From positions 1 through 64,000 of the forward strand of contig JAQWTJ010000092.1 in NCBI GenBank assembly GCA_029242765.1: 64,000 nucleotides of DNA. Direction: 5' to 3'. Below, piece after piece: positions 1 to 64,000 of the stretch. Every line of letters starts with the position of its first letter. Position 1 is the stretch's first letter. Origin of the DNA: Flavobacteriales bacterium (GTDB lineage Bacteria > Bacteroidota > Bacteroidia > Flavobacteriales_D > Sanyastnellaceae). Position numbers and translations under genes: made by a program. The notes below the pieces were generated by a model. The model was not told the DNA's origin, did no database searches, and saw only the letters and a program-made list of their open reading frames with translations.

Positions 1-1
1 C

Positions 2-3000
2 GGCACACAGACCTACGCCCAAGCCGGCACCTACTTGGTCACAATGGGCGGCGTTGTCCCTGAAGTCCCCGGTCCTGGAAATTGCGGTGCCAGTGAATCG
101 ACCGTGGTGACCGTTCCGCTGGCCGCAGATTTTTCATACGAATTCATCCCCGGCTCATGCAACCAAGTGCAGTTCACCGACCTCTCCAGCTGGATGGCCG
201 GTGCAGGAAATGACGTGACGGGTTGGTCTTGGGATTTCTCTGGCTCCACGAGCAACTTAGAAAATCCGCTTGTAACATTGAGTGGCCCTGGGGCTGTTGT
301 TGTAACGCTCACCGTTTTCAATTCCAATAGCTGCCAAGCCATTGTGAGCAAGACTTTGACGACTTCTGGCATCGGCACCCCAACCATCACCGCAACAACC
401 ACTGAAATATGTGAAGGCGAGAGCCTTTCATTATTTGGGGCCGCAGGCGGCGCCTTAAATTATGCTTGGGACTACGGAGATGGTGCCGAACAGCTCGGCG
501 AGCAAGGGAACCATACCTACACCACAACGGGCCTATTCACCGTAACGCTCACCGCTACTAACGAAGAGAATTGCAGCGCGAGCTCCACCATCAGTATCAC
601 AGTCCACCCCGGCGTTCCGCCTGGGGCCATCACCGCCTCACCCGCCACCATCTGCGAAGGCGATTTGGCCACGCTGTCGGCGCCCCCGGGCTACAGCTAC
701 CTCTGGAGTCACGACCCCCTATGGTCGAGCAATACAGTTGACGTTGGCGGTGGACTTTACAGCGTGGAGCTGACAGATTCCAATGGGTGCACGCGTGATC
801 TGGACGAAATTGAAGTCATAGAAATCCCCACGCCACCGGCTGCAATTTCTGGGAATGCATACATCTGCGGCGAGGGCTGCGTCACATTGAGTGCGCCATT
901 TTTCTGGCCGATGAACTACCAGTGGAATGTGGGGGGCAATGCCATCCCTGGCGAAACCTACAGCACTTTATGGGTCTGTGACTACGACTTCCCTGTTGGC
1001 ACCACGTCGATGACCTATACGGTTTTCATGGAGACCGACGACGGGTACGCGTGTTCAGATTTGTCAGACCCGTTCACCTTGGAATTGGCCACCCCGCCAG
1101 CATTCACTGTTGTCACCAGTCCCCAACCTGCTTGTGCTGGAGACAATGTTACAATGACTGCTAGCCCTGCCAATTCTGCGTGGGAATTCACTTGGAACAC
1201 TGGGGCAACAGGCCCCACCCTGACCACGACTGTTGCGGGGACATACCATCTGTTAGGTGTAGACCCGGTGACCGGCTGCACTGGAAGCGGCATGGGTGTC
1301 GTGCACGCACTCCCCGACCTGTGCGCTATGCCGGCGGGCTGTTATGAAGTCTGCGAGGGCGACAGCGTCTGTGCCCCAGGCGGGTTGCAGTCTTATGTCT
1401 GGTTGTTCAACGGGGGGCCCATGCTCGGTGCCAACGACAGTTGCCTCGTCCTGACCCAGAGCGGGCAGTACAACCTTTTGGCCACCGACGCAAACGGGTG
1501 TGAGAGCACCTCGGCGCCTATTACAGCGGATGTGATCAATTGCGACAGCACGGCTTGTGCATATGGGTTGGAATATGAAATCATCTGTGATGCCGACGGA
1601 AACCTGTTGTTTTACTTCGACTTGTGTAACCCGGCCAATGCGGCATTCACTGTCACAGGTGTATCCCTCAGCTCCCTGGCGCCATCAAACGTTTCATTTC
1701 AAACAAACTACATCGATCAAACTTATTTCGCTCCAGCTTTTGACCCCCTCAGTCCGGGCCAATGTGCACATGGAATTGAAATCGGCTTGCAAGTCACTGG
1801 CGCCTATACCCCTGGAGATATGTTCGTCTTCTCTATGATCGCCACCGATGGCGAGGGCCTGTGTCCCTTGGATACGTTAGGAATTCCACTTCCTCCATGT
1901 GGCGGTGATTGTGAGATTGAGTTCTACGGAGAAAGTTGGGACGGGTGCTGTGCATCTATTGCATATGCAAACACATCCTCTGGTGTGCCGAGCATGCAGA
2001 TAAGTTGCGCTCAGGCCGACATCAATTTCGATTTGGCCTCCCTAGATCCTGATCACGAAGTCGCTGTCCAGACCCCCCAATTCATAACCTTGACGGGGCC
2101 TTCGGGGGGTTCATTGATTCCCGGAAATTATCCGAGTGTGATTGAGTTTTGTCTCGAAAATGTCACTTCATCGCCACAGGAAGTGATAATCTATTGGTAT
2201 GATGCCGCAGGGAATATCTGTGCTGAAGGGGTGCACTATCTTGAGTGTGAGCCTGAGCCGACAGAGGACTGCTTGTTCTTGGCGAGCGACACCGTGTGGT
2301 GTGAGGGCGGCCAGACGTACTACTCGTTCACCGCGTGCAACCCTGTGGGCTCGGCCTTCGACGTGAACTACATCGTCCTTGATGCGACCAGCCCTGCTGG
2401 TTTATCCATCTCGCCTTCGCAGTTTCCCGCTTCGATCCCCGCTGACGGGTCCTGCCAGAGCTTCACGGTCCAACTTTTGGGCCCCACGGGCTTCGGGGAG
2501 ATCTTCTGCTACCACTTGATTGGTCACGAAGAAAATCCGGCGAACAATCCCAGCACGCTTTGTTGCTCACACGAGTATTGCACAGAGCTGCCCGGATGCA
2601 ATCCGTGCGAGTCTGTATTGGTGGGGCTGTCCTCCGATCCGACCATTGAGGACGGCTGCTGCTATCAAATTGAAGCGGTCAACGGGTTCTCGCCTACGGC
2701 CTTTGATATGCTGCTTGTAGAAATTGTGTCGCCTTCCACAACCTTTGAAAGTGTCGGCGTCCCGGCGCCGGGCTGGAATGCTGTGGCCAGCAATACGAGC
2801 ATCACGATCACTCCAAGTGTCGGCGGAACGCTGCCGATGGGCAACTTGAACGGGCTGCCTTCATTTTGTCTTGAAACGGCGCTATCGCCCTACCAGCAAA
2901 TCGCCATTTCTTGGCTTTCTGCAGGGGATGTCCTGTGTACCGACACTTTGGAAACGTTCTGTATCCCGCCCTGCGGCTATGTCGTGGATGGCAATTATAT

Positions 3001-3868
3001 GTGCGAAAACGGTGAAATTATCTTCTCAGGAACCGTCTTCAACAACACGGACTATATCATCGAGGAAGTGGTGTTCACCTTTGAGGACATCGGCATGGAC
3101 ATTTACAACACTTCGATTCTTATTCCCCCGGTAGTGCCGGGTGGTTACTCCGTGCCCTTTCAAGTGAACTTTGGTGCGCCGGCTATGGGCGGCGAAGAGC
3201 TTTGCATAACCATAACCTTACACGAGCTCAGTCCGAGCGGCGCGCACTTGAACTGCTGTAGTTTCCTTTTCTGCGACGTGGTTCCACCGTGTGATGGCCT
3301 GGAAACCTGTTCCTGTGGAAACCACTTCTTCGACGCGGTGGGCGCGGGCTTCTTTACTTCGGTCGGATTGAACAATCCGCTGAACGTCAATACGACTTTC
3401 GTAGACTACGGCGAAATCATGCAAAGTTGTGATGTGGCGCGTTGGACTTGGGGCGACGGCACATCAACTGTTGTTCCTGGCCCTTCCGGTGGTTCAGAAC
3501 ACAGCTACGGCTTGCCTGGCATCTATGAAGTGTGTGTGAAGGTGAGCCGCACTGAAAGCAGTGGCTTACAGTGCAAGTATCATGTTTGCCAAGAAATTCC
3601 GGTGTACGAAGTTGGTGGCGATGTGGTGCGTGTATTCCCCAACCCAAGCGACGGACGCATCAATTTGCGATTCTTGCAAAGCTGGGACGGTGAAAGCGTG
3701 CTGAGCATCCGAGGGATGGAAGGCCGCGTGGTGCAAGGCGAGGTCAACGTCAACGTGGTGCTTGGTGAAGTGGTGTCGATCGACTTATCCGATGAGCCGC
3801 CCGGCATTTACGCCCTCACTTTGCGCTCGGACCAGGGCGTGGTGACCGTAAGCGCCGTGGTCAACTGA
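2..3868 (+). CDS. T9SS type A sorting domain protein with PKD and Cys-rich modules (5' partial)
   Basis: Exported or surface protein, cut by the left window edge: the frame is open back to base 2, so the first in-frame start (TTG at 35) is probably internal. Visible in order: PKD/Ig-like segments with W-D-(F/Y)-G-D-G type motifs (about nt 150-1330), then five Cys-rich modules of about 110 residues in an A-B-A-B-A order (A from about 1555, 2270 and 2972; B from about 1910 and 2606), a last PKD-like segment (RWTWGDGTS, about 3430-3590), and a C-terminal T9SS type A sorting domain starting at VRVFPNPSDG (about 3630). T9SS type A domains are known to direct export through the outer membrane and surface attachment; the role of this protein is unknown. 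Its last 8 bp overlap the convergent sulfotransferase gene. Confidence 0.85.
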   Translation, partial: GTQTYAQAGTYLVTMGGVVPEVPGPGNCGASESTVVTVPLAADFSYEFIPGSCNQVQFTDLSSWMAGAGNDVTGWSWDFSGSTSNLENPLVTLSGPGAVVVTLTVFNSNSCQAIVSKTLTTSGIGTPTITATTTEICEGESLSLFGAAGGALNYAWDYGDGAEQLGEQGNHTYTTTGLFTVTLTATNEENCSASSTISITVHPGVPPGAITASPATICEGDLATLSAPPGYSYLWSHDPLWSSNTVDVGGGLYSVELTDSNGCTRDLDEIEVIEIPTPPAAISGNAYICGEGCVTLSAPFFWPMNYQWNVGGNAIPGETYSTLWVCDYDFPVGTTSMTYTVFMETDDGYACSDLSDPFTLELATPPAFTVVTSPQPACAGDNVTMTASPANSAWEFTWNTGATGPTLTTTVAGTYHLLGVDPVTGCTGSGMGVVHALPDLCAMPAGCYEVCEGDSVCAPGGLQSYVWLFNGGPMLGANDSCLVLTQSGQYNLLATDANGCESTSAPITADVINCDSTACAYGLEYEIICDADGNLLFYFDLCNPANAAFTVTGVSLSSLAPSNVSFQTNYIDQTYFAPAFDPLSPGQCAHGIEIGLQVTGAYTPGDMFVFSMIATDGEGLCPLDTLGIPLPPCGGDCEIEFYGESWDGCCASIAYANTSSGVPSMQISCAQADINFDLASLDPDHEVAVQTPQFITLTGPSGGSLIPGNYPSVIEFCLENVTSSPQEVIIYWYDAAGNICAEGVHYLECEPEPTEDCLFLASDTVWCEGGQTYYSFTACNPVGSAFDVNYIVLDATSPAGLSISPSQFPASIPADGSCQSFTVQLLGPTGFGEIFCYHLIGHEENPANNPSTLCCSHEYCTELPGCNPCESVLVGLSSDPTIEDGCCYQIEAVNGFSPTAFDMLLVEIVSPSTTFESVGVPAPGWNAVASNTSITITPSVGGTLPMGNLNGLPSFCLETALSPYQQIAISWLSAGDVLCTDTLETFCIPPCGYVVDGNYMCENGEIIFSGTVFNNTDYIIEEVVFTFEDIGMDIYNTSILIPPVVPGGYSVPFQVNFGAPAMGGEELCITITLHELSPSGAHLNCCSFLFCDVVPPCDGLETCSCGNHFFDAVGAGFFTSVGLNNPLNVNTTFVDYGEIMQSCDVARWTWGDGTSTVVPGPSGGSEHSYGLPGIYEVCVKVSRTESSGLQCKYHVCQEIPVYEVGGDVVRVFPNPSDGRINLRFLQSWDGESVLSIRGMEGRVVQGEVNVNVVLGEVVSIDLSDEPPGIYALTLRSDQGVVTVSAVVN

Positions 3869-4844
3869 CCCGCGGCGCAGACCGGGCTGACGACGCGGCG
3901 CAGGCGTGATCCTTGAGCAGCTTCGTCAGCCGGGCTTGGTCGGCAGTGAAGAGCGGGGCGAGGGCCGTACGGTCAGCATCCGTTAGGGTGGGCAGGCCTT
4001 CCGATGTGTAGTAGAGGCGAAGCACAACCGCCTTGAGCGCGCGCGGGATAAGAGCGGCCAAGGCACGTTTAGCACCCAAGCGGGTGAGCCACGAGTTGAG
4101 CCGCTCGAAACGGGCGAGGCCAGCTGGGTTTGCTGAGCTTGTCAATTGTTCGCCTGCCGTGGATAGGTCGATGGGTTCTATCCCGAGCCAATTTTGCAGG
4201 TCAATCCACGTGGAAGCTTTTGAGAGATCAGTGGTTTGCACAATGCGGACCTGTGAGGCGGGAAAGGCCTCGAGCCAGCGAGCAACCTGTTCTGCGTAAA
4301 GGCCGAGCTCAACAAAAAGTTCACTGCGACCCCAGCCGGGCGATGGATGAGCGCGGTCTGTGGCTACTGCATCAAGCAGCGCCTGGGTGGTGAAGCCGTA
4401 TTTGCGTGCCATGAGGTAATGCGAGAAAAGTCGCTCGACGGGGTCGCGAAGGCAGATCACAATCTTCGCTGTGGGATGAGCCGATGCGACGGCCGCGGGC
4501 GCCGATTGGGACCAGAGATAGGTGGTGCTGGCCTCGCCGACCACCTGGTGCTTCGGGGTCACGCCTTTGAAAAGCGCAGCATAATGCTGCGGGTTTCGGA
4601 CGAAGCCAATCCGGCGTGAGGCCAGTGGGCGGTGCGAAAAGTAAGCGTCCAGGTCGTCGGGCGTGTTGGCCCTGAAGGCAGGAGAAAAAGAGGCGGGGTC
4701 GATATCAGCCGCCGCATAGAAATTGGGCTCCTTCAGGGGGCTCAAAAACACGGCAGGGTGAGCTGAAAGTTTAGAATACACCGCCGTGGTGCCGCCTTTT
4801 GCGGCGCCAATGATGAAGAAATTCAGCGGCGGGTCTTGCGGCAT
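3861..4844 (-). CDS. sulfotransferase family protein (PAPS-dependent)
   Basis: 327 aa. The N-terminus carries the 5'-phosphosulfate binding loop of PAPS-dependent sulfotransferases (FFIIGAAKGGTTAVY; GAAKGGTT at residues 13-20). A 3'-phosphate binding segment follows (VICLRDPVERLFSHYL), with the Arg and Ser spacing typical of the family. Family knowledge: such enzymes move sulfate from PAPS to a hydroxyl of a carbohydrate or lipid. The substrate cannot be read from the sequence, but the gene starts inside the 3' end of a polysaccharide flippase gene (22-bp overlap, same strand), so sulfation of an exported glycan is a reasonable inference. The start is the ATG at 4844. The C-terminus overlaps the convergent T9SS gene by 8 bp. 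Confidence 0.87.
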   Translation of the reverse strand: MPQDPPLNFFIIGAAKGGTTAVYSKLSAHPAVFLSPLKEPNFYAAADIDPASFSPAFRANTPDDLDAYFSHRPLASRRIGFVRNPQHYAALFKGVTPKHQVVGEASTTYLWSQSAPAAVASAHPTAKIVICLRDPVERLFSHYLMARKYGFTTQALLDAVATDRAHPSPGWGRSELFVELGLYAEQVARWLEAFPASQVRIVQTTDLSKASTWIDLQNWLGIEPIDLSTAGEQLTSSANPAGLARFERLNSWLTRLGAKRALAALIPRALKAVVLRLYYTSEGLPTLTDADRTALAPLFTADQARLTKLLKDHACAASSARSAPRVS

Positions 4845-6148
4845 GCTTTAAATATCGAGAGCAATGGGATCATCAGCAGGCCGTCGGCACGCCTGATATA
4901 CACCACCGCAAAGGTATTCCAGAGGACCGTACCGATGGCCGTGGCCCACGCTGCTCCAACAAGCCCCATCCGCGGAACTAGCCAAACATTGAGCACAACA
5001 TTCAAAACTGCTGACGCTGCTAATATTTTCAAGGCCATGCGCTCTCGGTCTGTCATGTTGAGCAGATACATCACAGGGCCGCACATGGCATTGACCCATT
5101 GTGCGGAAGCCAGTATTGCAAAAGCCGAGAGGGCCTCACGCGTAGCAAATTCTTCTCCAAAAAAGCCCCCAATCCAACTCGAGCCTAGCAATAGAGCTAC
5201 AAAAACAGGCGTTGCAAAACCCGTGTTGAGCCAGCCAATTCGACGAATGGACTGGCGCATTTGGTCGTAATCCTTGCGGGCGTGCAGCGCGCCAAATGTC
5301 GGAGCGGCGATGGCATTGATCGCGAATTGGCTGAAGGTGATCAGCGCTGCCACCCGGAACACAAATCGGTAGACCCCTAAATCAGACGTCGTCATAAAAT
5401 AACCGACCATCAAGGTGTCCGTCCAGCTCATCACCAAATACAAGGCGCCACCGTACCACATGGGCCGGGCGACTTTCCAAATTTCGGCACGCACATCTGA
5501 GCGTTTGTCAGGCGGCGATTTTTCAGAGGCCTTTGGAAAATTGGAGTAAACCAAAGCGAGCCACACGGCACCTATGAGCCCCCATAAAACGGCGGCAAGC
5601 GCCAAAGCCGTGGCGGCATCGGAGGTCAGCACTAGCAAGCCCGTAGCGGCACCAAGCATCGGCCCCGGCTGCAACAGCGCATACGGCACCATCTTCCCCA
5701 AACCTCGCAAGGCCTCGGCTGCAAAGCCCGCCAAGGAGAACATAACGGCTGCAGGAATGAAGCAGCGCATGGCTGCATGAAAATCTATGGCGTATGCACC
5801 GCCCCATATGTTGCGCGTGAGCTGGAGAATCACCGCCAGAACTGCCGTCGCAAAAAACACCCGCACCGCAGCCCAGCGCATGCCTTCACCGATGGCGGCC
5901 CAGCGGCCTTCGCTCTGGTACGAGGCAAAGAATCGAACCACGGCACCATCCAAACCCAAACGGCCCAAAACAGCGGCAATCGTTACCACGGTAAGAAAAA
6001 GTTCAGCGACACCGTAGCTCTGGGGTCCGCTATGTTGAATGGTGAAATACGCAAAGGCTAGGCCGCCTAAGGCCCCCAACGCTTTGAACAAAAGCACGAC
6101 AACTGAACTTCCCACCAATAGTCTCCACCCTGTCCGCTGCGAGGTCAT
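4823..6148 (-). CDS. oligosaccharide flippase family membrane protein (Wzx/MATE-like)
   Basis: About 441 aa from the ATG at 6148 (MTSQRTGWRLLVGSSVVVLL). The open frame extends 153 codons further upstream, but that part is hydrophilic, unlike the family, and antisense to the next gene, so I reject it. The protein is almost wholly hydrophobic with about 12-14 predicted membrane segments; its first helix (FKALGALGGLAFAYFTIQ) resembles the start of polysaccharide biosynthesis / RfbX-like flippases. Family role: moving lipid-linked oligosaccharides across the inner membrane for surface polysaccharide assembly. It is translationally overlapped with the downstream sulfotransferase, and divergent from the YwaF-like gene with only 48 bp between starts. 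Confidence 0.85.
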   Translation of the reverse strand: MTSQRTGWRLLVGSSVVVLLFKALGALGGLAFAYFTIQHSGPQSYGVAELFLTVVTIAAVLGRLGLDGAVVRFFASYQSEGRWAAIGEGMRWAAVRVFFATAVLAVILQLTRNIWGGAYAIDFHAAMRCFIPAAVMFSLAGFAAEALRGLGKMVPYALLQPGPMLGAATGLLVLTSDAATALALAAVLWGLIGAVWLALVYSNFPKASEKSPPDKRSDVRAEIWKVARPMWYGGALYLVMSWTDTLMVGYFMTTSDLGVYRFVFRVAALITFSQFAINAIAAPTFGALHARKDYDQMRQSIRRIGWLNTGFATPVFVALLLGSSWIGGFFGEEFATREALSAFAILASAQWVNAMCGPVMYLLNMTDRERMALKILAASAVLNVVLNVWLVPRMGLVGAAWATAIGTVLWNTFAVVYIRRADGLLMIPLLSIFKACRKTRR

Positions 6149-6196
6149 CAGTCGGCAAGGTACGGGTACAGGTGAATCTTGTGCTACATTGGGCGG

Positions 6197-6958
6197 ATGG
6201 ACGAATTTACAGTTGTCATCACGGCGAGCGAGCCTCGGTATTGGATGATGATGGGAGGAGGAGCGATTGGCGGATGGCTGGTGATGCGCGCATTTAACAA
6301 GCTGCCCGAGGACCGTCAAGACGGAGGCTTGAAGATGCTCGGCTGGACGTTTATTGCCTTTCTGGGGTTGGGGCTGGGCCACGAGATTTTCTCGCCAGAG
6401 CCGCCCTTCACACTGCACCGCTCCCTCCCTTTGCAGCTGTGCGGCATCAACGCTTGGTTGCTCGCTATCAACTGCTTCTATCGAAATCCTCACGTATTTG
6501 CCTTTGCCGGCTTCCTCGGTATCATTGGTGGGTTCCACTCTTTCATGACGCCGGAATTCAACACGGGCGCATCCGCTTTTTCCGTAGTGATCTACACCAT
6601 CAAGCACGCCGCCTTAATCTGGGTCCCGATCATCATGTTCCGCACTTACGGCCTGCGGTTCCTTAAGTACGCCTGGCTGCGCGTGTACGCCCAAATGGCC
6701 GTCTTGTCATTTGTGCTGATGGCCATCAACGGCGCTCTCAACATCTGGTGGCCCTCGAAGATTGGAGCGGTTGCCAATTATATGTTCACCTGGGTGGCCC
6801 CCGTGGCCGACAACCCCTTTATACTGGACTGGGCCTGGCCGTGGTACCTCGCGCCCTTGCACCTGGTGCTCATCGGTCACCTGCTCATTTTAAATGCCGC
6901 CTTTCGCAAGGCCTCGCCCGCGCCTATTGAGGGAGGTCGCCTGCGGCTTTACGAATAA
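6197..6958 (+). CDS. YwaF/TIGR02206 family integral membrane protein
   Basis: About 253 aa, start at the ATG at 6197 (MDEFTVVITASEP); an upstream GTG at 6179 in frame adds only MCYIGR. The protein has about six hydrophobic helices and the family-typical histidine/cysteine segment after the second helix (TLHRSLPLQLCGINAWL), followed by conserved aromatic-rich loops. TIGR02206 proteins are small membrane proteins of unknown function, widespread in Firmicutes and Bacteroidota. The gene is divergent from the flippase and its 3' end overlaps the convergent penicillin-acylase-like gene by 35 bp. No function is assigned. Confidence 0.8.
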   Translation: MDEFTVVITASEPRYWMMMGGGAIGGWLVMRAFNKLPEDRQDGGLKMLGWTFIAFLGLGLGHEIFSPEPPFTLHRSLPLQLCGINAWLLAINCFYRNPHVFAFAGFLGIIGGFHSFMTPEFNTGASAFSVVIYTIKHAALIWVPIIMFRTYGLRFLKYAWLRVYAQMAVLSFVLMAINGALNIWWPSKIGAVANYMFTWVAPVADNPFILDWAWPWYLAPLHLVLIGHLLILNAAFRKASPAPIEGGRLRLYE

Positions 6959-9362
6959 TCGCGGCGCCGGTCTGGTGGGCTTTGATATCGGCAGCATCCA
7001 TACGTTGCTTGCGGAATTGGCCCCGGTGATAAAACTGCGCTTGGTCATCATAAAACTGACTGAACATGTTGCCAGACTGGCCCGTTGGCAAAATGCTCTC
7101 CGAATTTTCAACGTCAGCGAAATCCAAACCAATTCGCATAGACGGACCTGAGAACACATCGCACTCCACCGATTCGGTCAGCTTGAATTCGTACTTGTTC
7201 AAAGCATCTTTCGCCGCAGGCACCGAGAAGGGGCCGACGTTGAATAACCGGTCCAATGGCTTCACTTCGCCCATGGCGTGCTTGTGGGTGACGGTGTGCA
7301 CTGCGCCGTAACTCCAACTTTCCAAGTCGGCGCCCTGTGAAGCCGTCACCTCGTCAATCGCCGCATGAAAAGCCGCTCGAACGATTTCGCCCGGCACTTC
7401 AACCTTCTTGGTCTTCACATCATCCCACCAAGGCGAGTCCGGGCGGTCGAGCAATCTCGGAAAGGTGTTCTCACTCACAATGGTTTTGACGAAGATGTCA
7501 AACTTCTCTTGCCCCATTTCGTCGGCGAACACCCCTTTAATGGTCTGGTACATCCACCTGTAATAAATCATGGGGCGGTAATCGTGCATCTCATGCTCCC
7601 CATGCCAATTCCGCATCCCCGTAAAGGCCTCCGCCAGGAGCTCGGATAAGGGTTCTTCTACAGCATCCAACGCCTCAAGTTCGCCGTTCATATCGGCATA
7701 CTCGACCAACAGCGCGTTGTTGCGCGCATACACCGGCGAGTTGTTGCTCAGTTGCAAAGCCTGCACATCGCGCACGGTCCAGTCTGATTTTTCGGTGGAA
7801 AGTGCCTCAATAATTTGCGCCGCCCGCGTATTGCCCGCGTAGTAGTGGCCGGGGTAGTCCACGCCTTGAACCGACTGAGGGGCGTTGTTTGCCGAAAACA
7901 CGTAGCCCTTCTCCGGATTAACCAGCTGGGGGTTCATACTGAAGTCGTGCCAGCCTTGGATGTCGTTGGTTGATTGCGTACCGTCTATCAAGGCTTGGCA
8001 ATCGACCGAGTCGCTCCGCACAGGCAACTTGGCACAGGCCCACCACGCGATATTGCCCTGCTTATCGCCGTACATCACATTGATCCCCGGCGCGTGCACA
8101 AGGGATGCCGCCGCCTGCATCTGCTCTAAGTTCTCGCTGCGGGAGAAGCCATAAAATGCCTCTTGCAGCCGATTCTCAGGATACTGCGTGTAGGCCCACC
8201 ACATGGCCACGTCGTCAAAAATAATCGGCCCGTGGTGGGTTTTTCGGAGCTCAAACGAAACGTCCTCTTCGCCCTTGACATGGATTATTTCTGTCGAAAC
8301 TTCAAGGTCCAACCACTGCCCGTCGTGCAGGTATTGGCCGTCCTTAATCGTCTCGCTGTACAGGTCAATGTCGTCATTGACAAACATCGTGATCCCCCAA
8401 GCGTGGTCCCGAGTATGGCCCAAGGCCGGGAATGGAATCCCTCCAATGTGGTTGCCATAATAATCCAATTCAGGGGTCACCACATGGGCCTCGTACCAGA
8501 CGCAAGGCGCGGCATAGGCCATGTGTGCATCGTTGGCAAAAACCACCTCGCCAGAGGCCGTCTTGTCGCCGCTAATCACCCATGCGTTGGAGCCGAGCCA
8601 CTGCGGCACAGGGCGAACGGCGTCAAGGGCCTCCGCCATGGTTGCAAGGCCCGTAGCGTCAACAGCAGCAGGGCGGGAGCGGTGAGCTGCGGAGTGCTGT
8701 CCCACCGGGATCTTCGTGTAGCCCTCTGTATCAAACGCGAACACATCAAGGTGCTCCGCGTCAAAATGAACCTTGACCCAATCCATAATCGGCTCGTTCT
8801 TAAGCGGAATGGCAAAACTATAGGCCATGAACCCCGCCGCCTTGTACATGTCCAGGATGCCGAAAGGCGTGGGCTCAGCACCCAACAGGCGGTACTCCAC
8901 GGGCTTTCGCCCCTTGTCGATAAAGCGGTTGATTCCATTCATGTACGCCTGCGCCGCCTCAACCTGTTCGGGGGGCGCCGTCGCATTGAAGGCCTCTGCA
9001 TCCCGCTCGGCCGCCGCCTTCATGCCCAGCGACCGCAGATACGTGTCGTTCTCGACCATATCGGCCCCGAGCAGCTCAGACAACTCACCGCCTCCCGCCC
9101 GTCGCAACAGGTCCATTTGCCACAAGCGCTCTGAGGCATGCACATACCCCAGGGCAAACATGGCATCAACCTCACGATCAGCATAAATGTGGGGCACTGC
9201 TAAATCGTCGAAAACAATCCGAACGTTGGATTGAACGTCAGCCGCGTGAAAATCAAACCCATAATCCGTGGCCGACCATCGGGCAAACCCAAGCCATGCC
9301 AAGCTGCACAGCAGTGCAACACAAAACGAGGCCAAGAGTAAAATTTTTATAGGTCTATGCAT
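6924..9362 (-). CDS. penicillin acylase (S45, Ntn-hydrolase) family protein
   Basis: About 812 aa from the ATG at 9362 (MHRPIKILLLASFC); a longer in-frame start at 9440 adds a basic stretch before the signal sequence and is less likely. An N-terminal hydrophobic signal or anchor is followed by an alpha-chain-like region (DLAVPHIYADREVDAMFALGY, then RLWQMDLLRR), then the processing site and nucleophile in LGSNAWVISG. The Ser of GSNAW, about residue 258, would become the N-terminal nucleophile of the beta chain. FANDAHM and AWGITMFVNDDIDLY match the family. Such enzymes are exported, self-cleaving amidases acting on beta-lactams, acyl-homoserine lactones or other N-acyl amides; the substrate here is unknown. 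It lies 123 bp downstream of the esterase gene on the same strand. Confidence 0.9.
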   Translation of the reverse strand: MHRPIKILLLASFCVALLCSLAWLGFARWSATDYGFDFHAADVQSNVRIVFDDLAVPHIYADREVDAMFALGYVHASERLWQMDLLRRAGGGELSELLGADMVENDTYLRSLGMKAAAERDAEAFNATAPPEQVEAAQAYMNGINRFIDKGRKPVEYRLLGAEPTPFGILDMYKAAGFMAYSFAIPLKNEPIMDWVKVHFDAEHLDVFAFDTEGYTKIPVGQHSAAHRSRPAAVDATGLATMAEALDAVRPVPQWLGSNAWVISGDKTASGEVVFANDAHMAYAAPCVWYEAHVVTPELDYYGNHIGGIPFPALGHTRDHAWGITMFVNDDIDLYSETIKDGQYLHDGQWLDLEVSTEIIHVKGEEDVSFELRKTHHGPIIFDDVAMWWAYTQYPENRLQEAFYGFSRSENLEQMQAAASLVHAPGINVMYGDKQGNIAWWACAKLPVRSDSVDCQALIDGTQSTNDIQGWHDFSMNPQLVNPEKGYVFSANNAPQSVQGVDYPGHYYAGNTRAAQIIEALSTEKSDWTVRDVQALQLSNNSPVYARNNALLVEYADMNGELEALDAVEEPLSELLAEAFTGMRNWHGEHEMHDYRPMIYYRWMYQTIKGVFADEMGQEKFDIFVKTIVSENTFPRLLDRPDSPWWDDVKTKKVEVPGEIVRAAFHAAIDEVTASQGADLESWSYGAVHTVTHKHAMGEVKPLDRLFNVGPFSVPAAKDALNKYEFKLTESVECDVFSGPSMRIGLDFADVENSESILPTGQSGNMFSQFYDDQAQFYHRGQFRKQRMDAADIKAHQTGAAIIRKAAGDLPQ

Positions 9363-9485
9363 TGATCCGTGCTCTCTATGTCTCTTACTTAATAAGAACA
9401 ATCTGTTGTGCCGTCTTCTGGCCTTCAACATCCAGTTCAATGACGTGCCCTGCCAAAACAGGTCTGTGTCAATTTAAGAAAGTCA

Positions 9486-11381
9486 TCACTCCCCCGCAAT
9501 CACCTTCTCAACTGATCCGTTCTCGTAAATGTAAAGCAGCAAGGCGCCAGGGGTTGGGGTCGAATGGCGCAAAGTGCGGCCAAGCGCGTCGACGACTTGG
9601 ACCAATGGCCCGCGATTTGTTGGGTCAAGAGCATCATCAATGCCAACTGGTTCTGAGCAGAGCTGCTCGAAGAACAGCCACGCTTCTCGACTGGAATTGA
9701 TGTCCATGTTGCCGAACGCCCCCGGCCAGTCGTGCCCACCGCCTTGCACTGTGTAGAGCCAGACCTCCCCGCAATCGCCATCAAGGCCATATTTATCATA
9801 GCTAACAGTGCTGCCGTCATTGGGGGCAATGTCGGAGAAGGTGCCCGATTCGAGCGGGCCGATGCCGTAGAAGTTGACCCAGAAATCGATGGTCGCCGGG
9901 ATGCTGGGGTAAGCGCCCCAATCGTCCAGGTTTTGCGGGTCACCTTCGAAGTAGGTGACGTTGTCGTCCGTGCCGTGAATCTCAAGGATGCCGACGGTCT
10001 GCGACGGCGCACACACGTCCATAATATCCTGCATAATCATGCCCGCCACAGGTGCCACACCGGCAAATGTTTCGGACGCCTCACATGCCAATAAGTAGCA
10101 CAAGTCCCCTCCGTTTGACATCCCCGTACAAAACACCTTCGCTGGGTCAACCGAATTTTCTGCCACAAACAGGTCCGTCAACTCCTCCAAGAATGCCACA
10201 TCATCCACCGTTTCACCGTTTTGAAAATCGTATCCCACATTGAAAAATGTGTAGCCGTACGAATCCTCAATGCCCTGCGGATAGCAGACTGCAAAGCCGT
10301 ATTCATCAGCCAGACTGTTAAAGTCTGAGTAGTTCATGATTCCATCTGCCGATCCAGAATAGCCGTGACAAACAAAGACCAATGGGCAGTTCACTGGCGC
10401 ATCTCCCGGGTGGTAATAAATGTACTCCCGTTCATACATGCCGCTCGAAATGCCGCCGTACTCGATGACCATCACACCAGCAATCAGTGTGTTGTTTTCG
10501 GTGTTGTCATCGCCTGTGCCGTTGACATTTGAGATGCCAACCTCGATATCGTTGTTGCCCATTGTCGCGGCGACAAATACGTCTTGGTGGGTGAATGCGT
10601 ACGATTCGCCCGTTGCCAAATTAAGGTCCAAAAACCCTTGAACATAATCTTGATCTCCTGAAGTCCACGTGATGTCTACGCTCTGGATCAGGTCCGCGCC
10701 CACGTTTGTAATCAATCCAGCCACCGGCAACTCACCGCCGACATTCAAGTTGGAAGCCATCGAAAGCGATGTCAACTCAACATCCAAACCTTGGGGCTCG
10801 TAAACGAGCACATCGTCGATGCCCCAGCCAAACATCCAGCCGCCGTCATCATTGTAGCGAAAAGCCACAAGCACGTTTGCGTTGCCCGCAAGTGAGCTCA
10901 GGTTGATCGATACGTTCTCCCAAACCGTGTAGTCGGAGTCGCCGTTGCCTTCTACGGTTTGGAGGACCGTCCAAGATTGACCTTCATCGAGGGAGTATTC
11001 AACGGTTGCAACCTCGGTGCTGCCCTGGAATTGTTCGCCAGAAAAATAGCTGGCGAACGAGAGGAGCAGCCCCTCCACAGCCGACAGATCGAGCTGCGGC
11101 AGGACGAGGTAATCGGCGCTTTTATCACAATCACATGCGTCGTCATTGGTCGCAATGAAATTTCCGTGGGGCGCAATGTCCCACCAGTCACTTTGCAGGC
11201 TGGTGTTGTCCCCACCGATCCATCCGCCGTCGTCCGAAAGGGTTTGCTGCGACCAGCCATCAGGCAGGGCTGCGTCATCGAACCCCTCGTTTACAATTGT
11301 GTTTTGGGCTTGACCCGAAGTGCTCAAAAAGCAGGCGATTGCCGCAGCAATGATGCCTGAGAAAATGCAGTTTATGTCCAT
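9486..11381 (-). CDS. secreted PHB-depolymerase-like esterase with adhesin-type domain and T9SS C-terminus
   Basis: 631 aa. Domains: signal peptide (residues 1-25, ending TSGQAQ); a choice-of-anchor J / cleaved-adhesin jelly-roll domain (about 28-195, GWGIDDVLVYEP at its end); a CARDB-like segment (about 200-305); an alpha/beta hydrolase of the polyhydroxybutyrate depolymerase / feruloyl esterase (LpqC) type (about 315-575). The hydrolase shows LVFVCHGYSGSADG, the nucleophile elbow GMSNGG, an acid-containing HGTDDNVTY and the catalytic His in GGGHDWPG. The last 40 residues (VQVVDALGRTLR to the end) look like the second half of a T9SS type A sorting domain, without the usual PNP opening. It probably acts outside the cell on esters or polymers. 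Upstream, a small AT-rich palindrome precedes the ATG. Confidence 0.85.
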   Translation of the reverse strand: MDINCIFSGIIAAAIACFLSTSGQAQNTIVNEGFDDAALPDGWSQQTLSDDGGWIGGDNTSLQSDWWDIAPHGNFIATNDDACDCDKSADYLVLPQLDLSAVEGLLLSFASYFSGEQFQGSTEVATVEYSLDEGQSWTVLQTVEGNGDSDYTVWENVSINLSSLAGNANVLVAFRYNDDGGWMFGWGIDDVLVYEPQGLDVELTSLSMASNLNVGGELPVAGLITNVGADLIQSVDITWTSGDQDYVQGFLDLNLATGESYAFTHQDVFVAATMGNNDIEVGISNVNGTGDDNTENNTLIAGVMVIEYGGISSGMYEREYIYYHPGDAPVNCPLVFVCHGYSGSADGIMNYSDFNSLADEYGFAVCYPQGIEDSYGYTFFNVGYDFQNGETVDDVAFLEELTDLFVAENSVDPAKVFCTGMSNGGDLCYLLACEASETFAGVAPVAGMIMQDIMDVCAPSQTVGILEIHGTDDNVTYFEGDPQNLDDWGAYPSIPATIDFWVNFYGIGPLESGTFSDIAPNDGSTVSYDKYGLDGDCGEVWLYTVQGGGHDWPGAFGNMDINSSREAWLFFEQLCSEPVGIDDALDPTNRGPLVQVVDALGRTLRHSTPTPGALLLYIYENGSVEKVIAGE

Positions 11382-11383
11382 CG

Positions 11384-11398
11384 TATTATTGAATAATA
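11384..11398. promoter_or_regulatory. AT-rich palindrome before the esterase start
   Basis: TATTATTGAATAATA is a perfect inverted repeat with a single central base, placed 3 bp upstream of the esterase ATG (minus strand). Just beyond it on the minus strand lies TATATTTT, one base from the Bacteroidota -7 box TAnnTTTG. It could be a weak operator or translation-control structure; such short AT-rich palindromes also arise by chance. Confidence 0.3.
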
Positions 11399-11445
11399 AG
11401 CTTAAAATATATGCCGTTCAGCCGTGCAATTCCAGGTCTCCTGTT

Positions 11446-12417
11446 TTATAGCCCAGCCCCCCCCTGGAATTGACCTCTTCGCGCAGCGATTCTTTGCCCT
11501 AAAATCGTCTCGAAGAAGATCTTATCAAACTCCGCCGTCTTTTCTATGTGGGGCATATGTCCACAAGAATCTACCACATGCAACTTCGCACGTGGAATCC
11601 AATCCCGAACATTATGGCGAGCCTCTTCTAGGGGCAAAACCACGTCGTGCGTGCCCCAAATAAAATGCACAGGGAAATTAAACCTCCCTATCATCTTGTT
11701 CTCTTTCTCCGCCCCTCTTTGATTTCTGTTTGTAGAAATTAGAGCCCTGGCAAAATGTTTAAAGTCCAGCTGCGGTCGGTACAAATCGATCCACCAGTCT
11801 AAACTGTCTTTTTGAAAAAAATCTTCGCGTTGACCTTCCGCTTTCGTGGGGTAATCTGTCGCAATGAATTCCGCAATTTCTGTTTCCGTGACTGCTGGAT
11901 TTTCCGCCGGGACGCGCTTGGCGTGGGCATCTGAAAACCCTTGTGGAGACACAAATATTAGCTTATTTACTCGGTCGGGGTGGTGAGCGGCAAATTCCGT
12001 AATCACGGAGCCCCCCATTGACACGCCCGATATGTTGACTTTTTCCTCAATTCCTAAGTGGTCTAAAAGTTGAACCACTTGATCCGAGAAAAGCTTGGCC
12101 GTATACGCCGTATCGGGGTTTGAAGAATTCCCCCTGCCGTATAAATCAAGGCTTACCACTGGCATTTCTCTATCAATTGCCACTTCTGTTGTGTGGTCCC
12201 ACTGATAGCTTGGCACAGAGAAAGAGTGCACCAGGACAAGTGGCGTACCAATTCCCGGTGAATAGTTGTAGTAGGTGTGTCCCGCGTCCAATTTCACAAA
12301 GTGACCTCTTGAGACCGACGACCGGAATGCATCGTCCTTATCTATGGATTCATAGCCAGCAGTTGAGCACGACACCAGAGAAAGCAAAAAAAATAAATAG
12401 AGCGCCGTCTTTTCCAT
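11446..12417 (-). CDS. alpha/beta hydrolase lipoprotein
   Basis: 323 aa with a lipoprotein signal (hydrophobic stretch then LVSC, Cys17). The fold is a classic alpha/beta hydrolase: oxyanion-hole region LVLVHSFSVPS, nucleophile elbow GVSMGGS (Ser133), acid in WGTHDVVLPL and His in CGHMPHIE. The family covers esterases, C-C hydrolases, haloalkane dehalogenases and others, so the reaction is not assigned; the lipid anchor places it in the periplasm or outer membrane. It lies 64 bp upstream of the secreted esterase on the same strand, which hints at a joint role in ester degradation but does not prove it. Its DNA is more AT-rich than its neighbours. Confidence 0.88.
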   Translation of the reverse strand: MEKTALYLFFLLSLVSCSTAGYESIDKDDAFRSSVSRGHFVKLDAGHTYYNYSPGIGTPLVLVHSFSVPSYQWDHTTEVAIDREMPVVSLDLYGRGNSSNPDTAYTAKLFSDQVVQLLDHLGIEEKVNISGVSMGGSVITEFAAHHPDRVNKLIFVSPQGFSDAHAKRVPAENPAVTETEIAEFIATDYPTKAEGQREDFFQKDSLDWWIDLYRPQLDFKHFARALISTNRNQRGAEKENKMIGRFNFPVHFIWGTHDVVLPLEEARHNVRDWIPRAKLHVVDSCGHMPHIEKTAEFDKIFFETILGQRIAARRGQFQGGAGL

Positions 12418-12446
12418 AAAGCCAAGGTAATGGCATTCTCTATGAG

Positions 12447-12518
12447 CAGCCCCGGCAGGAATCGAACCTGCATCTAAACTTTAGGAAAGTCCTATTCTAT
12501 CCATTGAACTACGGGGCC
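12447..12518 (-). tRNA. tRNA-Arg (CCT)
   Basis: Read on the minus strand the cloverleaf is complete: acceptor GGCCCCG with CGGGGCT, D arm GTTC/GAAT, anticodon stem around the loop TTCCTAA (anticodon CCT), T arm GCAGG-TTCGATT-CCTGC. No CCA is encoded. Same strand as the two tRNA genes to its right. Confidence 0.93.
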
Positions 12519-12531
12519 AAGATGTCAAAGT

Positions 12532-12565
12532 CGGTTGTGAAAGCCGCCAGGCGAGCTCACAACCG
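12532..12565. repeat. hairpin 1 of tRNA spacer
   Basis: Perfect inverted repeat CGGTTGTGA / TCACAACCG (9-bp arms) with a 16-nt loop, in the 124-bp spacer between tRNA-Arg and tRNA-Val. Confidence 0.7.
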
Positions 12566-12577
12566 CCCCCAGACAAA

Positions 12578-12603
12578 GAGGCCCCGCTGGGGGGCGGGGC
12601 CTC
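12578..12603. repeat. hairpin 2 of tRNA spacer
   Basis: Perfect inverted repeat GAGGCCCCGC / GCGGGGCCTC (10-bp arms) with a 6-nt loop. Very GC-rich. It is not followed on either strand by a T tract, so it is not a textbook terminator. Confidence 0.75.
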
Positions 12604-12608
12604 GGGGT

Positions 12609-12632
12609 GCAGAGTCCCCAAGGGGACTCTGC
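12609..12632. repeat. hairpin 3 of tRNA spacer
   Basis: A perfect 24-bp palindrome, arms GCAGAGTCCCCA / TGGGGACTCTGC, centred between 12620 and 12621. It is followed by a run of G on the plus strand. It sits 10 bp from the 3' end of tRNA-Val, so it could stop or process that transcript. Confidence 0.75.
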
Positions 12633-12642
12633 GGGGGGGGCG

Positions 12643-12717
12643 TGGGCAATACTGGATTCGAACCAGTGACCTCTCGCGTGTGAGGCGAGCGCTCTGAACC
12701 AACTGAGCTAAATGCCC
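12643..12717 (-). tRNA. tRNA-Val (CAC)
   Basis: Minus-strand cloverleaf: acceptor GGGCATT against ATTGCCC (one U-U mismatch at pair 6-67), D arm GCTC/GAGC, anticodon stem CTCGC/GCGAG with loop CTCACAC (anticodon CAC), T arm ACTGG-TTCGAAT-CCAGT. No CCA is encoded. The mismatch in the acceptor is slightly unusual but the other stems are intact. Confidence 0.9.
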
Positions 12718-12784
12718 CGAATAGGGGGCGCGAAGATACGACCATTTCTAAACCAGCCGTAACGCCACGTCCGCCATCCGAGTA

Positions 12785-12861
<77 letters not shown>

Positions 12862-12913
12862 AAAGTGCTTCGTTAAGCGAGGCCGAAAATAAGGCGAGAA
12901 TGCAGAGTGTTGA

Positions 12914-15232
12914 CTAAGTGCCGAGCCATTCAAACTCGAGTTCACGGCGCTCGAGGTCGGCTCGGACCGCGCGAACACGAACCGCTGTGCCCATGTGGAT
13001 TTCGCGGCCCGTACGCTGACCCACCAGGCACATGCGTTCGCGTTCGAGTCGCCAGAGATCTCCCGGGATTGTCGACGTGTCGACGAAGCCTTCGCACCGG
13101 TTGCCGTCCACTTCCACAAAGAGCGACTTGGATGAAATGCCATTGACCGTGCCGGAGAACTCTTCGCCAAGATGGGTCGATAGGAATTCGACTTGCTTGT
13201 ACTTGATGCTGGCGCGCTCAGCGCTGGCGGCGCGTTTTTCACGTTCGCTGGAATGGGCGCAGTCGCCGTCGAGCGTCGAGGTGTCCACTGAATCGCCGCC
13301 GTCGAGATAGTGCTGAAGCAAGCGGTGGACCATCATATCGGGGTACCGCCGGATGGGTGAAGTGAAATGTGTGTAGTGGTCGAAGGCGAGGCCATAGTGG
13401 CCAATGTTCGTCGTCGTGTACTCGGCCTTGGCCATCGAACGAATCGCCATCATCGCGACAATGCGCTCCTCTTTCTTGCCACGGACGCTGGCCAGTAAAC
13501 TGTTGAGCGCCTGGGCCGCTTTCCCCGGTTCAACCTTGGCCATCTTATATCCGAATTGAGCTACAAACGAACGAAGCGTGCTGAGTTTTTCCGGGTCAGG
13601 CTTATCGTGCACCCGATACACTCCGCCCTGAGGTTTACCTCCTTTTCCTTTCCCAATGCGCTGAGCAACATAGACATTGGCTAGAAGCATGAACTCCTCA
13701 ATAAGCTGATTCGCGTCAACCATGCGCTTGATGACCACCTCCACAGGGCGGGCCTGCTCGTCTAGAACGAAGCGCACCTCTTCGCTGTTGAAGTCAATCG
13801 ATCCGCCCTTGAACCGCTTGGCGCGTAGGGCCTTAGAAATCCCGTCGAGTGTTTGGACCTGCTCGGCAAAATCACCCTTGCCGGATTTTAGGCGCTCTTG
13901 TGCCTCAGCGTAAGTGAAGCGGCGGTCGCTGTGAATGACCGTGCGGCCGAACCACTGGTCGTGGACTTCACCCTGCTCGTCCATCTCAAAGACGGCTGAA
14001 AACGCCAGCCGATCCACATTCGGACGCAGCGAGCACAAGTCGTTGGAAAGCCGCTCAGGGAGCATCGGGATCGTTCGGTCCACCAAGTAGACACTCGTGG
14101 CGCGCTTCTTTGCCTCGGCCTCGATGTCGCTGCCTGGAATCACGTAATGGGTGACGTCTGCAATGTGAACGCCGACCTCAAAATGGCCGTTTTCTAGCTT
14201 GCGCAAGGAGAGCGCGTCGTCAAAATCCTTAGCATCTTCAGGATCAATCGTCAGCGTGGTGATGTCGCGAAAATCACGGCGCTTGGCAATTTCTTTTGCG
14301 TCGATCTCCCCCGAGATTTCTTCTGCCGAAGCCGCCACCTCCTCCGGGTAGCCATAAGGCAGGCCGAATTCCACCAAGATGGCGTGCATCTCCGCCTCGT
14401 TCAGGCCGGGTTCCCCGAAAATCTTCACGACTTCAGCGATGGGCGGGTCGTCAGAATGAGCCCAATCCACAAGCCTTACCGCAGCTTTCAAGCCGTCCTT
14501 GCCTCCGTTCAAATGCCGAGCGGGGATCAAAAAGTCGCGGTGGATATGCCGGTTGCCGGGGATCCCGAAAGCATAGTCCTTGACGCCTTGGAGCTTAACC
14601 ACGTACAGGTCCTGTGCGCGCTTGACGATTTCGGAAACGTAGGCGTATTTCTTACGGCCCCGCGATTCGTAGCGCACCTCCACCGTGTCGCCCCAAAACG
14701 CCGTGCTCGTATGGCCCTTGCCAATGGTGATGTCATTTTCCTGCCCGGGAACCACGACGTAGCCCTTGCCGTGGCGCGTGATTTCAATTCGGCCGATGAT
14801 GCCGCCTTTTCCACGCTTGCCGTCCGCATCTCGCTTGCGTTTTCTTGGGGGCAATTCCTCTGCACGACCTACAGGTTGGGTGTAGTTGCCCTTGTCTAAA
14901 TCGTCGAGCAGCCCTTTTTTTGCGGCCACTTTCAACACCTCGGTAATCTCGCCGAAGGCGCGCGGCTCGTCCCAGTCGAGCAGCTTAGAAAGCTGGTTTG
15001 CATTGAATGCCTGGCCTGGCGTGGCCCCAAAGACGGCCATCACATCCTTCCAAAGAAGGGGGTTGAGTGTGTTGCGGTTCGGGCGCTTCTCGCGCTTGTT
15101 GCGACGACCGTGGCGGTCGTGGCGGTTGTCTTCTCGGCGGTCGTCTTCTCGACGGTCGTCTTGCCCTTCCTTGCGCCGCGCATCTCGCAATGAGACGCGC
15201 CGACCGCTAGGTGGCTGGTCTTTCCCTTTCAT
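12914..15232 (-). CDS. rnr: ribonuclease R
   Basis: About 772 aa from the ATG at 15232 (MKGKDQPPSGRRVSL). The N-terminus is a strongly basic, Arg/Asp-rich tail (about residues 10-55), then a winged-helix region (NPLLWKDVMAVFG), cold-shock domains, the RNB catalytic domain with the acidic motif TIDPEDAKDFDDALSL (about 340), and a C-terminal S1 domain (EFSGTVNGISSKSLFVEV). RNase R is a processive 3'-5' exoribonuclease that degrades structured RNA. The three tRNA genes lie directly downstream on the same strand. The start is divergent from the methyltransferase gene, with 87 bp between start codons. Confidence 0.96.
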   Translation of the reverse strand: MKGKDQPPSGRRVSLRDARRKEGQDDRREDDRREDNRHDRHGRRNKREKRPNRNTLNPLLWKDVMAVFGATPGQAFNANQLSKLLDWDEPRAFGEITEVLKVAAKKGLLDDLDKGNYTQPVGRAEELPPRKRKRDADGKRGKGGIIGRIEITRHGKGYVVVPGQENDITIGKGHTSTAFWGDTVEVRYESRGRKKYAYVSEIVKRAQDLYVVKLQGVKDYAFGIPGNRHIHRDFLIPARHLNGGKDGLKAAVRLVDWAHSDDPPIAEVVKIFGEPGLNEAEMHAILVEFGLPYGYPEEVAASAEEISGEIDAKEIAKRRDFRDITTLTIDPEDAKDFDDALSLRKLENGHFEVGVHIADVTHYVIPGSDIEAEAKKRATSVYLVDRTIPMLPERLSNDLCSLRPNVDRLAFSAVFEMDEQGEVHDQWFGRTVIHSDRRFTYAEAQERLKSGKGDFAEQVQTLDGISKALRAKRFKGGSIDFNSEEVRFVLDEQARPVEVVIKRMVDANQLIEEFMLLANVYVAQRIGKGKGGKPQGGVYRVHDKPDPEKLSTLRSFVAQFGYKMAKVEPGKAAQALNSLLASVRGKKEERIVAMMAIRSMAKAEYTTTNIGHYGLAFDHYTHFTSPIRRYPDMMVHRLLQHYLDGGDSVDTSTLDGDCAHSSEREKRAASAERASIKYKQVEFLSTHLGEEFSGTVNGISSKSLFVEVDGNRCEGFVDTSTIPGDLWRLERERMCLVGQRTGREIHMGTAVRVRAVRADLERRELEFEWLGT

Positions 15233-15319
15233 AATATGCGCGAAGAACGGGCTCTCCGACGCGAAACCACGCAATTCAAGCCGATATTTCGCCCCAGTAC
15301 AGCATCCCCTCCCCTCCCG

Positions 15320-16204
15320 ATGTCACAACAATGGTTTCCTGAAGATTGGTTGGATTATGAATTGATCGATGCCGGGCTCGGTTGGCGACTGGAGCGCTTT
15401 GGTGATCTGGTGCTGAGGCGCCCGGACATCACCGCCGAACAAGCGCCGGTGCTTTCTCAGCAGGAGTGGTATCGCACGGCCGATAGCGTGTTTCGCGAAA
15501 GCGACCGAACCCGGGGCGATTGGAGCCCTCCGCATGTCGCACCGAAGGACTGGCAAATCAGCTACCCGCTGCAGCTTGGTCCGAAGTCCAAAAGGCGGAC
15601 GGTGCATTTGAACTTTTCTTTGGAACTCACGCGCTTCAAGCACGTGGGTGTGTTCCCGGAACAAGCGGCCAATTGGGCTTGGATCGCCGACAAAGTGCGG
15701 CCGGGAATGCGCGTTTTGAACTTGTTCGCCTACACCGGCGGGGCAAGTCTCGCGGCAAGTGCGGCGGGGGCGGATGTGACGCACGTGGACTCGGTTCGGC
15801 AGGTGGTCAGTTGGACGCGACGAAATATGGAGCTCAGCGGCCTCGAGGGGATTCGCTGGTGCGTAGAGGATGCCATGAAATTTGTCGCGCGTGAAAACCG
15901 CAGAGGCCGACAGTACGACATGATTATTATGGACCCCCCGGCCTTCGGCCTCGGACCCAAAGGTGAGCGATGGCGACTCGAGCAGCGCATAGCCGATCTC
16001 ATTGACAGCACCGCCGCGCTGCTCGATGGCGGCGGGTACATCGTGATGAATACGTACGCCGGCTTTGCGCCAGATGTGCTGCACGGGATGTGGAAGTACG
16101 CGCTTCGCGAGGCCGAAATTGAGGCGGGCGAGCTCTGCTTGAAGGCCCGAACAGGCCGCATTGTCAGCACCGGTTCTCTCGTGCGATTGCACCTACCGAA
16201 ATAG
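15320..16204 (+). CDS. class I SAM-dependent rRNA methyltransferase (RlmI/RlmK-like, short form)
   Basis: About 294 aa from the ATG at 15320 (MSQQWFPEDW). It contains the Rossmann SAM motif VLNLFAYTGGASLAASAAGA and the (D)PP motif IIMDPPAFGLGPKGERW, typical of the YccW/RlmI and RlmKL C-terminal family. Family members of about 390 aa carry an N-terminal PUA domain; this protein lacks one, so the exact rRNA target is uncertain. It stands alone on the plus strand, divergent from rnr, with the aminopeptidase gene 39 bp downstream. Confidence 0.85.
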   Translation: MSQQWFPEDWLDYELIDAGLGWRLERFGDLVLRRPDITAEQAPVLSQQEWYRTADSVFRESDRTRGDWSPPHVAPKDWQISYPLQLGPKSKRRTVHLNFSLELTRFKHVGVFPEQAANWAWIADKVRPGMRVLNLFAYTGGASLAASAAGADVTHVDSVRQVVSWTRRNMELSGLEGIRWCVEDAMKFVARENRRGRQYDMIIMDPPAFGLGPKGERWRLEQRIADLIDSTAALLDGGGYIVMNTYAGFAPDVLHGMWKYALREAEIEAGELCLKARTGRIVSTGSLVRLHLPK

Positions 16205-16243
16205 CAAACACCATTCGCGCAACAATCCGTAATTTCACGGCCC

Positions 16244-17551
16244 ATGCGTTACGATCAAGCCCCGGCGTCCCTGTACGTGCACAACCGCAAGCAATTCACC
16301 TCAGCCATGGAGCGAGGGGGAATGGCCTTATTTGCAAGCAACGACATTTACCCCACCAGTGCCGACGGCACGCTGCCCTTCAAGCAGTCCACCAACATCC
16401 TGCACCTCAGCGGTGTAGATCAAGAAGAAACGGTGCTGCTGCTCTTTCCTGACGCCCACGCCGAGGGCGATCGTGAAATTCTCTTCGTAAAGGAGACCAA
16501 TGCCCAGATTGCCGTTTGGGAAGGCGCTAAACTGACAAAAGAGCAGGCGCGAGACCAAACGGGCGTTCGGAGCATACAATGGCTTTCGATGTTTGAAAAA
16601 ACGGTGCAGCGCTTGGTGACCGAATGCTCGAGCTGTTACCTCCACTCAAACGAACACACCCGCGCAAACGTAGAGACGGAAATGCGCGAAACACGGCTCA
16701 ACAACTGGTTTACTGAAGCGTACCCTCATGTTCGCATCGAGCGCAGTGCGCCCATCATGCACCGTATTCGGAGCGTGAAAACGGCGCCCGAAATTGAGCT
16801 AATGCAGCGCGCCTGCGACATCACCAAAGCGGGCTTTGATCGTGTGTTGAAATTTGTCAAGCCCGGTGTCACGGAGTACGAGATTGAGGCGGAATTCCTG
16901 CACGAGTTTGTGCGCCGCGGCTCGCGCGGATTTGCCTACACGCCCATCATTGGTAGCGGCTACAACGCCTGCGTCTTGCATTACATTGAAAACAGCGAAG
17001 TCTGCAAGGATGGGGAGGTGATTCTGATGGATGTCGGTGCAGAGTATGCCAATTACGCCGCCGATATGACGCGCTGTGTGCCTGTAAATGGACGTTTTAC
17101 GCCTCGGCAGCGGGAGATTTATGATGCGGTGCTCTCTGTTATGCGTGCGTCAATGGCCATGCTGCAGCCCGGCGTGAGTTTGCACGATTACCACAGCGGC
17201 GTGGGCGAGCTGATGACGGAGCAACTCCTGAAAGTGGGATTGATCGATCGCCACGACGTTGAAAAGCAAGACCCCGCTTGGCCTGCATACAAGAAGTACT
17301 TTATGCACGGCACCTCGCATTTTATCGGGCTGGACGTGCACGACTTCGGGCTTTGGCATGAACCCATCCAGGCGGGCCATGTTTTCACCGTCGAGCCCGG
17401 CATCTACATCCCTGAAGAAAATTTGGGCATACGCCTTGAGAACGACATCGTAATCCAGGAGAACGGCTTCCACGACTTGATGGGCGAGATTCCTCTCGAA
17501 GCAGAGGCTATTGAGGAGGCCATGAACACGGCTGCTGCTGAAGTCAAATGA
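16244..17551 (+). CDS. pepP: Xaa-Pro aminopeptidase (M24B)
   Basis: 435 aa, ATG start at 16244. The N-terminal aminopeptidase-P domain (about 1-165) is followed by the pita-bread M24 domain. The five metal ligands can be placed: Asp263 (DVGAEY), Asp274 (AADMTR), His359 (HGTSHFIGLDVHD), Glu384 (VEPGIY) and Glu399 (RLEND). The enzyme removes N-terminal residues that precede proline, using two Mn2+ ions, usually in the cytosol; no signal peptide is seen. Its stop overlaps the start of miaE (ATGA), so the two are translationally coupled. Confidence 0.95.
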   Translation: MRYDQAPASLYVHNRKQFTSAMERGGMALFASNDIYPTSADGTLPFKQSTNILHLSGVDQEETVLLLFPDAHAEGDREILFVKETNAQIAVWEGAKLTKEQARDQTGVRSIQWLSMFEKTVQRLVTECSSCYLHSNEHTRANVETEMRETRLNNWFTEAYPHVRIERSAPIMHRIRSVKTAPEIELMQRACDITKAGFDRVLKFVKPGVTEYEIEAEFLHEFVRRGSRGFAYTPIIGSGYNACVLHYIENSEVCKDGEVILMDVGAEYANYAADMTRCVPVNGRFTPRQREIYDAVLSVMRASMAMLQPGVSLHDYHSGVGELMTEQLLKVGLIDRHDVEKQDPAWPAYKKYFMHGTSHFIGLDVHDFGLWHEPIQAGHVFTVEPGIYIPEENLGIRLENDIVIQENGFHDLMGEIPLEAEAIEEAMNTAAAEVK

Positions 17552-18135
17552 GTATGTTGGGGCTAAAGCTCGAAACGGATCCGCGCTGGGCGCGGCTTGT
17601 CCAGGAGAACATCCCGGCACTGCTCACCGATCACGCCTGGTGCGAGCAAAAAGCCGCATCCAATGCGGTGAGTACGATTACCCGCTTCCCGGAGCATCTG
17701 GATTTAGTGAAGGCCTTAACGCGGATTGCCGTCGAGGAAATCGAACATTTCGGAATGGTCGTAGAAAAAATTGAGGCGCGCGGCTGGAAGCTCGGTTTTG
17801 AGGAGAAGGACCCCTACATCGGGGAATTGTCCAAATTCATCAAGCGGGGGGGCGACCGGCCTGCACAGCTTGTTGACCGACTGCTGCTTTCCGCCATGAT
17901 TGAAGCCCGAAGTTGCGAGCGCTTCAAGATGCTATCTCAACGCCTTTCTGACGAAGACTTGCGCGTTTTTTACCACGACCTGATGGTCAGCGAGGCCGAG
18001 CATTACACAACGTTCTTAGGGCTCGCTCGCAAGTATGCCGGCCGCATCGATGTCGAAGCCCGTTGGGCTGAGTTTCTTGCTTTTGAAAGTCAAATCATCC
18101 AATCCTATGGGAAAAATGAAGCAGTCCACGGTTGA
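17548..18135 (+). CDS. miaE: tRNA-(ms2io6A)-hydroxylase
   Basis: 195 aa. This is a ferritin-like di-iron oxygenase: helices with AWCEQKAAS, VEEIEHF (ExxH), EARSCERF and SEAEHY (ExxH) give the paired Glu/ExxH iron ligands. MiaE hydroxylates the isopentenyl group of 2-methylthio-N6-isopentenyladenosine at position 37 of tRNAs, a reaction that needs MiaA and MiaB made elsewhere. The ATG overlaps the pepP stop; the next gene starts inside the 3' end of miaE, so three genes are tightly packed. Confidence 0.93.
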   Translation: MSMLGLKLETDPRWARLVQENIPALLTDHAWCEQKAASNAVSTITRFPEHLDLVKALTRIAVEEIEHFGMVVEKIEARGWKLGFEEKDPYIGELSKFIKRGGDRPAQLVDRLLLSAMIEARSCERFKMLSQRLSDEDLRVFYHDLMVSEAEHYTTFLGLARKYAGRIDVEARWAEFLAFESQIIQSYGKNEAVHG

Positions 18136-19396
18136 GCACAAGCCGCTCACATTCATTTCATTTATATATCTGGTAGCGGCGGTGCTCACTGTATTGCTGC
18201 TGTCCCAATGCACTTTCAGTAGTACCAGCCACGGATCGGGCAGCCCTTTGAAGCTCGATGCGTTCCTTGTTGAGCTCGCCGAGCAGCCCGCAGGATCGTA
18301 CACCGCTCAACTCACTACGCACTATTTCGCTACCGATGAGCGCGACACATCGGAGGCCTACGTCCAATGGGTGCCCGCTGTGGGCGACTCGGGTTGGGCA
18401 GCAATCGGCTATTACAGGGTGGCAGACAGCCTTAGAACCTTGAGCCAGCACGTGCTCGACACGGTCAGCACCAGTGTGCGCGACAGTAGTTTCGAGCGCA
18501 GCACCGTCGGATCGGAGCGCATCTCGGGCTATTGGCCTGGCAAACTCTGCCCGCCATTCCTCGGCGATACGGCGTGGTTCGGCAGCGCTTTTGACGGTGA
18601 TGCGGACATTGTTTGGTATCACACGGCCACTCGATCTGACACCACTTGGACGTTTGATATTACGGCCCACGCCGACACCTCAAATCCCGATGCCAGCCCG
18701 GAAGACATCCTGCGCTACCACATTGATTACGACGCAACTTCTGCGCGGCTAATTCATTTCGACTTTGAGTTCTTCGAGTCGTCTATTGCGTACGGCTACC
18801 TGCTCGATGTGACATTTGACTGGACCGATGAATCGGCGGATGAGGTGGCGGATAAGGTTCTGAATTGGGCCCCAGACTCCGCGTTTTCTGAAACCTTCCC
18901 CGAGCAAGAAGTGGAGCGGAACGAGGCCGAGCAAGAAGTGTATTGGGAGGAGCAGAGAGCGAAATACACGGCGGGTTTACCGGTTGTAGGTGAGATGGCG
19001 CCGGAGCTCGCAGGGATCGACCTTCAAGGTGACTCGACGCGGCTCACGGACTATCTCGGGGAGCTGGTCTTTCTCGATTTCTGGTACATTGGTTGCGGGC
19101 CGTGCATGCAGGCGCTGCCGCATCTGCAAGAGGCCGGAGAAAAATACGCCGACCGCGGCTTTCGCGTAGTCGGATCTAATGCGCACCAATCGCCCGAAGT
19201 GCTCACCAGTTACTTTGAAAAACGCGGATTGGACCTTGAGCAGATCATCACGGACGGACGGCCCGAGGACTACAACATACGCATACACCCCACTTGGTAT
19301 TTGATCGGGCGTGATGGCGCCGTTCTCGAAACGGGCCTAGGCTATGGCGAAGGCTCCGACGCTCAGCTCGATTCCCTTATTCAAGTCCACCTTTGA
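18107..19396 (+). CDS. TlpA-like thioredoxin-domain protein, membrane-attached or exported
   Basis: About 429 aa from the ATG at 18107 (MGKMKQST); the ATG at 18116 is equally possible, and both lie inside miaE. A hydrophobic segment (about 15-34) ends at LLLSQC; Gln before the Cys makes it a poor lipobox, so anchor type is open. Residues about 45-290 form a domain I do not recognise. The C-terminal 140 residues are a TlpA/AhpC-type thioredoxin fold (VGEMAPELAGIDLQGDS) with the active site GCGPCMQALPHLQEA and a cis-Pro in IHPTWYLI. Such proteins reduce periplasmic disulfides. RidA starts a few bases after its stop. Confidence 0.82.
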   Translation: MGKMKQSTVEHKPLTFISFIYLVAAVLTVLLLSQCTFSSTSHGSGSPLKLDAFLVELAEQPAGSYTAQLTTHYFATDERDTSEAYVQWVPAVGDSGWAAIGYYRVADSLRTLSQHVLDTVSTSVRDSSFERSTVGSERISGYWPGKLCPPFLGDTAWFGSAFDGDADIVWYHTATRSDTTWTFDITAHADTSNPDASPEDILRYHIDYDATSARLIHFDFEFFESSIAYGYLLDVTFDWTDESADEVADKVLNWAPDSAFSETFPEQEVERNEAEQEVYWEEQRAKYTAGLPVVGEMAPELAGIDLQGDSTRLTDYLGELVFLDFWYIGCGPCMQALPHLQEAGEKYADRGFRVVGSNAHQSPEVLTSYFEKRGLDLEQIITDGRPEDYNIRIHPTWYLIGRDGAVLETGLGYGEGSDAQLDSLIQVHL

Positions 19397-19404
19397 CCCA
19401 CACC

Positions 19405-19836
19405 ATGGAAAACGCACAAGCCCCTAAACCCGTCGGCCTGTACCCGTTGACTCGCAAAGTTGGAGGCCTCCTCTTCTTGAGCGGCGTCGGCCCGAGAATT
19501 CCCGGAAGCGGCGCCCACGACGAGGGCATCCCCGGTCTCAAGCAGGACCACAACGGCAATTTCACCGCCTTCGACTTCGACGCTCAAGCCCGCGGCGTGC
19601 TGGCCAATGTGCGCGCCATTCTCGAGCAAAACGATGCGCGCTGGGAGGATTTAGTCGACATCACCGTGTACCTGACCGATATGAAGCGCGACTTCGGTGC
19701 CTTCAATCGCATCTACAAAGAACACTTTGAAAATGTGCCCGCCGAGCTGCGCCCCTGTCGAACGACAGTAGAGGTCGGCGCTTTGCCGACGCCCATAGCC
19801 ATTGAGCTAAAGTGTGTGGCGAGCCTAGCCAACTGA
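19405..19836 (+). CDS. RidA family enamine/imine deaminase, possibly 2-aminomuconate deaminase-like
   Basis: About 143 aa from the ATG at 19405; a TTG at 19393 adds four residues. Family signatures: LFLSGVGPRIPGS near the N-terminus, a VLANVRAILEQNDARWEDLVDITVYLTDM core and RTTVEVGALPTPIAIELKCVA with the Arg that contacts the substrate carboxylate. RidA proteins hydrolyse reactive enamines; a subgroup are 2-aminomuconate deaminases in tryptophan or nitrobenzoate breakdown, with a similar 'TRTTV.V..LP.P...IE.K' ending. The next gene is tryptophan 2,3-dioxygenase, which favours that subgroup, but a general RidA role cannot be excluded. Confidence 0.85.
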   Translation: MENAQAPKPVGLYPLTRKVGGLLFLSGVGPRIPGSGAHDEGIPGLKQDHNGNFTAFDFDAQARGVLANVRAILEQNDARWEDLVDITVYLTDMKRDFGAFNRIYKEHFENVPAELRPCRTTVEVGALPTPIAIELKCVASLAN

Positions 19837-19879
19837 TCTGCAGCTGACCCGAATCAACGCAGCTGAATTCCCTCTCGAT

Positions 19880-19887
19880 TAACTTTG
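19880..19887 (+). promoter_or_regulatory. -7 box of a Bacteroidota promoter for tryptophan 2,3-dioxygenase
   Basis: TAACTTTG matches the Bacteroidota -7 consensus TAnnTTTG exactly and lies 22 bp before the dioxygenase ATG. No clear TTG sits at the -33 position, so strength is uncertain. Confidence 0.5.
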
Positions 19888-19909
19888 CAAATTCTGTAAA
19901 CCGTATCAC

Positions 19910-20878
19910 ATGTCTGAAACTCGCAAATTCAAGTCGTCTGTCCTCGAGAAACTCGACCTGCTCGGCAAGAAATACGAGGCCATGGGCCAGAATCTCGACA
20001 GCTATCTCGAGGGCTTGTTGCATGCCGATTACCTCACGTATTGGGACTACATCAACCTGGATACGCTTCTGAGTTTGCAGCAACCCAAAACGTCCTTTCC
20101 TGACGAAGGGGTCTTCATCATCTACCACCAAATCACGGAGTTATACTTCAAATTGGCCCTCCATGAATTGAGCCAGCTGCACGAAATTGAATCGCCGAGC
20201 GGCAAACAGATGCTGCAATGTGTCACGCGTGTGAACCGCTATTTCAAGACTCTAACGGACAGCTTTGACGTCATGGTCGACGGGATGGAGCGAGACCAAT
20301 TCCTCAAGTTCCGCATGTCTTTGTTGCCTTCGAGTGGTTTCCAAAGCGGCCAATACCGCTTCATCGAGGTGGCCTGTACGAGCTTCGATCGTTTGATGCA
20401 CGCCGATAAGCGTGAAGAGAGCAAGGGTTATGCTCGCAGCGATATAGCGGGGATGTACGACGAGATGTATTGGCGCCGAGGCGCTGTGGAGTTGGCCTCA
20501 GGCAAATCCACCTTGACACTGCTTCAGTTTGAAGACAAGTACCAGGAGCAAATCGTCGAACTGGCCGAAGAGCGCCACTCCACAAACCTCAACACGCTAA
20601 TTGAAGGTCTGCCCAAGGGCGAGCGCAGCCCGGAACTTATCGCAGCTCTGCGCATGCTCGACGCCCAAATCAACATCAACTGGCCGCTGTCGCATTACCG
20701 CAGCGCGGTGAAATATCTGCAGCGCAACCCTGAGGACATCGCAGCCACAGGGGGGACCAACTGGCAGAAGTACCTGCCGCCTCGTTTTCAAAAGTGCATC
20801 TTCTTCCCCTCGCTTTGGAGCAAAGAGGAACAGGACGAATGGGGCAAAGCTTGGGTGAACGAGCAGCTGGCATTGTAA
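19910..20878 (+). CDS. kynA: tryptophan 2,3-dioxygenase
   Basis: 322 aa. Family motifs: LDTLLSLQ, then FIIYHQITELYFKLALHEL with the His/Glu pair of the active site, SSGFQSGQYRFIE, and a C-terminal INWPLSHYRSAVKYLQ with the heme-proximal His region (TGGTNWQKYLPPRFQ). TDO is a heme enzyme that opens the indole ring of L-tryptophan to N-formylkynurenine, the first step of the kynurenine pathway. Later pathway genes are not present in this window. The gene follows the RidA gene by 73 bp and has its own promoter-like box. Confidence 0.94.
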   Translation: MSETRKFKSSVLEKLDLLGKKYEAMGQNLDSYLEGLLHADYLTYWDYINLDTLLSLQQPKTSFPDEGVFIIYHQITELYFKLALHELSQLHEIESPSGKQMLQCVTRVNRYFKTLTDSFDVMVDGMERDQFLKFRMSLLPSSGFQSGQYRFIEVACTSFDRLMHADKREESKGYARSDIAGMYDEMYWRRGAVELASGKSTLTLLQFEDKYQEQIVELAEERHSTNLNTLIEGLPKGERSPELIAALRMLDAQININWPLSHYRSAVKYLQRNPEDIAATGGTNWQKYLPPRFQKCIFFPSLWSKEEQDEWGKAWVNEQLAL

Positions 20879-20947
20879 ACAATTGCCGGGCGATAATGTC
20901 TGCCGGAATCGTGCGTTCCCTTTGAGAGCCCACACGAAATTCGAAGC

Positions 20948-22207
20948 TTGAAATCGTCGACAACTCATACTGCTTTCGCGCTATTGTCGGGCGCCGCTTT
21001 GCTGATTCTCACGTCTTGTGAATCCCGTGAAGTAAGTGATCATGTCGATTTGGCTCAGGCACACCCCACGCTTGCTCCCACCTCCACGGAGCATCAACTT
21101 GCCATTCGATTCAAACTCAACGACATCATTGAGCAGCACGACACCCTGCGCATTGAGAGCGGGAAACTCAAATCCGGGCAAACCCTCTCGCATCTGCTCT
21201 CGCCTCACGGCGTGTCCAACCAAATGCTACACACCCTAGGGGTCGACGGGAAGGCGGTCTACAACGCAGGGAAAATGCGGGTCGGTAATATGTGGTGGCT
21301 GTTCAAATCCGCGGCCGGCCTTCCGCTTCGCTTGGTGTACGGCCGAAATACGCGCGACTTCGTGGTGTATGACGTGGTCGAGGGCACAGTAAAACTGGGT
21401 CAATTGCCTGTGGAAACTCGAGAGTCCCGTGCTCAAGGCGTCATCACCCAGAGCCTTTCGCAGGACTTTGAAAAGGCCGGTCTCCCCGTCGCCTTGTCAG
21501 TCGCTATGGCGGGCGTCTATGCCTGGACCGTCGATTTCAGCCGCGTCCAAGTCGGCGATCGATACCGCGTCATTTACACCCAAGACTACGTGTCTGGCAA
21601 GGCCTACGATTTGCCAAAAATCATTGCAGCGGAATTCACCCACCGCAACCGTGCACTTCCGGCCTACCGCTACAATCAAGGCGATGGTTTCGACTACTTC
21701 GATGACCAAGGAGCAAGCTTGCGCAAGGCTTTCTTGAAGGCGCCTGTCGAGTTCAGCCGCATATCGAGCCACTACAACAAGAGGCGACTTCACCCGGTGC
21801 TCAACCGGATCAAGCCCCACTTAGGAACAGACTATGCTGCGGCGCATGGCACCCCCATATTGGCCGTAGGAGACGGGGTCGTTTCAAAGGCGTCCTATAC
21901 CAAAGGCAATGGGAAATACGTGAAGATTCGCCACAACGATACCTACGAGACCCAATACCTCCATATGAGCAAGCGCGCCGTAAAAAAGGGGCAGCGCGTA
22001 AAACAAGGCGAAACCATCGGCTACGTCGGCAGCACTGGCCTGGCCACCGGACCTCACGTCTGCTTCCGTTTTTGGAAAAATGGCACTCAAGTCAACCACC
22101 TTAAGGAGGACTTCCCGCCATCTGAGCCCATCCTGCCCGCACATCTCGAAGCCTTCAAAGCGCGCGCTGCTGATCTCCGTATAGCGCTCGATGCTATTGC
22201 ACCATAA
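20948..22207 (+). CDS. M23 family metallopeptidase lipoprotein with a Cys in place of the second HxH His
   Basis: 419 aa; the only good start is TTG at 20948, which gives a clean lipoprotein signal ending LTSC (Cys24). The middle part (about 60-270) resembles the N-terminal portion of OapA/MepM-type M23 proteins. The LytM-type domain has HLGTD (His291, Asp295), YLHMS (His339) and GPHVCFRFWKNG (His370, Cys372). The usual zinc ligand at the second position of HxH is His; here it is Cys. I believe similar variants occur in other Bacteroidota, so activity may be kept with a Cys ligand. Likely role: cutting peptidoglycan cross-links outside the cytoplasm. It converges on the amidotransferase-like gene 16 bp away. 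Confidence 0.88.
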   Translation: MKSSTTHTAFALLSGAALLILTSCESREVSDHVDLAQAHPTLAPTSTEHQLAIRFKLNDIIEQHDTLRIESGKLKSGQTLSHLLSPHGVSNQMLHTLGVDGKAVYNAGKMRVGNMWWLFKSAAGLPLRLVYGRNTRDFVVYDVVEGTVKLGQLPVETRESRAQGVITQSLSQDFEKAGLPVALSVAMAGVYAWTVDFSRVQVGDRYRVIYTQDYVSGKAYDLPKIIAAEFTHRNRALPAYRYNQGDGFDYFDDQGASLRKAFLKAPVEFSRISSHYNKRRLHPVLNRIKPHLGTDYAAAHGTPILAVGDGVVSKASYTKGNGKYVKIRHNDTYETQYLHMSKRAVKKGQRVKQGETIGYVGSTGLATGPHVCFRFWKNGTQVNHLKEDFPPSEPILPAHLEAFKARAADLRIALDAIAP

Positions 22208-22223
22208 TTCCCTGGCGTCGCGA

Positions 22224-23087
22224 TCAATTCTTCGCTATTTCCGCGAGAAATGCAACGCCCAAAGGGTCTGCGAGGGGGCCTGTGCCTGTGCGCTCCGGAT
22301 GCCATTGAACGCCGACAACAAACGGAAGTGCCACGGTGTCAGCCCAGCGGATGCCCTCGATGAGACCGTCCTGAGATAGGGCCCAAGCATCCCACCCTTG
22401 CGCCAAGCGGTCGATGCCTTGGTGGTGATGGCTGATGACGGGCGAGCTATCGCCCGCCTTGAAGGGAACGCCCCCTGGAAAGATGTTGCGCGTGATTTCA
22501 ACAACGTGAAGGGTGTCTCGAGTGCGTCCCGGTTGCCCTCCGCGATGGCTCGTAAATCCCGCGTCTGGCAGGTGGGGGTGCAACGAGCCGCCCGTGTGAA
22601 CATTCAAATATTGGAGCCCCCGACATACGCCCAAGCACGGCGTGGCGTGGGCCCATACAAAGTTGGTGAGTTGGGACTCCACGTGGTCGCGTTCCACGTC
22701 AATCCGGCCGCAGCGGACCGTATCTGCAGCCTGGTCGTATCGCCCTGGATGAATGTCCTCGCCACCGGTCAACACCACCCCGTCGGCTCGGAGCAACACC
22801 TGCTCCAGGGCAGCTGAGTCCAATCCGAGGGCCTCCACAAAAATCAACGGTGCGTCAGCAAGGCGCGTCAACCAATCACGGTAACTCCTGCTTGTATAAA
22901 ACTTGGACAGCACAAGCGTCGAAGGACGCTCGCCGTCCATGCCCTTTGCGGCTTGCTCCGAAGCTGTTTGATCTGCGCTGTCGCCGCTGCCCGGCGCCGC
23001 GCAGCCGGCTGCCAGCCCAACCACCACCACAAGGGCGGCAATCACCGCGTAAAACTCCCCAACTTTAACTGCACGGCTACGCATCAT
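22224..23087 (-). CDS. exported peptidase C26 / class I glutamine amidotransferase-like lipoprotein (PuuD-like)
   Basis: 287 aa. The catalytic domain resembles gamma-glutamyl-GABA hydrolase PuuD: GVVLTGGEDIHPGRY, nucleophile LGVCRGLQYLNVHTGGSL (Cys155), and VQWHPE with the His-Glu pair. What is odd is the N-terminus: a basic start, a hydrophobic run and GLAAGC (lipobox, Cys29), so the protein should be a lipoprotein outside the inner membrane, whereas PuuD acts in the cytosol on putrescine breakdown. It may hydrolyse gamma-glutamyl bonds of peptides or peptidoglycan fragments; this is inference. Its ATG overlaps the lysS stop codon (ATGA). Confidence 0.85.
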   Translation of the reverse strand: MMRSRAVKVGEFYAVIAALVVVVGLAAGCAAPGSGDSADQTASEQAAKGMDGERPSTLVLSKFYTSRSYRDWLTRLADAPLIFVEALGLDSAALEQVLLRADGVVLTGGEDIHPGRYDQAADTVRCGRIDVERDHVESQLTNFVWAHATPCLGVCRGLQYLNVHTGGSLHPHLPDAGFTSHRGGQPGRTRDTLHVVEITRNIFPGGVPFKAGDSSPVISHHHQGIDRLAQGWDAWALSQDGLIEGIRWADTVALPFVVGVQWHPERTGTGPLADPLGVAFLAEIAKN

Positions 23088-24583
23088 GCAAACACTTCGG
23101 GCCGCATTTGCGGGAATAACAAGACCTCTTGTATGGAGGTCTGGCCGGTGAGCATCATCACGAGGCGATCGATACCAATCCCCACACCGCTGGTGGGTGG
23201 CATGCCGTATTCGAGCGCGCGCAAAAAATCTTGGTCGATGAACATCGCTTCGTCATCGCCGCGCTGCATCAGCGCAAGTTGCGCCTCGAAGCGCTCGCGT
23301 TGGTCGATTGGGTCGTTGAGCTCGCTGTAGGCGTTGGCGATTTCGGTGCCGGCAATGAACAGTTCAAAGCGCTCGGTGTAGCCCGGTTTGTCACGGTGCG
23401 ACTTGCACAAAGGCGACATTTCGACGGGATAATCCATAATGAAGGTCGGCTGGATGTAGTGCCGTTCGCAGTGCTCGCCGAAAAGTTCATCGATGAGTTT
23501 GCCCTTGCCCATCGAGTCGTCTATTTCCATGCCCAATCCTTTGCAGGCCGTTCGGAGTTCGTCCTCGTCGAGGCCGTCGATGTCGACGTTGGTGTGTTCC
23601 CGTATGGCGTCGCGCATCGTGACCCGAGCGTAGGGCGGTTTAAAATTGATCATCTCCCCTGCCAATTCCGCTTCGGTCTTCCCGTGAACCGCTTTGCAGG
23701 CGCTGGCCAGTAAATTCTCCATTTCGACCATCATCCAGAGGTAGTCCTTGTAAGCCACATAAAGTTCCAAGACCGTGAACTCTGGGTTGTGCGTGCGGTC
23801 CATGCCCTCGTTGCGGAAATTGCGCGAGAACTCATAGACGCCCTCGAAGCCACCGACAATGAGGCGTTTGAGATACAGCTCGTTTGCAATGCGCAAGTAC
23901 AGTTGGCTGTCCAATGCGTTGTGGTGTGTAATGAACGGTTGGGCTGCTGCCCCACCAGGAATGGGTTGCAAAACTGGGGTGTCCACTTCGAGCCAACCCT
24001 TGGCGTTGAAGTTGTCACGCATCGCTTGAATAACGCGCGAGCGCGCCTCAAAGGTCTTGCGCACATCGGGGTTCACCACCAGGTCAACGTAGCGCATGCG
24101 GTAGCGAAGCTCGGGGTCAGTGAAGGCGTCGTGCACTACGCCGTCGTCATCAGTTTTTGGCGAGGGGAGCGGTCGAATCGCCTTCGAAAGCACGGTCAGC
24201 TTGCTCACGCGGACGCTCGGCTCACCCGTCTTGGTTCGGAATGTCTCCCCCTCGACCCCAATAAAGTCTCCCCTGTCGAGCAACTTCTTGAACACCATAT
24301 TGTAGAGCGACTTGTCTTCGCCCTCGCAGATCTCGTCTCGACTGACGTACAATTGGAATGCCCCCGAGCTGTCTTGCAACGAGGCAAACGATGCCTTGCC
24401 CATAATGCGCCGCGTCATCAAACGCCCAGCCAACGTGACCTTCATCCCCTCCTCAAAGCGGTCGGCCAATCCTACAGCGCTGTGTGTCGCTATAAACTCG
24501 GCCGCCGGATAGGGGTCGATACCGAGTTGCCGCATCTGCGCGAGGGACTCGATGCGGAGACGCTCCTGTTCTGATCGTTGCAT
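23084..24583 (-). CDS. lysS: lysine--tRNA ligase (class II)
   Basis: 499 aa, typical length. Visible: the OB-fold anticodon-binding domain (VTLAGRLMTRRIMGKASFASLQDSSG), class II motif 2 (FRNEGMDRTHNPEFT) and motif 3 (GVGIGIDRLVMMLTG). It charges tRNA-Lys in the cytosol. ATG start at 24583. The downstream amidotransferase-like gene is coupled by a 4-bp overlap. The divergent Pgi/Pmi gene starts 64 bp away. Confidence 0.97.
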   Translation of the reverse strand: MQRSEQERLRIESLAQMRQLGIDPYPAAEFIATHSAVGLADRFEEGMKVTLAGRLMTRRIMGKASFASLQDSSGAFQLYVSRDEICEGEDKSLYNMVFKKLLDRGDFIGVEGETFRTKTGEPSVRVSKLTVLSKAIRPLPSPKTDDDGVVHDAFTDPELRYRMRYVDLVVNPDVRKTFEARSRVIQAMRDNFNAKGWLEVDTPVLQPIPGGAAAQPFITHHNALDSQLYLRIANELYLKRLIVGGFEGVYEFSRNFRNEGMDRTHNPEFTVLELYVAYKDYLWMMVEMENLLASACKAVHGKTEAELAGEMINFKPPYARVTMRDAIREHTNVDIDGLDEDELRTACKGLGMEIDDSMGKGKLIDELFGEHCERHYIQPTFIMDYPVEMSPLCKSHRDKPGYTERFELFIAGTEIANAYSELNDPIDQRERFEAQLALMQRGDDEAMFIDQDFLRALEYGMPPTSGVGIGIDRLVMMLTGQTSIQEVLLFPQMRPEVFA

Positions 24584-24647
24584 AGGACAAAACTAATTGT
24601 CGGCGGCTTGCCGTGCGTGCGGTATTTTCGCGGCCTATTCCTTTCTT

Positions 24648-25658
24648 ATGCAACAACTCGTCAACACGTTTCCCGATCAGCTCGATGCGGCCTATTCAAA
24701 TCTCGCACAGCAGCCCCTAACTTCTGCACCGCTCGCGCCCTCAGGACAACCCTGGCATCAGGTTCTGGTGCTTGGTATGGGCGGAAGCGGCATCAGTGGG
24801 GCCGTGGCCGCCGACATGCTTCGCGGTTCAGCGCCTGTGCCGATCCTAACCTGCTCGGATTATGACATACCTGCGTGGGTTGGGCCTTCGACGGCCGTCA
24901 TTGCCTGTTCTTACTCGGGCAACACGGAGGAAACACTAGCCGCTGTTGAAAAGTGCAGCGCCCTTGGAGCCCGCATGGCCTGTGTCACAGGAGGCGGTCA
25001 ACTTCTCGAACGTGCAACAGCGTCCGGTTGGGCCTGCGTGAAAATTCCCGCCGGCCATCCGCCGCGCTCCCAGTTCGGGCACGCTTTTTCCGCCTTGCTC
25101 CACCATCTCACGGCGCTCGGCGCCATTGCCCAACAAACTGCACCTCTGACAGACCAGCTGCCGACCATCGCTGCCCAACTTCGCAACTCCGCAGAAGAAA
25201 TCTCTACGGACGCAGCGGCTCTCGCCGCTGCCATTAACGGCCGCAGTATTCTTCTATACGGTGCCACTTCTCAAGCCGCTGTTCTCACGCGCTGGCGTCA
25301 GCAACTCAATGAGAACTCCAAACTTCTCGCCTGCCACCACGTCTTTCCTGAAATGAACCACAACGAACTCGTCGGCTGGGAGAGCGGCAGCTCCAGTCAC
25401 GCCGTCGTCCTGCTCGAAAGTTCAGATGACCACCCCCGTACACGCGCACGTATGGCGCTTTGCTCACCCCTTTTCGAGCGCACCGGAGCCAGCGTTCACG
25501 TCGTCCAACTGATTGGTGACACGCCGCTTTCGCGTTTGATGTACGGCGTTCACTTTGGTGATCAATTGTCTGTGAAATTGGCCTCGCTTGCCGGCGTTGA
25601 TCCCGTCGACATTCGCCTCATTGACTTCCTCAAAGGTGAACTCGCCGAGCTCGATTAA
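24648..25658 (+). CDS. bifunctional phosphoglucose/phosphomannose isomerase (SIS family)
   Basis: About 336 aa from the ATG at 24648 ([12 protein letters not shown]); the longer in-frame start is non-ATG and lacks homology to the family start. It has an N-terminal SIS domain ([34 protein letters not shown]) and the family C-terminal region with [24 protein letters not shown], which holds the catalytic Glu and His. Such enzymes interconvert glucose-6-P or mannose-6-P with fructose-6-P. Its 3' end borders lipB, which follows within the same transcription direction. Confidence 0.9.
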
Positions 25659-25695
25659 CCCCAACAAGGCGGCCCAACCGACCCGACGACCTGTC

Positions 25696-26442
25696 GTGCA
25701 CTTCCGCGACCTCGGGCGCATGGATTACAAAGCGGCTTGGGACCTCCAAGAAGAGGTGTTCAAGGCGTCCGTCGACTTAAAGATTGCACGCCGACGGGCC
25801 GGGCTCACCGAACTCGAAAGCAACCAGCAACGGCCTGAACTTCCGCTGCCCGAAAGCCATTTGTTCTTTGTTGAGCACCCCCACGTGCTGACTTTGGGAA
25901 AGAGCGGAAATGCCAGCCATTTGGTGGCCAGTCCTGAAAGACTCGAGCAGCTCGGTGTACAGTACTACCCCATCAATCGGGGCGGCGACATCACTTACCA
26001 CGGCCCAGGCCAACTTGTAGGTTACCCGCTGCTCGATCTTGACCAGTTCTTTACCGACATTGGGCGTTACCTACGCACGCTGGAGGAGGCCATCATCTTG
26101 ACGTGCGCCGACTGGGGTGTAACGGCAGGTCGCATTGATGGGCTAACTGGCGTGTGGGTCGATCCCGAATCCGGAATGCAGGCTCGGAAAATTTGCGCGC
26201 TTGGGGTCAAATGCAGCCGGTGGGTGACCATGCACGGTTTTGCGTTCAATCTCACCACCGACCTTGACTTCTTCAAGCTCATCGTCCCTTGCGGCATACA
26301 GGGGCGAGGCGTCACAAACCTTACGCTCGAATCATCACAAACTGTGGACGTCAAAGAAGTAAAATCCAGGCTGCTGCACCATTTTGCAAGTCTGTTTGAA
26401 TGTCAGTGGGCACAGCAACCTATAAAGACACCCGCCCCATGA
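25696..26442 (+). CDS. lipB: lipoyl(octanoyl) transferase
   Basis: About 248 aa if translation begins at the GTG at 25696 ([18 protein letters not shown]), which is where family similarity begins. The frame is open upstream to a TTG at 25588 inside the isomerase gene, and no ATG precedes the conserved start, so the true start is unsure. Motifs: [38 protein letters not shown] (catalytic Lys) and VPCGI (catalytic Cys). LipB transfers octanoate from acyl carrier protein to the lipoyl domains of dehydrogenase complexes. Its stop overlaps the start of the serine hydrolase gene (ATGA). Confidence 0.92.
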
Positions 26443-27602
26443 ATCGCTACTCCCGCACCCTCCTCGCTATAATTGCACTGGGCATTTTAGCCTATGCCGC
26501 CTCTCTTCTTACCGGCAATGAACATGTGTGGCGAGGTCTTCGCCAATCTTGGATGCGTGGCGCACAGAACGCTCAAGTCGATGACCTGAAGTTCCAGAAG
26601 ACTGTCACCGTTGCTGCAAAAAACCCTCAGCCCTGGCCCAAACACAGCCGCTATGGTGATGTCGCTTTAACGGCCGAACAGGTGGATTCGACCCAGGCCT
26701 TGCAGACAGTCAGCATTGCGTTGATCCACCGCGACTCGCTGCTGTTTGAATGGGGCAACCCCAATATTGACAATGCGGCCCAGATGGAATGCAACTCGTT
26801 TTCGGCCGCTAAAACATTCACCGCGCTGGCCATCGGAGCAGCAGAAGACCGCGGGCTTCTCTCCACCAAAGATCGAGTTGCAAAACACTTGCCTCGATTC
26901 GCAAGCGGCATGAATGGGAAGCTCACCATCGAAGAGGTCTTACAGATGCGAACTAACATTCCGTTCGGCGAAGATTATATGGACCCGTTCGGATTCATGG
27001 CAAAGTGCTATTACGGCCATGATGTCCGGTCTCTGTTGCCACAATATGAGGTTGAGGGGAAGCCCGGATTCCCGTGGAAATATCAGGGCGGAAACACGCT
27101 ATTACTGGGGGAGATACTCTATAAAGTGACTGGAATGAGCATTTCTGAGTGGTTTTCAGAGACGATTTGGACGCCTTCTGGGGCAACAAAAGACGCGAAA
27201 TGGGGGGTCGATGATAAAAACTTTGAAAGAAATTTCGCCGCTTTTTATACGACTTCTGTCGAATTCGCCAAGCTTGGAAATATGGCGCTAAATCTCGGGC
27301 GTGTCGGAGACGTTCGAGTGCTCTCAGAACGGTTCCTCCATCGACTGCAGACGCCGGTTGGCCCGCTGGAAGACGGCACGGATATCCAGCACTACGGATA
27401 CCAGACTTGGCTTGGAAACCACCGCGAACACTCGTTTTTTGCCTTCGTAGGGCTGCACGGACAGTACATCATTTGCGTGCCCGATCTCGACTTGGTCTAC
27501 GTGCGTACGGGCTTCAAACAAACGCAAGAAAAGCTCCGTGAAATTGATGTAGACGTGTACAGATCCATCGATATTGCCATGGCGATGACGGGGCAAATTT
27601 GA
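26439..27602 (+). CDS. serine hydrolase, beta-lactamase class C / DD-peptidase-like
   Basis: About 387 aa from the ATG at 26439 ([15 protein letters not shown]). An N-terminal membrane segment (about 7-25) suggests export or anchoring. The catalytic SxxK motif is [14 protein letters not shown]; the YxN-like motif is [16 protein letters not shown]-terminal [19 protein letters not shown] takes the place of the K-T-G/H-x-G motif. The family includes esterases, D-aminopeptidases and beta-lactamases, so the substrate is not assigned. The start overlaps the lipB stop by 4 bp. Confidence 0.85.
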
Positions 27603-27621
27603 GCCGGATTGCCCCCTGATG

Positions 27622-27659
27622 AACGTTCACAAAACGTCTACAAAAAATTTGTGGACGCG
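27622..27659. promoter_or_regulatory. three copies of a 12-bp element upstream of the LytTR regulator
   Basis: Two direct copies, AACGTTCACAAA (27622-27633) and AACGTCTACAAA (27633-27644), have an 11-bp period; an inverted copy, CGCGTCCACAAA, is on the minus strand at 27648-27659. Consensus nnCGTyyACAAA. Copies 2 and 3 together form a 10-bp-stem hairpin with an AAA loop. They lie about 30-70 bp before a -7 box, a place suited to a regulator such as the LytTR protein encoded next; a terminator for the upstream gene is the alternative. Confidence 0.5.
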
Positions 27660-27690
27660 TATAAAATGTCGAAAACTAACGACTAATGCG

Positions 27691-27698
27691 TATATTTG
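27691..27698 (+). promoter_or_regulatory. -7 box of the promoter for the LytTR response regulator
   Basis: TATATTTG fits TAnnTTTG exactly, 65 bp upstream of the regulator's ATG. No TTG at the usual -33 spacing is visible, which would fit a promoter that needs an activator. Confidence 0.55.
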
Positions 27699-27762
27699 AG
27701 ATGTTAGCTTGGCCCAGGCCCCAAACCTGTCGCTATCCTAACAGAACCAAATTGTCAGCCAA

Positions 27763-28518
27763 ATGAACGCTCAACTCGACGCTATTATAGTCGATGATGA
27801 AGCACCTGCTCGGGAGGTCCTTCAAAGTCAAATTGCTCGCCACTGTCCATTTATTCGAATCATAGACGAAGCTCCCAATGCTCGCATTGGGTATGACGCC
27901 ATCGTAAAGGGTCGGCCTCACGTCGTCTTTGTCGACATCCATATGCCCTTTGAGACCGGTTTGGATTTAGTCGACCGGTTTGAAAACCGCGACTTTTACG
28001 TTGTGTTCTACACCACGTATCAGGATTACGCGATTGATGCCATTCGTCGCCAAGCGTTTGATTACCTGCTTAAGCCTGTAGATATTGACGACCTAAAGGC
28101 TTGCGCTGACCGCATCCAATCCCACTACCAAGTGAAGATGCTTGAGAACGGCGACTACCACCGCAAACTCGAAATCTCCACCAGCGGCCAGCGCCATTTT
28201 ATTCGCCACTCTGAAATTCTTCATATCGAAGCCTCAGGAAGCTACGCCTGCATTTACAAGACCGATGGCACGCGTCTGATGGTTTCAAAAAACTTGAAGT
28301 TCGTCGAGAACCTGATTGACAACCCCAAGTTTGTTCGGGTGCACAACAGCCAGCTCGTCCATCTGAACAAGATCAAGCAGTGCAATTACCGCGCAAACGC
28401 TTTGACCTTGGTTGGTGGCAAGGAAATAAAGCTTGCCGTGCGCAAGAAAGAATCCTTGCGCCGACGCATGGCCGAGTTCGACCTGTCCCAAGAAGACGGC
28501 ACAGAGACCATCGAATAG
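27763..28518 (+). CDS. LytTR family response regulator
   Basis: 251 aa. The receiver domain has the acidic pair Asp11/Asp12, the phosphorylation site Asp58 (FVDIHMP) and Lys104 (LLKPVD). A C-terminal LytTR DNA-binding domain (about 140-240; FIRHSEILHIEASGSYACIY, FVRVHNSQLVHLNKI) follows. Such proteins bind direct-repeat DNA sites after phosphorylation by a sensor kinase, in Bacteroidota usually a LytS-type kinase; none is encoded nearby, so this is an orphan regulator. A repeated element and a -7 box lie upstream, suggesting autoregulation. RlmN follows 12 bp downstream. Confidence 0.94.
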   Translation: MNAQLDAIIVDDEAPAREVLQSQIARHCPFIRIIDEAPNARIGYDAIVKGRPHVVFVDIHMPFETGLDLVDRFENRDFYVVFYTTYQDYAIDAIRRQAFDYLLKPVDIDDLKACADRIQSHYQVKMLENGDYHRKLEISTSGQRHFIRHSEILHIEASGSYACIYKTDGTRLMVSKNLKFVENLIDNPKFVRVHNSQLVHLNKIKQCNYRANALTLVGGKEIKLAVRKKESLRRRMAEFDLSQEDGTETIE

Positions 28519-28530
28519 TACCTTTGCCGC

Positions 28531-29595
28531 ATGACGGCAAGCTCCTCGCAAAACCAGAGCACACGCAAAGACATTCGGACCCTTGACCGCAATCAGTTGG
28601 TCGAGGCAATGGAAGCTCTGGGACAGCCCGCATTTCGTGCGAAGCAAATAGAGTCCTGGATTTGGGACAGGGGCACCGCTTCTTTCGAACACATGACAAA
28701 CCTTGGTGCGGCCTTGCAAAAGCAGCTTACCGAACAGTTCGAGTTGTCGTGCGTGGCGATTGGCGAAACGCAAGTCAGCCGTGACGGCACAGTAAAAATT
28801 GGGTTCGAGTTGGCCCCTGGCCAAACGGTTGAAGGTGTGTTAATCCCCACCTCCAAGAGAATGACCGCCTGTATTTCGTCACAAGTTGGCTGCTCTTTAT
28901 CGTGCGCTTTTTGTGCTACAGGCCGCTTGAAGCTGCTTAAGAACTTAACGGCTGGAGAAATCGTAGATCAAGTTCGTCATATCGCTGGATTGGCTCGAGA
29001 AGATCACGGAAAGGGCCTGTCGAACATCGTGTATATGGGTATGGGCGAACCGCTTTTGAATTACCGCAACGTGATGGATTCGATAGACCGCATCACAGGG
29101 ACGCCCGGTTTGGGGATGAGCCCGAGTCGGATCACCGTCAGCACGGCTGGCATTGCGAAGATGATTCGTCGCATGGGTGATGACCAAACCCGTGTAAACC
29201 TCGCGCTATCGTTGCATGCCGCAACGGACGAGAAGCGCAACGAAATCATGGCGATCAACGAGACCAACGATCTAGCCAGTCTTCGCGACGCCATTCAACA
29301 TTTCTACACTAAAACTGGCACACGCCCAACCTTTGAATATGTCCTGTTGCGCGACTTCAATGATCGTATGGAGGATGCCCAGGCGCTCGCTCGTTTTGCC
29401 CGCTGCGTTCCGTGCAAGATCAACCTCATCGAATACAACCCCATCGACGACGGCAAGTACCAGCGCAGTCACCGTGACAACACGGAGGACTTTCAGCACT
29501 TCCTCGAAGATGAGTTCAACATGATTGTCAATGTTCGGCGCTCCCGCGGGGAGGACATCGATGCGGCCTGCGGACAGCTCGCGGGCAAATCTTGA
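28531..29595 (+). CDS. rlmN: 23S rRNA (adenine(2503)-C(2))-methyltransferase
   Basis: 354 aa, usual length. The radical SAM cluster motif is CSLSCAFC (Cys121, Cys125, Cys128). Also present are the GMGEPLLNYRNV motif and a C-terminal Cys region (DIDAACGQL) with the methyl-carrying cysteine. RlmN methylates A2503 of 23S rRNA and also A37 of some tRNAs. The stop codon directly abuts the lepA stop codon on the other strand, with no base between. Confidence 0.96.
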   Translation: MTASSSQNQSTRKDIRTLDRNQLVEAMEALGQPAFRAKQIESWIWDRGTASFEHMTNLGAALQKQLTEQFELSCVAIGETQVSRDGTVKIGFELAPGQTVEGVLIPTSKRMTACISSQVGCSLSCAFCATGRLKLLKNLTAGEIVDQVRHIAGLAREDHGKGLSNIVYMGMGEPLLNYRNVMDSIDRITGTPGLGMSPSRITVSTAGIAKMIRRMGDDQTRVNLALSLHAATDEKRNEIMAINETNDLASLRDAIQHFYTKTGTRPTFEYVLLRDFNDRMEDAQALARFARCVPCKINLIEYNPIDDGKYQRSHRDNTEDFQHFLEDEFNMIVNVRRSRGEDIDAACGQLAGKS

Positions 29596-31383
29596 TTAGT
29601 CCAGCTTGAGCACCGCCAAGAAAGCGGCCTGTGGAACCTCAACGTTGCCCACTTGGCGCATGCGTTTCTTGCCCTTCTTCTGCTTCTCCAAGAGCTTCCG
29701 CTTTCGCGTAATGTCGCCGCCATAGCACTTGGCCGTCACGTCCTTGCGCACTTGCTTGACGGTTTCGCGCGCAATAATCTTCGCGCCTATCGCCGCCTGA
29801 ATAGCAATCATAAACTGTTGGCGCGGGATCAGCTCTTTAAGCTTGGCGCAAATTTTCTTGCCCAGCTCATAGGCGTTGCTTCGATGCACCAGCGCGGACA
29901 ATGCGTCAACTTGGTCGCCGTTGATGAGAATGTCGAGCTTGACAAGATGGCTTTCTTGGTATCCGTCGGGGAAATAATCAAACGAAGCATACCCTCTGGA
30001 AACGGACTTGAGCTTGTCATAAAAGTCAAACACAATCTCCCCCAGTGGCATAGAAAACGTGAGTTCCACCCGGTCTGAAGTGAGGTAAACCTGGTTCTGC
30101 AACTGCCCGCGCTTGCCAATACAAAGGTTCATCACGGAGCCCACGTATTCCCCCTTGGTAATGACCTGCGCCTTAATGAAAGGCTCCTCCACGCGGCCAA
30201 TTTTAGAGGGGTTTGGCAGCTCACTGGGGTTATTGATGACCGTCTTTTCGCCCTTTTTTGAAAAGCAGTGGTAGGACACGTTCGGGACGGTTGTAATGAC
30301 GATCATGTCAAACTCCCGTTCGAGCCGTTCCTGAATGATCTCCATGTGAAGCATCCCTAGAAATCCACAGCGAAACCCGAAGCCTAGGGCCGCTGAACTT
30401 TCGGGCTCGAAGACAAGCGAAGCGTCGTTCAATTGGAGCTTTTCCATCGAGAATCTCAACTCCTCATAGTCCTCCGTGTCAACCGGATAAATGCCAGCAA
30501 AGACCATGGGTTTGACGTCCTCAAAACCCTTCACAGCTGCATCGCAGGGGTTTTCCTCCAAAGTCAACGTGTCGCCCACCTTGACGTCTTTTGCGTTCTT
30601 GATGCCCGAAATAATGTAGCCCACCGTGCCCGCGCCCATCTGCTCGCAAGGCAGCAAGTCCAGGCCGAGTGCGCCAATTTCATCCGCGTTGTAGGTCTTG
30701 CCTGTATTGAAGAACCGGACCCGGTCGCCCTTGTTCAAGGTGCCGTTTAAAATGCGGTAATAGGCGATGATGCCTCGAAATGAGTTAAACACCGAGTCAA
30801 ATATCATGGCCTGAAGTGGGGCTGCTGGGTCCCCCTTGGGCTGCGGCACGCGATCGATGATGGCTTCAAGGATGGCGTCCACGCCCATGCCTGTTTTGCC
30901 CGAAGCGGGCAAAATGTCCTCGATGTCACAGCCGATCAGGTCGATGATTTGATCACTGACCTCCTCCGGGTCAGCCGACTGGAGGTCCATCTTGTTGAGC
31001 ACCGGCACAATTTCAAGGTCGTGCTCAATGGCAAGGTACAGGTTCGATATGGTCTGCGCCTCGATGCCTTGGGTGGCGTCTACAATGAGCAACGCGCCCT
31101 CACAGGCCGCAATCGAACGTGACACTTCATAGGAAAAGTCCACGTGCCCCGGAGTGTCGATCAAGTTCAAAACGTACTTCTGCCCCTTGTGGGTGTGCCG
31201 CATTTGAATCGCGTGGCTCTTAATCGTGATTCCGCGCTCGCGTTCAAGGTCCATGTCGTCGAGCGTTTGCTCTTGCAGTTGACGGTCGCTAATTGTTCCC
31301 GTGGTTTGAAGCAAACGGTCCGCCAAGGTGCTCTTGCCGTGGTCGATATGCGCAATGATGCAGAAGTTCCGGATGTGCTTCAT
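29596..31383 (-). CDS. lepA: elongation factor 4
   Basis: About 595 aa from the ATG at 31383 ([19 protein letters not shown]); the frame runs 19 codons further up but the conserved start is here. G1 [15 protein letters not shown], the switch [17 protein letters not shown] and [13 protein letters not shown] are the GTPase motifs. The LepA-specific C-terminal domain ends with [27 protein letters not shown]4 is a ribosome-associated GTPase that back-translocates or remodels stalled ribosomes. It diverges from a large T9SS cargo gene with 123 bp between starts. Confidence 0.97.
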
Positions 31384-31506
31384 AGAAAAGGCTCGATTCT
31401 GCGAAAATACGCGCCGATGAGCCAATTGATACCCCCTCATTTATCAAGCATTTCCCTATCAACGCATACATAAGTATCTTGCGGCCCCTTTGCAAGGCAA
31501 CCGGTC

Positions 31507-34500
31507 ATGAAAACCTCTTCATTTTTAGTTTCGATATTGCTCGCTTTAGTAATTAGCTCGAGCTCTTTCTACGCCCAAGAATTCATCGAAACTACACCGC
31601 CAGAAATTGCTCGAATCTTCAGTAAATATGGTGGGTTTGATCAAGCCGTACTAATGATGAGCCGCGAAGAATGGGACGTGTACCGCGGCTGGGATGGCTT
31701 CGACGATCAGGCCACGCGCGACGTGGTTAAAAAGTTCAAGAACACACCCGAACGCATCGCCAAACGTGCCCAGCGGAAGCAACAGCGCATGACTTCGACG
31801 AGCGCGTGTCAATGTTGGATTGAGCCCACATCGGATTACACCCTCATTGGGACGGATGATTGGCATTACACGGGGGGAGCAGGGGCGGACGTGGACGCCT
31901 CATTGGGGCCCTTGGCTTTGCCGTTTGACTTCGACTTTTACGGTGCCATGCACGACAGCTTCTTTATCAATTCGAAAGGGTCGGTGTCATTTGGGGAGTA
32001 CGTCATCGACTGGACACCTGAGGAGTTCCCCGGCGCGGAGTATGAACAAATAGCCGGGTTTTGGGCGGATGCTGATTACCGGGCCACCGGAGAAATTTAT
32101 TACAACATCACGCCGGACGCGGTGTACGTCAATTTCATCGACGTGGGCTACTACAACCTGCATGACGACCGCACGGTCACTTATCAAATCATTTTCACAT
32201 CAAACAGCTCAGGCACTTTTGACGAGGGCAACGCGCAGCTTTGTTATCTCGATATGGGGTGGTGTCACGGTGACGTTGGGGGCTCAAGCGGATGCTGCGG
32301 CCCAACGCCAGCCAATGCGGGTGCTGACAGCCATTACACCACCGGAAACAACATTCAGTTCGGCCGCTTCAACGCCGTCGACGAAAGCTACAACGGCCCT
32401 TACGGTGACGGCCCCGGACAGCAAGATGGCGTGTATTGGCTTAGCGACAAGGTCTTCACGTTTTCAATGCAAGGCCTCAGTCCAAACGTCGCGCCAATCC
32501 CCACTTTTGACCCCAGTTGCGAGCAGGACATCGTGCTGTGCCAGAATGATTCAATCGATTTGAGCATGGGGTTTTTACCCCCCGAAGACGGACAGACCAT
32601 CACTATCGAGGTCGATGATTTTCCCGGCTTGGTCAACAACGGCACATACATTCAAAACGGCATGACGTACTTGGATGCCTATATGCTAGGGTCAATGGAC
32701 AACTTGGGAACGGCTACCATTTCCATCACAGCCACAGATGACGGGGTACCGGCCGGTGTTACCGTAATCGAGTTTAATGTGGAGGTGGTCGATGAGGTGC
32801 TTCCCGAACTGACGGTAGACGGTGAATTCAGTATTTGTTCCGGGCAGGAGACAACGATCACGTGCAACGACGATTTTGACGATTACGCTTGGTCCCTTGG
32901 GTGCTATGGCACGCCTGAATGCACCTACAATTATGGCGGCACCTTTTCAGTAGTGGCTTCCCTGGATATAGGGTGCTCGGCCGAGACGGAGTTCACCGTC
33001 AACCAGAGTTTGTACTTCTTGCCTTGCGTGGATGTGATTCCCAGCCCGATTTGCGGTGATGACACGGCTTACGCCGTGATTTGTGACGATGAGGAATTCA
33101 CCGACTTCCAGTGGGACGCAGACTGGAATGGGGCCGGCGGTGAAATCGTCGTGCCGGGCACCGACTCTGTGGGTGTCATACCAGGCTCCTATCGCCTTTT
33201 GGTGACCAATGCGATCGGTTGCCAAGGCCAGCGCGTTTTCAACGTCGAGCAGGTCGAGCAAATTATCCCCGACATCACCCTTCCATCGGTTTGCGACAGC
33301 CTATATCCTGTCACCTTTGACGGCGCATTCCAGACGCCTGATGCTGGGCCGCTGTTGATTTATTTGGTGGCCGCCGAAGTGGACGGCTGGGGCGGTGAGA
33401 GCTATTTGGAAGTTGTCATTAATGGAGAGGTTGAGCACGTCTTGTCCTCGTTCGAGGTTTTCGTGGATTACACCGACATCGAGATTGAATACGGCGACCT
33501 TATTGAAATCAACTTCATAACCACTTCTGGAGCATCTGTGGAGGATTTTTCCGTCACTGTTTTCAACTGCAGTACAGGCAACGAGACGGAGATTAACGAC
33601 TTGCCGGCCGAAGGCGGTGTCATCTTCTCGGCAGAAGCAGACTGCATCGTGGAGCCCGTGGGGGGGTCTTGGAGTATAGCCCAGGGATCCGGCTGGTTCA
33701 GCAACCAGGACGAGTTCAACACCACCTTCACGCCTACTGACGGGTTCGGTATTTACGAGCTGTGCTTTACAGATGACAACTGCGGCTACTCGGAGTGTTT
33801 TGAAATGGAGGTGAGCACTACGCCCATCGCCGCTTTGCTGCCGGACACTATTCTGCAGCTTTGCGACGGCGACGATGTGAACCTCCAAATCGATACGATG
33901 TATCAGGGTTCTTTAACAGGCATTGAGTGGCCGGGAGCCTCGGATGTAAGCGGCCTATTCGCCACCTACGGGCCCACCCAAGAAGGCACACACAACTACG
34001 TCGCAGAAATCAGCAATGCCTGCGGCTCGGTTGAAATGCCCTTCTCCATCGAAGTGGGCAACACCCCGCAGCCCGAACTTGAAGATGTTATCGTCTGTGA
34101 AGAGGGTGTTGAGGTCTTGCTTGACCCCGGCTCTATGGCCGAGGACGTGGATATTGTCTGGACCCACGATGGGGAAGAGGTTGGTGAGGACGATTTGACT
34201 TGGACCACCGCCGAAAGTGGATTGTGGTGCATCGAGGCCTCGACCTGGTGTGGCACTGTGGTGGCTTGTTCTGAGATTGAAATTTTCACCCCCATTGCCA
34301 ATATGCTCGATGAATACTCCATCGAGTGCGTCGGGGAAATTGCTTTCATCGCAGCCAATGTGCCCGACGATTGGACGGTGACCTGGCCTGACGGATCCGT
34401 CGGCTTGCTTTACGAGTCAACCGACCATGAAGAGTGGGTTACTGCTGTGTTTGTCGACCCGCTAGGCTGCATTGAGGAAAGCGACAGCACCTATGTGTGG

Positions 34501-35055
34501 ATTGGTGATCCGGTGGTTATTCCCGGCGAGCCCGACCCCTTCTACGAGGGCGTCAAGCGTTTGTGCCCCGAGATCATGTACACCTTCGAAATCAACTCGC
34601 TGAATGCAGTGGAGTGGTCCTGGTCTATTGATTGCAATAGCAATGTGACTTTCTTGGAGGAGGACGCCACGTCCTTCACCACGGCTCAGTTGCCCGAAGA
34701 CTGCTGGTACGAGGATGCCGTCTTGACTGGCACGGCCTACAACCCGTGCACACCACAAGGTTTGAGCTACGATTGGCACGTGGGGGTGGAGAATTGTGAC
34801 ATCATCATCCCTAACATCTTCACGCCGGGCAATGCTTCTGCCGGCTACAACGACACGTTCGAAATAAGCGGTTTGCTCGCTTGGGGCTCCGGTGAGGTGC
34901 GAATTTTCAATCGCTGGGGTCAGTTGATTTTTGAGGACTTGACCTACGAAAACGACTGGCTCGCAGCCGGCGTAGGTGAGGGTGTCTTCTACTACACCTT
35001 GAGACTGCCGAACGGTCGCGACTTCACGGGTTACGTGCATATCAAGCGCGAGTAA
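31507..35055 (+). CDS. T9SS type B sorting domain protein with nidogen-like domain
   Basis: 1182 aa, ATG at 31507. Signal peptide (about 1-23, ending SSSFYAQ), a short charged region (25-95), a nidogen (NIDO)-like domain (about 105-290; LPFDFDFYGAMHDSFFINS, then EQIAGFWADADYRATGEIYY), then Ig/PKD-like repeats with many Cys. The C-terminal gliding-motility/CHU_C-type sorting domain begins at NIFTPGNASAGYNDTFEI (about 1098), with IFNRWGQLIFE and the final GYVHIKRE. NIDO domains occur in matrix and adhesion proteins; a surface adhesin is likely, ligand unknown. It is followed 10 bp later by radA. Confidence 0.88.
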   Translation: MKTSSFLVSILLALVISSSSFYAQEFIETTPPEIARIFSKYGGFDQAVLMMSREEWDVYRGWDGFDDQATRDVVKKFKNTPERIAKRAQRKQQRMTSTSACQCWIEPTSDYTLIGTDDWHYTGGAGADVDASLGPLALPFDFDFYGAMHDSFFINSKGSVSFGEYVIDWTPEEFPGAEYEQIAGFWADADYRATGEIYYNITPDAVYVNFIDVGYYNLHDDRTVTYQIIFTSNSSGTFDEGNAQLCYLDMGWCHGDVGGSSGCCGPTPANAGADSHYTTGNNIQFGRFNAVDESYNGPYGDGPGQQDGVYWLSDKVFTFSMQGLSPNVAPIPTFDPSCEQDIVLCQNDSIDLSMGFLPPEDGQTITIEVDDFPGLVNNGTYIQNGMTYLDAYMLGSMDNLGTATISITATDDGVPAGVTVIEFNVEVVDEVLPELTVDGEFSICSGQETTITCNDDFDDYAWSLGCYGTPECTYNYGGTFSVVASLDIGCSAETEFTVNQSLYFLPCVDVIPSPICGDDTAYAVICDDEEFTDFQWDADWNGAGGEIVVPGTDSVGVIPGSYRLLVTNAIGCQGQRVFNVEQVEQIIPDITLPSVCDSLYPVTFDGAFQTPDAGPLLIYLVAAEVDGWGGESYLEVVINGEVEHVLSSFEVFVDYTDIEIEYGDLIEINFITTSGASVEDFSVTVFNCSTGNETEINDLPAEGGVIFSAEADCIVEPVGGSWSIAQGSGWFSNQDEFNTTFTPTDGFGIYELCFTDDNCGYSECFEMEVSTTPIAALLPDTILQLCDGDDVNLQIDTMYQGSLTGIEWPGASDVSGLFATYGPTQEGTHNYVAEISNACGSVEMPFSIEVGNTPQPELEDVIVCEEGVEVLLDPGSMAEDVDIVWTHDGEEVGEDDLTWTTAESGLWCIEASTWCGTVVACSEIEIFTPIANMLDEYSIECVGEIAFIAANVPDDWTVTWPDGSVGLLYESTDHEEWVTAVFVDPLGCIEESDSTYVWIGDPVVIPGEPDPFYEGVKRLCPEIMYTFEINSLNAVEWSWSIDCNSNVTFLEEDATSFTTAQLPEDCWYEDAVLTGTAYNPCTPQGLSYDWHVGVENCDIIIPNIFTPGNASAGYNDTFEISGLLAWGSGEVRIFNRWGQLIFEDLTYENDWLAAGVGEGVFYYTLRLPNGRDFTGYVHIKRE

Positions 35056-35065
35056 ACCGGATCAG

Positions 35066-36454
35066 GTGGCCAAGGGGAGGGCGAAATATGCATGTTCAGA
35101 ATGCGGCACCGTATGCGCGCAATGGGTTGGTCAGTGCCCCGGTTGCAAGGCTTGGAACACAGTTGAAGAGGAGCAAATTATTGCCCACCCGCGCATCAGT
35201 CGCAAGGGCGGTTCCGACGCTTCAGGCGTGGCGCTGGTCGCAAGAAAAGCCGAGGTGCGCCCCCTCATCGAATACGTTGAAACATCTATAGAACGCCTGC
35301 CCACGGGTGAAGAGGAGTTTGACCGCGTACTCGGTGGTGGACTGGTGCCTGGCGCAGTGGTGCTGCTGGGCGGTGAGCCGGGGATTGGGAAGTCCACCCT
35401 CGCCATGCAAACGGCCATGCGGGCCCAAGGAAAAATTCTGTACGTCACAGGCGAGGAAAGCCCGGAGCAAGTGCGGTTGCGTGCGGATCGTTTGGGCGAG
35501 CTCGAATCTCGCCTACTCATCTTGCCTGAAACGTCCATAGATGCGATTGTGGAAGCGGTCCAGGTGGAACAGCCTCAACTGTTGATTGTGGACTCGGTGC
35601 AAACCCTGCACTCTTCACGTGTAGAAAGCGCCCCAGGAAGCGTGGCGCAGGTGCGTGAGTCCACCGCTGAATTATTGCTCGCTGCCAAGCCCATGCAGTT
35701 GCCTGTATTGCTCATCGGTCACATCACCAAGGACGGTGCATTGGCGGGACCTAAAGTGCTCGAGCACATGGTGGATGTGGTGCTCACTTTCGAAGGCGAC
35801 AGGCACCACGCCTTCCGTATTTTGCGGGCATCAAAGAACCGTTTCGGGTCTACCAACGAGGCCGGAATTTTCGAAATGCAACAGCAGGGGCTCCTGCCCG
35901 TGGCCAATCCCTCAGACGTATTACTTGGAAACGGTGTGAGCGGAGAAAATGGGGGCGCAAGTGGAACAGCACTGGCCGTTGCCATTGAGGGTGCTCGGCC
36001 TATTATGGTTGAGGTTCAGGCCTTGGTAAGCACCGCTGTGTACGGCACGCCCCAGCGCTCAGTAACGGGGTACGAGCTGCGGCGCTTGCACATGTTGCTC
36101 GCTGTTTTAGAGAAGCGCTGCGGCTTCAAAATCGGCGCCTCAGACGTCTTTTTAAACATCGCAGGTGGCCTTAAAATTGGCGACCCTGCATTGGACCTTT
36201 CCATTGTGGCTGCTGCATTGGGCTCAAGCTTGGATATGGCGGTTGCGCCCAAAACGGCCTTTGCTGGAGAAGTCGGTCTCACCGGTGAAGTTCGGCCCGT
36301 TTCAAGGCTCGAACAACGCGCCCGAGAGGCTGCCCGGATGGGCATTGAGCGCTTCGTTGTCTCTGGCTTAGGGCGCTCGAAAATTGCCCTTCCTAAAGGG
36401 CTCAAACTCATTGAGGTGTCCCGCGTTTCTGATCTGCAGCGCGTGATTTTTTAA
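35066..36454 (+). CDS. radA: DNA repair protein RadA
   Basis: 462 aa, starting at the GTG at 35066 (reads as MAKGRAKYACSECG). N-terminal zinc finger Cys10, Cys13, Cys24, Cys27; Walker A GGEPGIGKST; RadA signature KNRFGSTNEAGIFEM; C-terminal Lon-protease-like domain (GLKIGDPALDLSIVAAALGS). RadA is a RecA-like ATPase that extends D-loops in homologous recombination. The GTG start 10 bp after a T9SS gene suggests some co-transcription. Its last 47 bp overlap the convergent rsmI. Confidence 0.96.
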   Translation: MAKGRAKYACSECGTVCAQWVGQCPGCKAWNTVEEEQIIAHPRISRKGGSDASGVALVARKAEVRPLIEYVETSIERLPTGEEEFDRVLGGGLVPGAVVLLGGEPGIGKSTLAMQTAMRAQGKILYVTGEESPEQVRLRADRLGELESRLLILPETSIDAIVEAVQVEQPQLLIVDSVQTLHSSRVESAPGSVAQVRESTAELLLAAKPMQLPVLLIGHITKDGALAGPKVLEHMVDVVLTFEGDRHHAFRILRASKNRFGSTNEAGIFEMQQQGLLPVANPSDVLLGNGVSGENGGASGTALAVAIEGARPIMVEVQALVSTAVYGTPQRSVTGYELRRLHMLLAVLEKRCGFKIGASDVFLNIAGGLKIGDPALDLSIVAAALGSSLDMAVAPKTAFAGEVGLTGEVRPVSRLEQRAREAARMGIERFVVSGLGRSKIALPKGLKLIEVSRVSDLQRVIF

Positions 36455-37184
36455 GCTTCTCGCGCGCTTTTATTGACGGCTTGTCCAGGCCGCCCACCAC
36501 CACCACAAACTCCCCTTTGGGTTTGCGCTCTTTCCAGCTCTTTGCCAATGACCCTGCCGTTCCTCGCGTGGTTTCCTCAAACATCTTGCTGATTTCCCGA
36601 CTCACGCTCACCGGCCGGTCCTCTCCACAACTCTCAGCGAGCTCCTGCAAGAGCTTTTGAATGCGGTGGGGGGACTCGTACAATACGGTCGTTCGTGGCT
36701 CCTTAGCAATGGCGGCAAGTCGTGTCATGCGGCCCTTTTTGTGCGGCAAGAACCCCTCGTAGACGAATCGATCGCAGGGTAAGCCAGAGATGACCAAGGC
36801 TGGTACAAATGCCGTGGGTCCGGGCAAGCATTGGACCTCAATCCCGGATTCAACGCATGCTCGGACCAGCAAATAGCCCGGGTCGCTGATGCCAGGTGTC
36901 CCGGCGTCGCTGCACAAACACGCCGTGGCGCCCGCCTGGAGCTCTTCTATCACGCCCTCCACGGCAAGGTGCTCGTTGCGCATGTGAAAGGCGCGCAAGC
37001 GCGCTTCAATTTCGTAATGCCTTAGCAATGCGCCGGTGGTGCGCGTGTCTTCTGCCAATACAAAATCCACGCTGCGCAACACATCCAGGGCGCGTTGAGT
37101 GATATCAGCGCGATTCCCAATCGGCGTGGGCACCACCATCAATCCCCACTTTTCTGCGGCATTCTTTGCCAGCATTTCCGTCAT
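36408..37184 (-). CDS. rsmI: 16S rRNA (cytidine(1402)-2'-O)-methyltransferase
   Basis: 258 aa. Tetrapyrrole-methylase fold with VVPTPIGNRADITQRALDVL at the N-terminus, FVLAEDTRTTGALLRHY, and SDAGTPGISDPGYLLVR. RsmI 2'-O-methylates C1402 of 16S rRNA in the decoding centre. The start overlaps the stop of the conserved hypothetical gene (4 bp). The last 47 bp, coding for a basic tail, overlap the end of radA on the other strand. Confidence 0.95.
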   Translation of the reverse strand: MTEMLAKNAAEKWGLMVVPTPIGNRADITQRALDVLRSVDFVLAEDTRTTGALLRHYEIEARLRAFHMRNEHLAVEGVIEELQAGATACLCSDAGTPGISDPGYLLVRACVESGIEVQCLPGPTAFVPALVISGLPCDRFVYEGFLPHKKGRMTRLAAIAKEPRTTVLYESPHRIQKLLQELAESCGEDRPVSVSREISKMFEETTRGTAGSLAKSWKERKPKGEFVVVVGGLDKPSIKAREKLKKSRAADQKRGTPQ

Positions 37185-37870
37185 AGATAGCGGCGCTGAA
37201 TCATCTCCATGAACCTTGCAATGGGCTGTTCCTCCCTGTCCCAGTCCTCAAACCCGGCCACGTGTTGGGTCAGCCAAGCCTCAGCCACTTCAACACTGCC
37301 AGCGCTGTCCAGGGCGTCCAGGGCTTTTGAAAATGCCGAGGCATCGTCATGAAAAAGCGCTTGAATGAACTCATACTTCTCGGCGATGCCGAAAGCCAAT
37401 CGCAAATCCGCCACGGGGCGCTGCTCCAGGGTGGCCACCAATGTGGGCTCGGCTGGGGTCTCGGCGGCCGGTGCCGCGTCAAAAAGCGACGACTGGCTTT
37501 GCTGTTGCGGAGTGGGGTCGGGCTCAACAACAGGATCGAGATCGATCGCAATGTCTGCTCGCACTGGTCCGTCAAGTCGGTCTTTTGCCACCGCCTCGAT
37601 GGCGTCAATGAGCGAGGTTTGATAGGCGGCGCCAATGCGGAAGGTTGGATGAGGCTCCTTTGACAGTCCGCCGGCATCAGAAGTGGCGTCCCGCTCGGCG
37701 TGGATGAACTCGCGTGTCTTGTAGCGCAAAATAAGAAGGCGGTTACTCAGCGCTCGAGCGTCGTGCACCAAGGGGTCGAGTGCATCAGGTGCCAATTTTC
37801 CAGCCCGAAGCTGCACAAGTCCCGATTGGATGTCGTCCACAAGTTGTTCTAGGTTTTTGAATCTTGGCAT
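37181..37870 (-). CDS. conserved Bacteroidota hypothetical protein
   Basis: 229 aa with no signal peptide. N-terminal helical part (LEQLVDDIQSGLVQLRAGKL), a central Pro/Gln/Ala-rich linker (about 115-150), and a conserved C-terminal part: DLRLAFGIAEKYEFIQALFHDDASAFSKALDALD, then WDREEQPIARFMEMIQRRYL. I recall this C-terminal pattern (FIxxLFxxDxxxYxxAI, ending in RRF/RRY) in many Bacteroidota proteins with no known role. It sits between rsmI (4-bp overlap) and a PorP/SprF-like gene (9-bp gap), the last but one in a unidirectional run. Function not assigned. Confidence 0.75.
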   Translation of the reverse strand: MPRFKNLEQLVDDIQSGLVQLRAGKLAPDALDPLVHDARALSNRLLILRYKTREFIHAERDATSDAGGLSKEPHPTFRIGAAYQTSLIDAIEAVAKDRLDGPVRADIAIDLDPVVEPDPTPQQQSQSSLFDAAPAAETPAEPTLVATLEQRPVADLRLAFGIAEKYEFIQALFHDDASAFSKALDALDSAGSVEVAEAWLTQHVAGFEDWDREEQPIARFMEMIQRRYL

Positions 37871-37879
37871 GGTCTGGTG

Positions 37880-38773
37880 TTAGTGTGGGACGGTGAAGGA
37901 GAGCACAACGGTGTGGCCACCGCCGATGACACCGGCAAGCGGGCCGGCGTTCACCTCGTATGCGTACCGGGCGATGAGCTGATTATGGACGCGTGTTCCT
38001 AGGCCCAAGGTCACCCCGCCTGTGTTGCGATAACCCAACGTGCCCCAAACGCGCGCCTTGTAAACGGCCTCGACTTGAGCATTGATGTCTGGCGGAGCCG
38101 GGCGCAGATGTGTGAGTTGTATGGCCGGTTTGAAGGCCCAGTTCTCACGTTCAAACTTACAGCCCACTAGGGCTGTGAAGTGGTCCTCAAGTTTCGCAAC
38201 GCCCGAACTGGGGTCCGAAAACCGCAGCGTGTTGCCAAGCAGTTGATGAAGCGTTGCTCCTCCGAAAAGCACACCGCCCTCAATCCAAATACTGGCCAGG
38301 GCGTCGGGTAGAACCATGGCTTGTGATGCCGATGATAGGGCGGGGTCACCCGCTTGTTCTAGGGTGATCCGGCTTCCGTCAAGGGTGTATTGAATCAGGC
38401 CCACACTCAACCCAAAGGCCACTCTCACCTGCTCATTCCAGTCCACACGATAGGCCATCGCGCCGTGCAAGCTCCCGCGCCGCGTCGGCCCCACTACGTC
38501 AGAGGTGGCGCGCAAGCCCCAGGCCAGCGGCTTTTCCTTGATCGGCGCCGTGATCGATAGCGAGGTGGTGCGCGGCGCATCGGCGATGCGCGACCATTGG
38601 CTGTGGTTCCACATTGTAGCGCGGAGAACCGTGTCCAAGCCCGCCACCGCTGGGTGGGCGGCAAAAGGATGGGCAAGCGGCAATCCAGACACAGGCAACT
38701 GCTGAGCAGTTGCTGAAACCCCTACATACAGGGTGAGAACCAGGGCGGTGAAGAGTTGGGCTAATGCTCTCAT
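37880..38773 (-). CDS. PorP/SprF-like outer-membrane protein (T9SS-associated)
   Basis: 297 aa. Signal peptide (about 1-23, ending VSATAQ), followed by the PorP/SprF hallmark of a short exported segment and a repeated amphipathic beta-strand pattern: NPAVAGL-like start (AHPAVAGLDTVLRATMWNHSQW), TSLSITAPI, GLQYTL-like and a final aromatic/hydrophobic strand HTVVLSFTVPH. Family members bind specific T9SS type B cargo and keep it at the cell surface. It is translationally coupled (ATGA) to the giant SprB-repeat gene, so that protein is its likely partner. Confidence 0.85.
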   Translation of the reverse strand: MRALAQLFTALVLTLYVGVSATAQQLPVSGLPLAHPFAAHPAVAGLDTVLRATMWNHSQWSRIADAPRTTSLSITAPIKEKPLAWGLRATSDVVGPTRRGSLHGAMAYRVDWNEQVRVAFGLSVGLIQYTLDGSRITLEQAGDPALSSASQAMVLPDALASIWIEGGVLFGGATLHQLLGNTLRFSDPSSGVAKLEDHFTALVGCKFERENWAFKPAIQLTHLRPAPPDINAQVEAVYKARVWGTLGYRNTGGVTLGLGTRVHNQLIARYAYEVNAGPLAGVIGGGHTVVLSFTVPH

Positions 38774-41700
38774 CGCATAATTGTTAAAGTGCCCGTTTGC
38801 TCAATCTCAGCAAAAGATTCGATGGCACGAAACAGGTAGAAATACGTGCCCACAGGAAGTGGAACCCCCGCCAATTTACCATCCCAGCCTTGAGTCGGGT
38901 TGGATAATTCCGTCAACACCGCACCCCAACGGTTGAAGATGATGACTTCCAGCGACGGGTAGGCCTCAGCCCCGTCAATGTGCCAAATATCATTCCAGCC
39001 GTCGCCATTGGGTGTGAAGCCGCTGGGCGCGCCAAGAGTCGGAATCAGGTGCACTAGCACCGTGTCATGCGCCGTACAACCTTCGGTAGAAGTCACGGTG
39101 AGGGTGAGCTCGAGGTCTGCGGTCAAGGGCGACAGGAGTGGCGTCGCTTGGCTTGGGTCTTCCAAGGCGTCTGCGGGTGTCCACCACCACGTTTGCCCCT
39201 CGGGGATGGGCGATGTGGGAAGGCCGACAATCGCCTGGCCTCCAAGCGAAAGCTGAAGGTCCGGACCGGCCAGAGCGATCGGATTTACCCATCCAATGAC
39301 CTGCACCGTTTGGCTCTTTATGCACGCCTGTTGAGTTGCTGTGACCGTCCACAATGAGGTGTCTTGTGTGAGGGTTTCGGGGAGGACTTGTGTGACCGTT
39401 TCAAAGGAGCTGGCCGGTGCGCTGTTGATGGTCCAGGCCACCGAGGCCGCGCCTTGCACTTGCGCTTCTAGGGTGAGTTCAGTCCCTTGGCAAAGGGCGG
39501 TGTCTGCGATGGTTTCGAGGGTGACATCGCCTGTGGAAAATATCTGAAGCTGGTCTATGGTCTGCTGGCAGCCTGCGGCGTCCGTGGCGGTCAGCATGTA
39601 AGTCCCCTCGCTCATGCCACTCAGGCTTGAGCTGTCGGAAAGGAAGAGGCCATCAAGCGTCCAAAAAAAGCTGTAGTCGGGCGTGCCGCCTGTGGCAGAC
39701 ACATCGATAAAGCCGTCCGCATCACCTGTGCATGAAGGTCGCTGCAGGGAGTCAATAACGATTTGCACTGCAGCCGGTGCTGCCACTTCAACCGTCAACG
39801 AAACTTCACAGCCCGCCTCATCGGTCGCCGTGACCACGTGGCTTCCAGCACCCAGTTGAGTGAAGGTGCTTGGTGCTTGGAAAAGGGCATCAGGGTTGTC
39901 GATGTCATAGCTCACGGCGCCTTCTGCACCACTGGATTCGAGTTGGATTTCCCCATCGGCGGAGTCGGCGCATGTCGCGTCCTGGCTTGTGGATTGCAGG
40001 GCCAGGTTGCTTGCGGGCAAAACGGTGATTGTGTCACGAAATACACAACCCAATTCATCCATGATGGCGTACGGGTAGTCGCCCGGTTGCAGCTGCTCAA
40101 GCACCGTTGAGTCCGCAGCACCCTCGACAATGAGTAAGAGTTCCCCCACGGCACCCTCCGGGCTAATCCAGGCGACACCAAGATCTTGACCCTGACAATC
40201 AGGGTGAAGCACGGTAGTGGAGGCTGTAAGCTGGCTTAAAGCGGTCAATTCGAAGGCGGTATCAATCGCGCAGCCTTGCGGTGAGGTGATGCTGATTGAG
40301 TATGCGCCTTGCGGGCCGCTGTATGCAAAGGACACCGCGCCAACAAACGCCGAGTCTTGAGGGGCGAGGCCGGGCACCGTCCATGTTGCCGTGGCTGGGG
40401 GGGCTGGGTTCAATGTGTCGGAGGGCGCTGGGGTGTAGGTCCACGCAAGCAAAGCGCTGTCCTCAGCGCATAAGACCGGCAAGAGGCTAAGTTGGAAGTC
40501 TGCCGGTTGGGCATCTGCAAGCGTGATGGCTGTGTCGCCTGTACATCCCGCCCCGTCAGTGAAACTGACCTGATAACTCCCGGCTAACAGATTGAGCCAG
40601 TTGTACGGTGGCGTCGCTGGCGTGCCGTTGAATGTGAGATCAATGGGCTCCGTACCTCCTTCTATTGTCAAAGCCAATTCACCGCTGCTATCGCCGGGAC
40701 AAATCGGGGCGGACGGGACAACACTCAAAAGGAAGGGGTCCGGACCGCTGACAGTGACCAAGCCTTCAAAGATGCAGCCCGCGGCATCGGTGAGGGTGTA
40801 GTTGTGGGCGCCGGGCACAAGTGCGTTTTGTGTGGTTTGATTCACTGTTGAATCTGGAATGCCGGTGTTTGTGCTCCACTGCACCATATAATCCGGGGTT
40901 CCACCCACCGGTGTGAGCGCGACGCCGCCGGTGGGAGAGGCCGGACAAATGGCCGCCCACGTGCTGTCCAATGCCATTAGTGGTGCAGGGTCCAGAAGGG
41001 TTTGAAGCGTTGTCGTCAGGCATCCTCGCGCATCGATGGCGGTGGCGGTATACGCCCCCCAAGGCAGTGAGTCATAGATTGCCGTCAAGGGCGGTGGCGG
41101 ACCGGGCGGGCCGGTTGGCGAGAGCGGGCCGGCAGGTCCATCTACCGTCAGATCTATCGGCGCTGTGCCGCCTACGACGGTGGCAAGCAATGATCCGTTC
41201 GACTCCCCGGCGCAAGCAGGGTGGGTCGGATCAAGTGAGATGTTCAGGCTCGCAACAAGCCCCACGGTCACAACCGAATCGGCCAAACAGCCCGCCGCGT
41301 CCATCATTTCAATGGCGTAAGCGCCTGGGGAAAGCCCTGTCGTGTCGGGTGAACTCCACAATCCTCCAGCGCCCGCTCCCGACCAGGTGAACGGCGCAGT
41401 GCCGCCCTCCCATGTGATGGCAATCCCCCCCGGAGAGGTCACGCAGGCTGAATCGGTCACGGTTACGTTCCACGTAAAGGGGTCCGGTGCTGTGATCAAT
41501 GCTTCAGCCGATGCGGTGCAGCCTGAGTTGTCGGTGAGCACGGCAGCATAAACCCCCGCTTGCAAACCAGTCCACTGCGCCGTGCTGTCGGTGGCCGATG
41601 GGTCAGTCAATCCATCAAGAGTGAGCGTGTAAGCCGGGTGCCCCCCTTCTGCTTGGAGCGTGACGGAGCCCAATACGATGCCGTCGCAAGATTCCGGTGT

Positions 41701-44178
41701 TGGGTTCACGGTCAGCTGTAGAGCATCTGCTGCATCAACCCAAATGGTGTCTGGGGTGAGGGTGCAACCCGCATCGTCTTCGAGGGTGACGATGTAATTA
41801 CCGGGCGCCAAATTTTCGCGCACCAGCGCCGGGGCGGGCAAAGCGGGGGCGTCGGCCCATGTCGCGCTGTAAGACGGGGTGCCGCCCTCGGGGGTGAGGG
41901 TGATGGAGCCGTCAGACAAGCCAAAACAAGAAATCCCGGTCACATCAATGGTTGCACTAAGCGGGGCGGGCGCCGTTAGGGCGAAAGATGTGTCAAACGA
42001 ACACCCGGAAACGTCGGTGAGGTTGTAGATGTAGTCGCCCGCAGGCAAATCCGGCCAAGTGAAGGAGTCGGGCGGGTCAGCGGGAATTGGGGTGGGGTCA
42101 GATGCGGTTGAAAGTGTTGAGATATAAGGGGGACTTCCGCCTGCAGGGGCGGCGGTCAATGCGGCGGTGGAGCCGGCACAAAGAGGCGGCGCGATATTGA
42201 AGCTTGCCGTAAGAGGGGGGAGGGTGCCGATGGTAAGCTCCGCTGTAATGGCGCAACCAACGGCATCCGTGCAGAGGCCGAAATAAGTGGCCGGAGGCAG
42301 GTCGCTTACGGATGCTGTTTCCCAAACCGTGATGCCGTCGGTCCAGCTCACGGTATGGCCTGGGGTTCCACCTGAGGGCGTGGCAAGAATAGCGCCGTCG
42401 GCACCTTGGCAGCTGACGTCAAGGGCGACAGCATTGAAAAGAAGTGGGTCAACAGGCTCCAGGGTGAAGGCCTCGGTGTAGGTGCAGCCGGCGGTATCTA
42501 CAACAGTGATGGTGTAGTTGCCGGCGGGTAAATTGTTGTGATCGGGGCCGACGGCGGGGCCCGTGGGGCCGTTCAAAGCGTAGTTCCATGGGGGCGTGCC
42601 TCCCGTGGCAATGGCCGAAACAAAGCCGGTGAGTTCGCCCGCGCAAAGCGGAGCCTCGTATGTGAGATCGAGTGAGAGGGGGGCCGGGTCCAAGAGAACG
42701 GCTATCGTGTCCAGTGTGCACCCCGCTTGGTCGAGAAGCTGAACCGGATAAGTGCCACCGGGTAGGCCGGTGAGGTTGAAGCCGGTTGTCGGCCCTGAAG
42801 GGAGGGTCCAGGTGATGCTGATGTCGCCCGTTCCACCGGAAGGCGTGGCGAAAATGGAGCCGTCGGCGAGACCGTTGCAGGATGGAAGGTTAAGCTCAAA
42901 GTTGACCACTAAGGGGGGCGGGGCGCTGAGCTCGATGCCGCCGTTCCAATTGCATCCGTTGTTGTCGCTTAGGGCGATACTGTAAAATCCCTGCGGGAGG
43001 TTCTGGAGGGCGAGGCCTGAAAGCGTGCCGCCTGAGGGAAGGGTCCACTGAGCGGTGTAGTCGGGGGTGCCGCCCGAGGGGGCGGCCGCAACGGTGCCAG
43101 TGGATTCCCCCGGGCAGGTTGGCGGTATAGCAAGAAGTTCTGCAGAAAGCGGGGCCGGCGATTCCACGGTAGCCGTTGCGCTGCCCTGGCAACCGAGGGC
43201 GTCGAGGGCTGTGACGGTGTACGTCCCTGCTGGAAGGTCCGCGTGTCCGGCACCCGATCCGCTCCAAGAGAAGGGCCCAGACCAATTGTAGTCGATGGGA
43301 TCCTGGCCCGCCGCCGTCGCCGAAATGCTGCCGTTCAAGTCACCCCAGCAGACAATATCGGTGGCCGTCGCCGTGACCTCCAATGGGGGCGCTACAGCAA
43401 TCGTTGTCGAGGCATAGGCCGTGCAGCCGCCCGCGTCGGTGGCTGTCACCCCGTAAGATCCAGGGGGCAAACCCGTGAGATCATCCGAAGTGGGGCCGTG
43501 ATCCCAAATAAACGTGTACGGCCCCCCGGAGCCGCCCGACGCCGAAGCGGAAGCCGCCGCGTCATTGAGGCCCTCACAGGTTTGAGGTGCAACGGAAATG
43601 GCGGCTGTCGGAATTGGAATCTGAAGAAATACTTGGGAGGCGGTGGCGCAGCCCAAATCATCCACAACACCTACTGCGGTCACCCCTTCACACAAGCCCG
43701 ATGCTGCGTCCGAAGACTCGAGCGGGTCGTGAGCCCAGCTGTAGGTATAGGGCGCGGTGCCGCCAATGGCCTGCACGGTGGCTGTGCCACTGCACGGCTC
43801 ATCGCATGTGGGCGGAGTGGAGGCGATTTGAAATATAGAAATTGGCGGCGGCTCGGCCACAAAAACGAAGTCTGGAACAAAGCAGCCTGGCACAAACACG
43901 CTGTAGGTGCCCGGGCCCATGCCGCTGAGTACCGCACCGTACAGGGTGTCCAGGCCCGTGACCCAAAAAACCTGAGCCGAGTCCGCACCCAAGGGCACGC
44001 TGACCGAGAGAATCGCATCGTCCGCGCCCGAACAGCTGACCCCTTGAACCTCGGTGGCGGTTGGGGGGCATTGCCCTTGCAGTGTTGACGGGCTCATCAA
44101 CAGCCCAATCGCACACAGAGGCCCCGCAAACGCTCGAAGCATCGAGCTGGGAACGGAGCGAGCGGGGCGGGGTGTCAT
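38770..44178 (-). CDS. giant SprB-repeat, T9SS type B sorting domain surface protein
   Basis: 1802 aa, ATG at 44178, signal peptide ending about residue 36 (STLQGQ). The body is about 19 imperfect SprB-type repeats of roughly 75-85 residues: each opens with a Cys in a (P/H)xCxGxxxGxI pattern, then GGTPPY-type turn and a W, then LPAGxYxVxxxDxxGC. The C-terminus holds the CHU_C/gliding sorting domain (SGFTPNGDGWNDIWHI, FNRWGAVLTEL, GTYFYLF, GTLTIMR). SprB of Flavobacterium johnsoniae is a mobile adhesin for gliding; repeats alone do not prove motility here. Flanked on both sides by PorP/SprF-like genes in one run. Confidence 0.92.
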   Translation of the reverse strand: MTPRPARSVPSSMLRAFAGPLCAIGLLMSPSTLQGQCPPTATEVQGVSCSGADDAILSVSVPLGADSAQVFWVTGLDTLYGAVLSGMGPGTYSVFVPGCFVPDFVFVAEPPPISIFQIASTPPTCDEPCSGTATVQAIGGTAPYTYSWAHDPLESSDAASGLCEGVTAVGVVDDLGCATASQVFLQIPIPTAAISVAPQTCEGLNDAAASASASGGSGGPYTFIWDHGPTSDDLTGLPPGSYGVTATDAGGCTAYASTTIAVAPPLEVTATATDIVCWGDLNGSISATAAGQDPIDYNWSGPFSWSGSGAGHADLPAGTYTVTALDALGCQGSATATVESPAPLSAELLAIPPTCPGESTGTVAAAPSGGTPDYTAQWTLPSGGTLSGLALQNLPQGFYSIALSDNNGCNWNGGIELSAPPPLVVNFELNLPSCNGLADGSIFATPSGGTGDISITWTLPSGPTTGFNLTGLPGGTYPVQLLDQAGCTLDTIAVLLDPAPLSLDLTYEAPLCAGELTGFVSAIATGGTPPWNYALNGPTGPAVGPDHNNLPAGNYTITVVDTAGCTYTEAFTLEPVDPLLFNAVALDVSCQGADGAILATPSGGTPGHTVSWTDGITVWETASVSDLPPATYFGLCTDAVGCAITAELTIGTLPPLTASFNIAPPLCAGSTAALTAAPAGGSPPYISTLSTASDPTPIPADPPDSFTWPDLPAGDYIYNLTDVSGCSFDTSFALTAPAPLSATIDVTGISCFGLSDGSITLTPEGGTPSYSATWADAPALPAPALVRENLAPGNYIVTLEDDAGCTLTPDTIWVDAADALQLTVNPTPESCDGIVLGSVTLQAEGGHPAYTLTLDGLTDPSATDSTAQWTGLQAGVYAAVLTDNSGCTASAEALITAPDPFTWNVTVTDSACVTSPGGIAITWEGGTAPFTWSGAGAGGLWSSPDTTGLSPGAYAIEMMDAAGCLADSVVTVGLVASLNISLDPTHPACAGESNGSLLATVVGGTAPIDLTVDGPAGPLSPTGPPGPPPPLTAIYDSLPWGAYTATAIDARGCLTTTLQTLLDPAPLMALDSTWAAICPASPTGGVALTPVGGTPDYMVQWSTNTGIPDSTVNQTTQNALVPGAHNYTLTDAAGCIFEGLVTVSGPDPFLLSVVPSAPICPGDSSGELALTIEGGTEPIDLTFNGTPATPPYNWLNLLAGSYQVSFTDGAGCTGDTAITLADAQPADFQLSLLPVLCAEDSALLAWTYTPAPSDTLNPAPPATATWTVPGLAPQDSAFVGAVSFAYSGPQGAYSISITSPQGCAIDTAFELTALSQLTASTTVLHPDCQGQDLGVAWISPEGAVGELLLIVEGAADSTVLEQLQPGDYPYAIMDELGCVFRDTITVLPASNLALQSTSQDATCADSADGEIQLESSGAEGAVSYDIDNPDALFQAPSTFTQLGAGSHVVTATDEAGCEVSLTVEVAAPAAVQIVIDSLQRPSCTGDADGFIDVSATGGTPDYSFFWTLDGLFLSDSSSLSGMSEGTYMLTATDAAGCQQTIDQLQIFSTGDVTLETIADTALCQGTELTLEAQVQGAASVAWTINSAPASSFETVTQVLPETLTQDTSLWTVTATQQACIKSQTVQVIGWVNPIALAGPDLQLSLGGQAIVGLPTSPIPEGQTWWWTPADALEDPSQATPLLSPLTADLELTLTVTSTEGCTAHDTVLVHLIPTLGAPSGFTPNGDGWNDIWHIDGAEAYPSLEVIIFNRWGAVLTELSNPTQGWDGKLAGVPLPVGTYFYLFRAIESFAEIEQTGTLTIMR

Positions 44179-44251
44179 GGCGTGTTTACGTGATATATAT
44201 ACGTCTACGAAGGATTATCGGTGGAGGTTTCGGGGAGGCGTGTGTGATTTA

Positions 44252-45205
44252 TCATTGAAAAGCAGCGCAGGGCACGTGGTGACGAGGGCGAGAAGAGCAG
44301 GCTTTGATGCCGATGACTAGTTCGTGGGTGGAAGGGCCGCCCATTTTCAAAGGGGATATATTCCAATCATAGGCGTATCCAACGGTTATATAGTCAAACA
44401 CATCAACTGAAAACAGGCCCATCAGCGCGCTGCCGCTGCGGTATCCCAAACCGGCTTGAAATTGGTCTCGGAAGTCAAACATGCCGACCAAATCGATGGA
44501 GGGAACTGAGCCCCCGGTGTACTTAACCATCGCCGAGGGGCGAAATTCAACACTTTCGTTCATTTCCATCATCGTACCGCCGTACAGCCCAATATGCTGT
44601 TGGATCGCCGTTTCAAGTCCCCAATTCGTAACCTTCGACCCCGTCAAGTGTTGGACACTCAAGCCGTAGAAAGTGTATTTATTGTTGATGTGAACACCGA
44701 TATCGACCGTTGGAAACAGGACTTGTGAGGAATTCAATTGAATCGCCGGGTCGTTGCCCGCCTGCAAATCAGGCATGACCAATTCCCCCAGTGCCAAACG
44801 ATACTGGGCGAAGCCCGCGGCTGCACCCACACCTATGCGCCACTTGCGATTGAGCTGCATGTTGAGGGAGTACGCCACGTTGACACTCGTGAAGCTGTAC
44901 GGGCCCGCCTCATCCTCGACCACCCGCGCACCGATACCGTGAATGTTGTGGTCGTCGTCGTACAGCACGCCGTTGATGTTGGCAAAAGAAGTGGTGGGGG
45001 CGCCCTCTAGGCCCACCCACATTTGCCGGTAGCCGGCCTTCAATTCCAAGCATTCACCGATGCCTGCCACGGCTGGGTTTTCTTGGAAGTAATTGAAAAT
45101 CCAATTCGAGCGAACCGGCATTTGCTGTGCATTGGCTGTGGTGATTGAACAGGCCGCAATAGTCGCAATAGTGAGGAAAAACGGGAGGGTGGAGAGAATT
45201 TTCAT
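44252..45205 (-). CDS. PorP/SprF-like outer-membrane protein (T9SS-associated)
   Basis: About 317 aa from the ATG at 45205 (MKILSTLPFFLTIA); the open frame upstream is inside the preceding gene and is rejected. Signal peptide ends ITTANAQ. Hallmark start NYFQENPAVAGIGECLELKAGYRQMWVGLEGAPTT is the canonical PorP/SprF pattern (NPA.aG, RQW.G..g.P.t). Conserved strands follow (YSFTSVNVAYSLNMQL, GVGAAAGFAQYRLA, QVLFPTVDIGVHI). It probably carries the preceding small type B protein and/or the giant repeat protein. The start overlaps the stop of the upstream gene by 4 bp. Confidence 0.92.
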   Translation of the reverse strand: MKILSTLPFFLTIATIAACSITTANAQQMPVRSNWIFNYFQENPAVAGIGECLELKAGYRQMWVGLEGAPTTSFANINGVLYDDDHNIHGIGARVVEDEAGPYSFTSVNVAYSLNMQLNRKWRIGVGAAAGFAQYRLALGELVMPDLQAGNDPAIQLNSSQVLFPTVDIGVHINNKYTFYGLSVQHLTGSKVTNWGLETAIQQHIGLYGGTMMEMNESVEFRPSAMVKYTGGSVPSIDLVGMFDFRDQFQAGLGYRSGSALMGLFSVDVFDYITVGYAYDWNISPLKMGGPSTHELVIGIKACSSRPRHHVPCAAFQ

Positions 45206-46212
45206 CGGATGATGGCGACGTATCCTACCTCTTGAGGTAGGTTGAGCTGACTGTCGTTGAGCTCGATGGAGTAGTAGTAGGTTCCTGTGGGCAAGTCCCC
45301 CGTGTTGCTGCGGCCGTCCCAAGCAGAGATGTAGCCGATGGACCGCCAGACGATTTGGCCCCAGCGATCGTAAATACGGACGCGAACCTGATCAAATGCG
45401 GCAATGCCGCCGATGGTCCATAGGTCATTGATGCCGTCGCCGTTGGGTGTGAAGCTGTTCGGAACTTCAATGGGCGAGCCCACCGTAAGGGTCACCGCGT
45501 CGGAGACCTGGCAATCACCAATCACGCCGTCAACAATATAGCTGATGGTGTGCTCAGGTGTGGAAATTGGGGTCGCTGAGGTCGGCTGGTCCAAGTAAAA
45601 AGCAGGCGACCACACGTAACCAAAGACCGGGTCGCCGCCCGTGGCTTCGAGTTGAACCGAGGCACCGGGCACCAAATTCGTGTTACAACAAGCGTCAATA
45701 ACAACCCCCTCCCCTGTCAGCTCGACGACCATCGCGCAAAGTGTGTCCAGCGGGTTGTGGCGCGTGCCGATGATAAGGTGGTATTCCGTGTCGTGTTCCA
45801 GTATTTCAGTTTGCAAGGCCAAATCAGCCACTCCGCTCACACAGGGGCTCACCGAAATGATGGTCGCCGGGTCGCACGGGTCACCGCCGCCGGCTTTAAC
45901 AACGACCGCGGCAATGGAGTCCGGGCCGGCCATACCTGGGCAGTTAATCTGCGAAATGAGCAGCCGCGCAACGCCGGGGTTCTCGAAATTGCTGTTCGAT
46001 CGAAAGCGCATAACGTGCAAATGGGTGACGTCAATGCAGTCAAAAACGAGACCCTGGGTCACTGTGATAAAAGCTGTTTCCGGCGCCTGTGGGCAAAGCA
46101 GTGTCGGGTTGCTACAGTCCTGTGCTTTGGCTGTGAAGGCGCCGAGCGCAAGCAAAAAGGTTGCGCCGAGCATACGAAGCTTCGGCGGCGTGAAGGTGGG
46201 CGTGGCATTCAT
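45202..46212 (-). CDS. T9SS type B sorting domain protein, small
   Basis: About 336 aa from the ATG at 46212 (MNATPTFTPPKLRM); an upstream in-frame TTG/ATG series at 46278 is less likely. Signal peptide ends GAFTAKAQ. The middle (about 30-150) is Cys-containing with a possible choice-of-anchor-type fold; a short Ig/PKD-like part (VQLEATGGDPVFGYVWSP) precedes the C-terminal gliding-type sorting domain (NSFTPNGDGINDLWTI, IYDRWGQIVW, GTYYYSIEL, GYVAIIR). Exported to the surface; ligand unknown. First gene of the run that continues through both PorP/SprF-like genes to rsmI. Confidence 0.88.
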   Translation of the reverse strand: MNATPTFTPPKLRMLGATFLLALGAFTAKAQDCSNPTLLCPQAPETAFITVTQGLVFDCIDVTHLHVMRFRSNSNFENPGVARLLISQINCPGMAGPDSIAAVVVKAGGGDPCDPATIISVSPCVSGVADLALQTEILEHDTEYHLIIGTRHNPLDTLCAMVVELTGEGVVIDACCNTNLVPGASVQLEATGGDPVFGYVWSPAFYLDQPTSATPISTPEHTISYIVDGVIGDCQVSDAVTLTVGSPIEVPNSFTPNGDGINDLWTIGGIAAFDQVRVRIYDRWGQIVWRSIGYISAWDGRSNTGDLPTGTYYYSIELNDSQLNLPQEVGYVAIIR

Positions 46213-46335
46213 AATCGTGACTCGAAGTAAAGTGAGGGCGCCGAGCGTCCGAGTCATGCCCGCGCGCATTGTCAACAACGGCAGGTGGGGTTTGCGCGTT
46301 GTGCTGCAGCCCTCGAATATGGCTCACACTGCCGC

Positions 46336-46794
46336 TCAGGCAAATTCGACCAAGACCGCGCCTTTCTCAACGGATTCTCCGGCCTCCACGTGCACCGCCG
46401 ACACCTTTACATCGCCTTGAGCCGCCAATACGTTCTCCATTTTCATCGCCTCTAGAACAATGAGTGCTTCCCCTGATGCCAATTCATCCCCTGCCTTCAC
46501 CCGGATTTCCAAGACCTTGCCCGGCATGGGTGCACACAAATTTTTCTCTGCCTCATCAACTGAATCAGCGATGCCCATTCGCTCCATAAGCTGCTCGCGT
46601 AAACCGTACTTTTTCAACTCGCCGCTGCTCCCGTTCACCCGCAAATCGAAGCGGCCAGAAGGCTCTTGGTGCACTTCAATTCTGTGATTCTTTGTCCCAA
46701 TCCGAACCCACCAAACGCCCTGTGCGTCGCAGTGGAGCGTTGCAGCTTCTGACGCCTTGACAGCATTGCCCTGGGGGTCGAGGAATTCGGCCAT
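46336..46794 (-). CDS. biotin carboxyl carrier protein (acyl-CoA carboxylase biotin subunit)
   Basis: About 152 aa from the ATG at 46794 (MAEFLDPQGN); the upstream in-frame part overlaps hemW and is rejected. The C-terminal 70 residues are a biotinyl domain: CAPMPGKVLEIRVKAGDEL, then the biotinylation motif VLEAMKMEN (Lys118). Family members are separate carriers of propionyl-, acetyl- or methylcrotonyl-CoA carboxylases; the carboxylase subunits are not in this window. Divergent from hemW, 24 bp between the two start codons. Confidence 0.9.
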   Translation of the reverse strand: MAEFLDPQGNAVKASEAATLHCDAQGVWWVRIGTKNHRIEVHQEPSGRFDLRVNGSSGELKKYGLREQLMERMGIADSVDEAEKNLCAPMPGKVLEIRVKAGDELASGEALIVLEAMKMENVLAAQGDVKVSAVHVEAGESVEKGAVLVEFA

Positions 46795-46818
46795 GAAGCA
46801 AAGGTAACTTGCACGCCC

Positions 46819-47958
46819 ATGGCCGGGCTTTATTTCCACATCCCCTTTTGCGTTCAGGCTTGCAATTATTGTGACTTTCACTTTTCCACCCGCCTAAAAA
46901 ACAGGTCGGCGGTGGTCGACGCCATGCTTCTTGAAATCGATCAGGCACGAAACACCTGGGAGGGCGACACCTTTGAAACGCTCTACTTTGGGGGTGGAAC
47001 CCCCAGCGTTTTAAGCGATGCTGATCTCCATCGACTTGCCGATGCGGCGCAGAGCCTGGGGCATTGGTCGATGCAAGAGTGGACCCTAGAGGCCAACCCT
47101 GAAGACCTTTCCGTAGATCGGCTCCAATCACTTCGCTCCCTAGGTGTTACACGCCTGAGCATCGGGGTACAAAGCACAGACGACCGCGTTTTGAGGTGGA
47201 TGAACCGCGCCCACAGCGCTGCACAGGCCCAGCGAGCTGTTCTTGACGCGGCCGATGCGGGTTTTGAGCACATCAGTGTCGACCTCATTTACGGCGTCCC
47301 ACTGGGGGACTCCCGTGAGATGCTGGACGGTTTTGAACGCGATTTAGACGCCGTGCTGCATATGCCAATCGACCACTTGAGCAGTTACATCTTAACGGCT
47401 GAGCCGCGAACAGTTTACGGCCACAGCATCGCCAAAGGCCTTCAAGTTGAGGTGCCCGGTGAGGATGTCGCGCAGCAGTACGCTCTGCTCTGTTCGACTA
47501 CGGCTCAGGCCGGTTACACGCATTACGAAACGTCAAACTTTGCCCTGAACAAGGGCTCGGAAGGGGTCCACAACAGCCGGTATTGGGCGGGCTCGCCGTA
47601 CTTGGGTGTCGGGCCGGGGGCGCACAGTTTCAGGAGGGGTGAACGCTGGTGGAACCTGTCAAACAACCCTCAGTATGTTCGAAAAATGATGGCGGGAGAG
47701 CCTATTAGTGAGCATGAGGCACTCAGCGATAGCGACCGCTTCAACGAATCCGTCATGACCGGCTTGCGAACTTTACGTGGGGTGGACAGCGCTCAACTTT
47801 TAAGGGAAACGGGGGTTGAATTGGCCTTGCAGCCCGCTCTGAAGAACTACCACGACAAAGGGTGGATTGTTGCAGAAAACGGCATCTACCGCCTTCGGCC
47901 CGAGCATTGGCTCATCGGAGATGGCGTGGCCGCCGACTTATTCGTTGTCGACGCCTAA
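46819..47958 (+). CDS. hemW: radical SAM heme chaperone HemW
   Basis: 379 aa, ATG at 46819. Radical SAM motif in HIPFCVQACNYCDFHF (Cys11, Cys15, Cys18, with the HemW-type following CDF), YFGGGTPSVLS, and a C-terminal HemW domain (RYWAGSPYLGVGPGAHSF). HemW binds heme and delivers it to target proteins; older annotation calls it oxygen-independent coproporphyrinogen oxidase, but HemN-specific features are not obvious. The last 47 bp overlap the convergent EamA gene. Confidence 0.93.
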   Translation: MAGLYFHIPFCVQACNYCDFHFSTRLKNRSAVVDAMLLEIDQARNTWEGDTFETLYFGGGTPSVLSDADLHRLADAAQSLGHWSMQEWTLEANPEDLSVDRLQSLRSLGVTRLSIGVQSTDDRVLRWMNRAHSAAQAQRAVLDAADAGFEHISVDLIYGVPLGDSREMLDGFERDLDAVLHMPIDHLSSYILTAEPRTVYGHSIAKGLQVEVPGEDVAQQYALLCSTTAQAGYTHYETSNFALNKGSEGVHNSRYWAGSPYLGVGPGAHSFRRGERWWNLSNNPQYVRKMMAGEPISEHEALSDSDRFNESVMTGLRTLRGVDSAQLLRETGVELALQPALKNYHDKGWIVAENGIYRLRPEHWLIGDGVAADLFVVDA

Positions 47959-48802
47959 TCAATGCGTCGCCCATGACGGTCGCTACAAGCACCGCTACAC
48001 CCGCGTAAAACCCCCCGTTCATCTGCTCGTTTTCACCAAAAATTAACAGCGCCAGAATGATGGCGTACACGGGCTCAAGGGTGGTTGCAATGGCGAGTGT
48101 AAAGGGCGATAAAACCTTCACCACTTGAACGGCCACCACGAAGGCCAGGGCTGTGGCCACCACGCCTAAGAGAATGAGCCAAATCCAGTCGGCCGGGTTG
48201 GGGATTTGAAATGATCCTGTAGACAGCGCTATCAATCCAATGGCGACAAAGGCCACGCTCAACTCGAGACGAGAAATATTGAGCGCGTCTTGCCGTTTCA
48301 CCCAGCGAGCGTTCAACACGGAAAAAGTGGCCGCAAGAACCGAGGCTATCAGCGCCCAAAAAATCCCCGCACCGCTGCCCGGGGAGACGTCAAAAATCAG
48401 CAGCAGCGCCGCGATCGCCACCGCTCCCAAAGCCAACTCCCGCAAATCTGGCCAACGCCTGTTCAGTGCCGGCTCAATCACCGCGACAAACAACGGAACG
48501 GTCGATAACGTCGCCAAGGCGACCGATACATTTGAAACCTTAATTGCATGAAAAAATGCAGCCCAGTGCAGCGCCACCAAGACGCCGGTCGCGCCCACGC
48601 GCCATCGGTCAGCGCCAGAAATTAGCTTCAACTTTCGGCTAAGCAACAGCCACACTGAAAGCGCGGCGGCCCCTATGGCACAACGCCAAAATACCAGCGG
48701 CACAGCAGGCAACGTGATCAACTTCCCCAACACCCCGGTGAAGCCAAACACCACCACCGTGAGGTGAAGCGCCCACGTTGAGCGGCGCTCAGTCCAGCTC
48801 AT
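47912..48802 (-). CDS. EamA/DMT family transporter
   Basis: 296 aa with about ten hydrophobic helices in two repeats of five, the EamA duplication: first repeat LHLTVVVFGFTGVLGKL and PLVFWRCAIGAAALSVWLLL; second repeat IFWALIASVLAATFSVLNARWVK, then LEPVYAIILALLIFGENEQMNGGFYAGVAVLV. The inner-membrane drug/metabolite transporter family exports or imports small metabolites; the substrate is unknown. The start ATG is at 48802, overlapping the stop of the upstream lamin-tail protein by 4 bp, so these two are co-transcribed. Confidence 0.92.
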   Translation of the reverse strand: MSWTERRSTWALHLTVVVFGFTGVLGKLITLPAVPLVFWRCAIGAAALSVWLLLSRKLKLISGADRWRVGATGVLVALHWAAFFHAIKVSNVSVALATLSTVPLFVAVIEPALNRRWPDLRELALGAVAIAALLLIFDVSPGSGAGIFWALIASVLAATFSVLNARWVKRQDALNISRLELSVAFVAIGLIALSTGSFQIPNPADWIWLILLGVVATALAFVVAVQVVKVLSPFTLAIATTLEPVYAIILALLIFGENEQMNGGFYAGVAVLVATVMGDALIRRRQRISRRPRHLR

Positions 48803-51800
48803 AAATGGAGCACCTTGATCAAACCGGTTCCGCCTTGTTCGTCACGCCACATCAGAGAAATCGAGCCTCGCGGCCAATCTGAGACGTCAAGCTGGGTCCG
48901 GCCAGCACTCACGGTGCCGCGCCAAATCAATCGCCCGTTCACATCAAACGCCGACAAGTCGAGCCCCGGTTGATGGGTCGAAATTTGCAGCCAGCCCGTT
49001 GTGGGGTTGGGATACACTTCGAGCGAAATAACGGGGCTTGCAGCGGTCAGCTCCCCTACTCCATCGGTCGTTGTGTCGCCTTGGATGTAGACCTCGACCG
49101 AGGATTGGTCTGAGCAAATTCCATCGAGAGAAAAGGCCGTTAGCGTGATGATGTACGTGCTGTCGCCGTCGTACACGTGAGACGGATTCTCTTCGTCCGA
49201 AGTCGTTCCATCGCCCAGCACCCAATAATAACCACCAGCGCCAGCGCTCGTGTTCGTGAATTCTAGGGGGCCAATAACAGAGTCCCAAGGCGTCGTAACA
49301 TCAAAATCAGCGTCTACCGGCGTCGAGAGGTCCTCGAGGCTGCGAGGTAGAATTGTGTAGTCCTCAATCCACGGTGTCTGCTCATCGCGTTGGCCTCCAA
49401 TGCCGGTGACCCCGAACACGCCATAGGGCGCCGGGGAACCGAACAGGTCGGTGTCCGCGTCAATCACCATCAAGAACGTGTCGATTCCGGTGGTGATTTG
49501 CACGTCAAAAAGTGGGGTCGCATTGGTCCATTGCGAGGCGTCCACAAGCTCGGCGCATTTCAGGCGCACCAAGCGGCTTTCCGAGTACTCGTCAAGCGTA
49601 TTGACCAGCTCGGGGTCGTACAGAGCCTCCCCCTCTGTGGAGAGGATCAAGGTGTCAACTAAAATTTGAGCCGTGCCCATAAATTGAGCTATTGAGCCCC
49701 GAATTCGGATGCTGTCGCCCTCCGCCACGAGGTAATTAAAATTATCGACGGCGCTGAAAACTTGAATGCCTGCCGTAGGGTCAATGATCGTGAATTGCAG
49801 GCCTGAGGGGTAGGTGTTGAACCCATGAATTACTCCTCGTAATTCGCACGGAACCAACAAGCTATCCAGCCCTCCCAAAATATTGACACCCCGCACATCA
49901 GCGATCGGATAATGTGGGTAGCCCAGGTCACTCGGCGCAATCTGAATCGTCACCGTATCGAGCCACACCACAGCCGGTCCAAAACCTTGGGCTGGGCTTT
50001 CCACCACCGTGAGAAGAAGTTGGAATTCCTCCAAGCCCTCGGGCTCAAAGTCGTCTACTATGTTCACCGAAAGCGGGGCATCGGCCAGCGCACCGTCAGG
50101 GAAGCTCAGGGTCAGTGGAAATAGCGTCCCAAAGTCCTCAACCGCTGTGGCCGTGCCGCCGGGGAGCACTTCAACCGTAGCTGAAACTGCATGAATGGGA
50201 AGCACGATAGGCACGTTGAGCCCCACAACATCGCCCTCAAAGGCCAACACCGACTCCACCGGAAATCCAATTTCGGGCGTTTGCCCGCTGTCCAGTCCGC
50301 AAACGGTCGCCTCGTGGTCGCCGAAATACGTGAAGGTGTTTTCCGGGAACGTGGCCCATTGCGTTACGTTCACGGCCCAATCATCACTGCCCGATGTAAC
50401 GTCGCTGTTGCGCTTCATTGAGTGGTGCAGCATGGTCACGTCGTTGACCGGCCAGCCGTCACTACCGGGGTCTTCGCCATAATTGCCCAATGCGTCGACA
50501 ATCGTGCCATTGCGCTTAAGTAACGTCACGTCGTTTCCGTTGTACAATGTCACATCGTCGAACACATCGGCCAGAGAACTCAATGCTACGGTCGCGCCGC
50601 CATTTACAATGGTGAACACTTCGCTCGGCTGTAGGGTTCCGCTGAGCTGCAGGGTGTGGTTGGCCGTGGACGAGCCGTTGTTATACGTTTCCACGAGGTA
50701 CTCCCCGAGGTCAGCCGCTTGAGAAACACTCGGATTGTAGATCTCCAGTCCTTTGTTGAAAGAGCTGCCATCAACATACTCGCTAAAGAACAAGTCGGTG
50801 CAGAGGCCGGTGGGGTCGCAGTCAGAAATGGCCACGTTCAGGTGGTTCGCTGAGATCGAAGCGCAGCTGTCCGAGCTAGCGCTCAATACAGGTTGGCCCG
50901 CGGACAAGGTCGCCGCAAGGGCGTCGCCCAAAAAGCTGAGCGCATACACGTCATAGTCGCCTGCGCCGAGCGGCTGAAAATCGTATTCTGGCGTCGATGT
51001 GGTGTCGATTATGGATCCATCTTCCGACGTGATCATATACAGGCGTTGAGCTTGCGGGCTCTCGGTGGTGTAGCCAAAATCGACGTGGGTGTTGGGAAAG
51101 CCCAAGCAACCTATCGTCGAATTTGCACCTGACGCTGTATAAATCCAGCCGCCGTCGCAGCTCGGTGGCAGGCAGTATATGCGGTTGATTTCGACCGATT
51201 GAACTGAGAATGCCAAGCAGCCCTCTGCAGAAATACTGTCCATGTGCTGCCCCATAATGATGGAGGTGGGGTCAAGGTCGCCTTCATAGCTAATGCCCCA
51301 GGCCCAGCAAGGCCCTTGAGGTGACCCGGCGAAGTCATAGCCTGGCATTGTCACCACGTCAATGACGTTGCCTTGGGCGTCGGCAATGACGATGCCGTAG
51401 TTGCTCTCAATGGCCGATGTGGTCACTTCGAAAGGGAGGTAGCCGCCCGGTAAATCCACGCAAACCTCTGCCGTACTCAAGCCGCCTTGGGCGACAACCC
51501 ATCCCCCATCGCAGGTCAACACATTGCTTTCGCCCGGCGTGGGCTGTTGGAGCATCATCGACTCAGAGTCAAAGGCGGTCCCGCCATCGGGCACGCGCGC
51601 CCAAGCCAGGGCCCCGCCTAAGGCGATGCCCAACTCCCACTCATTGAGCTGGGGCTGATCCGGCGTCAAGGCGGCGATAAGCTGCGGATCGGTCTGGTCG
51701 TTCGTGCCGTAAACCACTGCATCCACGAGGTTGTCTTCCGTAACATTGTCCAATGACGTGCCGTAGGGCCAGTCTTCCGACGATCCGATCAAAAGCGCCA

Positions 51801-52137
51801 CGGCATCTCCCCCGTCACGCAAAACACCCGGCTCAAATGTGATGTTAACTCCGTCTACATCGGGGTTGCCAATGACAAAAAAACCTGTCGCACTGGTGGT
51901 CTGGCCCGTAAGGTCGAAGGCCTCGTACGCTATGTCTGTGCTGCCTTTAAAAAATACGAGGGTGTAACTGTCAAGCGACATTTCAGGTGCGCCGTGCAGC
52001 TCTACAAACTCGAGCGAGTCGGGCACACTGTTTGAGTCGCAATCCACCTCATTGATGCGGAGGTCTTGTGAAAAGGCGGCCGCAGGCAACATTATAAGAG
52101 AGGCCAGAGCGAGGGAGGCGGTGAGGCGGTGCGTCAT
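48799..52137 (-). CDS. lamin tail domain, T9SS type A sorting domain protein
   Basis: About 1112 aa from the ATG at 52137 (MTHRLTASLALASL), signal peptide ending AAAFSQ. The first domain is a lamin-tail-like domain (DLRINEVDCDSNSVPDSLEFVEL, about 24-165). Two Cys-containing CDGGW(V/I) repeats follow (about 205-440), then a second lamin-tail-like domain (LFFSEYVDGSSFNKGLEIYNPS, about 440-620), a Calx-beta-like region, an OB-like region (YPIADVRGVNILGG), a PKD-like domain and the type A sorting domain starting at LEVYPNPTTGWLQIST (about 1035). In bacteria such LTD proteins are often linked to extracellular nucleases or adhesion, but no nuclease is seen. Divergent from the DUF4175 gene. Confidence 0.86.
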   Translation of the reverse strand: MTHRLTASLALASLIMLPAAAFSQDLRINEVDCDSNSVPDSLEFVELHGAPEMSLDSYTLVFFKGSTDIAYEAFDLTGQTTSATGFFVIGNPDVDGVNITFEPGVLRDGGDAVALLIGSSEDWPYGTSLDNVTEDNLVDAVVYGTNDQTDPQLIAALTPDQPQLNEWELGIALGGALAWARVPDGGTAFDSESMMLQQPTPGESNVLTCDGGWVVAQGGLSTAEVCVDLPGGYLPFEVTTSAIESNYGIVIADAQGNVIDVVTMPGYDFAGSPQGPCWAWGISYEGDLDPTSIIMGQHMDSISAEGCLAFSVQSVEINRIYCLPPSCDGGWIYTASGANSTIGCLGFPNTHVDFGYTTESPQAQRLYMITSEDGSIIDTTSTPEYDFQPLGAGDYDVYALSFLGDALAATLSAGQPVLSASSDSCASISANHLNVAISDCDPTGLCTDLFFSEYVDGSSFNKGLEIYNPSVSQAADLGEYLVETYNNGSSTANHTLQLSGTLQPSEVFTIVNGGATVALSSLADVFDDVTLYNGNDVTLLKRNGTIVDALGNYGEDPGSDGWPVNDVTMLHHSMKRNSDVTSGSDDWAVNVTQWATFPENTFTYFGDHEATVCGLDSGQTPEIGFPVESVLAFEGDVVGLNVPIVLPIHAVSATVEVLPGGTATAVEDFGTLFPLTLSFPDGALADAPLSVNIVDDFEPEGLEEFQLLLTVVESPAQGFGPAVVWLDTVTIQIAPSDLGYPHYPIADVRGVNILGGLDSLLVPCELRGVIHGFNTYPSGLQFTIIDPTAGIQVFSAVDNFNYLVAEGDSIRIRGSIAQFMGTAQILVDTLILSTEGEALYDPELVNTLDEYSESRLVRLKCAELVDASQWTNATPLFDVQITTGIDTFLMVIDADTDLFGSPAPYGVFGVTGIGGQRDEQTPWIEDYTILPRSLEDLSTPVDADFDVTTPWDSVIGPLEFTNTSAGAGGYYWVLGDGTTSDEENPSHVYDGDSTYIITLTAFSLDGICSDQSSVEVYIQGDTTTDGVGELTAASPVISLEVYPNPTTGWLQISTHQPGLDLSAFDVNGRLIWRGTVSAGRTQLDVSDWPRGSISLMWRDEQGGTGLIKVLHL

Positions 52138-52290
52138 TTTTAAGTGGTCAGAGGTGAATAGGTGTTTCAGCGGTCGGTCGACGAAATTACACTTTCCACA
52201 CCACCCCACTCGTATGCAAGCATATTTTACAAAACTCTGCCGCCGAGCCGGCGTATCTTTACTCGTCTCTTTACTTGTTCCTGTTTATTT

Positions 52291-55200
52291 ATGCACCCCA
52301 CTTCAAGCCCGCTTCAAAACAGTTCGTTGAGCGTGCGTTTGCGCGCCTTTGTTCGGAAGTATTACCGCAACCAGATGTTGCGGGGGGTACTGCTGTTGCT
52401 GGGAGTGTGGCCGGTTGGTTTTTTGGTGGTGGCGGGGTTGGAGGCTGTGGGACACTTCGGAACAGGGGTGCGAACGGGTTTGTTCTACGGGTTTGCATTG
52501 TTCTCGATGGGGGTGGTGTACGCATGGGTTTTGACGCCCGCCCTGAGGCTGATGCGGATTGGGTCGGTGCTCAGCGAAGACGAGGCGGCTCGTATTGTCG
52601 GGCGGCATTTCAGCGATATAGAAGATCGGCTGGTGAACACCTTACAGCTCGAGCGACGGGCGCTTGCCAAGGGGTCGCCAACGAGGGGAGCGGATTCAAT
52701 TGAGAGTTCGGGTGCTGGCGACTTATTGCTGGCGAGCATCGCACAGCGCACTGAGGCGCTCAAGCCGTACCGTTTTACGGCGGCGGTTGAATTTGGTGAG
52801 AACCGCCGGTTTTTAAGATACGCTGTGCCGGCAATCTTGGTGTTAAGCGTGACGTGGTGGCTGCAGCCCGAGGCCATGCAAGGTTCCGCAGATCGCCTCA
52901 TTCGGCACCGAACGGAGATGGTGGATGAGGCCGTGTTTCGTCTTGAGTTGTTGGAAAGTGATATCGAGGTGCTCGAGCGGGGTGATGCGACCGTACAGGT
53001 TCGGGCTGTGGGGCGCGTGAACCCGTCGCGCGTGACAATCGCCGCAAAAGGCGCGGAATTTCGAATGGCCCGTGGGGAGGACGGTGTGTTCCGGTACGTT
53101 TTCCGCCACGTTCAAGAGGGTGCCAATTTTACTGTGAGCGCAGCCGGTGCACACCCCGTCAAAGGGCAGTTGCGTCTGAGGAAGCGTCCTGAATTACAGG
53201 CGCTCACCGTGGAGGTGGTTCCGCCAAAGTATACCGGGCTCGCCCGTGAAACCGTTAGCAATGACGGCGGACTCAGTGTGCCTGCGGGGACCCGGTTGAG
53301 TTGGCAAGTGAAAACCCGTGCTGCAGGATCCCTGCGCGTGCACTGGGGTGGTGATGTCGAGCGTCTCAGCCCAGAGGCCGACCAAGTTTTTGCGTTTGAG
53401 CGCCGAGCGATGTCGGATCTGACCTATGTGCTGACGCCTGTAGACGATCAGCAAAGGGCGGTTGATTCCGTTGCCTATGGCCTGCACGTTATTCCAGACC
53501 GGCACCCCGCGATTCGGGTCCAGGAAACCAGCGACAGCGCCTCGTTCACCCGCCTCTACTTCAATGGGCTCGTGCGCGACGATTATGGCTTTTCAAGGCT
53601 TGAGTTTCATTGGAAGCTCCGGGGGGTAAGCGGAAATACCGGCGTGGAGGCTCTCGCCCGTCCCAGCGGCCGCGAAGATGGCTTCTTCTACGCGTGGAAC
53701 TTGCAGGAGGTGGGGGTCCAAATGGGAGACCAGTTATCGTATTGGTTCGAAATATGGGACAACGATGAGGTGAGGGGGTCAAAAGTCACCCGCTCACAGA
53801 CCTTTACGTATGCAGCGCCCGATGCTGAAGCACTCGCTGAACAAAACGACTCAACCGACAACGCCATGACCGCCGCCCTAGAAGATGGCTTGGAAGAGGC
53901 TCGGCGATTGCGCCAAGAGATGGAACGATTGCGCCGGAAGATGCAAGAGAAAGATGAGTTGGGGTGGGAAGAAAAGGCCGAGTTGGAGGAGCTTATCAAA
54001 GACCAACAGGCATTGAAAGAGCAGGTTGAGTCGATGCAGGAGAAGAACCGGCAAAACGATAAAAAGCAGTCCGAATTCAAGCAGCCTTCGGAGTCGATTC
54101 AAAAAAAGCAGGAAGCTCTGCAACGCCTACTCGATGAGGTGATGACCGACGAGCTCCGCGCCATCTACGACGAAATGAGGGAGCTCATGGAGCAAATGGA
54201 GGACGCCGATAAAGAGAAAATTGAGGAGCAGCTCTCTGAGATGGACCTTGATCAGGAAAACCTTGAAAATGAGCTCGACCGCGCCATCGAACAGTTCAAG
54301 CAATTGCAGTGGGAGCAGAAGATGGAGGAGACGATTGAAGCGCTGGAAGAATTGGCAGAAAAGCAGGAGGAGTTGTCAGAACAAGAGCCCGATAAAGCGG
54401 CACAAGACAGCCTGAATTCTGAATTTGATAAGTTGAAGGAGGCCCTCGATGATCTTGAGAAACTAAACGAGCAGTTGGAAGACCCGAACGAAACGCCTGA
54501 AACGGAGGCATTGGAAGAGGAGATTGAGCAGAAGATGGAAGAGAGTTCGGAGCAAATCGAAAGTGGAAAGAAGAAGAAGGCGTCGCAAAGCCAGAAAAGC
54601 GCGTCTGAGAAAATGAAAGAGATGGCAAAAGGCATGGAGTCCTCCATGGAGAGCGAGTCTGAGGCGAAGGAGCAAGAGGATATGGACGCCTTGCGGGCGC
54701 TGCTGGAAAACATCGTGCAATTGTCGTTTGATCAGGAGGAGGTGATGCGCACGTTGGCTGTGACGCATAAAGATGACCCGCGCTATGTCGAGCACGGGCA
54801 GGACCAGCGTAAGCTGAAAGACGACGCCGAAATGGTGAAGGACTCACTCTTCGCGTTGAGTATGCGGGTGCCGCAGTTGCAGGCGATTGTTAACCAAGAA
54901 ATCAACTTAGTCAACCACCATATGGGCATCGCGCTCGACGGGTTCACAGACCGTGAAACGGCCATTATTACGTCAAATCAACAGTACGTGATGACTTCGT
55001 TCAATAATTTGGCTTTGTTGCTCGATGAGGTTCTCAAGCAGATGCAAAACGCATCGAGCTGCGACAAACCGGGGACAGGCAATTGTGAGAAGCCCGGGGG
55101 CTCCGGGTCAAAGCCGTCCCCCTCCCCTGGTGACTTAAAGAAAATGCAAGAGGGGCTTTCGAAACAGCTTGAAAAAATGAAGCAACAGATGGCCGGTTTC

Positions 55201-55668
55201 AACCAGGGCGCCAGCCCGCAGGGAAAGCGAAAACTGAGCAAGGAGTTGGCCCAGATGGCCGCGCATCAGGCGGCCATTCGGAAAATGACTGAAGAGCTTG
55301 GAAAGCAGATGAACGAAGACGGGTCAGGCCAAGGCAATGGGTTGGGTGACCTGGCAAAAGAGATGGAAGAGCTGGAAAAGGACATTGTCAACGGGCAGCT
55401 ATCCGAGCTCTCTTTGATCCGGCAGCAAGACATCCTATCGCGGCTTCTCGAGGCGGAGAATGCCGACCGAATTCGGGGTGAGAAGGAGGAGCGTAAATCG
55501 AAGACTGCGAGAGAGGGAACGGTCAGCTCACCGCCGGGTTGGGACGCCTACCGCCGACAAAAAGAACTGGAGATTGAACTTTTGCGAACAGTGCCAGCTT
55601 CATTGACGCCATATTACAAGCAGCAGGTCAACGATTATTTCAATACTTTGGAACGCGCTAAGGAGTAG
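52291..55668 (+). CDS. DUF4175 family membrane protein with long coiled coil
   Basis: About 1125 aa from the ATG at 52291 (MHPTSSPLQNSSLSV); the open frame upstream to 52162 lies in the divergent intergenic region and is not conserved-looking. Two N-terminal helices (GVLLLLGVWPVGFLVVAGLEAVG; LFYGFALFSMGVVYAWVL), a third membrane segment around 190, Ig-like stretches (about 230-500), then a very charged Glu/Lys/Gln-rich coiled coil (about 510-820) and a C-terminal Gly/Ser/Pro- and Gln-rich part. DUF4175 proteins are large Bacteroidota and alphaproteobacterial membrane proteins without an assigned role. The anti-sigma-type ATPase, YbeY and MnmG follow in the same direction. Confidence 0.88.
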   Translation: MHPTSSPLQNSSLSVRLRAFVRKYYRNQMLRGVLLLLGVWPVGFLVVAGLEAVGHFGTGVRTGLFYGFALFSMGVVYAWVLTPALRLMRIGSVLSEDEAARIVGRHFSDIEDRLVNTLQLERRALAKGSPTRGADSIESSGAGDLLLASIAQRTEALKPYRFTAAVEFGENRRFLRYAVPAILVLSVTWWLQPEAMQGSADRLIRHRTEMVDEAVFRLELLESDIEVLERGDATVQVRAVGRVNPSRVTIAAKGAEFRMARGEDGVFRYVFRHVQEGANFTVSAAGAHPVKGQLRLRKRPELQALTVEVVPPKYTGLARETVSNDGGLSVPAGTRLSWQVKTRAAGSLRVHWGGDVERLSPEADQVFAFERRAMSDLTYVLTPVDDQQRAVDSVAYGLHVIPDRHPAIRVQETSDSASFTRLYFNGLVRDDYGFSRLEFHWKLRGVSGNTGVEALARPSGREDGFFYAWNLQEVGVQMGDQLSYWFEIWDNDEVRGSKVTRSQTFTYAAPDAEALAEQNDSTDNAMTAALEDGLEEARRLRQEMERLRRKMQEKDELGWEEKAELEELIKDQQALKEQVESMQEKNRQNDKKQSEFKQPSESIQKKQEALQRLLDEVMTDELRAIYDEMRELMEQMEDADKEKIEEQLSEMDLDQENLENELDRAIEQFKQLQWEQKMEETIEALEELAEKQEELSEQEPDKAAQDSLNSEFDKLKEALDDLEKLNEQLEDPNETPETEALEEEIEQKMEESSEQIESGKKKKASQSQKSASEKMKEMAKGMESSMESESEAKEQEDMDALRALLENIVQLSFDQEEVMRTLAVTHKDDPRYVEHGQDQRKLKDDAEMVKDSLFALSMRVPQLQAIVNQEINLVNHHMGIALDGFTDRETAIITSNQQYVMTSFNNLALLLDEVLKQMQNASSCDKPGTGNCEKPGGSGSKPSPSPGDLKKMQEGLSKQLEKMKQQMAGFNQGASPQGKRKLSKELAQMAAHQAAIRKMTEELGKQMNEDGSGQGNGLGDLAKEMEELEKDIVNGQLSELSLIRQQDILSRLLEAENADRIRGEKEERKSKTAREGTVSSPPGWDAYRRQKELEIELLRTVPASLTPYYKQQVNDYFNTLERAKE

Positions 55669-55711
55669 TTCCATCTCGACCCGCTTCAAAGCCATTCAAG
55701 CCACCCACGCC

Positions 55712-56137
55712 ATGAACGCCAGTCAATCCATTCAGTTCGCCTCAACCCTAGAAGGTATTTCTGCAACCGAGCGTTTGATTGAGTCGGTTTGTGGTCAATT
55801 CAATGTCGGAGAAGAGCATTATGGGGAGATCTTAATAGCTCTGACTGAAGCGGTCAACAACGCTGTGGTGCACGGTAATAAACTGGATTCCAACAAGATG
55901 GTGTCTGTCGACTTTTCTGTTGATGGGGAGGATATGGTCTTTCGCATCACAGACGAGGGGCCCGGTTTTGATTTTCAAAACGTCCCCGATCCCACCTCTC
56001 CGGAAAACCTAGAAAAACCCAATGGGAGGGGAGTTTTCCTAATGCGCCACTTGGCGGACGCCTGTGAATTTGAGGAGTTGGGGCGCGTAGCCGTATTGCG
56101 CTTTGAGAGCGTTGTGGCTGAATCCGTTCAAGGGTGA
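55712..56137 (+). CDS. RsbW-like ATP-binding protein (HATPase, anti-sigma factor type)
   Basis: 141 aa, ATG at 55712. GHKL ATPase motifs: N box EAVNNAVVHGN, G1 DEGPGFDF and G2 GRGVFLMRHLAD. Family members are serine kinases that phosphorylate an anti-anti-sigma partner or bind a sigma factor; the partner is not encoded nearby. The protein lies between DUF4175 and ybeY; its stop overlaps the GTG start of ybeY (GTGA). Confidence 0.9.
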   Translation: MNASQSIQFASTLEGISATERLIESVCGQFNVGEEHYGEILIALTEAVNNAVVHGNKLDSNKMVSVDFSVDGEDMVFRITDEGPGFDFQNVPDPTSPENLEKPNGRGVFLMRHLADACEFEELGRVAVLRFESVVAESVQG

Positions 56138-56574
56138 TCACCTTTCATTTTGAAGGCGTTGGGTTCCGGCTGAAGGCGCGTCGAGGCGTTCGTAGTTGGA
56201 TTGAAAAGGTCATTGTCCAGGACAATTTCAAGGTCGGTGAGCTTTCATTTGTGTTCTGTTCCGATGAGCGCCTCCTAGCTATAAATAAGCAGTTCTTACA
56301 ACACAACTACTACACGGACATCATCACGTTTGACAATAGTGAGGGCGATGTACTGAGTGGTGAAATGGTGATCAGTGTGGATCGTGTCCGCGACAATGCG
56401 CGCGCGCTGGGTGTTCGATTTGAAGATGAGTTGCACCGGGTCATGGCCCATGGAACTTTGCATTTAAGCGGGCTAAAGGATGGAACGGAGCGGGAACAAG
56501 ATGCGATGCGGTCCGCTGAGAACCGGTGGTTGGAAATGCGTAATGTTCCACGTGGAACAAAAAAAACCAATTGA
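56134..56574 (+). CDS. ybeY: endoribonuclease YbeY, Bacteroidota-type with Asp in the third metal site
   Basis: 146 aa, starting at the GTG at 56134 ([13 protein letters not shown]) that overlaps the upstream stop (GTGA). Metal site: [13 protein letters not shown] gives His106 and His110; the third His of the usual HGxLHLxGYDH motif is replaced by Asp116, in a LKDGT context resembling the 'GYKDKT' seen in other Bacteroidota members. YbeY matures 16S rRNA 3' ends. The parS-type palindrome at 56544-56559 lies inside the last codons. MnmG starts 5 bp downstream. Confidence 0.93.
56544..56559. promoter_or_regulatory. parS-like site (ParB binding)
   Basis: TGTTCCACGTGGAACA is a perfect 16-bp palindrome that matches the parS consensus TGTTnCACGTGnAACA. 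It is within ybeY codons for NVPRGT and 20 bp before mnmG (gidA), a gene often near oriC. ParB binds such sites for chromosome segregation; sites cluster near the origin. A search of the window found no second full copy. Confidence 0.75.
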
Positions 56575-56579
56575 GGTCT

Positions 56580-58442
56580 ATGCTGCAATCCTATGACATC
56601 ATCGTGGTCGGTGCAGGGCACGCCGGCAATGAAGCGGCAGCGGCAGCGGCAAAAATGGGGTCCTCCGTTTTGCTGATCACTATGAATATGGAAACGATCG
56701 GCGCCATGTCCTGCAACCCGGCTATGGGCGGTGTGGCAAAGGGGCAAATTGTACGTGAAATTGACGCTTTAGGCGGGTTGAGCGGTGTCGTGTCCGACCG
56801 ATCGGCTGTCCAGTTCAGAATGCTCAATCGCTCCAAAGGGCCGGCTATGTGGAGCCCGCGAACCCAAAACGATCGGGCCGTTTTCTCAAAAACATGGCGT
56901 GAACTTCTTGAGGCCATTGACCGCGTTCATATGTGGCAGGACATGGTGCAGTCCTTACTTATTGAGGAGGGGCGCGTGGTGGGTGTATGCACACAGTTGG
57001 GGCTCAAAATCAAAGCTCGTGCAGTCGTCCTCACTTCGGGCACCTTCTTGCAGGGCACCATTCATCTGGGGCTCCAGCAATTCTCTGGTGGTCGGGCAGG
57101 GGAACGCGCCTCAGAGGGTATCACGGGGCAGCTTGAGGCCCACGGATTCCTCTCTGGTCGGATGAAAACGGGCACACCGCCTCGGGTGGACGGCCGTTCG
57201 TTGGACTACTCAAAAATGGAGGTTCAACCCGGTGATGTGCGCCCAGAAGCCTTCAGTTATCTGCCCGGCTTTAATATCGAGCCGCAGATGCCGTGCCATA
57301 TCACTTACACCACTGCAGCTGTACACGACGCCATTCGCGGAGCGCTTGCCGACAGCCCTCTTTATTCAGGCGCCATCACGGGCGCTGGGCCTCGGTATTG
57401 CCCCAGCATAGAAGACAAGGTGCAGCGCTTTGCGGACAAGGACCGCCACCAAATTTTCGTAGAGCCCGAAGGTCGCAACACGGTTGAAACCTATATCAAC
57501 GGCTTCTCTACAAGCCTTCCAAAAGAAGCTCAGTTGAACGCCTTGCAGCTCATTCCTGGCTTTAAAAATGCCCGCATCTTCCGGCCAGGCTATGCCGTTG
57601 AATACGATTACTTCCCTCCCACTCAGCTGCACCACACATTGGAGACCAAGGGGCTTAAAGGCTTGTACTTTGCCGGCCAAATCAACGGAACGACGGGCTA
57701 CGAAGAGGCGGCGTGTCAAGGTTTGATGGCCGGAATCAACGCGCATCAAGAGCTCGCTGGGCAGCCGGAGCTCGTGCTAAGCCGGTCGGAGGCCTATATC
57801 GGCGTGCTCATAGATGATTTGGTTACCAAAGGAACAGATGAGCCCTACCGAATGTTCACCTCTCGTGCGGAATACCGCCTCTTGCTTCGGCAGGACAACG
57901 CGGACGAACGACTGACTCCAAAAGGCGCAGCCATCGGGCTCGCGAGCATTGAGCGTGTTCAGCGCCTTGAAGCTAAGTTGAGCACCGTAAATGGCGCAAT
58001 CTCACTCTTGAAGAACACCAGCGTCAGCCCCGATGAGATCAACTCGATTCTGGTGGCCAAGGGGACCAGCCCCCTGAAGCAGCGAACGCCTCTGGAGCGC
58101 ATACTGTCTCGCCCGCAAATTCAAATGCCCGACTTGCTTAATTTGAGTGACGAGTTGAAAGTTCTCGGTGAAAACTGCCCCAAGGCCTGGTTGGAGTCGG
58201 CTGAGATTTTGATTAAGTACGCTGGGTATATTGACAAGGAGCAGGTTCAAGCCGATCGTATAAAACAACTTCACGGTCTGGTCCTGCCTGAAGGATTGGA
58301 GTATGAACGCATGACCAGCATCAGCATGGAGGGGCGCGGCAAGCTCGCCGAAAAGAAGCCCCGGACCTTGGGCGACGCTTCAAAGATCAGCGGTGTGTCG
58401 GCGTCCGATTTGAGTGTCCTTATGGTGTACCTCGGACGTTGA
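56580..58442 (+). CDS. mnmG: tRNA uridine-5-carboxymethylaminomethyl modification enzyme
   Basis: About 620 aa from the ATG at 56580 ([20 protein letters not shown]); an in-frame TTG at 56571 overlaps the ybeY stop. FAD-binding [10 protein letters not shown], family motifs [33 protein letters not shown] and [17 protein letters not shown]-terminal helical domain. MnmG with MnmE installs the cmnm group on U34 of tRNAs. Last of the DUF4175-RsbW-ybeY-mnmG run. Confidence 0.97.
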
Positions 58443-58680
58443 CCCCTGGTTGAGGTCCTTTGAGCAAAAGGGGGGCACAGAAACAGGGCAAAATTCAACG
58501 CAAGGGCTTCGCTAGGGGTTTACCCCTCAAAACTCGAGAAAGTCGATATTTCAGGGGCACTATTAACCTGCTGACACACAGGTTGTTGTGGTCATATTGG
58601 TGTATATTCTCAAAGCCCCGGGCCTCCCCTTGTATTGCCTCAAACTCTTGAACTAATTTCGCGCAATAATTAAATAAGCA
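58443..58680. other. 238-bp intergenic region between mnmG and ALDH7 with two inverted repeats
   Basis: Non-coding. AGGGGT-tt-ACCCCT (58514-58527) is a 6-bp-arm hairpin that may end mnmG transcription, though no T tract follows. AACCTG...CAGGTT (58565-58584) is a second, weaker repeat. Near the ALDH start, TTG (58630-58632) and TAATTTCG (58654-58661), 21 bp apart, form a near-consensus Bacteroidota promoter, one base off TAnnTTTG, 19 bp before the ATG. Confidence 0.45.
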
Positions 58681-60213
58681 ATGACCGTCGATCAAATCCT
58701 CAGTAACCTCAGCCTCGGACAAAGCAACCCGGGCGTCCAGATTGGATCTCAAAACATCGGATCAGGCCCCTCTTTTTCTTCGAGCTCTCCGGTGGACGGA
58801 AAAATCATTGGCAGCGTTTCTTCTTGCACCGATGAAGATTACCTGAAGGTGATCGACGCAGCAACCCAAGCCTCTCTTGAGTGGCGTCAAATTCCCGCCC
58901 CTCAACGCGGCGAAGTGGTGCGCGTTTTTGGTGAGGCCCTTCGGAGCAAGAAGGATGCCTTAGGTCATCTCGTGTCGTATGAAATGGGGAAAAGTTTGCA
59001 GGAAGGGCTCGGCGAGGTGCAGGAAATGATCGACATCTGCGACTTTGCCGTCGGACTTTCCCGTCAGCTTTACGGCCTAACCATGCACTCTGAGCGTCCC
59101 GGCCACCGTATGTACGAGCAGTGGCATCCGCTGGGTGTGGTTGGCATCATTTCCGCCTTCAACTTCCCGGTGGCCGTGTGGGCCTGGAACTCGGCCCTGG
59201 CTTGGGTTTGTGGAAACGCCTGCATTTGGAAGCCGTCAGAGAAGACACCCCTCACTGCTGTGGCCTGCCAGAACATTTGGAACGATGTGGCCGCCGGCTT
59301 TGATTTTGTCCCCGAGGGTTTGTCTGCCGTCATCCAGGGTGATTACAAGGTGGGTCAATTCATCACCGAAGACCCAAAAGTCGCATTGATTTCTGCCACA
59401 GGGTCGACCCGTATGGGTAAAATCGTAGCTCAAACGGTGGCTGCTCGTTTGGGCAAGAGCCTGCTTGAGCTCGGCGGAAACAACGCCATCATCGTGGAGC
59501 CTGATGCCAACCTTAAAATGGTCGTGCCTGCTGCTGTATTTGGCGCAGTGGGCACCTGTGGCCAGCGCTGCACTTCGACGCGAAGGATGATCGTCCACGC
59601 CGACATCTACGACCAGGTTCGCGACTTGCTTGTGAGCGCTTATGGGCAATTGAAGATTGGGTCTCCGCTGGACGCGTCCAACCACGTCGGGCCCCTCATC
59701 GACACTGGAGCTGTGGGCCAATACAACGCCGCGTTAAAGGCTGTGGTCGAACAAGGGGGCAGTTTGATCGCCCCGGGCGGTGTGCTTGAAGGCGCTGGGT
59801 ACGAAAGCGGTTGCTATGTGAAGCCCGCAATTGCAGAGGCCCGTAATGAAATGCAAATCGTTCAACACGAGACGTTTGCGCCTGTGTTGTACCTGTTGAA
59901 GTACGAGACTCTCGATGAGGCAATGGCCATGCAAAACGGTGTGGTTCAGGGGTTGTCATCGGCGATCATGACCACCAACCTGCTCACGGCTGAAAGGTTT
60001 TTGTCTTGTGGCGGTTCGGATTGTGGAATTGCAAACGTCAATATTGGAACCTCTGGCGCGGAGATTGGTGGGGCCTTTGGCGGAGAAAAAGAAACCGGTG
60101 GTGGCCGGGAGTCCGGCTCCGATGCGTGGCGTGCGTATATGCGTCGCCAGACAAATACAATTAATTACAGCACTGAAATGCCTTTGGCCCAGGGCATTGA
60201 GTTCAATTTCTAA
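58681..60213 (+). CDS. aldehyde dehydrogenase, ALDH7 family (AmaB / alpha-aminoadipic semialdehyde dehydrogenase-like)
   Basis: 510 aa. Catalytic Cys297 in GTCGQRCTSTRRMIVH, the ALDH7 signature; general base Glu263 in LLELGGNNAIIV; NAD-binding region ISATGSTRMGKIV. The N-terminus matches ALDH7A1/PcD proteins (PVDGKIIGSVSSCTDEDY). Likely oxidises alpha-aminoadipic semialdehyde / piperideine-6-carboxylate in lysine breakdown; other aldehyde substrates remain possible. No lysine genes lie nearby. The stop overlaps the next start (TAATG). Confidence 0.92.
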   Translation: MTVDQILSNLSLGQSNPGVQIGSQNIGSGPSFSSSSPVDGKIIGSVSSCTDEDYLKVIDAATQASLEWRQIPAPQRGEVVRVFGEALRSKKDALGHLVSYEMGKSLQEGLGEVQEMIDICDFAVGLSRQLYGLTMHSERPGHRMYEQWHPLGVVGIISAFNFPVAVWAWNSALAWVCGNACIWKPSEKTPLTAVACQNIWNDVAAGFDFVPEGLSAVIQGDYKVGQFITEDPKVALISATGSTRMGKIVAQTVAARLGKSLLELGGNNAIIVEPDANLKMVVPAAVFGAVGTCGQRCTSTRRMIVHADIYDQVRDLLVSAYGQLKIGSPLDASNHVGPLIDTGAVGQYNAALKAVVEQGGSLIAPGGVLEGAGYESGCYVKPAIAEARNEMQIVQHETFAPVLYLLKYETLDEAMAMQNGVVQGLSSAIMTTNLLTAERFLSCGGSDCGIANVNIGTSGAEIGGAFGGEKETGGGRESGSDAWRAYMRRQTNTINYSTEMPLAQGIEFNF

Positions 60214-61451
60214 TGTGGAGACCCGCTCCTTTTTCTTTGGCTTCAACGGCGCTGTTCCTTCTCGGGGTCTTTGCCGGGTGCAGCGCACCCGCAACCCAAG
60301 ACGCCCCAATTGTTGCTCCGCGTGAGCGCCCTGTTTACGACTACAGCTTCAACTTCACTTTAGCGGCGGACACCCTCGTGTCTATACCCGCTCGGCAGGT
60401 GGGAGAGGATTGGCATTTGGACAATGGGGGAGAGGTTATTGTGTTAACCAACACCTCCGATAGCACCTGGTCTACCCCTGTTTTCGATGGGGAAATCCAC
60501 ATCTTGCCTGACGGGGAGGGGCAGTGGTCTGGGTATTGGGAGGATCAAATGCGCTCAGCCCTTTATAGAATTCCACTTGAGGTTTTCAAGGGCGATTCGA
60601 CCGTTACCAGCCGGCCTGTTGAGGCCAGTTCCTGGGAGGTTACGTTTAACCCGGACGGTGAGCCCTACGGTGGCACGCTAGTCGTTCACGCTTCTAAAAA
60701 AGAGGGGGGCGGCTTAAGGGCTACGGTGATGACCCCAACTGGAGACTACCGTTTCTTGCATGGAACCGTTGAGGTGGAGAAAGACGGCCGAGAAATTTGG
60801 ACCCTGCAAACCTTTGATGGGGCTCATTTATTTTGGTTTCAGGGCGAGCGCCTAGCGGGACGCTTTATTGGGGGGGTGTTCAAAAGCGGGAGCCATTATC
60901 ACGTCAACTGGGAGGCTTACAAACGGAGCGATTCCATCGCTGCTGGTCACTCCGCCTCGCCTGATTTGGACGGCGGAGTCATTACTGTGCACGGGTTGAA
61001 TGAGGAGGGGGCCTTGGTGCGTTGGACGCAAGGGGAGGGGGCCGCTGATGTTACGGTTTTAGAAATCACAGGCACGTGGTGCCCCAATTGCATGGACGCT
61101 GGGCGCGCCCTGCTTGCCCTGAAAAGAGACCGACCAGAATTGGAGGTTTTGTCGCTTTGTTTTGAGCGTTTAGGTGATCCGGCGCAAGCCCTGGGCCGCA
61201 TTAATCGATTTAAATCTGGAATCGGCGCCACATGGCCGCATCTCTGGGCTGGGCCCGCAAGCAAGCAGGCGGCGGCAGACTCCTTGCCCTTTCTTCAAAA
61301 TGTCCTCAGCTTTCCAACCACCGTTTTTGTTCCACGTGTTGGAGAGGTGGTCATCCATAGTGGATTCAATGGCCCCGCAACTGGAGTGCATTACAAGGCA
61401 CAACAAGCGCGTTTCGGCGCAATCATTGACAGCCTCGCCGCCACACTTTAG
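60213..61451 (+). CDS. thioredoxin-like (TlpA/ResA type) lipoprotein
   Basis: 412 aa, ATG overlapping the ALDH stop. Lipoprotein signal ending VFAGC (Cys23). Residues 30-270 form a beta-rich domain I do not recognise. The C-terminal 145 residues are a thioredoxin fold with the active site GTWCPNCMDAGRALLALK and a cis-Pro in LSFPTTVFV. Periplasm- or outer-membrane-attached thiol reductase is likely. It resembles the TlpA-like protein at 18107 in plan: unknown N-terminal domain plus thioredoxin domain. It overlaps the end of the convergent RpiB-M28 gene by 4 bp. Confidence 0.87.
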   Translation: MWRPAPFSLASTALFLLGVFAGCSAPATQDAPIVAPRERPVYDYSFNFTLAADTLVSIPARQVGEDWHLDNGGEVIVLTNTSDSTWSTPVFDGEIHILPDGEGQWSGYWEDQMRSALYRIPLEVFKGDSTVTSRPVEASSWEVTFNPDGEPYGGTLVVHASKKEGGGLRATVMTPTGDYRFLHGTVEVEKDGREIWTLQTFDGAHLFWFQGERLAGRFIGGVFKSGSHYHVNWEAYKRSDSIAAGHSASPDLDGGVITVHGLNEEGALVRWTQGEGAADVTVLEITGTWCPNCMDAGRALLALKRDRPELEVLSLCFERLGDPAQALGRINRFKSGIGATWPHLWAGPASKQAAADSLPFLQNVLSFPTTVFVPRVGEVVIHSGFNGPATGVHYKAQQARFGAIIDSLAATL

Positions 61452-63430
61452 CGGTCGACAGGAAAGTCATTGATCGCGTCGATGACCAGGCGCTTGTCCC
61501 GGTTGGCCACCCCCCATGAGGTGTGAAAAACGAGTTGACCTATTTCCGCTAATTTCTCATAGTGGATCTTGTCTGGGGTATCGCCCGGGCCGTGGTAATC
61601 CTCATGGACTCCGCTGAAATAAAAGATCACCGGCACATCGTGCTTTGCAAAATTATAGTGATCCGATCGGTAGTAATATCGGTTCGGGTCGTCTGGGGCG
61701 TTGAAGGTGTAGTCCAGCGCCAATTTTGTAAACTCCTTATTGCAGGATTCTGAAATTTCGTGCAGACTCGAGCTGAGTTTATCCGACCCAATCAAATACA
61801 CATAACGATCACTGTCGGGGTGCTCCGCGTCGGTACGGCCCACCATATCAATATTTAAATCACACACGGTACGTTCCATTGGAATAGCTGGGTTAGAGGT
61901 GTACCAATCTGATCCCAGTAAGCCTTTTTCTTCGCCCACAAAAGCGATAAACAATACGGAGCGCCGCGGGCCTTGGCCATCTGCTGCTGCAGCGGTCCAC
62001 GCCTCTGCGCACTCAATCAAACTAACTGTTCCGCTTCCGTCATCATCAGCGCCATTGTACACTTCCCCATCTGTGACGCCCACGTGATCGTAGTGGCATG
62101 AAATAACCACCCATTCATCGGCCAAATCTTCATCCCGGCCACGCAAAGCGCCCCAAACATTCTCCGATTCAAACTCCCGGTTTGTTAGTTCCATTTCAAT
62201 ATGAACGGCGGCCTCCATCATTCCTCGCCCCTTGCCTTTGTTTAGGCGCTTCTTAACGCGTTTGAGAGACCCAATCTCCGCGGCCATCAGCTCATTTGAA
62301 ACATAAAACACAGGTATGGTTGCGCCCTCGCCCTGGCGATCTGTGTTCAGCCGCATGCGCTCACGGGTGAGCCACTGTTTATACCGTGGGGCCATCACGT
62401 CAAAATTTGACATGTTAATGACGACAGCTGTGGCTCCTAAAGATTCCGCAAGCTCTCGCTTAAGTTGAAAGTTCTTCTCCCATTCTGCCTCAAATAATTG
62501 GCCTTCAGGCTCTCCGCTTAACATCACAACCACGTGACCCTTCACGTCCAGGCCCTGGTAGTCGTCCCACTGAGATTCCTGAATTCCGTATCCAACAAAT
62601 ATTGGATTTGCATCCAAAATTTCACGGGAAGAAACACCCATACTCGGCATAAAATTTTCTAAAAAATGACCGTGAGAATCCCCGAAGCGCATGTCGCCTC
62701 CGTTAATTTGAGAGGTCTTTAATGGTACGCCTTGAAAAAAGCTACCCTGAACAGGTTCAAGCCCGAAGGTTTCAAATTTCTCAGCTATATACTCTGCGGC
62801 CATTTTAGCTCCACGTGTACCTGTTTCCCGGCCCTCCATAGCATCTGAAGCGAGAGAGTACAGATTTATCTTCAAATCCTCTGTATCAATAAGGGGTGAG
62901 TATTGATCTGATCTAACCGGCGCTGGCGCTTCTTCTTGTCCTAAAACTTGGGCCCAGGGTGGGGTTATAAGAGTCATCAATAAAACCAATGCCCCGCAAG
63001 CAATCTTGTTCACGCGACGGGCATGACGACCGCCTTCAAATGGAGTGTCTAAGAAAACACGAACCGCCTCTTGAGCCTCAGAAATAGCCATAAATCGGGC
63101 GGGCAAACAAATAACATTAGCGTCGTTGTGTTGACGGGCCAGCTCAGCAATTTCAGGTCGCCAGCAAATTGCAGCCCGAACACCTTTGTGTTTGTTCGCA
63201 GACATTGAAACACCGTTTGCAGATCCACAAATCAAAATTCCAACCTCACCCTCTGCGGCGCCCTGTTCAACCGCGTCAGCAAGAAGGTGGGCGTGGTCCG
63301 GGTAGTCTACACTTTCTGTACAACTGGATCCGTGATCAACAATTTCAAAGCCTTGTTTTGTGAGCCAATTGAGTAAAACAGGTTTTAAATCCTTCGCCGC
63401 ATGGTCATTGGCAATATGTACTTTCCGCAT
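61448..63430 (-). CDS. RpiB - M28 peptidase composite ORF
   Basis: About 660 aa from the ATG at 63430. Residues 1-about 140 are a ribose 5-phosphate isomerase B domain: IANDHAAKDLKPVLLNWL, ICGSANGVSMSANKHKGVRA, ARQHNDANVICLPARFM and the typical RpiB C-terminus TPFEGGRHARRVNKI. Without a stop codon the frame runs on into a signal-peptide-like stretch (ACGALVLLMTLITPPWAQ), a PA-like domain and an M28 zinc aminopeptidase domain with CHYDHVG, NGADDDGSGT, FVGEEKGLLGS, NIDMVGR and HEDYHGPGDTPDKI. A GTG at the Val of RRVNKI would start a separate exported peptidase. Read as either a true fusion or two genes sharing a frame. Confidence 0.85.
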   Translation of the reverse strand: MRKVHIANDHAAKDLKPVLLNWLTKQGFEIVDHGSSCTESVDYPDHAHLLADAVEQGAAEGEVGILICGSANGVSMSANKHKGVRAAICWRPEIAELARQHNDANVICLPARFMAISEAQEAVRVFLDTPFEGGRHARRVNKIACGALVLLMTLITPPWAQVLGQEEAPAPVRSDQYSPLIDTEDLKINLYSLASDAMEGRETGTRGAKMAAEYIAEKFETFGLEPVQGSFFQGVPLKTSQINGGDMRFGDSHGHFLENFMPSMGVSSREILDANPIFVGYGIQESQWDDYQGLDVKGHVVVMLSGEPEGQLFEAEWEKNFQLKRELAESLGATAVVINMSNFDVMAPRYKQWLTRERMRLNTDRQGEGATIPVFYVSNELMAAEIGSLKRVKKRLNKGKGRGMMEAAVHIEMELTNREFESENVWGALRGRDEDLADEWVVISCHYDHVGVTDGEVYNGADDDGSGTVSLIECAEAWTAAAADGQGPRRSVLFIAFVGEEKGLLGSDWYTSNPAIPMERTVCDLNIDMVGRTDAEHPDSDRYVYLIGSDKLSSSLHEISESCNKEFTKLALDYTFNAPDDPNRYYYRSDHYNFAKHDVPVIFYFSGVHEDYHGPGDTPDKIHYEKLAEIGQLVFHTSWGVANRDKRLVIDAINDFPVDR

Positions 63431-64000
63431 GGTTGCAAAAATCAATCACACTATTCACATAAGCACTCGAAAACGGTTACAAACTTGTTTGCAACACACA
63501 CAAAACTTTTTTTGGAAATATCAACTCTAGGTTGCTTACATCAAGCTCCGCAATTCATCACTAAAACTTCCAAGCTCGTTCTGCGGATTTCATCCACAAG
63601 AAACACCCACATCTGAACACAGCACCTTGCAATTATTTATACCCAACTCGAACTATAAACCCTGTGTTGAAAAACATAAAAGACATCGAGTAAGTGTCAT
63701 TCCTTTAATCATTTATGTCCACTAACAACTTGTGTACAGCGGCACTTGAAATTGTGAATAGTAAGGAAGCAAGAAAATATGCAAAGAGTTATCGGCCGTT
63801 TCAACAGACCTATAGACTACTACTATATTCTTTTTAAAATATTTTATATAATCAGTTGTTGTGTGTGCAAACTTAGAATCGAATCATACAGACACCATTT
63901 CAATTGGAAGCCAACTTGCGCTGGATGTTTGTCGCCACTGTAGTTGATTTTTTTAGAGCAGAGCTTCGTGTAGCTATGCTGCTGATACCACTGTTTTTGC
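63431..64000. other. 570-bp AT-rich non-coding region at the window edge
   Basis: No supported gene; strikingly AT-rich against the GC-rich window, with an A/T run TTTTTAAAATATTTTATATAA around 63833-63853. DnaA-box-like 9-mers one base off consensus occur: CTATTCACA at 63451-63459, TCATCCACA at 63590-63598 and CTATTCACA on the minus strand at 63753-63761. It holds the upstream region of the RpiB-M28 gene. Whether it is an origin, a promoter region of a gene beyond the window, or both is open. Confidence 0.4.

Follow-up and report, generated by a model that had tools for sequence, protein, structure and literature searches.

The stretch of DNA analysed here, referred to as the window, is 64 kb long, and the site of concern lies in it at the junction of two genes of the forward strand: ybeY, for an rRNA maturation RNase (56134..56574, +; TIGR00043, E 8.9e-26; PF02130), and mnmG, also known as gidA (56580..58442, +; TIGR00136, E 2.7e-238), the gene to which the parS sites of relatives are tied. 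Upstream of ybeY is a gene for an RsbW/SpoIIAB-like HATPase (55712..56137, +; PF13581), found in the same place in many relatives, and the gene downstream of mnmG, across an intergenic region (58443..58680, +), encodes an aldehyde dehydrogenase. Elsewhere in the window are a 1182-aa protein (31507-35055) that combines a nidogen-like domain with a C-terminal signal for type IX secretion, and a single 665-aa ORF (61448-63445) in which a ribose-5-phosphate isomerase B domain is fused to a C-terminal region with weak aminopeptidase similarity (LapA model, well below cut-off).

The site, TGTTCCACGTGGAACA, is a perfect 16-bp palindrome at 56544..56559, a feature of neither strand in particular, which agrees with the parS consensus TGTTYCACGTGRAACA at zero mismatches and is conserved beside mnmG in relatives. 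It is the sole perfect 16-nt palindrome in the window, which otherwise holds no parS match at fewer than 3 mismatches. The site is read in frame within ybeY as V-P-R-G-T, so that part of the C-terminal tail of YbeY is encoded by parS; the ybeY stop codon follows at 56572-56574, and mnmG begins with an ATG at 56580, 20 nt past the end of the site. An earlier note on this DNA had described a perfect palindrome fitting parS in the end of ybeY, 20 bp before mnmG, with a very low probability of chance occurrence in 64 kb. The sequence, coordinates and dyad symmetry are all correct, the reading frames agree with the placement, and the expected count of the exact 16-mer is 1.4e-5 per window and 4.7e-4 per 2.22-Mb genome.

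Two key questions related to the site are: (i) whether the genome encodes proteins that would act on it; and (ii) whether it is the only such site on the chromosome. With regard to the first, the earlier note had made its reading depend on the presence of parB, and a single ParB is indeed encoded (C74:25378-25896; TIGR00180, E 3.5e-53, over the family cut-off), with ParB_N (PF02195) and HTH_ParB (PF17762) domains and a visible GERRFR motif. Its Walker ATPase partner ParA adjoins it (L154:4340-5164; PF13614, E 5.9e-64), and the gene order on that contig, C74, is parA-parB-(small gene)-dapB-lepB, where dapB and lepB were named by eye from sequence. A Noc/NBS system was considered and rejected. 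Noc carries Q173, K179, K184 and R201, whereas ParB of the parS type carries R173 and G201 (PMC7383237). When the specificity residues were mapped by hand onto the helix-turn-helix of the protein (LTHEQMAVRLGKGRASISNHVRLLNLP...SFGHAR), the equivalents of Caulobacter R173 and G201 were R and G and there was no lysine at 179 or 184 (R, H, N and G at 173/179/184/201), and the nucleoid_noc model scored below cut-off. By these predicted recognition residues, the specificity of the ParB is of the parS type and not of the Noc/NBS type.

With regard to the second question, the assembly comprises 2.22 Mb in 110 contigs and is ~97% complete. A search of it at up to 2 mismatches, as the earlier note had proposed, gave one perfect parS, none at 1 mismatch and two at 2 mismatches, with no even spread of matches. 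The two weaker matches lie on contigs other than the parS contig and were discarded as background, because a reversed control pattern gives an equal count (2). Most congeners have a parS at ≤1 mismatch at the mnmG stop, and two or three sites at the locus; in the genome studied here the best match in the corresponding region downstream of mnmG has 6 mismatches. Within the limits of the assembly, this chromosome therefore has just one parS. One can suffice in principle: in Pseudomonas aeruginosa, a lone ori-proximal parS is reported to be both necessary and sufficient (PMC4368675).

The loss of the companion sites raises the possibility that the remaining one is an ancestral parS now unused, with segregation proceeding through other sites in the missing ~3% of the genome. 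Such a history would fit the two or three sites that most congeners carry at the locus where this genome kept one; however, the kept site is perfect, which is not what would be expected of decay, and no other site at ≤1 mismatch is found in the 97% complete assembly. We consider this scenario very unlikely.

The relatives bear on whether the site is a centromere or a local element of ybeY or mnmG. In a sample of 100 genomes, consisting of the window's own and 99 relatives ranging from genus to order, the perfect TGTTNCACGTGNAACA was present in 66 and its reversed control in 4. Among the perfect sites that could be assigned in the genome itself and its relatives, 73 of 75 lie <1 kb from mnmG, and the remaining 2 are on other contigs. 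We then read 71 mnmG loci, deliberately taking in genomes without a perfect site. These loci, 335 kb in all, contained 55 perfect sites, 65 with one mismatch and 16 with two, where the reversed control gave 0, 0 and 1, and a parS at ≤1 mismatch was found upstream of, inside or just after mnmG in 65 of the 66 loci that were fully covered. Some of these 66 loci have sites in more than one place: the ybeY-mnmG junction carries one in 49, the region at or after the mnmG stop in 40, and the mnmG gene itself in 16. The in-gene sites recur in several genera of the family at mnmG codons near 390 (RSTWN) and near 460 (FHVE). Examples of in-gene sites at ≤1 mismatch are L251 (G008), L258 (G018) and L163 (G024), among others, and relatives differ in those stretches.

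A palindrome so close to a start codon might alternatively have nothing to do with segregation and instead be an operator or promoter element for mnmG, or a site for some transcription factor. Lying 20 nt ahead of the mnmG start codon, it is suitably placed for such a role, and the upstream copies of relatives cluster at -17 to -60. Against this, equivalent sites occur inside mnmG (+1167, +1384) and just past its stop, sometimes in loci with no upstream site; the 16-mer is parS to the letter, with a matching ParB encoded in the genome; and distant families have the site away from mnmG. An operator is, in our estimation, highly improbable.

The reading frame of ybeY bears on what is conserved at the junction. 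The frame crosses the upstream parS in 9 of 50 comparable loci and does so in two different frames, with the site read as VPRGT in the genome studied here and in one relative (G003), and as an FHVE-like peptide in others. Since the site recurs while the frame and the tail peptide vary, the conserved entity at the ybeY-mnmG junction is, as judged from these alignable loci, DNA and not peptide. The idea that the palindrome arose in the ybeY tail by chance, or by coincidence of coding, has in its favour the in-frame translation of the site and the lack of any upstream site at ≤1 mismatch in 17 of the 67 loci where ybeY could be detected, but it is refuted by this conservation of the site across changing frames and peptides, as well as by the low expected count per window, and its probability is negligible.

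The position of the site on the chromosome was addressed in relatives, with GC skew sampled in 20-kb blocks covering ~5-10% of each chromosome, and in finer 10-kb blocks around parS in one of them (G027). In G027, a single contig of 4.10 Mb, every parS at ≤1 mismatch is at mnmG (3.639-3.641 Mb), and the skew crosses from negative into positive values at 3.64-3.65 Mb, that is, at parS. The dnaA and parB genes of this chromosome, at 1.983 Mb and 1.971 Mb, are ~1.66-1.7 Mb from parS, towards the opposite side of the circle. On this contig (G027:C1) parB and dnaA were recorded as 13 kb apart, towards the side opposite the GC-skew origin. In G062, where the parS sites at mnmG occupy 15-17 kb, the sign of the skew switches around the start of the record; this chromosome has dnaA at 0.46 Mb and parB at 2.88 Mb, the latter ~1.1 Mb from parS. 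In G100 (Allomuricauda, CP051244), the perfect parS sites are at 1.075 Mb and dnaA at 2.89 Mb, and the skew flips between 1.11 and 1.24 Mb, a distance given as 15-165 kb from parS. In G056, parB is on the same contig as parS and mnmG, ~2.0 Mb away. The distance from parS is ~1.1-2.0 Mb for parB in three relatives and 0.45-2.0 Mb for dnaA in four.

Because the GC skew flips at or near mnmG and parS in the three complete relatives G027, G062 and G100, the window is probably origin-proximal, and the earlier note's placement of it at the origin region of the chromosome is well supported by homology. In these relatives the origin region is marked by mnmG and parS, not by dnaA or parAB. For the chromosome studied here, whose genome is in 110 contigs, we infer an origin at mnmG and parS by homology. 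Inside the window the skew is noisy, and its cumulative curve is lowest near 31 kb, ~25 kb from parS. There were no DnaA boxes (TTWTNCACA) within ~2.9 kb of mnmG and no cluster of them anywhere in the 64-kb window, and a scan of the G027 origin region likewise gave no cluster near mnmG. A search for a conserved origin-like element past the end of the congeners' mnmG showed mainly their downstream parS and, by eye, an apparently ordinary promoter of the next gene.

Other expectations of the earlier note fared less evenly. The site does not locate the ParABS system: parA-parB-dapB-lepB is on a contig other than that of parS, and parB is far away in G027, G062 and G056. The neighbourhood of gidA had been called a classic origin setting; it is origin-proximal by the skew of relatives, but there is no gidA-gidB-parA-parB-dnaA cluster, with an aldehyde dehydrogenase gene downstream and dnaA on yet another contig (C62), and these genes are distant in complete relatives. 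Similarly, where parS matches were to be set against skew and dnaA, the relatives agree with respect to skew but not with respect to dnaA.

In a wider sample, a scan for loci where the MnmG glycine-rich motif follows a parS gave at least 118, many of them in Bacteroidota; among the matches listed, labels from outside the phylum include Sphingomonas, Bacteriovoracaceae and Clostridia. In an even draw of 296 members of the phylum, the perfect parS was present in 221 and the control in 1. Among class-level loci from this draw, mnmG was within 1.5 kb of parS in 24 of 30. The six exceptions (L316-L321), from two other families of the class, have parS away from mnmG: in three of them it is ~5-9 kb from ybeY, in some near a threonine-synthase-like gene, and in two it is near a RecF-like gene identified by eye.

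Taken together, the palindrome is very probably the chromosomal centromere (parS) of a standard ParABS system, located in the origin region marked by mnmG. These 16 letters are predicted, almost certainly correctly, to be an ordinary and functional bacterial centromere. A ParB dimer would bind parS and load CTP, upon which the ParB clamp would close and slide outward over the adjacent ybeY-mnmG DNA, and ParA would move the ParB-coated origin region to a cell pole soon after its replication. We infer that ParB binding, spreading and segregation take place in this organism.

A broader proposal, which we put forward tentatively and regard as somewhat doubtful, is that the centromere of Flavobacteriales-type Bacteroidota is linked to mnmG in particular. 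In such a scenario, parS would have come and gone many times over at a few positions within ~2 kb (the ybeY tail, two windows in the mnmG frame, and the mnmG stop), while dnaA and parAB drifted elsewhere, in some genomes to near the terminus. An implication is that mnmG would be a fixed address for the origin and centromere, held by something besides proximity to dnaA or parAB. The arrangement shows that a parS can stay put while its own segregation genes move far away, and the sites within conserved protein-coding genes illustrate how reading frames accommodate a DNA centromere. In practice, mnmG together with parS, and not dnaA, serves as an origin marker for fragmented Bacteroidota genomes.

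The finding of parS is ordinary in kind, and both an oriC at mnmG and the use of parS as an ori marker are already published. What is least ordinary is that sites turn over around and inside mnmG, the trans-acting genes being far off and this genome being down to one site. A description of parS clustering around and inside mnmG in Bacteroidota was not found in the limited open-access literature, and it may already have been described. Ori-Finder has been reported to put oriC at mnmG in the Flavobacteriaceae Mariniflexile litorale (PMC11278836) and Algorimicrobium (PMC12843772), and in Mariniflexile the position of dnaA is out of line with the GC skew (PMC11278836). These reports share with our analysis an origin at mnmG; they concern oriC, and parS is unmentioned in their accessible text. 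In a Hi-C study of gut bacteria including Bacteroidetes, ori was defined by parS clusters and GC skew, and dnaA was found to be an unreliable marker (PMC10197239). The parS-marked ori, not always at dnaA, is the same there, although the species differ and the accessible portion of that paper contains no mention of mnmG linkage or of parS in coding sequence.

Finally, we note the parallels with Pseudomonas. Its parAB genes lie with gidA and gidB near oriC, and it has several parS sites. In the genome studied here, by comparison, parAB are on a different contig from parS, and one parS was found. The 16-mer itself is an exact match, TGTTCCACGTGGAACA being the chromosomal parS of P. aeruginosa and P. 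putida (PMC7022226), and like the Pseudomonas system (PMC7022226, PMC4368675), the one described here combines this identical 16-mer with a full encoded ParA/ParB pair and an origin-proximal location.
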